In this document: one piece after another, positions 1-38,654 of the stretch
Layout of the letters: the number at the start of each line of letters is the position of its first letter
Numbering within the stretch: the stretch's first letter is position 1
Assembly: GCA_026389585.1 (NCBI GenBank)
Contig: JAPLHP010000012.1
Span: 1-38,654 of the forward strand
Length of the DNA: 38,654 bases
Direction: 5' to 3'
From: Chloroflexota bacterium
Lineage (GTDB): Bacteria; Chloroflexota; Dehalococcoidia; UBA2247; RBG-13-53-26
Notes under the pieces: generated by a model
Databases searched by the model: none
The model's input: only the letters and a program-made list of their open reading frames with translations
Told to the model about the DNA's origin: nothing
Program-made: the position numbers and the translations under genes

Positions 1-141
1 GTGCCTGAGTTGATCCATGCCATTGAGGAGTACCTGACAATATCCAATGCCGACCCTAAACCATTGGTGTGGAAAGCCTCCGCCAAAGCCATTCTTGACA
101 AGCTCGCTCGTTGTAAAGCAGTTTATGAAACACTAGACTAG
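1..141 (+). CDS. IS630-family transposase, C-terminal fragment (5' end outside window)
   Basis: The first 46 codons of the window form an open frame ending at TAG 139-141. The peptide contains NADPKPLVWKASAKAILDKL, the typical tail of IS630-type DDE transposases (the 'NxDPKPFxWTKTADEIL' region following the last catalytic Glu). No catalytic residues are visible because the rest lies upstream of the window. It differs clearly from the C-terminus of the complete IS630 transposase at 24729-25808, so it belongs to another subgroup. Whether the upstream gene is intact cannot be judged from this window. Confidence 0.75.
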   Translation: MPELIHAIEEYLTISNADPKPLVWKASAKAILDKLARCKAVYETLD

Positions 142-431
142 ACACATACGGGATAGAGCCCAGCTGCAAATATTGAAGATGTGATTTCGACTCTCCCCCA
201 TCTCCACCAGAAACACGACCGAGCCTCCGTAATGTGACTGCACCATTCGTCGTAATGTTACTTGCCTGTGCCGATAGTCATCTCCAAGGCTATCGTTTGA
301 ATTGAAGCCCAGCATTATACGATGGCGTCACATTTGCCGTATAGCCCTGTGTTTTGCATGAAGGGACACTCCAAGTCCTTACAGAGTCATCAAGAGGCAA
401 GTTGGCCAGCCTGATCTGACTTGGTGCACCA

Positions 432-480
432 GGGGTGGTAATTAATTGTGAGAATTGGGGTGGTCATTTGCCTTGAGAAT
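432..480. repeat. pair of about 24-nt direct repeats, possible IS end remnant
   Basis: GGGGTGGTAATTAATTGTGA (from 432) and GGGGTGGTCATTTGCCTTGA (from 457) share the GGGGTGGT head and a GAGAAT tail at the same spacing, with a period of 25. Repeated motifs of this sort occur inside the ends of IS21-type elements. No istA or istB gene is present here, so at most this is a remnant. Confidence 0.4.
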
Positions 481-545
481 CTACAAAAAGTTCAATAGCA
501 TTGTGTGGCCTTCTGGTTCAATGAAATTGTCTCCTTTCTCATAGG

Positions 546-592
546 GTGACATTGTCACAGAACCATTGATGGGTGTCATTATCTTAGAACTA
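546..592. repeat. pair of 20-nt direct repeats, possible IS21-like terminal repeats
   Basis: GTGACATTGTCACAGAACCA (546-565) and GTGTCATTATCTTAGAACTA (573-592) agree at about 15 of 20 positions with a 27-nt period. Multiple TGTCATT...AGAAC-type repeats are characteristic of IS21-family ends, where the transposase binds. This assignment rests on pattern only; no transposition genes accompany it. Confidence 0.4.
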
Positions 593-603
593 CCACAAGC
601 ATA

Positions 604-633
604 TTGACTTGCAGTTGAGGCTTGTTTTATACT
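604..633 (+). promoter_or_regulatory. sigma70-type promoter for the tRNA-tuf operon
   Basis: TTGACT (604-609) and TATACT (628-633) are separated by 18 nt. The predicted start of transcription, about 640, is a few bases before the first tRNA at 646. The close tRNA spacing and the lack of a terminator before tuf suggest co-transcription of the three tRNAs with tuf. Confidence 0.65.
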
Positions 634-645
634 TATCCACCAGTT

Positions 646-718
646 GCCCGAGTAGCGCAACGGTAGCGCAACCGATTTGTAATCGGTAGGTTAGTGGGTT
701 CGAATCCCCTCTCGGGCT
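646..718 (+). tRNA. tRNA-Thr (anticodon TGT)
   Basis: Cloverleaf with a 7-bp acceptor stem (GCCCGAG/CTCGGGC), an anticodon stem ACCGA/TCGGT around loop TTTGTAA giving anticodon TGT (reads ACA), and a GTGGG-TTCGAAT-CCCCT T arm. The discriminator is T718. No CCA is encoded. First of three clustered tRNAs ahead of tuf. Confidence 0.95.
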
Positions 719-720
719 AC

Positions 721-803
721 GGAGGGGTGGGTGAGCGGCTAATACCAACAGACTGTAAATCTGTCGCCTAACGGCTTCGCAGGTTCGAATCCTGCCCCCT
801 CCA
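721..803 (+). tRNA. tRNA-Tyr (anticodon GTA)
   Basis: Class II tRNA of 83 nt with a long variable arm, acceptor GGAGGGG/CCCCTCC and an anticodon loop CTGTAAA giving GTA. The discriminator is A803 and no CCA is encoded. It begins two bases after the tRNA-Thr. Confidence 0.95.
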
Positions 804-836
804 GTATAGGGGTGAATCTGTTACAATTGAATAAGT

Positions 837-909
837 GCCCACATAGCTCAGTTGGTAGAGCACGCCCTTGGTAAGGGCGAGGTCACCAGTTCGACCCTGG
901 TTGTGGGCT
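837..909 (+). tRNA. tRNA-Thr (anticodon GGT)
   Basis: Acceptor GCCCACA/TGTGGGC, anticodon stem CGCCC/GGGCG around loop TTGGTAA giving GGT (reads ACC/ACU), and a T arm ACCAG-TTCGACC-CTGGT. No CCA is encoded. It ends 20 nt before the tuf start codon. tRNA-Thr directly before tuf is a common bacterial arrangement. Confidence 0.95.
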
Positions 910-929
910 TATAAAAGAGGAGGCTATTA

Positions 930-2129
930 ATGGCAAAGAAGAAATTCGATCGAACAAAGCCGCATGTCAACATTGGCACGATTGGGCACGTCGACCACGG
1001 CAAGACAACGTTGACCTCAGCTATTACCAGGGTGCTGGCCACAGCAGGTAAAGCTGAGTATCGAGCCTATGATTCGATCGATAATGCCCCTGAAGAAAAG
1101 GCCAGGGGACTAACGATACAGATTGCTCACATAGAATATGAGACGGAGAAGCGTCACTACGCCCATGTGGATTGCCCCGGCCACGCTGACTATATTAAGA
1201 ATATGATCACCGGAGCCGCCCAAATGGATGGAGCTATACTGGTTGTCAGTGCCTTCGATGGCCCGATGCCCCAGACCAGAGAGCATATCTTGCTGGCGCG
1301 CCAGGTGGAAGTACCTTATATCCTGGTTGCCCTGAATAAGGTGGATCTCATGGAGGACGCCGAACTGCTGGAATTGGTAGAGCTGGAGGTAAGGGAGTTG
1401 CTTACCAAGTACGGTTTCCCCGGTGATGCGACACCGATAGTGAGAGTCAGCGGACTCAAAGCCGGTGAATGCGGCTGTGGTAAGAGGGAGTGTCAATGGT
1501 GTGGAGGCATCTGGAAATTGATGGATGCAGTGGATTCATATATCCCGAATCCCGTGCGATCGAAGGATAAGCCTTTCCTTATGCCGATTGAAGATGTTTT
1601 CAGCATTAAGGGACGCGGCACTGTGCCTACAGGAAGGGTAGAGCGTGGTACTGTCAAGTCGGGTGATGAGGTAGAGATAGTAGGCCTGGGAGAAACCAGG
1701 AAGACTGTGGTTATCAGCCTGGAGATGTTTCACAAGATATTGGATTACTCCGAACCCGGCGATGCTGTCGGCGTCCTGCTAAGAGGTGTAGAGCGAGAGC
1801 AGATAACTAGAGGCCAGGTACTGGCCAAGCCAGGCTCGATCAAGCCCCATACCCAGGCAGAAGCCCAGGTATACGTTTTGAGCAAGGAGGAGGGTGGAAG
1901 GCATACCCCATTCTTCAATGGCTACAAACCACAGTTATACATCAGAACCACAGATGTAACTGGAGAAATGCTTCTGCCACAAGGTATGGAGATGGCCATG
2001 CCTGGTGATGACGTAAAGATGACCATCAAGCTAATCACCGCCGTAGCCCTCGAGGAAGGTCTCCATTTTGCTATCCGGGAGGGAGGCAAGACCGTGGGCG
2101 CTGGGGTGTTCACCCACATCATTGAATAG
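930..2129 (+). CDS. tuf: translation elongation factor Tu
   Basis: GTPase that delivers aminoacyl-tRNA to the ribosomal A site in the cytoplasm. The 399 residues match the family length. G1 GHVDHGKT lies at 19-26, DCPGHADY at 81-88 and NKVD at 136-139, followed by beta-barrel domains II and III ([24 protein letters not shown]). ATG at 930 is preceded by a strong AGGAGG site. An unusual cysteine-rich stretch [14 protein letters not shown] (Cys181, 183, 188, 191) sits just after the G5 region, where most EF-Tu proteins have an acidic linker; from memory a similar stretch occurs in Dehalococcoides EF-Tu, and it may bind a metal. First protein gene of an operon running into rpmG, secE and nusG. 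Confidence 0.98.
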
Positions 2130-2137
2130 GAGCGCAA

Positions 2138-2305
2138 GTGGCAAAAAAAGCTGACGTTAGAGGTATTATTTATCTGGCCTGCCCCGAGTGCAAGGAGAGA
2201 ACCTATACCACTACCAAGAACAGGAAAAATGATCAACAGCGGTTGGAATTGAAAAAATACTGCCCCCGCTGTCGGATTCATACCCTCCACAAGGAGACCA
2301 AATAG
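2138..2305 (+). CDS. rpmG: 50S ribosomal protein L33
   Basis: A 55-residue protein starting at GTG 2138, eight bases after the tuf stop. It reads [18 protein letters not shown] at the N-terminus and carries two CxxC pairs (CPEC and CPRC), the zinc-binding form of L33. The central TTTKNRKND and the ending HTLHKETK are typical of the family. The stop TAG (2303-2305) overlaps the GTG start of secE by one base, so translation is probably coupled. Placement between tuf and secE is the usual order in many bacteria. Confidence 0.93.
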
Positions 2306-2529
2306 TGGTCACCAAAAGGGCCAGCGGAGTCAAGAGGCTTGGCTCGAGGTTCAGATTCTTTGGAGACACTATAGCTGAGCTCAAGAAGGTGACCTGGCCT
2401 ACTAGACAAGAGGCAATCAGATTGACCGTGACGGTTCTCATCGTTTGCATTATAATAGGTGCATTCCTCGCCCTGGCAGATTATGGGTTTTCCCGCCTCG
2501 TGCGAGATGTTTTCATGCCGAAGGCATAG
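2305..2529 (+). CDS. secE: preprotein translocase subunit SecE
   Basis: Small 74-residue membrane subunit of the SecYEG channel. The amphipathic segment FGDTIAELKKVTWPTRQEAI contains the hallmark ELKKVTWPT motif, followed by one membrane helix (roughly LTVTVLIVCIIIGAFLALAD). The GTG start at 2305 overlaps the rpmG stop by one base, and nusG begins three bases after the secE stop. The single-helix form is usual outside Proteobacteria. Confidence 0.95.
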   Translation: MVTKRASGVKRLGSRFRFFGDTIAELKKVTWPTRQEAIRLTVTVLIVCIIIGAFLALADYGFSRLVRDVFMPKA

Positions 2530-2532
2530 ACT

Positions 2533-3087
2533 ATGGGGGAGAAAGAAAACAACAAGAAGTGGTTCATGGTTCATACCTACACCGGGCATGAGAACCAGGT
2601 TGAGACCAACCTCAAGCAGCGCATTAAGTCTATGGACGCTGGTGCAGACATAGCCGATGTAGTAGTACCTAAGATTGAAGAGATTGAAATAAAGGAAGGA
2701 CAACGACGTAAGGTAGAGAAGAAACTGTACCCTGGCTATGTACTTGTCCAGATGACAATGAATGATCAGAGCTGGAACGTAGTTCGCAATACTCCGGGAG
2801 TCACCAGCTTTGTAAGCACCCAGGATGAGCAGGGCAAACTGATCCCCGCATCATTGGAAGATGCGGAGGTCGCTGCTATCCTGGAAAAAACGAAGGTCGG
2901 GGCGCCTCAGGTTAAGGTTGGCCTAAGCAAAGGCCAGAGCGTCCGCATTACCGATGGCCCCTTCCTCGATTTCGCTGGCATAATTGATGAGATTAGCCCG
3001 CAGAAAGGTAAGGTGAGAGTGCTGGTTTCTTTCTTTGGGCGCGAAACACCTGTCGAACTCGATTTTCTGCAGATAGAGAGACTTTAA
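2533..3087 (+). CDS. nusG: transcription termination/antitermination protein NusG
   Basis: 184 residues, with an N-terminal NGN domain ([42 protein letters not shown]) and a C-terminal KOW domain ([20 protein letters not shown]). NusG binds RNA polymerase and modulates pausing, Rho action and coupling to ribosomes. ATG at 2533 lies three bases after the secE stop, and rplK starts one base after the nusG stop. The order secE-nusG-rplK-rplA is conserved across bacteria. Confidence 0.97.
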
Positions 3088-3088
3088 G

Positions 3089-3511
3089 ATGGCAAAAAAG
3101 GTAAAGGCAATCATTAAGCTGCAACTCCCCGCCGGCAAGGCTACCCCGGCTCCCCCAATAGGTCCTGCTCTGGGACAGCATGGAGCCAACATTATGGCTT
3201 TCTGCAAAGAGTACAACGAGCGCACAGCTTCCCAGGAAGGTAGCGTCATCCCGGTAGAGGTCACCATCTACGAAGACCGCTCGTTTACTTTTGCCCTGAA
3301 AACCCCACCAACCGCTGATCTCCTAAAGAAGGCTATGGGAATTGAGCTAGGGAGCGGATCCCCCAGGACAAACCTGATTGGCAAGCTTCCCCGAGAGAAA
3401 ATGCGTGAGATTGCTAAGATTAAGATGAAAGACCTTAATGCGTCTGACCTCGATCAGGCTACAAAGATCGTCGAAGGTACTGCACGCAGCATGGGAATTG
3501 AGAGTGAATAA
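3089..3511 (+). CDS. rplK: 50S ribosomal protein L11
   Basis: 140 residues, full length. The N-terminal domain reads [20 protein letters not shown] followed by [19 protein letters not shown], and the C-terminal rRNA-binding domain ends with [29 protein letters not shown] in outline. L11 forms the GTPase-associated centre with 23S rRNA and L10-L7/L12, whose genes lie further on in this window. It is one base from nusG and three bases from rplA. Confidence 0.97.
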
Positions 3512-3514
3512 CTT

Positions 3515-4222
3515 ATGGCAAAACATGGTAAGAAGTACGAAGAGTCTATCAAACTAGTAGAACAAGATAAGGCATACTCCCTGAAAGAAGCCGTCGATCT
3601 GGCGAAAAAGACGGCTCATGCCAAATTCGATGAAACCGTGGAACTCCATCTTCGCATGAACCTGGACCAGCGTGCTGCTGACCAGCAGATAAGAGGCATT
3701 GCCCTGCTTCCCAATGGGCTCGGAAAGAAGATCCGCATCCTGGTCTTCACCCAGGGCGAGGGCGTAAAGGCTGCAGAGGAAGCTGGAGCAGACTATGTGG
3801 GTGGTGATGACATGATTAAGAAAATCGAGGAGGGATGGCTCGATTTTGATGTCACTATTGCCACCCCTGACATGATGGGGAGAATAGGTAAGCTTGGCAA
3901 GATACTTGGTCGCAAAGGGCTCATGCCAAATCCGAAGTTGGGCACTGTAGTCGCTGCCTCGGATATCCCGAGAGTAATCAAGGATGCCAGCAAGGGTCGG
4001 GCAGAGTTCAAGCTGGATCGTACGGGCAACATCCATTTGGCTATAGGAAAGATAAGTTTTGAGACAGACAAGCTTGTGGAAAACTTGGCTGCAGCACTGG
4101 AAGCAATAGTCAAGGCTAAGCCCAGCGGATCAAAAGGCCAGTATGTAAAGAGCGCTACAATATCGACCTCAATGGGCCCTGGTATCACCCTCGACCTAAA
4201 ATCTGCCCTGAGCACAGATTAA
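3515..4222 (+). CDS. rplA: 50S ribosomal protein L1
   Basis: 235 residues, the usual length. The signature [14 protein letters not shown] is present, with the N-terminal [15 protein letters not shown] and central [23 protein letters not shown]1 binds the mobile stalk of 23S rRNA and in many bacteria also represses its own operon. The usual next gene, rplJ, does not follow directly: two acyl-CoA-condensing-enzyme genes intervene. Confidence 0.97.
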
Positions 4223-4318
4223 GGGCAAGATGAGTTCAACTCCAAAGCCGTCGTTCTTACGGCAAGGGTTTGCATATCTATATCTATGTAAGAAAACCAT
4301 CACGGAAGGAGCAGAAGA

Positions 4319-5737
4319 ATGCCAGGTATAGTTTCGTATGGTGCTTATGTCCCTATCTATAGGCTGAGCCGAGAGGCCATCGGTGCGATGTGGAACAAGG
4401 CCGTCGCAAAGGGCGAGAAGGCCGTGGCCAACGCCGATGAGGACACTGTAACCATGGGAGTGGAAGCCGTCCTGGACTGTCTGAACGGCATGGACCGCAA
4501 CCAGGTGGACGGCCTTTACTTCGCCACCGACTCGCCGCCCTACGTTGAGAAGCAGTCCGCTAGCATAATAAGGGCGGCTACGGACCTTCGCGAAGACATT
4601 CTAACATTCGATGTCTCCCACTCGCTTAGGAGCGCCGGTTCTGCCATGAAAGCAGCCATGGACGCAGTGAAGGCTGGGTCGGCCAAGAGGGTGATGGTGG
4701 CTGCTGCCGAGCGCCGCATACCCGCCCCGAATTCAGAGTTCGAGCTGCAGTTTGGAGATGGAGCAGCAGCATTCCTCGTTGGTGACACTGACGTAGCTGC
4801 GTCATTGGAAGGCAGCTATCATATCTCCAGCCAATTCGTCGACATCTGGAAGAAACCCCAGGATACCTATATGCAGTCGTGGGAGGATCGGTTTGTCCGT
4901 GACGAAGGCTATATGAAGATGATACCTCAGGCCGTAGCCGGGCTCCTGAAGAAGCTTGGACTGACCCCCAAGGCCATCACCAAGGCGGCCTTCTACGGAC
5001 CCGACGCCAGGACTCATGCCTCAATCGGCAGCGCTATGGGCCTCGACCCAAAGACGCAGATTCAATCTCCCCTACTGGAGAGCATCGGCAACACCGGTAC
5101 AGCCCTGGCCCCCATGATCCTGGTGGCTGCTCTCGAAGAGGCTAAGCCCGGCGACTTGATACTGTTCGCTACCTACGGTGATGGCGCCGACGCCTTCCTG
5201 TTCAAAGTAACCGACCAGATTGACAAGGTTAGGAACAGGAGGGGAGTAAAGCGCCACCTGGCATCTAAAATGATGCTCCCCAACTATGGAAAGTACGTCG
5301 AGATACGTGAGCTCATGGAGGGCGAAGCGGGACGCCGTCCAGCCCGCAGATCATCCCTGCCAGTCATATGGCGCGAGAGACAGCACCTGTTCCCTCTCTA
5401 TGGGCAGAAGTGCCGTTCCTGCGGCAACATCCAGTACCCCAAGCAGAGGATCTGCATTTATTGTCAGGCGAAGGATAACTTTGAACTCATCAGGCTCTCC
5501 GACAAGACAGGAAAGGTTTTTACCTTCAGTATGGACCAGAGGGCCGTGGAGATCGTTCTGCCCAAGGTATTCACCGTGGTCGACCTCGACGGCGGCGGCA
5601 GGTTTTATAGTGTCATGACCGACCGCGATCCTTCGAAGGTTGCACTTGGGATGCCTGTGGAGATGACCTTCAGAATACAACTGGAGGGATCTGGCCTCTA
5701 CAACTACTTCTGGCGAGTCCGCCCAATCAGATGCTAA
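4319..5737 (+). CDS. HMG-CoA synthase-like protein fused to DUF35 zinc-ribbon/OB-fold domain; catalytic Cys absent
   Basis: 472 residues. Residues 1 to about 300 have the thiolase-superfamily fold of archaeal-type HMG-CoA synthase (GIVSYGAYVPIYRLSRE; FGDGAAAFLVGD; ESIGNTGTALAPMIL; FATYGDGADAFLF). Residues from about 350 on are a DUF35 domain with a zinc ribbon (Cys365, 368, 379, 382) and an OB fold. The nucleophile segment, normally of ACKAGTA type, reads SLRSAGSA (residues 102-109), placing Arg104 where Cys is expected. The region of the catalytic His reads FYGPDARTH, with Tyr226. No other Cys lies in the synthase half except Cys54, far from that motif. It may therefore be a structural or acyl-CoA-binding subunit of a complex with the thiolase 10 bases downstream. 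A good GGAAGGAG site precedes ATG 4319. The name HMG-CoA synthase should be taken as fold, not reaction. Confidence 0.82.
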   Translation: MPGIVSYGAYVPIYRLSREAIGAMWNKAVAKGEKAVANADEDTVTMGVEAVLDCLNGMDRNQVDGLYFATDSPPYVEKQSASIIRAATDLREDILTFDVSHSLRSAGSAMKAAMDAVKAGSAKRVMVAAAERRIPAPNSEFELQFGDGAAAFLVGDTDVAASLEGSYHISSQFVDIWKKPQDTYMQSWEDRFVRDEGYMKMIPQAVAGLLKKLGLTPKAITKAAFYGPDARTHASIGSAMGLDPKTQIQSPLLESIGNTGTALAPMILVAALEEAKPGDLILFATYGDGADAFLFKVTDQIDKVRNRRGVKRHLASKMMLPNYGKYVEIRELMEGEAGRRPARRSSLPVIWRERQHLFPLYGQKCRSCGNIQYPKQRICIYCQAKDNFELIRLSDKTGKVFTFSMDQRAVEIVLPKVFTVVDLDGGGRFYSVMTDRDPSKVALGMPVEMTFRIQLEGSGLYNYFWRVRPIRC

Positions 5738-5747
5738 GGAGAAGAGA

Positions 5748-6962
5748 ATGGAAAGCTTAAAGGATAAAGTAGCTATCGTCGGAATGGGTTGCACCCCCTT
5801 CGGGGAGTTTTGGGATAAGGACCCTGTCGACCTCATAGTCGATGCGGCCACCGAGGCTTTCGAGGATGCTGGCATCACGTCAAAAGAAATTCAGGCGGCC
5901 TGGGTGGGATACACCAATCAGGACAATGCTATGACTGGCATCATTCTCTCTAGTGCTCTTCAGCTCCAGTTTATCCCCGTAACACGCGTGGAAAACGCTT
6001 GCGGCACCGGTGCCGAGACATTCAGGGGAGCTGCACTGGGCCTCGCATCCAAAACCTATGACCTGGTGCTGGCCCTGGGCTGGGAGAAGATGAAGGACGC
6101 CGGGTTTGGCGGTATTGGCCAGGCATACCCCGGCAAATGGCATCCAGTCTATGGTGCCGCTCCCGAAGTCGGCGGGGCTGTGGCCCGGTACGCCCTGGCA
6201 GCAACCAAGTATTTTGCTAGATACGGACTCAGCCCGGAAGAGGGCAAACGCCTGCTGGCCAAGATATCGGTCAAGAGCCACTACAACGGCTCTCGCAACC
6301 CCAAGGCGATGTTGCGCAACAGGATAACCATAGAACAGGTACTGAACGCTCCTATCATAGCCTGGCCACTGGGTCTATTTGACTGCTGCGGAGTCTGCGA
6401 CGGTGCATCTGCCGCTATCATGTGCCGCACCGAGGATGCCAGGCACTTCCGGCCCAAGGGAGATTACATTACCATCAAGGCTTCTGCCATTGCCTGCGGA
6501 CCAGGCTGGGGCAAGGAGAGGACGAACTACGAATACACGACCTGGGAAGAGACAGAGGCGGCCGCCAAGCAGGCTTATGCCATGGCTGGAATCAAGAACC
6601 CCAGAAAGGAGCTCAGCATGGCCGAGGTCCATGACTGCTTCTCCGTAGCAGAGATGATAGCCGTGGAGTCTATGGGCATATGCGAAAAGGGCCATGCCAA
6701 AGACGACATCGACTCCGGGGCCTGGGAGCAGGGAGGCGAGATCCCCATTAACGTCAGCGGCGGGCTCAAGGCCTTCGGACACCCGGCGGGCGCTAGCGGA
6801 GGTCGTGAGGTATACGAGTTCTACAAGCAATTCCAGGGCAAGGCCGAAGATTCCACCCGTCAATTGAAAGACGTGAAGATGGGGTTGGCCCATAACCAGG
6901 GTGGTCATCCCGGCAACTTTGTATGTGGCATCACCATCGTCGGTGAGCCGCCATCTTTATAA
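5748..6962 (+). CDS. SCP-x-type thiolase (acetyl-CoA acetyltransferase family)
   Basis: 404 residues. The nucleophilic cysteine is in ENACGTGAE (Cys85), the EVHDCF motif gives His295, and the GHPAGASGG motif gives His345. This is the non-decarboxylating/SCP-x type of thiolase found in archaea and many anaerobes rather than the classical FadA type. The C-terminal glycine loop HNQGGHPGN replaces the usual CxGGG motif. Family members cleave or form 3-oxoacyl-CoA, often with a DUF35 partner (archaeal thiolase-HMGS-DUF35 complex; BbsA/BbsB in anaerobic toluene breakdown). Here the DUF35 partner is fused to the upstream gene 10 bases away. The substrate is unknown; acetoacetyl-CoA is one possibility and a longer oxoacyl-CoA another. 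Confidence 0.88.
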   Translation: MESLKDKVAIVGMGCTPFGEFWDKDPVDLIVDAATEAFEDAGITSKEIQAAWVGYTNQDNAMTGIILSSALQLQFIPVTRVENACGTGAETFRGAALGLASKTYDLVLALGWEKMKDAGFGGIGQAYPGKWHPVYGAAPEVGGAVARYALAATKYFARYGLSPEEGKRLLAKISVKSHYNGSRNPKAMLRNRITIEQVLNAPIIAWPLGLFDCCGVCDGASAAIMCRTEDARHFRPKGDYITIKASAIACGPGWGKERTNYEYTTWEETEAAAKQAYAMAGIKNPRKELSMAEVHDCFSVAEMIAVESMGICEKGHAKDDIDSGAWEQGGEIPINVSGGLKAFGHPAGASGGREVYEFYKQFQGKAEDSTRQLKDVKMGLAHNQGGHPGNFVCGITIVGEPPSL

Positions 6963-6993
6963 GGAGGCCTTTCTTTTCCATAACCGCTTACTG

Positions 6994-6999
6994 TATAAT
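6994..6999 (+). promoter_or_regulatory. candidate -10 box for rplJ-rplL leader transcript
   Basis: A perfect TATAAT lies 31 bases after the thiolase stop, inside a short inverted repeat ACCGC...GCGGT. The -35 region (TTCTTT at 6971-6976, 17-nt spacing) is weak. It would give rplJL a transcript of its own, independent of the inserted thiolase genes. Confidence 0.45.
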
Positions 7000-7009
7000 A
7001 GGCGGTAAA

Positions 7010-7205
7010 GAATAAATTGCAGCATTGCCGTAGATAGCAGGTGTCCCCAGGGCTTAAAGTGTTTGCCTGCTGAGGCGAATCGGTAACCTCAGAAGCAGCT
7101 ATCTTTAGAGTCCCGGGGCAAGGTTAATGCTCAGGGGCCTATTTTTTTGAGCCCCTGCCCAACGAATGGAGCCAACCAGGGTTATCAAGTAATGCAAATG
7201 GGAGA
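7010..7205 (+). promoter_or_regulatory. ribosomal protein L10 leader (rplJ autoregulatory RNA)
   Basis: A structured 5' region before rplJ containing GTTTGCCTGCTGAGGCGAAT (7060-7079), close to the conserved GCCTGCCGAGG element of bacterial L10 leaders, and AGTCCCGGGGCAAGG. It is followed by a hairpin CAGGGGC (7132-7138)/GCCCCTG (7151-7157) whose 12-nt loop holds a T7 tract. In other bacteria the L10-L7/L12 complex binds such leaders and represses rplJL. The call is by motif and position. Confidence 0.65.
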
Positions 7206-7211
7206 AAATAG

Positions 7212-7736
7212 ATGATACGAGAAAAGAAAGAAGAGAATGTCAAGAAAGTCGAGGAGCTGCTTTCAAGTTGCACAATAGCTATTGTTACTGACTATCGGGG
7301 AATGCCGGTCAGTGAGCTGAGCAAACTGCGCCGCCAGCTAAAGGAATCTGGAATCAAGTATCATATCGTCAAGAACAGCCTGGCTTCCCTTGCAGCAGAG
7401 AAGAGCGGTAAAGAGGAACTGAAGAATCTCCTCAAGGGCCCTTCGGCAATAGCCTTTGGCTATGGCGAGGTTAACCAGCCAGCCAAAGTCCTGACCGACT
7501 ACATTCGCACGTCCAAACAGTCCCTCAGCATTAGGGGAGGCGTCCTGCAGAAGCGGTCACTTACCGCAGCAGATGTATCAGCCCTTTCCTTACTTCCACC
7601 CAGGGAGGTATTGGTCGCTCAATTACTGCAGCAGATGCAAAAGCCCATTTACTCTATCGTGGCTGTCTTGAATGCTGAACTGACAGCACTTCCACGATTA
7701 CTACAAGCAAGAAAACAACAACTAGAAGGAGGTTAA
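7212..7736 (+). CDS. rplJ: 50S ribosomal protein L10
   Basis: 174 residues. The N-terminal rRNA-binding domain shows [20 protein letters not shown] and [12 protein letters not shown], and the C-terminal helix that carries L7/L12 dimers ends in [18 protein letters not shown] 7212 is preceded by GGGAGAA. It forms the stalk base with L11. rplL follows four bases after the stop. Confidence 0.96.
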
Positions 7737-7740
7737 GGTA

Positions 7741-8118
7741 ATGACCAAAGAAGAGATGATAGCCGTTATCAAAGCTATGACGGTTCTCGAACTGGCCGAG
7801 TTGATCAAGGCTCTGGAGCAGGAATTCGGAGTCAGCGCAGCACCAGTAGCTGTAGCTGGACCGGCAGCACCCGCAGCGGGCGCAGCAGCACCGGCGGCAG
7901 AGGAACAAACACAGTTCAGTGTTATCCTCAAGGAGATAGGCCCCAACAAGATCAATGTCATCAAGGCTGTTAGAGAGGTAACCACATTAGGATTAAAGGA
8001 AGCCAAAGAGCTCGTGGAAGGCGCGCCTAAGACAGTGAAAGAGGGGGCCTCAAAAGAGGAAGCAACCGCTGTTAAAGACAAGCTTCAGGCCGCCGGAGCA
8101 ACAGCCGAGATTAAGTAA
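7741..8118 (+). CDS. rplL: 50S ribosomal protein L7/L12
   Basis: 125 residues. The N-terminal dimerisation domain ([20 protein letters not shown]) is joined by an Ala/Pro-rich hinge (about residues 36-58) to the C-terminal factor-binding domain ([34 protein letters not shown]). AGGAGG lies 8 bases before ATG. The last bases overlap the 3' end of the opposing gene at 8111-8767 by 8 bp. rpoB does not follow, so the ribosomal block ends here. Confidence 0.97.
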
Positions 8119-8767
8119 CCGGAGACAAGCGGTAATCTAATACTATAACCTTTGTCTCCACCGTTCCGACATTGAGATTCGATTTGGTGACGGAGAACTT
8201 CGGCTGAGGGATAACCTCCCTCAGCCCCATTTCTGTAAGGAATTTATCCAAAGGCTCCAGCCATGTTACCACGCTGCTCTGGTAGTGCATGGGGATAACA
8301 ACCTTCGGATTAAGGTGCCTCACTATATCAGCTGCTCCCTTGGCATCAATAGTAGATTGGCCACCAACTGGTGCGATCAGTATATCGAGATTGCCTAGCT
8401 CTTCCGCTTGACGCGCTGATGGCAGATGACCTAGATCACCCAGATGGCAGAGCCTCATATCCTCCATCTCAATCACATAGCTGATGTTCTTCCCCCGAGT
8501 TTTCCCCTGCTCCGAGTCATGGAAATTCGGAACGCCCATGACGAAAACACCGCCAATCTCATATTCACCTGGCCGGCTAATCACCCTCGGATTACCATCG
8601 ACACCCGTTGAATTGCTATGACCTTCGTGTGAATGACTTACGGTTACGATGTTTGCCGTAGGCCTGACCCAGCGATAACCTACGCTTTCACAGTAAGGGT
8701 CAGTAACCAGGGTAACTTCCTTACCCCTGATCTTAAGGCATGAATGTCCAAGATAGGTTATTTCCAT
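8111..8767 (-). CDS. MBL-fold metal-dependent hydrolase (UlaG-like)
   Basis: 218 residues. The metallo-beta-lactamase motif appears as SHSHEGHS (His45, His47, His50, with Glu48 in the place usually held by Asp), followed by LCHLGDLGH and IPMHYQSS for the further metal ligands. The N-terminus [13 protein letters not shown] is characteristic of the UlaG/YtnP-like group of small MBL hydrolases. The substrate is not predictable. It starts six bases after the bioY stop, so both probably share the bioY promoter. Its stop codon lies inside rplL on the other strand (8-bp convergent overlap). Confidence 0.85.
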
Positions 8768-8773
8768 CAGCTC

Positions 8774-9424
8774 TTAACGTCCATCAAGGTGTTCCGCTCT
8801 ATCAACCTCATCACTGTATGAGGTCTTGGGCAATAGAGCAGTTGAGATACCCGCCACAGCAGCAGCCTTGGCTATATCCAGAGGGATAAATGGTAAAACT
8901 GCCCGGACCATCGTCTCGCCGAACCCGGTATGTCTGACCGCTGCATAGTAAGTGGCTCCACATACGTATATAATCGCTACGCCCACAAGCATAAGCCCCA
9001 ACTGAGCGTAGAACCGCCGGGCCGCTATGTATTTCTCGGTCAACTTACCACTCAGGAAAGCCGCAAGGATGAAACCTGCAAGATAGCCCATAGTTGGGAA
9101 TGCCGGACTGGTAAGATAAGCCACACCACTGTGCCAGCCCTGAAACCAGGGAACACCACATGCCCCCAGCACCAGGTAAAGAGCCTGACCCAGAGCACCA
9201 TAAGCTGATCCTAGTAGCACCCCGCTCGCCAACACAGGCAGGACCTGGCCAGTAATCGGAACATCCGTAAACCAGAGAGGGATCCTGATTTGAGCGAAGA
9301 GGCCCGTTACGCCAGCCATACTTAAAGCAAGGCCGATCTTCTGGACCGTGCTCAGTTCATGACGCCACCTGAACGCTTGCCATCTCCAACTCCTATACCT
9401 CTCAGCGTAAGCGCTAACTGCCAT
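8774..9424 (-). CDS. bioY: biotin transporter BioY (ECF S component)
   Basis: 216 residues with about six membrane segments. Typical BioY motifs are FTDVPITGQVLPVLASGVLL, GAYGALGQALYLVLGACGVP in outline, FQGWHSGVAYLTSPAFPTMG and FIPLDIAKAAAVAGI. BioY binds biotin in the membrane, alone or with an EcfAT energising module; no EcfA or EcfT is in this window. The N-terminus carries about 25 extra basic/aromatic residues before the first helix. GGAGGGA precedes ATG 9424. It is followed closely by the MBL hydrolase gene. Confidence 0.92.
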   Translation of the reverse strand: MAVSAYAERYRSWRWQAFRWRHELSTVQKIGLALSMAGVTGLFAQIRIPLWFTDVPITGQVLPVLASGVLLGSAYGALGQALYLVLGACGVPWFQGWHSGVAYLTSPAFPTMGYLAGFILAAFLSGKLTEKYIAARRFYAQLGLMLVGVAIIYVCGATYYAAVRHTGFGETMVRAVLPFIPLDIAKAAAVAGISTALLPKTSYSDEVDRAEHLDGR

Positions 9425-9461
9425 TCTATTGATCCCTCCGTTCCAGACACATTAACTTAGT

Positions 9462-9490
9462 ATATTATTCGATGCAGCCTCGACAGTCAA
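9462..9490 (-). promoter_or_regulatory. sigma70-type promoter for bioY
   Basis: On the minus strand TTGACT (9490-9485) and TAATAT (9467-9462) are separated by exactly 17 nt, about 38 nt before the bioY start. The -35 box overlaps the last codons of pcm, so bioY can be transcribed separately from the upstream gene. Confidence 0.65.
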
Positions 9491-10152
9491 ACCTCTTCTT
9501 CTTTCCATGCCCCCTCACCAATGAGGGGAACCCATCGGCAAGGGCCAAGGTCCTGAACAACGGTTCCATTGGTTCTTTTGGTAACCTTCAATAGCTTCTG
9601 TTCATGACGAGAGCCTACAGGAATCAACAGGCGCCCATCAACAGCAAGTTGGTCCAAAAGCTGCTCGGGGACACTTGGGGCACCCGCTGTAACGATGATG
9701 GCGTCGTAGGGTGCTTTGTGGCGCCATCCCAACACTGGTTCAGCCAGGTGTACTTCAATGTTCATGTAGCCCAGTTCCTCCAGTACCTCTCTTGCTTTTT
9801 CGGCAAGCTGAGGATGCCTCTCCACAGTGACCACCCAATTAGCCAGCTCAGCCAAAATAGCCGACTGATATCCACTCCCGGTCCCTATCTCCAGAACCTT
9901 TTCTTGTCCACCCAGTTCCAGGGCCTCTGTCATCATTGCCACTATGAGAGGTTGTGAGATTGTTTGCCCTTGCCCAAGAGGGAGCGGCCTGTCCTCGTAA
10001 GCCTCGCGTTGATAAACAGCAGGCACGAACAGTTCCCGCGCAACGCGCGCCATTGCCTTAAGCACCCTCTCGTCTTTTATCTCCCGCCGCAGATGTTCGA
10101 TTAACATCAAACGTGCTGCAGCAAAGTCTGTTTCCAAATCGGGACTCCTCAT
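9487..10152 (-). CDS. pcm: protein-L-isoaspartate O-methyltransferase
   Basis: SAM-dependent enzyme that methylates L-isoaspartyl residues in damaged proteins to start their repair. From ATG 10152 it has 221 residues. The family motifs are complete: IKDERVLKAMARV, GQGQTISQPLIVAMM, the SAM loop VLEIGTGSGYQSAIL, VVTVERHPQL and YDAIIVTAGAPSVPEQLLDQL. An upstream TTG (10176) would add eight residues, which is less likely. It is oriented with bioY and the MBL gene. Confidence 0.93.
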   Translation of the reverse strand: MRSPDLETDFAAARLMLIEHLRREIKDERVLKAMARVARELFVPAVYQREAYEDRPLPLGQGQTISQPLIVAMMTEALELGGQEKVLEIGTGSGYQSAILAELANWVVTVERHPQLAEKAREVLEELGYMNIEVHLAEPVLGWRHKAPYDAIIVTAGAPSVPEQLLDQLAVDGRLLIPVGSRHEQKLLKVTKRTNGTVVQDLGPCRWVPLIGEGAWKEEEV

Positions 10153-10176
10153 CCTCTGGCTTGTGCACCCATTCAA

Positions 10177-10656
10177 CCAGATGAGCTAATTAGCCCTTAC
10201 ACCATCACAGAACACGTCGACGCCATGGAAGGTTACTTAGATTTTAGCCTACACCTCTTCGCTAGTCTATATTCCAGGGAAGCATCCGCCGGACCATCCT
10301 ATATTGGATTTACTGCGTGCGGTGCTGCGGGTGATAGTCCTTTGCTTTCCAGTGAGCCACCAAGTTTATTGATCATGTCCTGCCCCATCGGACTTGGCTG
10401 CCACTCCCTGCGCTCAACCTGAAAACGCAGGTATAAAATAGCACGCTGCGGCGTGCAAAAAGGGAGTCGTTCTGTACTGAGAGTCCAACCACACCTAAGT
10501 AACCTATCTTCCCGAACACTTAATTCCTGCAGCCATTTTGGCAACGTTAGTCTCGGAAGATGTTGAGGACATTGCCAACTTTAGAAGGGAGCACGAGAGG
10601 TTTATCAGGACGTGTTCTAAGTGGACGAACCTATTAAGTTTCTAGTGAGGTGAATA
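10177..10656. other. 480-bp stretch without a supported gene
   Basis: No convincing gene on either strand. A 47-codon open stretch on the plus strand (about 10500-10645, ending DIANFRREHERF then a stop) lacks a usable start codon and could be the remnant of a gene belonging with the broken small gene that follows. Confidence 0.4.
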
Positions 10657-11000
10657 ATGGATAAACAACTATTAAGGGAACTTGACCAGCACCAGGACAA
10701 ACTCACCATCGAAATACATCGCCAAGTTGTCAAGTCCCAGTCAGCCAATGCTAAAGTTGCCGAGCTTTGTGCGTGGCCCTCTGGCCCTAAGTCCCAGGCA
10801 GCCATTGGAACTGCGGGCGTTTTGACAACCTGAACTGTAGAGGCTGAAGTGAAAAGACTCAGGCATGGCTTGAACCTGATTAGGAAGCTGAGGTTGAAGG
10901 CAAAGACTGGGTGGCTACAGCCTAATGACCCGGAATTGGCTGAGGTGAGAAGGTTATCGGCTACTTGCAGCCCTATTTCATGAGGGAGCCAGAAGATTGA
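10657..11000 (+). pseudogene. broken small gene of unknown function
   Basis: ATG 10657 with a GAGGTGA site opens a frame MDKQLLRELDQHQDKLTIEI that stops at TGA 10831. The same frame resumes after the stop with EAEVKRLRHGLNLIRKLRLK and runs to 10983. A one-base shift then gives YLQPYFMREPED and a stop at 10998-11000, which looks like the natural end. About 65 bases around 10770-10835, containing the TGA, read as unrelated sequence, so the gene appears to carry an insertion plus a frameshift. The intact product would be a charged, mostly helical, small soluble protein. The family was not recognised. Confidence 0.45.
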
Positions 11001-11217
11001 AGCCTCTACCATGCTCTTGGGGCCGTGTTCTCCAAGCGGCCCCTGGCTCCCTCTTCGATTGTTTGGCCGGACCGTGTTCTGATGCTGTGACGCCCTCTCA
11101 GTACGGAACTGCCCGGCCACATCCTTCCGGGGCCAGGTCATCACTCCGCCTGGCCCTAGTATTTGCCCTATGCCTCTAGGCCCTAGTAGAAAGCGTCAAA
11201 GTAGATTGTCCATTCCT

Positions 11218-11764
11218 CTATGCCGTCGAATGCAACCCTAGGGTAGAATTGCTGCCTGCCATCCCATATGTATTCCACGCCAACGGATATAGGACGTACC
11301 TGCGTTCGCCGGCCTTATGGAGAATGTCACTGTTAGTAGACGGTATTATCCCAGGGTACATAACGCCTGCAATATCGCCATTTTGGTATTGGACAAAAAC
11401 CACAAAAAAGTTGCTAGAGGTCTGCTCACCAACATCGAGAGTAAATCTCAAGCGGAACCCATCCCCCGGTACATAGAAGGGAGCGGTATCCTCATATCCG
11501 AGGCCGTACCAATCCGGCAAGGGAGTGAGGACATCGTCTCCAGAGTCAGTGAAGGTAGTGATAGACTGATGCCACTCCTTGACAGTCAATTCGCCAGAGG
11601 GACCCTCTGGACCCTCTGGTCCTACTGCTCCCTGAACACCCTGTATCCCCTTGCACGCCCTGTGGCCCTTGTTCACCTTTTGCACCTGCACAAGCAGTAC
11701 CTATAATTGCACCTGCAAGTAGAAGCAACACCACCCCGATAGCCATCAGTCTGAAGAACCGCAT
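11218..11764 (-). pseudogene. collagen-like lipoprotein, frameshifted
   Basis: ATG 11764, preceded by AGGAGGAG, opens MRFFRLMAIGVVLLLLAGAI followed by IGTACAG, a lipoprotein signal with a plausible lipobox Cys. Collagen-like G-x-y triplets follow (GAKGEQGPQGVQG). At a G4 run (plus-strand CCCC 11647-11650) the frame changes: with one G fewer, translation continues GIQGVQGAVGPEGPEGPSGE and then a globular C-terminal region of about 120 residues (WHQSITTFTDSGDDVLTPLP; FRLRFTLDVGEQ; FVVFVQYQNGDIAGVMYPG) to TAG 11218. The two frames plainly belong to one gene. The break is a single-base insertion, a slippage (phase-variable) site or a sequencing error. The likely role is a surface lipoprotein with a rigid collagen-like stalk. 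Confidence 0.72.
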
Positions 11765-12356
11765 TTTTCTCCTCCTGATTGAGATACCTCCCTGAATGTA
11801 CAAGGTGTGGAGGTCAACATCAAGCGCCCTGCAGAACTTCAGGCTGTCTGTCAGGTTATCCCATCAAACAGTTCGGTTCTGTTCGGAATAGGTTGATGGG
11901 GCTGCCAAGTCTCGAATGTTCTACGGCTTTCACCAACGTCAACCAGACAGAAGCTGCGCACACGATGAAACGATAGTGAGGATGCTGGTGGACTGTGATT
12001 GAGACGGCAGACCTACAGTGACCAGACTGAAGCTTGCAACCAGACATAAATCAAAACCCTTGACATCTGCGAACTCACTATAGTACGTTCTCAAAAGGTT
12101 TCCCAGACGATAGCCACTTATAGGCCAGGCTTCTGCATATCTAGTGCCCTAGCGGGGCAAGACTACTCATAAGGGGGTTGAGTCCTCCGGAGTGGGGGAC
12201 TGAGTATAGCAAGCCGTTCCTATAACTACTTTACGTTATGGCATGAGCCGCTCTCATTGTTGTTGGGCGCGGGCTTTAGGGGGTGATAGCGAAGAAAGGA
12301 TTGAATTTATCGAACAATGACTAGTAGGAATGAATTCAACTGGATAGGAGGATAAG
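11765..12356. other. 592-bp intergenic region before the dockerin peptidase gene
   Basis: Divergent region between the collagen-like gene (minus) and the peptidase gene (plus). No gene is seen. It contains a TTGACA at 12060-12065 without a well-spaced -10 box, and an 8-bp hairpin at 12181-12201. AGGAGGATAA directly precedes the GTG start at 12357. Confidence 0.4.
12181..12201 (+). other. 8-bp hairpin in the leader of the dockerin peptidase gene
   Basis: AGTCCTCC (12181-12188) pairs with GGGGGACT (12194-12201) across a 5-nt loop, with one G-T wobble. No T tract follows, so it is not an intrinsic terminator. It lies about 155 nt before the start codon and may be a leader structure. No known riboswitch consensus was recognised. 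Confidence 0.35.
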
Positions 12357-14600
12357 GTGGTGAAGTTTACTCCAATCACTAGGGGAATTGTGGCTGCAGT
12401 GCTAGCCGTTGGGGCGATCAGTGGCACTTTTGCGGCTGGTTATAACCCTACGCAGATTTCCTCAGATCCAAGACGGATCCCAGATCCTCTGGGGAATCGG
12501 GGGGATATCTCTACACCTCTTGTATCTACACAGGATGCATCCACCGGCAGCAGTTACATGCTTGTTGATAACAGGGGCGGTAACTGGGCCGACGCTGAGA
12601 AACAGCCTGGTCGTGACGATACCCAAATGTGCTGGGCTGCCACCGCGTCGAACATGCTAGAGTGGACAGGATGGGGATTCGCCCCTGGACGTACGTTTGA
12701 CAGCACAGACGATATGTTCCGCGAATATCAGGACCACTGGGCCGATTCTGGTAGCTGGCCAAGTTACGCACTGGGCTGGTGGTTTGATGGCTCAATCCCC
12801 TCCAGTGGGACAGTTGATGTGCCAGGCAGTGGTGACTTCTGGCCATCATATAACTTTGATGACTATTTCGAGGAGTACTGGGCGGGACCGGATACGCTGC
12901 AGCACATAGACGAATATCTGCATAATGGATGGGCTGTCGGACTGGCGATATCCCCAGGAACCGGCCCCAATCATCTTATCACCTGCTGGGGCTTCAATTA
13001 TGATCCCAGTGTTGACAAATCGGCCCATCCAGAAAACTACTACAAGGGTATTTGGGTAACTGACTCCGACGACGACAAGTATCAATCTGGGGCTCCAGAT
13101 TGGCTTCAGTACTACAGCGTGTCATATCACAACATTGATAATGCTTGGTGGATGGACAATTATTACGGCGGGTACCACATTTTTGGCGTGGATGGGTTGA
13201 AACCCTTCGATGATGACACTAGGCCTGTAGCCAATGCTGGTGGTTCCTACGTTGGTACTGCAGGCCAACCCATCAGTTTTAGTGGTGCTGCTTCCACCGA
13301 CGCTGACCGCGATGCCCTTCAGTACCGCTGGGACTTCAACAACGACCGTGCCTGGGATACCGCCTGGTCATTAAGCCCGACGGCCAGTTTTACCTGGTGT
13401 GATCGGTACAGCGGGACCGTTGTCCTGGAAGTCTCTGACGGCCAGCTGAGGGATGTTCATACGGCTACAGTCACGGTGAATTTTCCGGTCCAAACCCTCA
13501 ATGCTGTCTGGGGCAGTTCGGCCAGCGACGTCTATGCCGTGGGGAATGGAGGCACCATCCTGCACTACAACGGGACTAGCTGGTCGGCTCAGGTCAGCGG
13601 CACCACCAACGACCTCCTTGGCGTCTGGGGCTACCGGTATTCGTTAATACCTATGATTACTGTTGAAGAGGTCTACGCCGTGGGGAGTAACGGAACCGTC
13701 CTAGTATCCAGATCCAGTAACGGGTTTCGGTGGACGGCTCAAAGTGGCACAGACGTCGGCACAGACCTCCGGGCTGTCTGGGGCATTCTCACCTTGGTTC
13801 CTTGGCCAACTAAACACTATTCGGTCGACGTCTATGCCGTGGGGTTGCAGCGCAACGTCGATGGCCCGTGGTATTACACCATCCTGCACTCCAATGGGAG
13901 TAGTTGGTCGGCTCAGAACCCCCCCGGTAGCCAGCTTCAGGGGAGGAACCTTGACGAAGGCCTCTGGGGTGTCTGGGGCAGCTCGACCAACGACATCTAT
14001 GCCGTGGGGTATGAGCATGGGCAGCCGGAGATCATCCTGCACTCCAGCGACGGCACTTCGTGGACTTCTTGCTCCAGCAGCACCGTCGCCTGGCTCTACG
14101 ATGTCTGGGGCAGTTCGGACAGCGACGTCTATGCCGTGGGGTCTTCGGGCACCATCCTGCACTCCACTGACGGCGGGAATAGTTGGTCTAGGGTTCAGAA
14201 CAGCGGCACCACTCAGTGGCTCTATGGTGTCTGGGGCAGGTCGGCCAGCGACATCTATGCCGTGGGGGGGCAGGGCACCATTGTGCACTACGACGGGACT
14301 AGCTGGTCGGCTATGGCCAGCAGCGGCACCACTCAGTGGCTCTATGGTGTCTGGGGCACCTTCGCCCGCGTCTTTGTTGTGGGAACAACTGGCACCATCA
14401 GGCTCTATCACATTCTTTTGGCAGCCCAATGCGACATCAATGTGGACCAAAAGATCAACTACAGAGACCTGGCCATACTCGGAGCCCACTACAGAGAGGC
14501 ACCAGCTCCGCCGTATCCGGCGTGGGATATCAACCAGGATGGGAAGGCAGACTTTAGGGACTTGGCCATGCTGGGAGCCCACTATGGAGAGTCCTACTAG
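12357..14600 (+). CDS. secreted IdeS/Mac-like cysteine peptidase with PKD domain, beta-propeller-like repeats and C-terminal dockerin
   Basis: 747 residues from GTG 12357. Signal peptide at 1-27 (IVAAVLAVGAISGTFAAG). Residues about 65-280 resemble the IdeS (peptidase C66) fold: Cys92 in MCWAATASNMLEW, His206 in PNHLITCWGFNYD and Asp236 in GIWVTDSDDD, in the order and spacing of the IdeS Cys-His-Asp site. A PKD domain follows at about 289-376. Seven repeats of about 40-60 residues follow, each with a VWGSSxSDVYAVGxxGTILH core (starting near 381, 421, 471, 536, 580, 622, 662), probably a propeller. Residues 690-747 are a type I dockerin with two complete calcium loops, DINVDQKINYRD and DINQDGKADFRD, each followed by LAxLGAHY. 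The next gene encodes a membrane-anchored cohesin, its likely docking partner. The true substrate is unknown; IgG cleavage, as in streptococcal IdeS, would make no sense for a free-living anaerobe. Confidence 0.85.
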   Translation: MVKFTPITRGIVAAVLAVGAISGTFAAGYNPTQISSDPRRIPDPLGNRGDISTPLVSTQDASTGSSYMLVDNRGGNWADAEKQPGRDDTQMCWAATASNMLEWTGWGFAPGRTFDSTDDMFREYQDHWADSGSWPSYALGWWFDGSIPSSGTVDVPGSGDFWPSYNFDDYFEEYWAGPDTLQHIDEYLHNGWAVGLAISPGTGPNHLITCWGFNYDPSVDKSAHPENYYKGIWVTDSDDDKYQSGAPDWLQYYSVSYHNIDNAWWMDNYYGGYHIFGVDGLKPFDDDTRPVANAGGSYVGTAGQPISFSGAASTDADRDALQYRWDFNNDRAWDTAWSLSPTASFTWCDRYSGTVVLEVSDGQLRDVHTATVTVNFPVQTLNAVWGSSASDVYAVGNGGTILHYNGTSWSAQVSGTTNDLLGVWGYRYSLIPMITVEEVYAVGSNGTVLVSRSSNGFRWTAQSGTDVGTDLRAVWGILTLVPWPTKHYSVDVYAVGLQRNVDGPWYYTILHSNGSSWSAQNPPGSQLQGRNLDEGLWGVWGSSTNDIYAVGYEHGQPEIILHSSDGTSWTSCSSSTVAWLYDVWGSSDSDVYAVGSSGTILHSTDGGNSWSRVQNSGTTQWLYGVWGRSASDIYAVGGQGTIVHYDGTSWSAMASSGTTQWLYGVWGTFARVFVVGTTGTIRLYHILLAAQCDINVDQKINYRDLAILGAHYREAPAPPYPAWDINQDGKADFRDLAMLGAHYGESY

Positions 14601-14678
14601 GCATAAAGCTTGACCGACTTTGTGCAGATGGGAGTGGCCATGTCAACAGCGCGGGAGTCAACCGCAAACATGGGCAAG

Positions 14679-14702
14679 GGGGTGGACACCTCTGCCCACC
14701 CC
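14679..14702 (+). terminator. terminator-like hairpin after the dockerin gene
   Basis: GGGGTGG (14679-14685) pairs with CCACCCC (14696-14702) over a 10-nt loop and is followed by the pyrimidine-rich TTCTCTTGTT. It starts 78 bases after the peptidase stop codon. Confidence 0.5.
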
Positions 14703-14800
14703 TTCTCTTGTTGCCAGACTGGACTGTCACCGGTTCCTCTGGTCGGATCGACATCTGGCCTCGCAGCGATCCCGCCCGGCGGGGGCTACCTCAAGCCGCA
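14679..14800. repeat. copy 1 of a repeat flanking the cohesin gene
   Basis: Made of a GGGGTGG/CCACCCC hairpin, a 43-nt block (14717-14759) and a 3' block GGCGGGGGCTACCTCAAGCC ending at CCGCA 14800. The 43-nt block matches 16449-16491 without gaps at 30 of 43 positions. The 3' block matches 16489-16511 with three differences. Relative to copy 2 it has about 24 extra bases between the two blocks. Read on the minus strand, the 3' block would encode LRLEVAPAGR, like the integrase C-terminus LRFEVALARR, so copy 1 may be the relic of another integrase end or a recombination target. Confidence 0.65.
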
Positions 14801-15160
14801 AAGACAGCCAAGGAACGATACTTGCTCCTTTTCTGAAGAGCCCAAAGGTGCTAGGTTTCTCTTCCGCATCAGAGGCATCTGGAGTTCAGGGTATCCCTCC
14901 CTTTGTATCCAAGCTGAAATTGGCGGGCTCCATGTGATAAGACAGTTCGCCCCATCGCCGGATTGGGCGCGATGGAGTAACGTGATTGCACTAGGGGGTG
15001 GCATCTAGGTATTCGTCGGGTGATTGTTGATTTCGATATTTCTGCCTCAACCCAAGATTGGCACAGATAGCGTATTCAATGAGACAAATGGCGGCAGATG
15101 TAAGGTGCTAGGAGGCATGACCTCTGAGGCAATACAGCGTAGCGAGAAAGGAAAGAAACA

Positions 15161-16387
15161 ATGGAAACAATGAAGAGACTCGGTTCAGTGGTTCTGGGCG
15201 TGTTGTTGTGTGTGGCGCTTGTGATTCCAATGGCAGGTTTGGCCTACGCCAGCGCCGATGCCACGGTCGTAGTGAGTCCAGCAACGCAGAATGTAGCCCC
15301 GGGAGCGACTTTCAGCGTTGACATCCTGGTTGATCCGTCTAGTTATGGGGTGTCTGGCGGGGAGGTGGACGTCGCCTTCAATCCCTCGGCCATGTCGGCG
15401 GCCGACATAGTGTTCGGGGATTTGTTCGGGGCGAGCCCCCTGGTGGGGAGCAAGAAGATAGACAACACCTTGGGGACGATACAGTATGCCTTGGCTAGAG
15501 ATGGGACAACCACTGTTCCGACAGCAGCCGGCAAGTTCGCCACCATAACGTTCACGGCAGGGAGCACAGCCGGGAACTATGCCATTGACATCACCTTCAT
15601 CGGTCTGGCTGACGATAGCTTCAATGACATAACGGGCGTAGCCATCACGGATGGCAGTGTGACAGTTTGGCAGCCAGGTCCTACTGATGCCACCCTGAGC
15701 AATCTCACTATCAGTGCCGGCACGCTCACTCCGGCCTTTGCTTCCGGCAATACCGGCTACACTGATGGTGTAGCCAACAGCGTGAACTCCGTCACCGTCA
15801 CCCCCACGGCCAATGAAAGCCACGCTACTATTACGGTCAACGGCGTTGCGGTGGCTAGCGGCAGTGCGTCTGGGGCCATTGCTCTGAACGTGGGTGACAA
15901 CACCATCACCATTGTGGTCACCGCGCAGGACGGGACTACTAGCGACACCTATACCGTGACCGTGACCAGGGCAGCAACGCCAACGTCGACACCCACCGTG
16001 ACCACCAGCGCTGCCATGCCTGTGGCCAGCAGCTCGGCCACTCTGAACGGAGACCTTGCCGCGCTGGGCACCGCGGGCAGTGTCAGCGTGTCCTTCGAGT
16101 GGGGCACTACTACCAGCTATGGCTCTGAAACCACGTCACAATCGATATCGGCGATAGGCACGTTCGACGCCAAACTGACGGGCCTCAGCGCCAATACTAC
16201 GTACCATTTTCGGGCCAAGGCGGTAGGTGACGGTGCCGCTGTCTACGGCGACGACATGACCTTCACTACTACTGCGCCGTCTGGCGGCGGAATGCCAACT
16301 CGGGCTTGGGTGTATATCGGCATTGTAGCGATCGCAGTCGTGGGCGGTGCGGTTTTCTTCATTAGTAGAAGACCGGCGAAGAAGTAG
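15161..16387 (+). CDS. cell-surface cohesin-domain protein with C-terminal membrane anchor
   Basis: 408 residues. Signal peptide at 1-31. Residues about 34-170 form a cohesin domain: ATVVVSPATQNVAPGATFSV, GGEVDVAFNPSAMSA, IQYALARDG, AGKFATITFTAG and ITDGSVTVW. Residues about 175-269 form a cadherin-like beta-sandwich (DATLSNLTISAGTLTPAF; DNTITIVVTAQDG). Residues about 277-371 form a fibronectin III-like domain (SVSFEWGTTTSYGSET; LSANTTYHFRAKAVG). A transmembrane helix (about 382-402) and a basic tail RRPAKK follow, so the cohesin faces outward and is held in the membrane. Cohesins bind dockerins, and a dockerin protein is encoded by the preceding gene in the same direction. There is only one cohesin, no carbohydrate-binding module and no glycoside hydrolase nearby, which sets it apart from a cellulosome scaffoldin. 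Confidence 0.85.
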   Translation: METMKRLGSVVLGVLLCVALVIPMAGLAYASADATVVVSPATQNVAPGATFSVDILVDPSSYGVSGGEVDVAFNPSAMSAADIVFGDLFGASPLVGSKKIDNTLGTIQYALARDGTTTVPTAAGKFATITFTAGSTAGNYAIDITFIGLADDSFNDITGVAITDGSVTVWQPGPTDATLSNLTISAGTLTPAFASGNTGYTDGVANSVNSVTVTPTANESHATITVNGVAVASGSASGAIALNVGDNTITIVVTAQDGTTSDTYTVTVTRAATPTSTPTVTTSAAMPVASSSATLNGDLAALGTAGSVSVSFEWGTTTSYGSETTSQSISAIGTFDAKLTGLSANTTYHFRAKAVGDGAAVYGDDMTFTTTAPSGGGMPTRAWVYIGIVAIAVVGGAVFFISRRPAKK

Positions 16388-16413
16388 CGACCAGAGGCCA
16401 TCGGAACTCGATC

Positions 16414-16437
16414 AGGGTGGGCATCGCCGCCCACCCT
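16414..16437 (+). terminator. hairpin terminator between cohesin gene and integrase
   Basis: A perfect 9-bp stem, AGGGTGGGC (16414-16422)/GCCCACCCT (16429-16437), with a 6-nt loop, followed by TCCTGT. It lies 27 bases after the cohesin stop and may serve both convergent genes. It is also the first part of repeat copy 2. Confidence 0.6.
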
Positions 16438-16511
16438 TCCTGTCGCATGACTGAACTGCGATCAGTTCTTGCGGTTAGATTAACGTCTGGCGAGTGCTAC
16501 CTCAAACCGCA
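16414..16511. repeat. copy 2 of a repeat flanking the cohesin gene; overlaps the integrase 3' end
   Basis: Has the same plan as 14679-14800: hairpin, 43-nt block (16449-16491) and a 3' block ending at CCGCA 16511 that contains GCTACCTCAAACCGCA (16496-16511; 15 of 16 identical to 14785-14800). The 3' part codes for the last residues of the recombinase on the minus strand. The two copies bracket about 1.7 kb holding exactly one gene, the cohesin protein. Confidence 0.65.
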
Positions 16512-17480
16512 GTGGGAAGTGGCGATTGTGTCTAGGACTCCAGGCTGGTCTCACCTCCCCCTTCAGCCCCAGATGGTCCCATGGAGCGTCTGTGAGGGTC
16601 TGGGATACTCCTAGATACCTCTCTGTGGTCTGGATCCTAGAATGCCCGAGACTCATCTGAATCTGGTCAAGTACGGCATTCCCTTTGTGTGCTAGTTTGG
16701 CGAAGGTTCTCCGTAGGTCGTGCGCTGCTATCCCCCCTGGAGCATAGGCAGTGACCACATCTGCTATTGCCTGATCGGTGAGGCTATCCCCGGTCACCCT
16801 GCCCCCCTTGTTCACTGGCCTGAAGATGCGGCCATTATCTATCTGAGCCATTGACGCCCATAGATCAACGGCATTCTTGGTCCAGGCCGGCATGGGTATG
16901 GTGCGCTTCCTGTTCCGCTTCCCTACCATGTCCACGATCACCCATCGGGATTCACGCATCTGGACGTGCTCAAAGGTAAGATTTGCCGCCTCGCTGCGTC
17001 GGAGTCCACACCCTATGAGAACAGACAAGATTGATCTGTCCCGGGTACTCTTCAAGGTGCTGCAGTTCGGTGAGTCCAGCAATTCCTGCGCTTGCTGCTT
17101 GGTCAGCCAGTTGCCGGTCCTGATGCCTTCGGAACGCATACCCTTAATGTTTTTGATACCGTTGGCAACCTCCAGAGGGATATGCCCAAGGTCTACTCTT
17201 CATTTACCAGCTTCCGAATGGCAGATAGTCTCTGGTTGATGTTCTGCGCTGACTTCCCCTGGTCCCTTAGTTCGGCGACATATCTCTGCACCACGGCCTT
17301 ATGCAGCACCATCTGGCCGGTGTTGCGATACCATAGAACGAAGTCATGCAGAGCTCGTCTATACGCGATCCTGCTGGCAGGACTATCCAGTGAGTCCAGC
17401 ACCACCATTGAATCCAGAGCCAGGTCCGCAATCAGCCTTGTCTCTCTTGGTTCGGCGACTACCATCAAAGCAGTTTCCAT
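16480..17480 (-). pseudogene. tyrosine recombinase/integrase, frameshifted
   Basis: ATG 17480, after GGAGGGGAG, opens the N-terminal SAM-like DNA-binding domain (SPASRIAYRRALHDFVLWYR; NINQRLSAIRKLVNEE), which stops at TAG 17195-17193. A one-base shift continues directly as VDLGHIPLEVANGIKNIKGM and then the catalytic domain: Arg in GCGLRRSEAANL, HDLRR, LGHSRIQTTERYLG with His and the nucleophile Tyr. All catalytic residues (R, H-x-x-R, H, Y) are intact and the gene is otherwise full length (about 330 residues). It is therefore recently broken, made by frameshifting, or a sequence error. It is an XerC/D-like phage or mobile-island integrase. It ends inside repeat copy 2 and points toward the cohesin gene, suggesting it belongs to the surface-protein island. 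Confidence 0.8.
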
Positions 17481-17605
17481 GTCTCCCCTCCTATCGGCGG
17501 CGCTAATCTGTCGTTATTTGTAGTCATTTCGGTGCCCTTTTTCCGTTGATAATTGGACAACTTTCGCTCCCCTGGCCGTTCGGGATGCCACATCGCAAAG
17601 CGTAG

Positions 17606-17630
17606 TATAATAACTTATAATGACGGTCAA
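17606..17630. promoter_or_regulatory. AT-rich divergent promoter region, pgk and integrase
   Basis: On the plus strand two TATAAT boxes (17606-17611 and 17616-17621) precede pgk, though neither has a good -35. On the minus strand TTGACC (17630-17625) followed by an AT-rich tract with TATACT could drive the integrase. The exact starts are uncertain. Confidence 0.4.
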
Positions 17631-17700
17631 GATGCCTCAATGCGGAGGCTCAATACGAGTTGGAGACATCTATCGTTAGAAAAATGGAGGAGGGCGAATA

Positions 17701-18891
17701 TTGAGCAAGAAGACAATAAGAGACATTGATGTGCGTGGCAAGAAGATATTAGTCAGAGTGGATTTCAATGTACCTCTGGATCCTCAGAGCGGAGCCATTG
17801 CTGACGACACCCGTATCCGTGAGTCAATACCTACCATAAAATACCTCCTTGATAACAAAGCTAAGGTCATCCTCTGTTCCCATTTGGGACGCCCCAGGGG
17901 CCCCGAGAAAGAGTCGAGCCTGGCCCCGATAGCACAACGCCTCTCTCAAATGCTCGGGCAAGAGGTGAAAATGGCCTCCGACTGCGTCGGGCCGGAGGTT
18001 GAACAGCTCGTCACTGATATGAAGCAGGGTGAGCTTCTTATGCTGGAAAACCTTCGGTTCCATCCTGAAGAGGAGAAAAACGACCCCGCCTTCGCCAAAT
18101 CCCTGTCTCGACTGGCAGAAGTATTTGTTAACGATGCCTTCGGTACTGCCCATCGGGCTCATGCTTCCACCGTGGGAGTAACCCAATATCTTCCTTCAGT
18201 AGCCGGCTTCCTTGTTGAAAGAGAGCTTGAAATTATGGGTAAAGCCTTGAACAACCCAGAGCGCCCCTTTGCGGCTATTATCGGCGGCGCGAAGATAAGC
18301 GACAAGATAGGCGTACTGGAGAATATACTCGATAAGGTCGATTCCCTGTTCATTGCCGGCGGTATGGGCTCTACTTTCCTGAAGTCCTTGAAATACGACA
18401 TGGGGCAATCCCTGGTAGAAAATGAGAAGATCGGAATTGCCCGACAATTGATGGACAAAGCTGCAGCAAAAGGAGTCCACCTGCTTCTCCCCTCGGATGT
18501 AATTGTGGCCAATAAGTTCGACGCCCAGGCCAACTCCAAGGTAGTCCCCATAAGTAACGTGCCTGCCGGCTGGTACGTCATGGATATCGGCCCGCGGACA
18601 ATCGAGCTTTTCGAAGCCAAACTGCGCAAGTGTAAAACGATCATCTGGAATGGCCCCGTCGGCGTGTTTGAATTCCCTCAATTCAGAAAGGGTACCCAGG
18701 CCGTTGCCACAGTTCTTGCCAGTCTCAATGCGACCACAATTATAGGTGGCGGCTCCACTGCCGAAGCAGTCCAGGAACTGGGCTTGGTTCATAAAATGAC
18801 CCACGTTTCCACTGGTGGAGGCGCTTCCCTCACGTTTCTTGAAGGGAAGCCCTTGCCAGCGATAGCTGCTCTGCTGGATAAGCAAGAATGA
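17701..18891 (+). CDS. pgk: phosphoglycerate kinase
   Basis: Interconverts 1,3-bisphosphoglycerate + ADP and 3-phosphoglycerate + ATP in glycolysis/gluconeogenesis. 396 residues from TTG 17701, supported by GGAGGAGG upstream and the N-terminus KTIRDIDVRGKKILVRVDFN. Signatures: VDFNVPLD, CSHLGRPRG, NDAFGTAHRAHAST, GGAKISDKIGV, WNGPVGVFE and the nucleotide site GGGSTAEAV/STGGGASLTFLEG. The final ATGA is shared with the start of apgM, indicating translational coupling. First gene of a glycolysis-led operon. Confidence 0.97.
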   Translation: MSKKTIRDIDVRGKKILVRVDFNVPLDPQSGAIADDTRIRESIPTIKYLLDNKAKVILCSHLGRPRGPEKESSLAPIAQRLSQMLGQEVKMASDCVGPEVEQLVTDMKQGELLMLENLRFHPEEEKNDPAFAKSLSRLAEVFVNDAFGTAHRAHASTVGVTQYLPSVAGFLVERELEIMGKALNNPERPFAAIIGGAKISDKIGVLENILDKVDSLFIAGGMGSTFLKSLKYDMGQSLVENEKIGIARQLMDKAAAKGVHLLLPSDVIVANKFDAQANSKVVPISNVPAGWYVMDIGPRTIELFEAKLRKCKTIIWNGPVGVFEFPQFRKGTQAVATVLASLNATTIIGGGSTAEAVQELGLVHKMTHVSTGGGASLTFLEGKPLPAIAALLDKQE

Positions 18892-20093
18892 CCATCTTAT
18901 CACAGCTCAGCCAGCTTTCCATTACGTCTACTGCCAAGATAGTCCTCGTGATCATGGATGGTCTGGGGGGACTTCCTCATCCCGAGACTCACAAAACCGA
19001 ATTGGAGACTGCTCAAACACCAAACCTCGACCGACTGGCAAAAGAAGGCATCTGCGGCCTCACTGAGCCCGTCAGCCCCGGCCTGACCCCCGGCAGCGGA
19101 CCGGGACACCTTGCTCTCTTTGGATACGATCCCTTCATATTCACCATCGGAAGGGGCATGCTGGAAGCGCTGGGGATAGATTTCCCCCTCCAGCCAGGCG
19201 ACATAGCAGCAAGAGGAAATTTCTGCACCATTGATGATAAGGGTCTCATTGTGGACCGCCGCGCTGGCCGCATCTCGACCGAAGAATGCAGTAGATTATG
19301 TCAACAATTAAGCGGGATCAAGATGCCTGGAATACAACCATTGGTTGCGCCGGCGGAAGAACATCGTTTCCTGCTGGTTTTGCGAGGCGAAAACCTCCAT
19401 CCTGAGCTCAGTGACTCTGACCCACAGCAGCTTGGTCTGGCTCCAAAGCAAATCCTTCCCCTTAACCCTGAGGCTACTCAAACTGCCACCCTGGCTAACG
19501 GGTGGATCACCAAAGCAAAAGCCATCCTGGCAGGTTCCCATCCGGCCAACATGGTCTTGCTGCGCGGCTTTTCAAAGTTGCCTCACTTCCCTTCTATGGG
19601 TGAACTCTACAAGCTGAAACCCTTAGCTATTGCCACTTATCCAATGTATCGAGGGCTGGCTAAGCTGGTTGGGATGAAGGTAGTAGACAGTGGCCATTCC
19701 ATAGAAGACGAGTTCATTGCCCTCGCCAGTCACTATGCCCAATACGACTTTGTTTTTCTTCACATCAAACAGACCGACAGCGCCGGTGAAGACGGTGACT
19801 TCATGAGGAAGGTCCGCGTTATAGAAGAGGTCGATGCAGCCCTGCCTCGCCTGATCAAACTCCAACCCGAAGTAATCATCGTCACCGGCGACCACTCCAC
19901 CCCCGCAGTACTGAAGGCTCATAGCTGGCATCCTGTACCCTTCCTTCTTTATTCGCAGTTCTGTAGACCAGATGAAGTAACTGAATTCTCCGAACGAGCT
20001 TGCTCCAGGGGTTCACTGGGTAGATTTCCTGCTTTGCAGGTAATGCCCCTGGCCTTAGCTAACGCACGGAGATTAAACAAATTCGGTGCCTGA
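18888..20093 (+). CDS. apgM: 2,3-bisphosphoglycerate-independent phosphoglycerate mutase, archaeal type
   Basis: 401 residues. Alkaline-phosphatase-superfamily enzyme converting 3- to 2-phosphoglycerate with two metal ions. VLVIMDGLGGLPHPE supplies the first metal Asp, LTPGSGPGHLALFGYDP the phosphoserine, HIKQTDSAGEDGDF and VTGDHSTPAVLKAHSWHPVP the remaining ligands. The size and the missing insertion domain mark the ApgM (archaeal) type, not the 510-residue GpmI. ATG 18888 overlaps the pgk stop by four bases. pgk-apgM-tpiA together cover the trunk of glycolysis. Confidence 0.93.
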   Translation: MTILSQLSQLSITSTAKIVLVIMDGLGGLPHPETHKTELETAQTPNLDRLAKEGICGLTEPVSPGLTPGSGPGHLALFGYDPFIFTIGRGMLEALGIDFPLQPGDIAARGNFCTIDDKGLIVDRRAGRISTEECSRLCQQLSGIKMPGIQPLVAPAEEHRFLLVLRGENLHPELSDSDPQQLGLAPKQILPLNPEATQTATLANGWITKAKAILAGSHPANMVLLRGFSKLPHFPSMGELYKLKPLAIATYPMYRGLAKLVGMKVVDSGHSIEDEFIALASHYAQYDFVFLHIKQTDSAGEDGDFMRKVRVIEEVDAALPRLIKLQPEVIIVTGDHSTPAVLKAHSWHPVPFLLYSQFCRPDEVTEFSERACSRGSLGRFPALQVMPLALANARRLNKFGA

Positions 20094-20106
20094 GGAGCGA
20101 AGATAT

Positions 20107-20868
20107 ATGCGTCTACCAATAATCGCTGGCAACTGGAAAATGAATACCACCGTCGACCAGGCTGTTTCACTTGTTCAAGATATGCTCAGCAAATTAGATA
20201 AGATAGATGGAGTAGAGAAGGTCATCTGCCCTCCCTTTGTCTCGCTTACCACCGTCAAGAAGCTTTTAGCTGGCTCCTCTGTCAAACTGGGAGCGCAGAA
20301 CCTGTATTTTGAGGAGAAAGGAGCCTACACCGGCGAGATTTCCCCCCTGATGCTGGCTGGTCTGTGCGACTACGTCATCCTGGGTCACTCAGAGAGGCGC
20401 CAATATTTCGCGGAGACCGATGAGACAGTCAACCGGAAGGTCAAAGCAGCCATCAAGGCCGGACTCAGGCCTATTCTCTGCGTTGGCGAAACCTTAGCGC
20501 AAAATGAGGCAGGCAAAACGGAGGAGGTAGTAACCAGACAGGTTAAAGGGGCTCTGGCTGAGATTGATTCCCCGCATCACCTTGTCATGGCTTACGAACC
20601 GATCTGGGCTATTGGCACGGGCAAGGCAGCTACAGGCAAACAAGCTAACCTGACCATCGGCCTTATCCGCCATGTTCTTTCCCGGCTATATGGTGATCCG
20701 GTGGCTCAGTCTATACGCATTCAATATGGCGGCAGCGTCACCGGCGCTAACATCGCCGAGTTTATCTCACAGTCAGAGATCGATGGGGCTCTGGTAGGAG
20801 GAGCCAGCCTGAAAGCCGCGGAATTCATCAGCATTGTAGAACAAAGTGCTGCAGCCAAGCGAGGATGA
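20107..20868 (+). CDS. tpiA: triosephosphate isomerase
   Basis: 253 residues from ATG 20107. A GTG at 20086 would add seven residues but would overlap apgM and hide the GAGGAGCGA ribosome site, so ATG is preferred. The TIM barrel is complete: IIAGNWKMNTT (Lys), CDYVILGHSERRQYF (His), YEPIWAIGTGKAAT (catalytic Glu and loop 6), IQYGGSVTGAN and DGALVGGASLKAAEF. The stop overlaps the miaA start by four bases (ATGA). Confidence 0.96.
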   Translation: MRLPIIAGNWKMNTTVDQAVSLVQDMLSKLDKIDGVEKVICPPFVSLTTVKKLLAGSSVKLGAQNLYFEEKGAYTGEISPLMLAGLCDYVILGHSERRQYFAETDETVNRKVKAAIKAGLRPILCVGETLAQNEAGKTEEVVTRQVKGALAEIDSPHHLVMAYEPIWAIGTGKAATGKQANLTIGLIRHVLSRLYGDPVAQSIRIQYGGSVTGANIAEFISQSEIDGALVGGASLKAAEFISIVEQSAAAKRG

Positions 20869-21785
20869 AGCCTGTCATTGCCATCGTTGGTCCCACCGGC
20901 ATAGGCAAGAGCAAACTGGGCCTTCTTCTGGCCCGGACCTTCAATGCTGACATTGTCAATGCTGACAGCCGTCAGGTCTATCGCTATATGGACATCGGCA
21001 CTGCCAAGCCGAGTCCTGAGGAACAACGTACTGTACCACACCATCTCATTGATATAATCAACCCCGACGACAACTTCAGTCTCGCCCTGTACCAATCGTT
21101 GGCTTACAGCAGCATCAAAGACATCGTGCAGCATGACAGGCTGCCACTAATGGTTGGGGGCAGCGGTCTTTACATATGGTCAGTTCTTGAAGGCTGGGAT
21201 ATCCCCAAAGCCCCTCCCAACCCCAACTTCAGGCGTCAGATGGAGGAAAGAGCATCCGTAGAAGGCATCGAGGCGCTCTACCGCCAGCTTCAAAGCATCG
21301 ATCCTGTCACCGCCATGAAGACAGATCCCCGCAACCTGCGCCGGGTGATCAGGGCTCTCGAGGTCTACGAAACAACCCGTAAATCCCCTTCGGAACTTCA
21401 AGGCAAAAGACCACCGCCGTTTGATATACTTATCATCGGGCTAACCACCCAAAGAGAGACGCTGTACAAGATGATTGACCGCCGGGTGGATGATATGATA
21501 AAGCAAGGGCTGGTGGAAGAAGTGAAAGGTCTGTTGAAGAGGGGTTACGGATTTGACTTATCGGCTATGTCCAGTGTAGGTTACAAGGAAATTGGCCAGG
21601 TCCTCCGGGGGGAATTGGATATGCTCACCGCCATCCAGAAGATAAAGTTTCAAACTCATCGTTTTGCCCGTCACCAGTACGCCTGGTTCCGTCTGCCCGA
21701 TCCCCGAATTCACTGGTTCGACATACAGGATGACCTTGAGAGGAACGTCCTCCACTTCATCAGGGAAAAAGTGACAATGCCATGA
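20865..21785 (+). CDS. miaA: tRNA dimethylallyltransferase
   Basis: 306 residues, the usual length. Adds an isopentenyl group to A37 of tRNAs reading UNN codons. The P-loop is VGPTGIGKSKLG, followed by NADSRQVYRYMDIGTAKPS, PHHLIDIINPDDNFSLALYQ, LMVGGSGLYIW and the C-terminal HRFARHQYAWFRLP. It is coupled to tpiA by an ATGA overlap and to the next lipoprotein gene by another. Substrate tRNAs in this window would include Ser(TGA) and Tyr(GTA). Confidence 0.96.
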   Translation: MKPVIAIVGPTGIGKSKLGLLLARTFNADIVNADSRQVYRYMDIGTAKPSPEEQRTVPHHLIDIINPDDNFSLALYQSLAYSSIKDIVQHDRLPLMVGGSGLYIWSVLEGWDIPKAPPNPNFRRQMEERASVEGIEALYRQLQSIDPVTAMKTDPRNLRRVIRALEVYETTRKSPSELQGKRPPPFDILIIGLTTQRETLYKMIDRRVDDMIKQGLVEEVKGLLKRGYGFDLSAMSSVGYKEIGQVLRGELDMLTAIQKIKFQTHRFARHQYAWFRLPDPRIHWFDIQDDLERNVLHFIREKVTMP

Positions 21786-22915
21786 ACAAGAGAGCCATCA
21801 CAACAATCGTCATCCTCCTTGTTCTAGCCTCCCTTGTCCTGACAGCTTGCCGCCAGGCCTCTCCAGAGGCTATCAACCTCAATGGGTTCAACGTCATCCT
21901 CAGCAAACCCAATGTCGAATTCCCCGACTCTATCACCTTTGACATCGATGTAGCAGCTAAAGCAGATATTTCCAGGATAACCTTTCAGTATCAGGTACAA
22001 AAATTGAGCGTGTTCCCGGTTACCAGCGTTGCCTTTCCACCATTTACATCAACGTCCAGAGTGAAAACGAGCTGGAAATGGGATATGACTCAAACCGGTG
22101 GATTGCCTCCCGGCACCGACCTGACCTACTGGTGGGCAATCGAAGATGCCGAGGGAAACACTGCTCAAACCCCTGTAAGCACCCTCAGCTTCGATGACCA
22201 GCGCCACTCGTGGCAAAGCTCATCCGAGAACGGGATAACCCTGCTCTGGTATCAAGGTAACGATTCCTTTGTGCAACAACTGATGACTGCAGCTAAAGGA
22301 GCGCTGGATAGACTGGCTGAAGATACCGGCGCTCGGCCAGAAGACAAGGTCAGCATATATATCTATGCCAGCACCCAGGATCTGCAGGATGCTATGCTTT
22401 ATCCCAACGAATGGACGGGGGGGGTCGCTTATAGCGAATACCACACTATAGCCATCGGCATCTCTCCGGACAACCTGGACTGGGGGAAAGGGGCCATGGC
22501 TCATGAACTGGCTCACCTCGTAGTCCATCAGGTTACCTTCAGTGGCTACGGTATTGAACTGCCCACCTGGCTCGACGAAGGGCTCGCTATGTATGCCGAA
22601 GGTAGTCTAGTCTCTGATATGGCAAGCGTATTGAAGAGTGCCATCACTCAAAACAAGCTCATCTCAGCCAGGAGTCTCTGCAGTCCTTTCCCTGCCGAGG
22701 CCGATGCAGCTATCCTGGCTTATGCCGAAAGCTACAGCCTGGTCAAATATCTCCTTGAACAACACGGCGGCCAAGCCAAAATGCTGGAACTGCTGAACGC
22801 CTTCAAGCAAGGTAGTGGTTATAACGAATCCCTGGATCGCGTATATGGCCTTGATATTGACAAACTGAATGACCTGTGGAGCACGTATATCAGACTGCAC
22901 CCTGTCGTCACTTGA
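21782..22915 (+). CDS. peptidase MA-like metallohydrolase lipoprotein
   Basis: 377 residues. A lipoprotein signal ends in LVLTAC (Cys23). An N-terminal beta-rich region of about 110 residues precedes a gluzincin-type peptidase domain with HELAH (His241, Glu242, His245) and the third zinc ligand in WLDEGLAMYAEG (Glu266). This arrangement is the 'peptidase MA family' pattern seen in many Chloroflexi lipoproteins. Its substrate is unknown; it would act on the outer face of the membrane. ATG overlaps miaA by four bases, and the next lipoprotein gene follows 11 bases later, perhaps working with it in peptide scavenging. Confidence 0.83.
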   Translation: MNKRAITTIVILLVLASLVLTACRQASPEAINLNGFNVILSKPNVEFPDSITFDIDVAAKADISRITFQYQVQKLSVFPVTSVAFPPFTSTSRVKTSWKWDMTQTGGLPPGTDLTYWWAIEDAEGNTAQTPVSTLSFDDQRHSWQSSSENGITLLWYQGNDSFVQQLMTAAKGALDRLAEDTGARPEDKVSIYIYASTQDLQDAMLYPNEWTGGVAYSEYHTIAIGISPDNLDWGKGAMAHELAHLVVHQVTFSGYGIELPTWLDEGLAMYAEGSLVSDMASVLKSAITQNKLISARSLCSPFPAEADAAILAYAESYSLVKYLLEQHGGQAKMLELLNAFKQGSGYNESLDRVYGLDIDKLNDLWSTYIRLHPVVT

Positions 22916-22926
22916 GGAAATAGCGA

Positions 22927-24531
22927 ATGCATAAGTCTACTCGGCGGTCAATCCTGCTGATACTGATTGCTTTCCTCTGTCTCAGTAGCGGCTGTGTTTC
23001 GCTGACACAGATTCAGTCTCAGCCTGTCTCCATCCCTCAGACCGATACTCTAACCCTTTATGACGCCAGTCCTCTGACACTCGACCCGGCAATCTCACAG
23101 GACACAGGTTCGCACACCTACATCATGCAGATCTTCAGCGGGCTGGTATCCCTCGACCAGGATATGAAGGTAGTGCCGGACATAGCCGAAAGGTGGGAGA
23201 CAGAGACCACCGCCAATGGCACCACCTACACCTTCTACCTCCGTCAAGATGTGAAGTTTCACGACGGCCGGGAGGTCACCGCTGCAGACTTCAAGTATTC
23301 CTGGGAGAGGGCCTGCCGCCCCGGGACCGGGTCTCCCACTGCCATTACCTACCTCAATGACATCGTCGGTGTAAAAGAGATGCTGGCCGGCACCGCAGAC
23401 AAAATTGAGGGCGTTCAGGTTGTTGACGACTACACTCTTCGAGTCACCATTGACCAGCCCAAGGCCTATTTCCTGGCTAAATTGACCTACCCTGTGGCCT
23501 TTGTAGTAGACAAGGCTAATGTAGAATCAGGCCAGGAGTGGTGGCGCAAACCCAACGGCACAGGGCCTTTCAAACTTGAAGGCTGGACACAAGGCGAACT
23601 CCTGCTCCTGGAGCGTAATGATCTCTACTATCGGGACAAAGCCAGGGTAGGTCATGTTGCCTTCCTGCTCTCGGGATCATCTATGCAGATGTATGAGAAT
23701 GGCGAAATCGACGTGACTGGGGTCTACCTGTCGGACCTGGAACGTGTTATGGATGAGGCCAATACCTTGCATGAAGAACTGACGGTGTTTCCGGAACTGA
23801 GCCTGACCTACATCGGGTTCGATACGACGAAGCCCCCCTTCGATAATCCAAAGGTACGCCAAGCCTTCTGCTCCGCTGTGGACAAGGCAAGAGTAGTAAG
23901 CCAGGTGCTCAAGGACTCGGTAAGCCCGGCATACGGGATTTTGCCCCCTGGCATGCCTGGTTATGATGAGCATTTTGAGGGGCTGAGCTACGATTTGGAA
24001 AAGGCAAAAAGCCTGCTGGTAGAGGCAGGGTACGGTAATGGCACTGACCTGCCTGTAATCATCTTTAATGTTCCCGGTGAGGGCGGCTATGTCTCAACCT
24101 CACTCACCGCTATCTTGTACGAGTGGGAGCAGAACCTGGGCGTAGAAATACAGATCAGACAGCTGGAATCCAACGCCTACTACTACCGCCTCGATGAGGA
24201 GAAGGATGAAGCCTTTTTCTTCGGCTGGGTGGCCGACTACGCCGACCCCCAGAACTTTTTAGAGATACTCTTCCGTACCGGGACTGCCAACAACATGGGC
24301 CAATACAGTAACCCCGGGGTTGACAGCCTGCTGGAACAGGCAGCGATAGAGCAGGACAGCAACAAGCGCCTTGATCTATACAAACAGGCCGAAGAGAAGA
24401 TGGTCAGCGATGCTGCCTGCCTGCCCCTCTGGTTCGGCAAAAACTACGTACTGGTCAAACCGTATGTAACAGGCTACAGTCTCAGCCCGCTCGGTATTCC
24501 CCTGCTCGTCAATGTGTCAGTTGACAAATAG
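22927..24531 (+). CDS. peptide ABC transporter substrate-binding lipoprotein (family 5)
   Basis: 534 residues. A lipoprotein signal ends in LSSGC (Cys23). The family 5 binding-protein pattern is clear: LTLYDASPLTLDPAISQDTG, AERWETETTANGTTYTFYLR, DVKFHDGREVTAADFKYSWE, NPKVRQAFCSAVDKARV, FFFGWVADYADPQNFLEILF and CLPLWFGKNYVLVKPYV. It resembles OppA/DppA oligopeptide-binding proteins. No permease or ATPase genes follow, so its transporter partner must be elsewhere. Last gene of the pgk-led run; it could collect peptides released by the neighbouring protease. Confidence 0.9.
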   Translation: MHKSTRRSILLILIAFLCLSSGCVSLTQIQSQPVSIPQTDTLTLYDASPLTLDPAISQDTGSHTYIMQIFSGLVSLDQDMKVVPDIAERWETETTANGTTYTFYLRQDVKFHDGREVTAADFKYSWERACRPGTGSPTAITYLNDIVGVKEMLAGTADKIEGVQVVDDYTLRVTIDQPKAYFLAKLTYPVAFVVDKANVESGQEWWRKPNGTGPFKLEGWTQGELLLLERNDLYYRDKARVGHVAFLLSGSSMQMYENGEIDVTGVYLSDLERVMDEANTLHEELTVFPELSLTYIGFDTTKPPFDNPKVRQAFCSAVDKARVVSQVLKDSVSPAYGILPPGMPGYDEHFEGLSYDLEKAKSLLVEAGYGNGTDLPVIIFNVPGEGGYVSTSLTAILYEWEQNLGVEIQIRQLESNAYYYRLDEEKDEAFFFGWVADYADPQNFLEILFRTGTANNMGQYSNPGVDSLLEQAAIEQDSNKRLDLYKQAEEKMVSDAACLPLWFGKNYVLVKPYVTGYSLSPLGIPLLVNVSVDK

Positions 24532-24595
24532 GGCAGCCTGCCGGAGCGCGCCATAGAGATTGGGGGCTGCACCTGCAGAGGAACTTTGCTGCTGG

Positions 24596-24682
24596 CGGAG
24601 GGGGTGGGATTCGAACCCACGCTCACCATAAGGCGAGAACGGTTTTCAAGACCGTCTCCATAAACCGCTCGGACACCCCTCC
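24596..24682 (-). tRNA. tRNA-Ser (anticodon TGA)
   Basis: Class II tRNA of 87 nt with a long variable arm. Acceptor GGAGGGG/CCCCTCC, anticodon stem ACGGT/ACCGT around CTTGAAA giving TGA, T arm GTGGG-TTCGAAT-CCCAC, discriminator G. The three bases after the discriminator (24595-24593) spell CCA on the minus strand, unlike the three tRNAs at the start of the window. The IS630 element begins 43 bases beyond its 5' end. Confidence 0.94.
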
Positions 24683-24725
24683 CCTTCGGTTATGTATGAT
24701 AGCATAACCATCTCCTATGTATCTA

Positions 24726-25853
24726 GTGTCATGACAGGCGTTCAAGTGACAATAACATCTCATCTGGGGATTTGGTCCATTGAAACCGCTTGCCTTCCCG
24801 ATTGAACTTCTCGACAAAAGCCAGAAGCCTGGCCACCAGGTCTGACTTAGAGGGAAAGATGCCGCGGGCCACCACTTTGGTTTGCACCAGGCTGAAGAAA
24901 AGCTCCACCAGGTTGAGCCACGAAGAATAAGTGGGCACGAAATGGAAGAAGACCTGATGATGGGACTCCATCCATAGCTGGACCTTCTTGGATTTGTGGC
25001 TGCTCACGTTGTGCAGCACCACGTGGATGGTCTCCTGTCGATAGTGCTTGACCACCCCATTCAAGAACCGCAGGAAGTCTTCCGAGCGATGTCGGTCCTG
25101 GCATCTGGCCTGCACCTGGGCAGCAGCCACCTCCAGGGCGGCAAATAGTTGAGTGGTGCCGTTGCGCTTGTCCTTCCCTGAGGAAGGATGGGTGCGCCGC
25201 GCTATCTGGTCTGGGCGCCTGAGCAAGGCAGGCTGTGTTCGGTCCAAGGCCTGAACCTGTGTCTTCTCGTCCACGCACAGGACCACCGCATTCTCTGGGG
25301 GAGCGGCATAAAGCCCAATCACATCCATCAGCTTCACTCGAAACTCCGGGTCGTTGGAGCGGGTGAAGGTACCCAACCGGTGGGGGCGCAGGTACGCCTC
25401 CCGCAATATCGCCCTCACAGTCTCACGGCCCACACCTGTGGCTTTGGCCAGGGTGCGAATACTCCAATGCGTCTCGCCTTCCGGAACCCCCGTGCACGCT
25501 ATCTCCACTACCCTGCGCCGGTCTTCCGCTGTGTATTTGATAGGCGTCCGCTTCTTGGCACGGTTCCTGAGCCCCGCCATGCGCTCCAGCGCGAAGCGAT
25601 TACGCCATAACGCCACACTGTGGGATGATAGGCCAACCTCCTCGGCAATTGCCTTGTTCTCCTTCCCTGCGGACGCCAGGAGCACGACCCGTGCCCTCAT
25701 CACCTCACGCTGGGTGGCTGTGCGAGCCTTCAGTCTACGCTCAAGCAAGTTACGCTCCCGGGCAGTCAACAGAATGGCAACAGCTCGTTTGCTCATGCCA
25801 CACAGCATAGCAGACTCACGGCCTTATGGCAAGGCAATCGCCTGTCAGAACAC
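24726..25853 (-). mobile_element. IS630-family insertion sequence, complete, with TA flanks
   Basis: 1128 bp. The left end GTGTCATGACAGGCG and right end (read inward) GTGTTCTGACAGGCG form a 15-bp imperfect inverted repeat with two mismatches. TA lies immediately outside each end (24724-24725 and 25854-25855), as expected for the TA target duplication of IS630/Tc1 elements. One transposase gene fills the element. It sits between tRNA-Ser and the DUF362 gene and disrupts nothing visible. Confidence 0.85.
24729..25808 (-). CDS. IS630-family transposase with a substituted catalytic residue
   Basis: 359 residues. N-terminal helix-turn-helix domain (LTARERNLLERRLKARTATQ; NKAIAEEVGLSSHSVALWRN), winged-helix region (HWSIRTLAKATGVGRETVRA) and DDE domain. 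The first Asp is in VLCVDEKTQVQALDRTQ and the final Glu in SSWLNLVELFF. The second Asp, normally in a VVLDN motif, is His here: IHVVLHNVSSHKS, codon CAC (plus strand 25015-25017 region) instead of GAC. One base change therefore probably inactivated catalysis. The stop codon lies inside the left inverted repeat. Start ATG 25808, or an internal Met (MSKRAVA) four codons later. Confidence 0.9.
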   Translation of the reverse strand: MLCGMSKRAVAILLTARERNLLERRLKARTATQREVMRARVVLLASAGKENKAIAEEVGLSSHSVALWRNRFALERMAGLRNRAKKRTPIKYTAEDRRRVVEIACTGVPEGETHWSIRTLAKATGVGRETVRAILREAYLRPHRLGTFTRSNDPEFRVKLMDVIGLYAAPPENAVVLCVDEKTQVQALDRTQPALLRRPDQIARRTHPSSGKDKRNGTTQLFAALEVAAAQVQARCQDRHRSEDFLRFLNGVVKHYRQETIHVVLHNVSSHKSKKVQLWMESHHQVFFHFVPTYSSWLNLVELFFSLVQTKVVARGIFPSKSDLVARLLAFVEKFNREGKRFQWTKSPDEMLLSLERLS

Positions 25854-26057
25854 TAGTCTGCATAGACACACCGCGCCCCGTACGGTGATATCTTTCATGA
25901 TTCAACGGGCCATCGTTCAGGCACCTTGTTAAATGAGTTGACACGGTCTTCATTGTCGATTGGAGTTTGACTGGTAACGCTTCTTGCAATCCTGAACGAA
26001 GCGAGGATTCTGGGGAACTGTCTGCCATAGTCTGGTAGGGATAACTGAGCACCGTGA

Positions 26058-27152
26058 TTACTTAGCAGTGTCAATCAAACGATAGCCCATACTCCCTAAT
26101 CCCAGTCTCTCGGCCACTCTCAGTTGCACCAGACTATCTACGTTATGCAGCCTGCCCATCTTATCGGGTGGTCTCAGAGACATAAGAGTATGGGACAGAG
26201 GGACCTCATCTATCAGGTCCAGGGAGGCCTTGTCTATACTTATTGGGTCTAAGGAGGCGAGTATACCTATATCTGAAATCAGTGCTTTACCTGCAGGTAC
26301 AGCACAATCACAGCATGGGGTGACATCCTGGATAAAGTTCAGAAAGCCTATTCTACCCCTGAATCTGCGCATTACAGCCGAAGCAGCATGGGCCAGATAT
26401 ACCTGGAACCTCTCCTTGTTAGTCCGCTCCCAGAAGAAAGCGCCCGAATCGCATCCAAAAAGGCAGGTGCTACAGTAGATGCACTTCCCAGGGTCTCGCC
26501 TTGGCTTACCTTCATGCATGTTCAAGGCTTCCGATGGACACACGGCGATGCAAGCCTCACATCCACCACACTTGGACTCGTCAAACAAGACAGGATTTAC
26601 CCTGTGCTGATCTTTCTTCGCCTCCTTAGTAACACAGCCCATGCCAAGATTCTTCACTGCTGCACCAAAGCCAGTGATCATATGACCTTTCGCATGAGAC
26701 AAGACCAGCAGGAAATCAGCATCATAAATCTTAGCCGCTATCTTAACTTCTCTTAATTCACAGCCTTCAATAGCATCACCCACTGAAGCAGGAATACCAT
26801 CGTACCCATCGCTATCGGCTATGACTATGGGTGCCCCAACGCTTTCCTCAACGTAGCCGTTAGACGCTGCCGTTGACAGGTATTTCCTTTTGTTATCTCT
26901 CCCTCCGGGGTAAAGAGCTACAGTATCGGTCACAAATGGCTTTCCGCCTTTCTTCTTCACCAGGTCCACCACCTTCCGCACGAAGATCGGCCTGATGTAG
27001 CTTACATTCCCCAGCTCTCCCATGTGCAGCTTTATGGCTACCGAGCTACCTCCTGGAATATGTTCAATAACCCCTGATTCCCTGCAGAGGTCTTTCATTC
27101 CCGATAGAATGCTCTTCCCCCTGGCATAATCAAAAAAGAATACCTCTGACAT
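26058..27152 (-). CDS. DUF362 domain protein with two 4Fe-4S ferredoxin clusters
   Basis: 364 residues. The N-terminal DUF362 domain shows SEVFFFDYARGKSILSGMKD, VAIKLHMGELGNVSYIRPIF, DSDGYDGIPASVGDAIEG and LVLSHAKGHMITGFGAAVKN. Two [4Fe-4S] motifs follow: CGGCEACIAVCPSEAL and CIYCSTCLFGCDSG. A C-terminal region contains DVTPCCDCAVPAGKAL. It starts three bases after the larC stop, so it is almost certainly translated with the lar genes. Its biochemical role is not known. Position suggests an electron-transfer function in making or using the nickel-pincer cofactor, but that is inference. Confidence 0.83.
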   Translation of the reverse strand: MSEVFFFDYARGKSILSGMKDLCRESGVIEHIPGGSSVAIKLHMGELGNVSYIRPIFVRKVVDLVKKKGGKPFVTDTVALYPGGRDNKRKYLSTAASNGYVEESVGAPIVIADSDGYDGIPASVGDAIEGCELREVKIAAKIYDADFLLVLSHAKGHMITGFGAAVKNLGMGCVTKEAKKDQHRVNPVLFDESKCGGCEACIAVCPSEALNMHEGKPRRDPGKCIYCSTCLFGCDSGAFFWERTNKERFQVYLAHAASAVMRRFRGRIGFLNFIQDVTPCCDCAVPAGKALISDIGILASLDPISIDKASLDLIDEVPLSHTLMSLRPPDKMGRLHNVDSLVQLRVAERLGLGSMGYRLIDTAK

Positions 27153-27155
27153 TCC

Positions 27156-28343
27156 TCACTCCTCAGAAGTACTCAGCCCTTTCCAGGCCTCCTGAACTTC
27201 AGCATAGACCTGGCTGATAGGCACGTTGTGCATTTTCGCTGCCTTCATGCAGTCCTCATACTCCGGAACCATGCTGATTGCAGCGTCACCTCTATGAGCC
27301 ACCTTCACCCGAATCTCGCCATACCTGGTCTTGATAAGTCTGGAGTAACGGGGCAAAGATAGACGCCGCGTTTCGCTCACCCTCACTCCTAAAGTAGTGC
27401 TCTCTGCGAAGATAACTTCGAGCTGCTTCTCAACACCCCCGCCAGCAGCCACCACCGAGAGCATTGTTCCCGGGCGGTTCTTTTTCATCTGCACTGGAGT
27501 GAGGAACACGTCCAGAGCCCCAGTCTGCATAAGCCTCTCCATAATGTGATCATAGAACTGCGGATTCATATCATCGATATTCGTCTCCAGCACCGTAACC
27601 AGCTCAACCATGTAATCCTCAACTTGCTCTGTAGTCTGTCCAACAAAGATGCGCAGAACATTAGGCACATCCAAATCCATTTTGCCAGCCCCGTAGCCCA
27701 CCCCTTCTACTCTCAGGGCAGGCATAGCACCAAAATCGGTGGCTATGCCAGTGATTATCGCCGCCCCGGTGGGTGTAGTCAGTTCGGCCTCCACATCACC
27801 GGCATATACTCGAACTCCCTTCACCAACTCAGCAGTGACAGGTGCTGGGACAGGCAGCCATCCGTGACTACATTGCACCATTCCCCTGCCCAAATTCAAC
27901 GGTGAGCAGCTCACCCCCCCGATATCCATGATCTTCATCCCTACCAGACTGCCAATAACATCGATGATGGTATCAGTTGCACCTACTTCATACAGGTGGC
28001 CCGTATCCACATCACGGCCATGTACCTTAGCCTCTGCTGCCGCCAATCTGGCAAAGACCTGCTTGCCTGCTTTCTTAACCTCTTCATCTATGGAACTCCG
28101 CTCAATGATATTAAAGAGATCATCAAGTGTCCTTGGCTGGTCATCACCCTGAGTAACTACATCCACATACGTAGCCGTGATTCCTCGTTTATTCACCCTT
28201 GCAGCATCTATATGGTATCCCCCCAGAGGTAAGCAGCTCAGCCTCGCTCTCAACTCCTCGATATCCAGCCCCAGGTCTATTAATGCGCCCAGGATCATAT
28301 TCCCGCTGATACCCGAAAAACAGTCAAAGTAGGCTGCTTTCAT
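27156..28343 (-). CDS. larC: nickel insertion protein LarC (pyridinium thiocarboxylate nickel-pincer synthesis)
   Basis: 395 residues from ATG 28343, which overlaps the larB stop by four bases; an in-frame upstream start at 28364 is less likely. The N-terminal LarC1 part shows MKAAYFDCFSGISGNMILGA, and the C-terminal LarC2 part shows LETNIDDMNPQFYDHIMERL, LDVFLTPVQMKKNRPGTMLS and SRLIKTRYGEIRVKVAHRG. LarC inserts Ni into the bis-thiocarboxylated pyridinium mononucleotide using CTP. In Lactobacillus the two parts are joined by ribosomal frameshifting; here they are one frame. No larA is in the window, so the client enzyme is elsewhere. Confidence 0.93.
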   Translation of the reverse strand: MKAAYFDCFSGISGNMILGALIDLGLDIEELRARLSCLPLGGYHIDAARVNKRGITATYVDVVTQGDDQPRTLDDLFNIIERSSIDEEVKKAGKQVFARLAAAEAKVHGRDVDTGHLYEVGATDTIIDVIGSLVGMKIMDIGGVSCSPLNLGRGMVQCSHGWLPVPAPVTAELVKGVRVYAGDVEAELTTPTGAAIITGIATDFGAMPALRVEGVGYGAGKMDLDVPNVLRIFVGQTTEQVEDYMVELVTVLETNIDDMNPQFYDHIMERLMQTGALDVFLTPVQMKKNRPGTMLSVVAAGGGVEKQLEVIFAESTTLGVRVSETRRLSLPRYSRLIKTRYGEIRVKVAHRGDAAISMVPEYEDCMKAAKMHNVPISQVYAEVQEAWKGLSTSEE

Positions 28344-29101
28344 CGCCCTTTCTTCCTCCGCCAATTGATAATACTGGCCATATATCCTGCCCCAAACCCG
28401 TTGTCAATATTGACCACAGCCACCCCGGGAGCACAGGTATTTAGCATACCCAGAAGCGCAGCCAGGCCCTGGAAGCTTGCTCCATACCCAACACTGGTAG
28501 GGACAGCAATGACTGGCTTATCCACCATACCTGAAACAATACTGGCCAGTGCCCCTTCCATGCCTGCTACAGCAATAATCACATTGGCCTTAAGAAGCTC
28601 CCTCTTGTGATCCAGTAGACGATGCAAGCCTGCCACCCCCACATCATAGAGCCGCTCAACGCGATTGCCCATAGCCTCAGCAGTGAAAGCTGCCTCCTCC
28701 GCCACCGGTATATCTGCTGTGCCCGCAGTGACTACTAAAATAAACTCCCCCCTTGAAGTGGCAACTTGCCCTCCTATTACAATCAAATTCGCCAACTGGT
28801 AATAGCAGGCTTCAGGCGCCAATTTTCGAACCGCCGCAAATATCTCAGGGTCAGCCTTGGTTGCCAGAATAGTACCTGTCACCGGCAAGAGGTGTTCTAT
28901 AATCCCTGCCACCTGTTCCACAGTCTTCCCCAGGCAGAGGACTACCTCCGGAAAGCCTTTTCTGAGGGAACGATGGTGATCAAGTTTGGCAAAACCGATA
29001 TCCTCGTAGGGCAAGAACCTGAGTTGATCCAGCGCCTCTTCTACGCCCAAGCTGCCAGACTTCACCTTTTTCAGTAACCGTCGTACCTGCTCAGCATTCA
29101 T
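28340..29101 (-). CDS. larB: pyridinium-3,5-biscarboxylic acid mononucleotide synthase LarB
   Basis: 253 residues. It carboxylates and hydrolyses nicotinic acid adenine dinucleotide, the first step of nickel-pincer cofactor synthesis. The C-terminal PurE-like domain shows ILVVTAGTADIPVAEEAAFT, VAGLHRLLDHKRELL, VAGMEGALASIVSGMVDKPV, PTSVGYGASFQGLAALLGML and NTCAPGVAVVNIDNGFGAG. Cys223 in that last motif corresponds to the Cys that binds the substrate pyridinium covalently in Lactobacillus LarB. ATGA overlaps with larE upstream and larC downstream show a tightly coupled operon. Confidence 0.94.
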   Translation of the reverse strand: MNAEQVRRLLKKVKSGSLGVEEALDQLRFLPYEDIGFAKLDHHRSLRKGFPEVVLCLGKTVEQVAGIIEHLLPVTGTILATKADPEIFAAVRKLAPEACYYQLANLIVIGGQVATSRGEFILVVTAGTADIPVAEEAAFTAEAMGNRVERLYDVGVAGLHRLLDHKRELLKANVIIAVAGMEGALASIVSGMVDKPVIAVPTSVGYGASFQGLAALLGMLNTCAPGVAVVNIDNGFGAGYMASIINWRRKKGR

Positions 29102-29931
29102 AGAGATAATCCTTCATTCATACTGCCGCTATGGTATCCAGCCAGGTCAAGGGTAATATAAACATAACCCAACTCACAGAAACGGTTCAGAATGCGCTGC
29201 CGGTTGAGTTCATTAAGCAAGACGCCCATATCCTGAGGTTCCACCTCGATCCTCGCAGTTTTGCCATAATGGCGAACACGTACCTGGCCGATACCCAGAC
29301 TATGAAGGAAGGTCTCTGCCTCATCTATCATCGCCAAACCTTCCTTAGTAATAGAAGTGCCGTAGGGAAACCGCGAGGCCAGACAGGCAAGGGATGGCTT
29401 ACTCCAATTAGGCAACCCTATCTCCCTTGACAGGAATCTTATCTCCTCCTTGGTGATCTGGGCTTCCTGAAGCGGATGCCGGACCCCTAACCCGGCAGCA
29501 GCGCGTGCACCAGGACGATGGTCACTCAGGTCATCATAGTTTGAACCGTCAACTACATTCTTCATCCCCTGCGCTGTGGCCAACTTCTTAAGCTCACCAA
29601 AAAGCTCCAGCTTGCAATAGTAGCACCGGTCAGGGGTATTGGTCACAAAGACAGGGCTCTCCAGCTCTTTGGTTTCAATAACAAGGTGCTTCACTGAAAG
29701 AGATTCAGCTATCTCCATCGCCTTGACCAGTTCCTGCGAAGGATGGATCGGGGAACTCGCTGTCACAGCCAGCACTTTCTCTCCCAGGACATCCTGACAC
29801 AACTTGAGGAGAAGGGTGCTATCCACCCCACCTGAATATGCCACCACAACGCTTTCTAACTGCGACAACATCTCCTTCAAGTGACATAACTTTTCTTCAG
29901 TGGAAATCATAGTGGCGAGTTCCATTCTCAT
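29098..29931 (-). CDS. larE: ATP-dependent sacrificial sulfur transferase LarE
   Basis: 277 residues. A PP-loop ATPase that adenylates the pyridinium dicarboxylate and donates sulfur from its own cysteine. The PP-loop is AYSGGVDST (residues 31-39); TPDRCYYCKLELFGELK and DGSNYDDLSDHRPGARAA are LarE signatures. Cys183 in KPSLACLASRFPYG is at the position of the sacrificial cysteine of Lactobacillus LarE. Start codons at 29931, 29925 (second Met) or 29910 (MISTEEK) are all possible. First gene of the lar operon. Confidence 0.93.
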   Translation of the reverse strand: MRMELATMISTEEKLCHLKEMLSQLESVVVAYSGGVDSTLLLKLCQDVLGEKVLAVTASSPIHPSQELVKAMEIAESLSVKHLVIETKELESPVFVTNTPDRCYYCKLELFGELKKLATAQGMKNVVDGSNYDDLSDHRPGARAAAGLGVRHPLQEAQITKEEIRFLSREIGLPNWSKPSLACLASRFPYGTSITKEGLAMIDEAETFLHSLGIGQVRVRHYGKTARIEVEPQDMGVLLNELNRQRILNRFCELGYVYITLDLAGYHSGSMNEGLSL

Positions 29932-29945
29932 TGCTTTGCAGGATT

Positions 29946-29985
29946 ATCTCGGATATGTGTACAGGGGATCGACTCTCTCCGAGAT
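29946..29985. promoter_or_regulatory. inverted repeat in the larE leader
   Basis: ATCTCGG (29946-29952) and CCGAGAT (29979-29985) form a 7-bp perfect inverted repeat with 26 nt between the arms. The outer arm overlaps the larE -10 box. It could be an operator or the base of an RNA hairpin at the start of the transcript. No known regulator site was recognised. Confidence 0.35.
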
Positions 29986-30012
29986 TATAAGTCAAAGCAG
30001 AGGGGTACACAA
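29984..30012 (-). promoter_or_regulatory. sigma70-type promoter for the lar operon
   Basis: On the minus strand TTGTGT (30012-30007) and TATAAT (29989-29984) are spaced 17 nt apart, about 53 nt before the larE start. Confidence 0.6.
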
Positions 30013-30165
30013 AAAGCGGCTTCGCGGGCACCGTACCCACAATAATAGACGAATCAGACCGGGTCAGGAGATGATTCTATGTCACAGACATAGGACAGGA
30101 AATATCAGATTCAAATCGGTGGTGAGATAAGCTCGCTTACAACAACAGCCTTGAATAGAAGGTGT

Positions 30166-32091
<1,926 letters not shown>

Positions 32092-32095
32092 CTAT

Positions 32096-32104
32096 ATTAT
32101 ATCA
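32096..32104 (-). promoter_or_regulatory. extended -10 promoter of gyrB
   Basis: The minus strand reads TGATATAAT, a perfect TGnTATAAT extended -10. The expected transcription start falls about four bases before the gyrB ATG at 32085, which would give an almost leaderless mRNA. No -35 box is evident. Confidence 0.5.
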
Positions 32105-32147
32105 TGTCTCTTCATCTATTAGCTAGGGGTAAAAAGACACGATTTTT

Positions 32148-34109
32148 CTAGATTTTCCGCCCAATCTCACTCCCATCGCGTATTGCCTCCACGCCTCTTC
32201 GGGGCTTGAAGGCATCGCCAATCACATATACTTCTCCCACTGTTCCTCGAATCTCCGCCGAAAGCATATCCCCAGGCTTAACGCCACAAGCCAAAACTAT
32301 TGTATCAAAGGCTTCCAATGTCTCCTCACTGCCATTCCGTGATACAACCACCCTGCCCTTAGGCTGGATCCCCTTGACCTTTGTAGATGTGAGCATCTGG
32401 ATGCTCTGTGTTCTTATTCTGTTCATAAGATGCCACCGAACCGTTGCCCCCATGTCAGCCCCAACACGTTTCAGTTGCTCTACCACTACGACCTCTTTCC
32501 CCTTTTGTGCCAAAAATTCAGCCGTCTCTATCCCAGTCATACCTCCTCCAATCACCAACACCCGGCGACCAGCTTCTTGGCCTCGCAGAATATCCCAGGC
32601 GGTAGTTACTTCTTCACAATCAACCCCGGTTATGGCAGGCACAAGAGGCATCGCCCCAGTGGCCACAACCACTACGTCAGGCTTTAACCTTCCCACCATT
32701 TCCAAAGAAACCTTCTTGCCCACATTCCGCTCTACCCCCAGTTTTTCAAGCTGCCAAGACAGATAATCCAAAAGCTTTATATGATCCTGTTTATGCGGAG
32801 GTTTGCTTGCCAGTATCCACTGCCCGCCAGTCTCTTCGTCCTCTTCATACAAACTGACCTCATGCCCCCTCAGAGCAGCAACTCTGGCTGCCTCCAAACC
32901 TGCCAGACCACCACCTATCACCAACACCTTCTTGGAGCGAGAAGCAGGCACAATTCCCATCTCTCTTTCTCTGCCTGCTTCGGGATTAACCGTACAAGTT
33001 ATCGGTTTTATGGCATTACCATCATCTATGCAGACATTGCAGGCAATGCATCTCCTGATTTCCCTGAACTCTCCTCTCAAAGCCTTGTTTGGCAGATCAG
33101 GGTCAGCCAGAAGACCCCTGGCTACAGCTATCAAATCAGCTTTCCCTGACACCAGCACTTCGTCCGCCACCCAGGGGTCGTCAAGCCGACCGGCAACTGC
33201 CACCGGAATCCTAACCACATCCTTGACCCCTTTCGACAGGTTGGCATTGCAGCCGCGCGGTTGATCATAGGGAGGCACGATAACAGGATACGAGCCGTAT
33301 GCCCCCCCTGAAACACCTATAAGATCAGCACCCGCCACCTCCAGTAAGCAAGCAGTGCGCTGTGCCATGTCCAGTGTCACCCCACCAGGTATATAGTCAG
33401 AGCCATTTATCCTGCAACTGACGGGGAAGCCCCTGCCCAACCTTTCCTTGATAAGCCTTACGATATCAACCACAAATCGGGCCCTTCCCTCCACACTGCC
33501 ACCATACTTGTCGCTCCGCTTATTAGTGTGGGGAGAAAGAAAGCTGCTTAACAAATAACCATGGCAGCCATGAAGCTCCACCAGATCAAAACCGGCATCC
33601 CTGGCCCGCCGGGCTGCCCCGGCAAATTTTTCTACCAGATCCTCAACCTCACTCGTGGTCAACTCTTTGGGTACCTCATCATACGGTGACAACGGAATTG
33701 GTGAAGGAGCCACTGGTTTGTAGCCCTTGATTTCTCCACCCTGTCTGCCAAGATGCATCAGTTGGATACCCATCAGAGCACCGTTAGAATGCACCAAGTC
33801 GGTTAATTCCTTCAGCCGAGGGATAACCTGATCATCATATATCCCTAGCTGGATAGGTGACGCCATGCTTATGTCAACAATTCCCGGCGTCAAGACTATG
33901 AGGGCAACGCCTCCCCTGGCACGAGCAGCATAGAAATCCTTCACCCTATCACTAACCCTGCCATCCACCGCCAATCGATCGATCATAGGTGGCATGATTA
34001 TCCTGTTCTTCAGTCTGAGTCTTCCAACCTTGATAGGCGTAAACAGTTTCTGCAATACTCTATCAGAGGACCTTGCAAGGGAATCTGTCTTGTCAATCTT
34101 TCCTGCCAT
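32148..34109 (-). CDS. NADH:flavin oxidoreductase / 2,4-dienoyl-CoA reductase family protein
   Basis: 653 residues. The N-terminal old-yellow-enzyme TIM barrel (FMN) shows LFTPIKVGRLRLKNRIIMPP, FDLVELHGCHGYLLSSFLSP and KRSDKYGGSVEGRARF. A [4Fe-4S] site follows with Cys354, 357, 360 and 372 (CIACNVC...TC). The C-terminal part contains two Rossmann folds: VLVIGGGLAGLEAARVAALR for FAD and VLVIGGGMTGIETAEFLAQK for NAD(P)H. This is the FadH/trimethylamine-dehydrogenase-like architecture used for reduction of enoyl or dienoyl substrates in anaerobes. The substrate is not predictable. It is 53 bases downstream of the hydrolase gene. Confidence 0.9.
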   Translation of the reverse strand: MAGKIDKTDSLARSSDRVLQKLFTPIKVGRLRLKNRIIMPPMIDRLAVDGRVSDRVKDFYAARARGGVALIVLTPGIVDISMASPIQLGIYDDQVIPRLKELTDLVHSNGALMGIQLMHLGRQGGEIKGYKPVAPSPIPLSPYDEVPKELTTSEVEDLVEKFAGAARRARDAGFDLVELHGCHGYLLSSFLSPHTNKRSDKYGGSVEGRARFVVDIVRLIKERLGRGFPVSCRINGSDYIPGGVTLDMAQRTACLLEVAGADLIGVSGGAYGSYPVIVPPYDQPRGCNANLSKGVKDVVRIPVAVAGRLDDPWVADEVLVSGKADLIAVARGLLADPDLPNKALRGEFREIRRCIACNVCIDDGNAIKPITCTVNPEAGREREMGIVPASRSKKVLVIGGGLAGLEAARVAALRGHEVSLYEEDEETGGQWILASKPPHKQDHIKLLDYLSWQLEKLGVERNVGKKVSLEMVGRLKPDVVVVATGAMPLVPAITGVDCEEVTTAWDILRGQEAGRRVLVIGGGMTGIETAEFLAQKGKEVVVVEQLKRVGADMGATVRWHLMNRIRTQSIQMLTSTKVKGIQPKGRVVVSRNGSEETLEAFDTIVLACGVKPGDMLSAEIRGTVGEVYVIGDAFKPRRGVEAIRDGSEIGRKI

Positions 34110-34162
34110 TCAGCTCCTACCGTGTCTTGCTTAACTCAATGAACCGTTCTTATGATGCACTT

Positions 34163-34822
34163 TCAAACCTGCAAAGCTACTTCAAAAAAAGCTGTCACCT
34201 TCCGGCCAACCTCCGCTTCATATCCCCCCCAGAAATGATCGGCTCCAGCAATGACCTCACACTGGCTCAGTCCAGGTAATCCTGCAGTCAAACGCTCTAC
34301 CTTGTGAGATGAAATAAAACCATCCTCGCTGCCACAGAGAAAGAGTTTAGGAACTGCATAACTCTTCAACTGTTCCCACTCTGCGTCCATTAAGAAGGGG
34401 GACACCAGTGCTAAGGCTCGCACTCTCTGCTGTCGCAACGCTACCGGGAGCGCTACCTTGGCCCCGAAGGAATAGCCTGCTAAACCTATCCTGCTTTGAT
34501 CAACCTTGTTCAAAGATTCCAGGAAAGCAAGAGCGGCAACTACATCCTCCTGCTCACCATTACCCTCACCATATTCACCTTCACTCCTGCCAACACCCCG
34601 GAAGTTGAAACGCAAGGCAGCAGTTGAGGCTTCGGCAAGAGCATCACTTATCGCCAAAACTACATTGTTATACATGTCCCCACCATAAAGCGGGTGCGGA
34701 TGGCATACGACTACTGCAGGAAGCGGTGCGTCTCCCTTCGGCAAGTGCAGAATCCCTTCGAACTCCAGACCAACTCCAGAGAACCTTACACAGTCCTGAG
34801 TTACTTTTTTCCTTTCCACCAT
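34163..34822 (-). CDS. alpha/beta hydrolase, dienelactone-hydrolase-like
   Basis: 219 residues. The nucleophile elbow is GYSFGAK (Ser118), with a probable acid in CGSEDGFIS (Asp167) and His196 in AGADHFWGG. The N-terminal VVVCHPHPLYGGDMYNNVV and FNFRGVGRSEG are typical of this small cytosolic hydrolase group. The native substrate is unknown. The assigned start at 34822 overlaps the rarA 3' end by 22 bases. A GTG one codon further on also lies within rarA, so the two genes are translationally coupled either way. Confidence 0.85.
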   Translation of the reverse strand: MVERKKVTQDCVRFSGVGLEFEGILHLPKGDAPLPAVVVCHPHPLYGGDMYNNVVLAISDALAEASTAALRFNFRGVGRSEGEYGEGNGEQEDVVAALAFLESLNKVDQSRIGLAGYSFGAKVALPVALRQQRVRALALVSPFLMDAEWEQLKSYAVPKLFLCGSEDGFISSHKVERLTAGLPGLSQCEVIAGADHFWGGYEAEVGRKVTAFFEVALQV

Positions 34823-36126
34823 TCCTTGATCCTGGCCTTAATCTCTTTTTCGTAGCCCTGGTCACCAGGGCTATAGTAACGTCTATCCCGGAGGCTATCA
34901 GGCAGGTTCTGTTGCTCCACAAAGTGCCCCTCGTAATCATGAGCGTACTTGTAGTCTTTACCATACCCCGACTCTCGCATCAGAGGAGTTACCGGATTCC
35001 GCAAATGCATGGGCACAGGCTGATTGCCGGTCTGCCTTATATCCTTTTGCACTTCGGAGTAAGCTCGATATAGAGAGTTACTCTTTGGGGCAGTAGCCAG
35101 ATATACCACCGCCTCAGCCAGAGCCAGATTGCCTTCTGGCATGCCCACAAAATGGACTGCCTGTTGAGCAGCTACAGCTACTGCCAGGGCTTGAGGATCG
35201 GCCATACCCACATCTTCGGAGGCAAAACGCACAAGTCGTCGGACAACGTATAAGGGGTCCTCTCCTGCCTCCAGCATCCGGCCAAGCCAGTATAAAGCAG
35301 CATCCGGATCTGAGCCCCTCAGGGACTTATGTAAAGCAGAGATCAGGTTGTAGTGTTCTTCCCCGGCTCTATCATAGAGTAGCGCGCGATGCTGAAGGGC
35401 ATCCTCGACAGTAGCTAGGGAAATCTTCCTCTTGCCCTCCGTATCAGGCTGGGTGGCCAGCGTTGCCAGTTCCAGTGCGTTCAGAGCTATTCGCCCATCC
35501 CCATTCGACATAGCAATCAAATGCTCCATAGCATCAGCATCCACTTCAACCTTGAGCTTCCCCAGTCCCCTCTCTTCGTCTTCCAGCGCCCATTTGACGA
35601 TAATACCCACCTGCTCATCGGTCAGCATATTGAGGGTAAATACCCTGCATCGGGAAAGCAACGGAGAGATGACCTCAAAAGAGGGATTCTCTGTAGTTGC
35701 CCCAATAAGAGTTATGGTGCCATCCTCCACATAAGGCAGAATGGCATCCTGCTGAGCTTTGTTGAAGCGGTGGATCTCATCGATAAACAAAATCGTCCGC
35801 TGCTGGTACAAACCGCGCCTTTCCTTAGCTTCCGCAACAACGCGGCGCAGATCGGCCACTCCAGAGCTCACGGCTGATACCGGACTGAAATGCGATTTGG
35901 TAATACTGGCAACTATGTAAGCCAGCGTAGTCTTGCCGCTTCCCGGTGGCCCCCACAGAATCATAGAAGAGAGTTGGTCAGCCTCGATGCTCTTTCTCAC
36001 CACCCGCCCTTCCCCCACCAGATGCTCCTGGCCCACAAACTCAGCAAAACTCCTGGGACGCATCCTCGCTGCCAATGGTGCCTCTTGATTCATTTGACGC
36101 TCACGCTCAGAATCAAACAGATCCAT
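34801..36126 (-). CDS. rarA: replication-associated recombination protein A (AAA+ ATPase, MgsA/RarA)
   Basis: 441 residues. It acts at stalled replication forks. Walker A is WGPPGSGKTTLAY, Walker B TILFIDEIHRFNKAQQDAIL, and sensor 1 lies in LIGATTENPSFEV. The conserved N-terminus LAARMRPRSFAEFVGQEHL and the C-terminal MgsA domain (SALHKSLRGSDPDAALYWLG; GNQPVPMHLRNPVTPLM; GYEKEIKARIKEWW) are present. It probably leads the three-gene run rarA-hydrolase-flavoenzyme. Confidence 0.95.
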   Translation of the reverse strand: MDLFDSERERQMNQEAPLAARMRPRSFAEFVGQEHLVGEGRVVRKSIEADQLSSMILWGPPGSGKTTLAYIVASITKSHFSPVSAVSSGVADLRRVVAEAKERRGLYQQRTILFIDEIHRFNKAQQDAILPYVEDGTITLIGATTENPSFEVISPLLSRCRVFTLNMLTDEQVGIIVKWALEDEERGLGKLKVEVDADAMEHLIAMSNGDGRIALNALELATLATQPDTEGKRKISLATVEDALQHRALLYDRAGEEHYNLISALHKSLRGSDPDAALYWLGRMLEAGEDPLYVVRRLVRFASEDVGMADPQALAVAVAAQQAVHFVGMPEGNLALAEAVVYLATAPKSNSLYRAYSEVQKDIRQTGNQPVPMHLRNPVTPLMRESGYGKDYKYAHDYEGHFVEQQNLPDSLRDRRYYSPGDQGYEKEIKARIKEWWKGKK

Positions 36127-36535
36127 ATTAGTCGAAAAAGCTAATCATTTATACTTTATGTCAAGAGTGCTTCAAAGGAACCCTGTAGTCTGTTCTCCTG
36201 CATCTTATCATCATACGTCTGGCTCTGTCATTCCAATATCTCCCGCTTACGACTGCCTGCCCATTTGCCTGATCTTGTCTATCTCCTCATTCACTATGGC
36301 GAAGAGAGCCTCACGCTCTTTTCGAAACCTGTGGTTCTCTTGCCGTTTCTTGGCCCAGTCATCAACGGAGGCCAAGACTGTAAACTGGGCTATACTGGAC
36401 GATAGACAGAAGTCCAACCTTCGAACTGACCTTCGGTCTCGGACAGCCGGACCGCGTTAGGCCAGGAACGGAAGAGGATGCTCTGCCACCGCATCACAGG
36501 ACCAGATGCCGCCAACACCGCAAGGCCAATATCAG
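36127..36535. other. 409-bp region between rarA and the dehydrogenase operon
   Basis: Contains a possible small minus-strand gene (36247-36417); otherwise no gene, RNA or strong terminator is seen. The rarA promoter presumably lies near 36130-36160, but no good box pair stands out. Confidence 0.4.
36247..36417 (-). CDS. possible small protein or gene remnant
   Basis: A 56-codon minus-strand frame from TTG 36417 to TAA 36247. It encodes LDFCLSSSIAQFTVLASVDD followed by a highly charged helical stretch (WAKKRQENHRFRKEREALFA; NEEIDKIRQMGRQS). The composition of the last 40 residues looks like real protein, but the only start is TTG, no clear ribosome site precedes it, and the frame is closed upstream. 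It may be the decayed end of a longer gene. The family was not recognised. Confidence 0.3.
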   Translation of the reverse strand: MDFCLSSSIAQFTVLASVDDWAKKRQENHRFRKEREALFAIVNEEIDKIRQMGRQS

Positions 36536-37471
36536 CTAGGGCTCCAACACCACCTTGATAGCGCCCGCTTTCCGGTCACGCGCCACCACAAAGGCCTGCT
36601 TGACTTCTGCCAGCGGGTAGCGGTGCGTGATTAACGCCTTGGCAATTTCCGGATGCCTGGCCAGCAGCATCGCGGCAACGTCGAAATCCCGCACAGGGCC
36701 GTTCATGGCGTACATGAAGGAGGAGATAGCCGTTATCTCCTTCATCATGGCCGGTATCTGTTGCAGAGTAAGCCCGTTCCAATGCGTCCCGAGCATCAGG
36801 ATCTTGCCCTTCGGCCGGCACAGCTTGATGGCCCTGTTCACCGCTTTTTCTGTTCCAGCACACTCGACAACGAGATCGTATTGTCCTTCAATCTCTCCCG
36901 CTCCAAGGGATTTGCCGGCAGCCTCCTGATGTTCGTAGCGTGCGGACAGCCCCACCGTTGCGTTACCAGCTTTGGCTACTGCCGCACAACAAAGGCCTAT
37001 GGTGCCTCCCCCCACTACCGCCACCCGCTGGCCAGCGTCCAGTCCAGCCTGGCGCATTCCGTGCACCGCCACGGCCAAGGGCTCAACCAGGCAGGCATCT
37101 CTCGCATCAACATTCGACGGCAGATAGACGAGACAGCTCTCCGGAACACGGAGTTCATCAGCCATGCCCCCATTTCGACCAACACCCACCGACTTCCCTG
37201 CCCCCACCGGGCACAGGTTGTAGTCACCGGCCCGGCAACTGGCACATTCGTTGCAGGGCATCGCTGGCTCCACTGCGACGGGACTCCCATCGTCAAGCAA
37301 CCCCGCCACCTCATGCCCCACAATGAATTGCAGGGGCGATTTCATTTCCAGCATGTGCAGGTCAGAGCCGCAGATGCCGATCGAACGCACACGGACCCTG
37401 ACCCCTTGATCAGAAGCCGCCGGGACCTCCCGCAGTTCGATTTCTCCATCTTTGAAATAGACAGCGCGCAT
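36536..37471 (-). CDS. zinc-dependent alcohol dehydrogenase (MDR family)
   Basis: 311 residues, somewhat shorter than the usual 340-350. Catalytic zinc ligands are Cys34 in GICGSDLH and His53-Glu54 in VGHEVAG. Structural zinc ligands are Cys73, 76, 79 and 87 (PCNECASCRAGDYNLC). The Rossmann motif is VAVVGGGTIGLCCAA. The C-terminal part contains HRYPLAEVKQAFVVARDR. It belongs with the sorbitol/threonine dehydrogenase branch. It starts 29 bases after the glycyl radical activase gene, with GGAG before ATG, so it likely oxidises or reduces a substrate or product of that radical enzyme. Confidence 0.88.
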   Translation of the reverse strand: MRAVYFKDGEIELREVPAASDQGVRVRVRSIGICGSDLHMLEMKSPLQFIVGHEVAGLLDDGSPVAVEPAMPCNECASCRAGDYNLCPVGAGKSVGVGRNGGMADELRVPESCLVYLPSNVDARDACLVEPLAVAVHGMRQAGLDAGQRVAVVGGGTIGLCCAAVAKAGNATVGLSARYEHQEAAGKSLGAGEIEGQYDLVVECAGTEKAVNRAIKLCRPKGKILMLGTHWNGLTLQQIPAMMKEITAISSFMYAMNGPVRDFDVAAMLLARHPEIAKALITHRYPLAEVKQAFVVARDRKAGAIKVVLEP

Positions 37472-37500
37472 TCTCTCGCTCCTTCAGCAATACAGAGGGG

Positions 37501-38436
37501 TCAAATACTCCCGGCCATCTCCGTCAACCCGAACTCCCTCACAATCTTCCTGAGCTCATCCGAATGGTTTGGAGGTGAGGGCTCACAACCCGGCAATGAG
37601 TAGACCATGCCGTACTGAGCGTACTTCGAAACCCCCAGCCTGTGGTACGGGATTAGCTCAGCTTGACTGAAACCCAGTTCGGACACAAACCTGGCTGTTT
37701 CACCGATGTCCTCCACGGAATCGTTGCAGCCTGGAATAACCGGGATTCTTATGATGACATCCTGGGAGGCTTTCACGGAGAGCACTCTCTTGAGATTGCC
37801 GAGAATCAGTTCATTTGACCGCCCCGTCAGATCTCCGTGCCTGGCCGGATCCATGTGCTTCACGTCAAACTGCAGCAAATCCACGTGCTTGAGGACAGCC
37901 TCAAGATGGCTCCACGGTGCGTGTCCGCAGGTCTCCAAGGCGGTGTGCAGATAGGCTTCCTGGGCTGCTTCGAGCAGATCTGCCGCGAATCTGTATTGGG
38001 CCAGCGGTTCGCCACCCCCAACCGTCACGCCGCCGCCCGACCTACGGTAGAAGGCCCGGTCCTTTTCCACCTCTGCCATCACTTCATCAACCGTCATCTC
38101 CCGGCCGACAACCTTCAGGGCATCTTTGCCGCACGCCGCAGCGCACTTGCCGCATGCATCGCACGTCGTCCTGTCAATCGCAGGTTTGCCGTACCCGTTC
38201 AGGCGAATCGATTTGACAGGGCAGGCGCACAGGCATGGCGCTCCGCACGCGCTGTCCCCCACGCATCGGGATTCGATGAAGCCCAGCTCAGGCAGGCCTT
38301 TCTGTGATTCCGGGTTGCAGCACCAGAGGCAGCGCAGCGGACAACCCTTCAGAAACACCAGCGTCCTGATGCCAGCACCGTCGTGTATGGAATACCTCTG
38401 AATGTTGAAAACCTGTCCGGTTGTGCTGCCCGTCAT
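37501..38436 (-). CDS. glycyl radical enzyme activating protein (radical SAM)
   Basis: 311 residues from ATG 38436, chosen because the family begins close before GQVFNIQRYSIHDGAGIRT and because the longer frame to 38523 would overlap the preceding gene. The radical SAM cluster is CPLRCLWC (Cys32, 36, 39), followed by a two-cluster ferredoxin insert (CVGDSACGAPCLCACPVKSI; CDACGKCAAACGKDA). GGGVTVGGGEPLAQ and LDLLQFDVKHMDP-type motifs are present. It abstracts hydrogen from the conserved Gly of its partner enzyme. It is 16 bases downstream of the partner gene. The ferredoxin insert is typical of PflD/HpdA/CutD-like activases, not of PflA. Confidence 0.93.
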   Translation of the reverse strand: MTGSTTGQVFNIQRYSIHDGAGIRTLVFLKGCPLRCLWCCNPESQKGLPELGFIESRCVGDSACGAPCLCACPVKSIRLNGYGKPAIDRTTCDACGKCAAACGKDALKVVGREMTVDEVMAEVEKDRAFYRRSGGGVTVGGGEPLAQYRFAADLLEAAQEAYLHTALETCGHAPWSHLEAVLKHVDLLQFDVKHMDPARHGDLTGRSNELILGNLKRVLSVKASQDVIIRIPVIPGCNDSVEDIGETARFVSELGFSQAELIPYHRLGVSKYAQYGMVYSLPGCEPSPPNHSDELRKIVREFGLTEMAGSI

Positions 38437-38452
38437 GACTCTCTTCGCGGTA

Positions 38453-38654
38453 TCACACCCCGTGTTCCGTTCTCTTGATGATATCGTCCTGGACCGCCTT
38501 CTCCAGCTCCACGAAGAAGGCACTGTATCCCACCACCCGCACCACCAGGTCCTTGTAGTTTTCCGGGTGTTTCTGTGCTTCCCTCAGGGTCTCCGCACTC
38601 ACCACGTTGAACTGGATCTCCCATCCGCCCAGATCGAAATAGGTCCGGATCAGA
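38453..38654 (-). CDS. glycyl radical enzyme, C-terminal end (5' part outside window)
   Basis: The last 66 codons of a glycyl radical enzyme, stop TGA 38455-38453. It reads [20 protein letters not shown] and ends with the radical-bearing motif [20 protein letters not shown] in which Gly carries the radical, followed by [10 protein letters not shown]. The RVxGYSAxF signature is diagnostic. The subtype (diol dehydratase, decarboxylase, C-S lyase, C-N lyase and so on) is decided by active-site residues upstream of the window and cannot be assigned. Partner activase and an alcohol dehydrogenase follow in the same operon. Confidence 0.93.

Follow-up and report, generated by a model that had tools for sequence, protein, structure and literature searches.

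An HMG-CoA synthase-like/DUF35 fusion without the synthase catalytic residues: a probable subunit of the adjoining thiolase in Chloroflexota

The gene pair and its architecture

The window, by which we mean the whole 38,654-nucleotide stretch of Chloroflexota DNA analyzed here, carries a gene pair between rplA and rplJ (window 3515-8118), in which an HMG-CoA synthase-like/DUF35 fusion is followed by a thiolase (Table 1). The names rplA and rplJ follow the rplK-rplA-rplJ-rplL gene order. ORF 4319-5737 on the forward strand encodes 472 amino acids, with the fold of archaeal-type HMG-CoA synthase in residues 1-335 and a zinc-ribbon/OB-fold DUF35 part in residues 351-470. The initial annotation had described the ORF as such a fusion, and both the Pfam domains and the phmmer matches confirm it. 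Two ACP_syn_III domains lie at or above their Pfam gathering scores, zf-ChsH2 and OB_ChsH2_C both exceed theirs (27.7 over 23.2 and 31.3 over 27.1 bits), and the best solved relatives both come from the archaeal thiolase/HMG-CoA synthase complex, namely its synthase (6ESQ_I) for the first part and its DUF35 subunit (6ESQ_E, E=2.3e-15) for the second. The coordinates and length, the strings SLRSAGSA and FYGPDARTH and the adjoining thiolase were likewise correct as annotated, as was the cysteine inventory of Cys54, the zinc ribbon and the last residue: the six cysteines are 54, 365, 368, 379, 382 and 472. The four of the zinc ribbon (365, 368, 379 and 382) are present in 140/140 full-length relatives.

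An AlphaFold2 model of the fusion, built with 53 aligned sequences, reached a mean pLDDT of 91.7 and a pTM of 0.92. Its synthase part matches 6ESQ_I best in structure (Z 49.6, with an rmsd of 1.4 over 331 residues), ahead of CsATase (Z 47.7), PhlA (Z 46) and MucABC (Z 42). Each of these nearest folds is the synthase subunit of a three-part thiolase complex (6ESQ, CsATase, PhlABC and MucABC).

Table 1. Features of the locus in window coordinates, with the basis for each
Feature	Position	Strand	Basis
rplA (L1), upstream flank of the pair	3515..4222	+	position and homology among relatives
Pseudo-HMG-CoA synthase domain, residues 1-335, thiolase fold	4319..5323	+	phmmer to 6ESQ_I, E=5e-36, residues 3-330
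Asp71 codon, catalytic Glu column	4529..4531	+	alignment; among 140 relatives Glu 0, Thr 115, Asp 5
Leu103 codon, catalytic Cys column	4625..4627	+	alignment; among 140 relatives Cys 0, Leu 109
Tyr226 codon, catalytic His column	4994..4996	+	alignment; among 140 relatives His 0, Tyr 84
DUF35 part, residues 351-470, rubredoxin-like zinc ribbon and OB fold	5369..5728	+	PF12172, PF01796, 6ESQ_E
Partner thiolase, SCP2-thiolase-like	5748..6962	+	NF004810, 495.5 bits against a cut-off of 403; 6ESQ_A, E=1.2e-62
rplJ (L10), downstream flank of the pair	7212..7736	+	position among relatives

Catalytic columns and conservation in the family

Alignment with the archaeal HMG-CoA synthase (6ESQ chain I), a check that the initial annotation had proposed, shows that the catalytic Cys, His and Glu are all replaced in the fusion. 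Leu103 is the gap-free partner of the catalytic Cys114, which upholds the earlier claim that the nucleophile is missing; Tyr226 stands in the His column, turning what had been called an apparent loss into a firm one, and Asp71 occupies the Glu column. One detail did not hold: Arg104, previously placed in the nucleophile column, aligns to the Lys one residue past Cys114. The majority of relatives read (N/D)-S-L-R-A-G-T, a column-by-column fit to A-C-K-A-G-T. The catalytic-site Asn is kept, as Asn258. A KAS III from the same genome (contig 54), placed in one alignment with the fusion, carries the matching residue in each of the Cys, His and Asn columns, so the columns are correctly placed.

Relatives were drawn from 41 related genomes, together with 80 taken of at least 564 found in a scan of named genomes, giving 149 distinct sequences of at least 300 amino acids, of which 140 are full length (at least 440 amino acids); this sample leans toward relatives of the window protein. 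Record titles place them in Chloroflexota, above all Dehalococcoidia, then in Deltaproteobacteria/Desulfobacterales, Armatimonadetes, Thermoflexus and Desulfovirgula, and nearly all are metagenome-assembled genomes. None of the 140 distinct full-length relatives sampled has Cys, His or Glu in the respective catalytic column, where Leu, Tyr and Thr are the commonest residues (Table 1), so the substitutions are indeed kept in related genomes, which had been a further proposed check. The nine shorter rows also lack Cys, His and Glu, one row being gapped in two columns; they therefore offered no positive control, and the KAS III of the same genome served instead. An intact archaeal-type synthase was sought as a positive control in the 41 related genomes, and no TIGR00748 match exceeded the cut-off. 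Since every full-length relative examined shares them, the catalytic losses are a trait of the family and not a quirk of the window gene.

The window's genome holds five fusions, all without the Cys and all with intact frames, the other four being 46-50% identical to the first. Across the phylum the family is patchy, with a match at E<=1e-60 in 22 of 400 genomes. Plasmids carry it too: 61 records had one place covering 80% of the query, and 14 plasmid-borne fusions were hand-picked for breadth, with hosts among Sphingomonadales, Burkholderiales, Rhodocyclales, Tistrella, Rhodococcus, Mycobacterium, Streptomyces and haloarchaea. Cys (0/14, Streptomyces being gapped there), His (0/14) and Glu (0/14) are absent from these as well. 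Judged by such sequence matches, the fused type is widespread, from Chloroflexota to cultivated bacteria and the plasmids of haloarchaea.

Between the window and a 90% identical relative, dN/dS was 0.098 for the HMGS part, 0.085 for the DUF35 part and 0.036 for the thiolase; for the fusion in three further relatives it was 0.03-0.07, with dS saturated in some. Because these ratios are about 0.1 or lower, the dead synthase domain is under strong purifying selection and is kept by it.

Some genomes of the window's family or order that carry fusions also hold a second, unfused set of DUF35, thiolase and synthase-like genes (L078-L082), the last again without the Cys. The tree is a quick one with SH-aLRT support only. 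Its 105 rows are what was left of 161 after random thinning of the "other" rows, with own-genome copies retained, and the rows of Novosphingobium ES2-1 and Streptomyces sit on long branches. In it, four synthase-like proteins of the unfused set form their own branch beside the fusions.

Partner thiolase and gene surroundings

The thiolase starts 10 bases downstream of the fusion, and its best solved relative is 6ESQ_A, the thiolase of the archaeal complex (Table 1). Its catalytic residues are intact: Cys85 as the nucleophile, His295 and Cys297 of the HDCF motif and His345 of GHP. All four are invariant in 117/117 near-full-length adjacent thiolases (the alignment has 118 rows, since the window's thiolase is in twice, and shorter partners were left out), and the corresponding Cys, His, Cys and His are kept in 13/13 plasmid partners. 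Among the 130 distinct fusions (of the 140) whose loci extend at least 700 bp downstream, 123 are directly followed by a thiolase on the same strand. The seven without an adjoining thiolase include one of the five copies in the window's genome, where the other four are followed by one. That copy lies on contig 3, at about 17000-26000, among genes that by eye resemble those for an FAD oxidoreductase, a family III CoA transferase and an enoyl-CoA hydratase. Pair distances of the partners are correlated (Mantel rho 0.55 for HMGS-thiolase and 0.65 for DUF35-thiolase, with 0 of 499 permutations as high; rho 0.68 among 59 within-genome paralogue pairs), although in only 71 of 117 pairs do the pseudo-synthase and the thiolase agree on the nearest relative.

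A fusion follows rplA in 10 of the 36 related genomes in which rplA was found (41 searched), including 8/8 testable genomes of the window's own family. In 21 of the 36, rplA and rplJ lie 4-397 bp apart with no insertion, and in the remaining 5 rplJ was not found near rplA. Over the related and named loci together, 20 have fusions after rplA, with rplJ seen on the far side in 17. The loci with an occupied slot include L098, L099, L055 and L174; tandem arrays of two or three fusions occur in some, and in L124 and L127 the fusion is preceded by an additional thiolase. The 23 ribosomal copies are scattered over the branches of the family and need at least 10 changes of place on the tree, so the rplA-rplJ slot appears to have been filled or left many times. 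A locus labelled Deltaproteobacteria (L127/L124) shows the ribosomal-slot arrangement with a fusion nearest to a Dehalococcoidia one, and may be a mislabelled bin or a transfer. In the window, the 249-base gap before rplJ (6963-7211) contains TATAAT and a GC-rich inverted repeat with a run of T between its arms, both read by eye, which are perhaps a promoter and leader of rplJL. The Rfam search gave no L10-leader match at the gathering threshold between thiolase and rplJ, returning three tRNAs only, and a promoter/terminator scan found sites no more numerous than in shuffles.

HMG-CoA reductase (PF00368), sought as a marker of the mevalonate pathway, was found in 0/41 genomes, including the window's own (assembly about 95% complete), several of the 41 being incomplete. 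The same search found the reductase in 5/14 named genomes, which served as its control, and IspH was found in 32/41 genomes. The 129 proteins near 70 non-ribosomal fusions of the named loci include 17 acyl-CoA dehydrogenases, 11 enoyl-CoA hydratases, 11 SDR proteins, six 3-hydroxyacyl-CoA dehydrogenases and five family III CoA transferases, a tally of raw counts without a background control. The plasmid pairs often lie beside genes for MaoC, SDR, acyl-CoA dehydrogenase, enoyl-CoA hydratase, CoA transferase or ring-hydroxylating dioxygenase. These surroundings point to acyl-CoA breakdown, and most members of the family probably serve a beta-oxidation-like breakdown of unusual acyl-CoA compounds. 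Elsewhere in the window (32148-34109, reverse strand) lies a gene for a 653-aa FMN/FAD oxidoreductase (PF00724 and PF07992), presumably of the 2,4-dienoyl-CoA reductase build.

Function of the fusion and comparison with known systems

On the present evidence it is quite probable that the fusion is a dead HMG-CoA-synthase fold with its own DUF35 bridge, acting as the obligate second subunit of the downstream thiolase. The best reading by analogy would make it the non-catalytic subunit of a two-gene thiolase, comparable to PhlA within PhlABC but with DUF35 fused on. The initial annotation had proposed a synthase-like, non-catalytic subunit paired with an intact thiolase, which the absence of Cys from all 140 full-length pseudo-synthases and the retention of thiolase catalytic residues in 117/117 partners support; the likeness it saw to the archaeal thiolase-DUF35-HMGS complex, with one partner fused, agrees with best matches to 6ESQ_I, 6ESQ_E and 6ESQ_A. 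We infer that fusion and thiolase would assemble in the manner of PhlABC or of the archaeal complex. In such a complex DUF35 would bridge the thiolase and the pseudo-synthase, and the fusion as a whole would both bridge and complete the thiolase, an assignment made because of the analogy with PhlA in PhlABC and the role of DUF35 in 6ESQ. The dead pocket would open into the thiolase active site and could accommodate CoA or the substrate's bulky acyl tail. The chemistry would be carried out by the thiolase alone, with Cys85 as acyl carrier and His295/Cys297 and His345 as acid/base.

Of the other explanations, the one that deserves most attention is repurposing, in which the fusion would be an enzyme that relies on another catalytic group, such as Ser102 or Cys54, although we consider this unlikely. 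A search for a catalytic replacement among the conserved residues brought up these two candidates, and neither fits well. Ser102, kept in 125/140 relatives, adjoins the nucleophile column but sits in the Ala column before it, where Cys, Thr, Gly and Ala also occur; Cys54, a family-specific residue kept in 129/140, is Ala or Ser in the other 11, is Ala in 6ESQ and PhlA, and is placed by the AlphaFold2 model where an early helix ends. Arg133 (140/140) and Arg231 (131/140), neither of which the archaeal synthase has, would suit a new activity, and the authors who described the edc oestradiol cluster of Novosphingobium tardaugens suggested other activities, such as thiolase, for their homologue, the unassigned "HMG-CoA synthase" EGO55_13555. 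The His and Asn columns, however, drift widely, unlike those of an active site.

The ribosomal position invites the idea of a moonlighting translation factor whose DUF35 acts on mRNA or the ribosome, and an archaeal DUF35 protein, Trf, does act in translation recovery. We find this hard to accept, since the fusions in the ribosomal slot are followed by an intact thiolase wherever the locus is long enough, except at L122, many other members lie in acyl-CoA gene neighborhoods, and in 21 of the 36 genomes nothing is inserted between rplA and rplJ. Still less credible is a true HMG-CoA synthase or KAS III misread by alignment. The PRK04262 (NF003274) score of 231.6 bits comes near its cut-off of 244, but TIGR00748 gives 178.9 bits against a cut-off of 353.35, the Cys segment is gap-free, the expected residues stand in those columns in the same-genome KAS III, and none of the 41 genomes has HMG-CoA reductase; the fusion has the fold of an archaeal-type HMG-CoA synthase and lacks its Cys, His, Glu and curated scores. 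We give next to no weight to a decaying pseudogene or leftover of a former synthase: three catalytic residues are lost, but dN/dS is near 0.1 or lower in four comparisons, the frame is intact in all five copies of the window's genome and the zinc ligands persist in 140/140 relatives.

A thiolase subunit of the kind that we prefer may also account for the oestradiol gene. On plasmid p3 of Novosphingobium sp. ES2-1, the gene order matches the edc cluster and a fusion lies beside a thiolase, so that EGO55_13555 is the counterpart of this fusion by gene order. The ES2-1 fusion (467 aa), a distant relative on a long branch of the tree, carries Leu in the Cys column, Ser in the His column and Thr in the Glu column. 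Because the order matches, this fusion is without the catalytic residues and its adjoining thiolase is intact, the edc "HMG-CoA synthase" gene is likely, by analogy, a dead subunit of the adjoining thiolase. A wider proposal, to which we give somewhat less than even credence, is that of a large and unnamed two-gene thiolase family. The protein labelled "HMG-CoA synthase" or KAS III would be its obligate dead subunit and would keep ring-bearing acyl tails in an empty active-site pocket for the thiolase beside it. Such a family would explain the misfit "HMG-CoA synthase" of oestrogen degradation, and in Dehalococcoidia its copies would have come to occupy the rplA-rplJ slot on more than one occasion, linking a thiolase to ribosome synthesis. 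Genes of the fusion type are named HMG-CoA synthase, 3-oxoacyl-ACP synthase III or OB-fold protein, and these names invite wrong pathway assignments. If the proteins are dead thiolase subunits, the puzzling step in oestrogen degradation becomes one thiolase encoded by two genes, expression of single genes would be expected to fail for many catabolic thiolases, and the family offers a set of natural pseudoenzymes in which to ask why a lost active site is kept.

The nearest and direct precedent for the fusion is PhlA in PhlABC (PpATase of Pseudomonas protegens; 5M3K/5MG5), which the initial annotation did not name. According to its description (PMC6392133), PhlA is without the key Cys, with Gly115 in that column, and without the Glu; acyl transfer involves residues of PhlC only, one cavity is lined by PhlA, PhlB and PhlC, and a functional enzyme needs the whole operon expressed, with all three subunits. 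PhlABC thus resembles the fusion pair in having a dead HMGS fold, a separate intact thiolase-fold subunit and a DUF35 component, and against the fusion model PhlA and CsATase (9SKH) score Z 46-48 and MucABC (9VBO) 42. It differs in that its DUF35, PhlB, is a separate protein, whereas here DUF35 is fused to the C-terminus, and in that PhlABC acylates phenols without CoA, whereas the fusion family sits in acyl-CoA degradation neighborhoods. PhlA had already been described as an inactive member in PMC2954200, which also mentions proteins of the thiolase superfamily fused to DUF35. Among the open-access papers listed in our searches, none was seen to treat the fused pair or its ribosomal-operon location.

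The archaeal acetoacetyl-CoA thiolase/DUF35/HMG-CoA synthase complex (6ESQ, 6ET9) has the same three components and provides the best sequence match for each, but its synthase has Cys114 and works in the mevalonate pathway, and its DUF35 is separate. In both 6ESQ and PhlABC, DUF35 holds synthase and thiolase together, mainly as a bridge between the larger subunits, as stated in PMC12329534; the initial annotation had proposed that the fusion presents CoA substrates through this domain. The benzoylsuccinyl-CoA thiolase BbsAB and the Ltp2-ChsH2 and Sal-Shy aldolases likewise join a thiolase-fold catalytic subunit to a DUF35 partner in the degradation of ring compounds; unlike the fusion pair, they are described, in the excerpts available, with no HMGS-like subunit. 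The MaoC domain of ChsH2 offers a parallel: according to PMC11321319, this dead partner is without catalytic residues and modified to accommodate steroid rings. Because an inactive PhlA has been published, the kind of subunit represented by the fusion is already known, and its two-gene, fused form and its breadth make it a variant of that kind.

Follow-up and report, generated by a model that had tools for sequence, protein, structure and literature searches.

We find that an uncultured Chloroflexota bacterium probably carries a minimal two-gene surface-docking cassette, of a dockerin-then-cohesin type that recurs across its class. The window that we analysed is the whole 38,654-nucleotide stretch of DNA given above. 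Within it, the dockerin and cohesin modules encoded at 12357–14600 and 15161–16387 are confirmed as real. The original prediction had proposed a secreted protease held on the cell's own surface by a single-cohesin anchor, and the searches of this genome and of its relatives support such an arrangement.

Domain architecture of the two proteins

Both open reading frames were recovered where the original prediction had placed them, and all the features of the two proteins lie on the plus strand. The upstream gene (12357–14600) begins with GTG, has an AGGAGG ribosome-binding site near position 12347 and encodes a dockerin-bearing secreted protein of 747 amino acids. A signal peptide can be read from the sequence at about residues 1–27 (12357–12437). 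Further along are a PKD domain (residues 288–374, 13218–13478; PF18911, E = 1.1e-8) and seven VWGxxxxDVYAVG..GTILH repeats (residues 383–685, 13503–14411), which are evident in the sequence, have a weak Ycf48-like match and likely form one beta-propeller.

The protein ends in a type I dockerin (residues 691–747, 14427–14597). This scores 76.9 bits with the family model, and with PF00404 it scores 24.3 bits in the full protein and 31.0 bits as an isolated domain, where the curated Pfam cut-off is 22.9 bits. Its two F-hand repeats are nearly symmetric and keep their calcium ligands: the expected residues are present both in loop 1 (DINVDQKINYRD, residues 693–704) and in loop 2 (DINQDGKADFRD, residues 724–735). 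A score above the cut-off combined with two duplicated calcium loops bears out the predicted dockerin with two complete loops.

The downstream gene (15161–16387) encodes a membrane-anchored, single-cohesin protein of 408 amino acids. A signal peptide (about residues 1–31, 15161–15253; read from the sequence) is followed by the cohesin domain (about residues 32–170, 15254–15670), a cadherin-like beta-sandwich (residues 179–270, 15695–15970; PF12733, E = 7.9e-23) and an fn3-like stalk domain that resembles the one in the cohesin-TM protein of genome G008 (residues 277–372, 15989–16276). The C-terminus is a transmembrane helix with a basic tail (16301–16387; RAWVYIGIVAIAVVGGAVFFISRRPAKK, hydropathy 2.5), again read from the sequence.

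An hmmscan of the full-length 408-residue protein did not report the cohesin, which was picked up both as an isolated domain (45 bits with PF00963) and in the genome search (44.4 bits); the curated cut-off is 24.1 bits. The A2 model gives 120.6 bits. An AlphaFold model of the domain (pLDDT 86.6) has the cohesin jelly-roll fold, with top PDB matches that are cohesins at TM-scores of about 0.65–0.80. These solved structures include non-cellulosomal cohesins; among the matches are 4ums (E = 4.5e-9) and 2xdh of Archaeoglobus fulgidus (E = 9.4e-8). Profile score, fold and sequence reading all agree with the predicted order of signal peptide, cohesin and C-terminal membrane helix.

A proposed docking mechanism

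Profile searches of the 1.93-Mb genome detect one dockerin and one cohesin, on neighbouring genes. Chance adjacency was rejected because these are the sole dockerin and the sole cohesin detected in 1.93 Mb. Neither the profile nor the family-model searches of the host genome found a second dockerin or cohesin that might serve as an alternative partner, so that the search for more dockerin proteins called for by the original prediction returned just the one at 12357–14600. Because the assembly is a draft (95% complete), a further partner could be missing.

A cellulosome was also rejected. The genome has one cohesin, not a scaffoldin with several, and it has no dockerin enzymes of the cellulosomal kind: its sole dockerin sits on a protease-like protein, not on a glycoside hydrolase. 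The scan of window proteins, which covered most of the open reading frames, saw no glycoside hydrolase or carbohydrate-binding module, in line with the claim that none is nearby.

We propose that the upstream gene would supply a secreted multidomain protein (protease-like, PKD, propeller) with a terminal dockerin, and the downstream gene a membrane-held protein that presents one cohesin on an Ig-like stalk. Both would be exported, the calcium-loaded dockerin would plug one to one into the cohesin, and the docking would keep the enzyme on the producing cell. For the window pair we infer the binding of dockerin to cohesin, its dependence on calcium, the surface location and the proteolysis. Capture on the cell's own surface assumes that the two genes are expressed jointly.

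The peptidase-like domain

The identity of the cargo is a more tentative matter than that of the docking modules. Residues 66–286 of the dockerin protein (12552–13214) form a putative IdeS/Mac-1-like cysteine peptidase domain, a remote assignment with a Pfam score just below the cut-off: the isolated domain reaches 19.0 bits with PF09028 (Mac-1), where 20.3 are required. The candidate catalytic residues are C92 in MCWAATASNMLEW, H206 in NHLITCWGF and D236 in VTDSD. A phmmer comparison with solved IgG/Ig-protease structures gave a weak match, yet both catalytic blocks align, and in alignments to 2au1 and 9arc the Cys, His and Asp blocks occur in order. The 'protease' of the original prediction has the aligned blocks in its favour but not the family profile.

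PKD domains, like propeller repeats, are characteristic of binding proteins. An alternative is that the enzyme-like domain is something other than a protease, its Cys, His and Asp being structural or binding residues, and that the cohesin anchor displays a surface adhesin. The PF09028 score below the curated cut-off and a single-sequence AlphaFold model with no confident fold (pLDDT 37) would fit this alternative as well; the alignment of both catalytic blocks, in the right order, with solved IdeS-type Ig-protease chains speaks against it, and we consider it possible though doubtful. An adhesin would change the cargo alone and would leave the docking model standing.

No relative of this domain turned up in 148 related genomes, when 85,000 genomes and viral contigs were scanned by pattern, or in plasmids or phages. 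A sweep of 400 genomes of the phylum gave just two matches (E about 0.005), which were taken as chance because the local open frames have no evident resemblance to the domain.

Cassette order in related genomes

Cohesins occur in 30 and dockerins in 29 of the 148 relatives; 22 have both, compared with about 6 expected. Where the two genes adjoin, the dockerin gene is directly upstream of the cohesin gene in 34 cases and the reverse holds in 5 (26 to 2 when counted by genome, p = 3e-6). Some relatives have longer chains that run Doc, Coh-Doc, Coh-TM. The last gene of a cassette often encodes a membrane- or lipid-anchored protein, and the cargo is varied, including proteases, beta-helix proteins and a solute-binding-like protein. 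Of the 78 small cohesin genes in the sample, 38, about half, lack a dockerin gene immediately before them.

The window pair follows the class-wide order, with the dockerin gene directly upstream of the cohesin gene on the same strand. The recurrence of the pair in relatives, another check named in the original prediction, therefore holds for the gene order, which is found across the class, and for the types of the adjacent modules, which co-vary. The exact pair, with its peptidase as cargo, was found in none of the relatives. The spacing is also exceptional: the intergenic gap (14601–15160) is 560 bp, longer than at any other of the 44 dockerin-to-cohesin junctions, whose median is 27.5. It is not the short gap of an operon and gives no sign of one for the pair in this genome.

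Type matching of dockerins and cohesins

Adjacent dockerins and cohesins are matched in type. Over 39 adjacent pairs, the dockerin and cohesin distances correlate at r = 0.85 between families; shuffles within families give a mean r of 0.41, and none of 10,000 reaches 0.85 (p < 1e-4). Shuffling the pairing within genomes gives p = 0.0014. A purely phylogenetic co-variation was rejected on the strength of these two kinds of shuffle, and inheritance of linked genes could account for part of the co-variation. When cassettes from different families share a dockerin type they also share a cohesin type in 72 of 87 cassette pairs, against 7 of 583 otherwise. The cargo is homologous in just 12 of those 87 same-type pairs and is mostly swapped. 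Within a cassette, plug and socket fit each other in type and are unlike those of other cassettes.

The window pair is of a matched subtype, with DLAxLG in the dockerin and ARxGxT in the cohesin. The motif pair DL[AT]xL[AG] and ARxGxT is found in all six subtype members and in none of the 33 others. Both loci found after the subtype had been defined (L211 and L212) have DYRDLA[IM]LG dockerins and ALARxGxT cohesins. A scan of named genomes with a two-member subtype alignment returned a single locus, L174, with the match position as in G019. The window dockerin clusters alone at the threshold used, and by distance it lies closest to a member of the subtype. Most other members have a lipobox-like sequence instead of the transmembrane helix.

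Type-matched cohesins are present in several families of the class, which would make cross-binding between species plausible. The modules might then be real and yet form no dedicated pair: the dockerin protein would be released and dock elsewhere, on other cells or species that have cohesins, and the window cohesin would catch foreign dockerins. The 560-bp gap, by which the pair is not tightly operon-linked here, would also suit such an exchange. We regard it as unlikely, given that adjacent genes are type-matched far above chance, even in the within-genome shuffles, and that the genome has a single module of each kind, both on one inserted segment.

An inserted segment with a recombinase

That segment is the interval between PCMT and PGK (10177–17700), which spans 7.5 kb here and no more than about 1 kb in any of five relatives. 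Adjoining the cassette on the minus strand is a frameshifted tyrosine recombinase, with its catalytic half at 16480–17139 (PF00589) and its N-terminal half, in another frame, at 17193–17480. Related copies occur elsewhere in the family. The whole cassette unit presumably arrived by transfer.

Could the segment be a relic of mobile DNA, acquired with the now-frameshifted recombinase and carrying the docking genes as passengers with no current function? The extra DNA between PCMT and PGK, a recombinase split over two frames with related copies in the family and the failure to find relatives of the peptidase domain would all be in keeping with this. Neither docking gene is truncated or disrupted, however: the signal peptides, the calcium ligands, the candidate catalytic residues and the membrane anchor have all been kept, and we think it very improbable that the two genes are mere passengers.

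For the class as a whole, the docking model extends to a broader proposal, for which we see about an even chance. Gene order would mirror assembly order: each dockerin would fit the cohesin of the next gene, and the last gene would often provide the anchor. Several mutually insulated plug-socket types would occur side by side within a genome, and each matched pair could pass from family to family while its cargo is exchanged. The window would then hold the most compact version, one plug and one socket, brought to its site on mobile DNA.

Comparison with known systems

The non-cellulosomal pair of A. fulgidus (2xdh) serves as an orthogonal display pair (PMC9705933). It resembles the window pair in that cohesin and dockerin occur in an organism with no cellulosome, and its cohesin fold matches our model; however, A. 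fulgidus is an archaeon and its cohesin sequence is remote (13% identity). A non-SLH anchoring scaffoldin has been defined as having at least one cohesin and a motif for the cell surface, for instance a C-terminal TM helix (PMC11557425), a definition that covers the window cohesin protein, and the Coh-Doc genes of the relatives fit the 'monovalent adaptor' class of the same scheme. Unlike the scaffoldins described there, the window has one cohesin per one dockerin, no primary scaffoldin and no cellulases; Chloroflexi go unmentioned in that text.

The longer chains, in G007, G149, G255 and G316, resemble in logic the sca cluster of Acetivibrio cellulolyticus, where clustered genes encode ScaA, the adaptor ScaB and the anchor ScaC, which join one after another at the cell surface (PMC3413522). 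That system is a multi-cohesin cellulosome with SLH anchors, whereas the Chloroflexota cassettes have single cohesins and varied cargo. The Limousia mucinolysome (PMC12997984) is likewise a non-cellulose cohesin-dockerin assembly with a surface-anchored cohesin, but it is multi-enzyme, multi-scaffoldin and sortase-anchored, and belongs to gut bacteria. ANME archaea have many non-cellulosomal dockerin and cohesin proteins, of unclear role; in the parts of that report available to us (PMC9012536) these include scaffoldin-like multi-cohesin proteins, which the window lacks, and neither cassette order nor type matching is described. The window pair belongs to a known kind, the non-cellulosomal cohesin-dockerin pair.

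What cohesins and dockerins do outside cellulose degraders has been asked ever since they came to light in archaea and many bacteria. With just one of each, side by side, this genome offers about as simple a natural test as one could have of the view that they are a docking device of general use. The type matching between families yields a table of predicted orthogonal pairs, for use in specificity tests, protein display and assembly. Finally, the cassette suggests how the members of this uncultured group may retain extracellular enzymes on their own surface.

The cassette and its genome

The original prediction held that a secreted protease is docked to the cell surface by a single-cohesin anchor. 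Both open reading frames on which it was built are present, at 12357-14600 (+) and 15161-16387 (+). The first has a GTG start with a good ribosome-binding site and encodes 747 residues: a signal peptide in the N-terminal part, a cysteine-protease-like first domain, a PKD domain (PF18911, E=1.1e-8), seven repeats of the form VWGxxxxDVYAVG..GTILH, which resemble a single propeller of seven blades, and, as had been claimed, a C-terminal type I dockerin with both calcium loops complete. The second product, of 408 residues, has the expected signal peptide, one cohesin and a C-terminal membrane helix, together with a cadherin-like domain (PF12733, E=7.9e-23) and an fn3-like stalk. The structural model of the cohesin (pLDDT 86.6) matches solved cohesins, including the non-cellulosomal cohesin of Archaeoglobus fulgidus. 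A full-length Pfam hmmscan of this product missed the cohesin, which scores 45 bits as a lone domain and 44.4 bits in the genome search; annotation pipelines may report too few cohesins.

The protease assignment stood in part. Both catalytic blocks, MCWAATASNMLEW and NHLITCWGF...VTDSD, align as a remote match to solved Ig-protease chains, with C92, H206 and D236 as putative catalytic residues. The IdeS/Mac-1 peptidase model scores 19.0 bits on this domain, below its cut-off of 20.3, and relatives were found neither in 148 related genomes or 400 genomes of the phylum, nor by a pattern scan of 85,000 genomes, nor in viral contigs, plasmids or phages. The domain is either a distant IdeS/Mac-1 peptidase or a neighbour of that family; with its low score and no relatives found, its proteolytic activity is putative.

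Pfam models and models built from relatives were run against the entire draft assembly (1.93 Mb, completeness 95%). Exactly one dockerin and one cohesin were detected, and these are the two adjacent genes on the same strand. A cellulosome was rejected, given the single cohesin and no glycoside hydrolase with a dockerin.

Recurrence in related genomes

The dockerin-cohesin arrangement recurs in relatives. Among the 148 related genomes cohesins occur in 30 and dockerins in 29, with both in 22 versus about 6 expected; a group-specific model finds cohesins in 86 of 393 members of the class. Gene order was scored wherever a dockerin-bearing gene adjoins a cohesin-only gene on the same strand, in the window and in 80 neighbourhoods picked non-randomly by cohesin and dockerin matches; the dockerin comes first in 34 pairs and the cohesin in 5 (26 versus 2 when genomes are counted, p=3e-6). 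The median gap at the junction is 27.5 bp. That of the window, 560 bp, is the largest among 44 junctions, which weakens the case for co-expression of this pair.

Small cohesin proteins encoded directly downstream of a dockerin gene (n=35) were classed by simple rules, giving 11 with a C-terminal membrane helix, 10 with a lipobox-like sequence and 14 with neither. Cargo across the cassettes includes right-handed beta-helix and LamG proteins, a Peptidase_MA protein (G019), a protein with subtilase and clostripain domains (G392) and a PBP-superfamily protein (G080). A Peptidase_MA_2 protein near the window cassette (21782-22915) has no dockerin, unlike that of G019 (locus L071, 374-1675), which is dockerin cargo.

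Some cassettes form chains of dockerin (Doc), cohesin (Coh) and membrane-helix (TM) proteins: Doc, Coh-Doc, Coh-TM in both G007 and G149; three Coh-Doc, then Coh-TM in G255 (L121); and Coh-Doc, Coh-Coh-Doc, Coh-TM in G316 (L118). The dockerins along the L121 and L118 chains are near-identical, so the order within them may not be strictly fixed. A separate, multi-protein version is seen at L063 (G002) and L125 (G138), where several large secreted proteins, all ending in nearly identical GDVVVxGLHWGE dockerins, lie beside cohesin proteins. The class also has proteins that resemble scaffoldins and carry four to eight cohesins each, some ending in a membrane helix (L080 in G110, L117 in G173, L127 in G193 and L144 in G154).

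Matching of plug and socket

Over 39 adjacent pairs, distances among dockerins correlate with those among their downstream cohesins (r=0.87; 0.85 between different families and 0.79 with one pair per family). Shuffling cohesins within families gives a mean of 0.41, with 0 of 10,000 shuffles reaching the observed correlation, and shuffling within genomes gives p=0.0014. Linked inheritance could contribute to this co-variation of plug and socket. It would bring the cargo too, yet the cargo is mostly not homologous: with types and thresholds of our own choosing, two cassettes from different families that agree in dockerin type also agree in cohesin type in 72 of 87 comparisons and have homologous cargo in 12 of 87, whereas those that differ in dockerin type share a cohesin type in 7 of 583. 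Several different matched pairs occur inside the window's own family.

At the threshold used, the window dockerin is a cluster of its own; G288 has the closest dockerin, and G019 and G288 have the closest cohesins. Its subtype comprises six pairs from five families (the window, G019, G288, G149, G138 and G381), the G019 dockerin being read from DNA where a frame change splits the gene near its end. All six have the dockerin motif DL[AT]xL[AG] and the cohesin motif ARxGxT, and either motif occurs in 0 of 33 other pairs, the motifs having been set on these six after inspection and the independent test consisting of two loci from one family. Those two previously unused loci, in G275 and G341 of family f79, came from a search with the subtype cohesin model. 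Immediately upstream is a dockerin gene ending in DYRDLAILGARY or DYRDLAMLGAQY, for which the window counterparts are NYRDLAILGAHY and DFRDLAMLGAHY, and the cohesins are lipoprotein-like with ALARxGxT. On these motifs both loci fit the subtype, a modest success outside the pairs on which it was defined. In G379, too, there is a cohesin resembling the subtype, but its DFKDLAIIG dockerin lies about 3 kb away.

Probable insertion site

The interval between the PCMT and PGK genes holds an extra segment (10177-17700). It spans 7.5 kb in the window versus 0.2-1.0 kb in five genomes of the same family (G002, G003, G004, G007 and G009), which have at most a small ATPase gene there. The simplest reading is an insertion in the window genome; loss of this DNA in all five relatives would also produce the difference and is less likely. 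The gene at this site in G003 and G004 is CooC-like. Within the extra segment, a frameshift-split tyrosine recombinase adjoins the cohesin gene (16480-17139 and 17193-17480, reverse strand). G008 has copies of it that are 75-77% identical, and the window genome has an 85% fragment at another place (G000:C11); the recombinase apparently belongs to a mobile family within this bacterial family. Two further reverse-strand reading frames in the segment are without clear relatives (11218-11691 and 10617-11144), one with a short collagen-like stretch. A DDE_3 transposase-like frame (24729-25808, reverse strand) adjoins tRNA-Ser.

Place among known systems

Non-cellulosomal cohesin-dockerin pairs are of a kind already known. 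By analogy, the window pair would work like the archaeal pair of A. fulgidus, which was put to use in PMC9705933, and like those of the ANME archaea treated in PMC9012536. The chain form of the relatives' cassettes appears similar to the Acetivibrio cellulolyticus sca cluster (PMC3413522), and the window anchor falls into the 'nonSLH-anchoring' class defined in PMC11557425. Among the open papers searched, a single one contains the words Dehalococcoidia and dockerin together; its subject is Anaerolineae, in which it reports no dockerin. What is new is the one-to-one arrangement, together with matched cassettes across the class.
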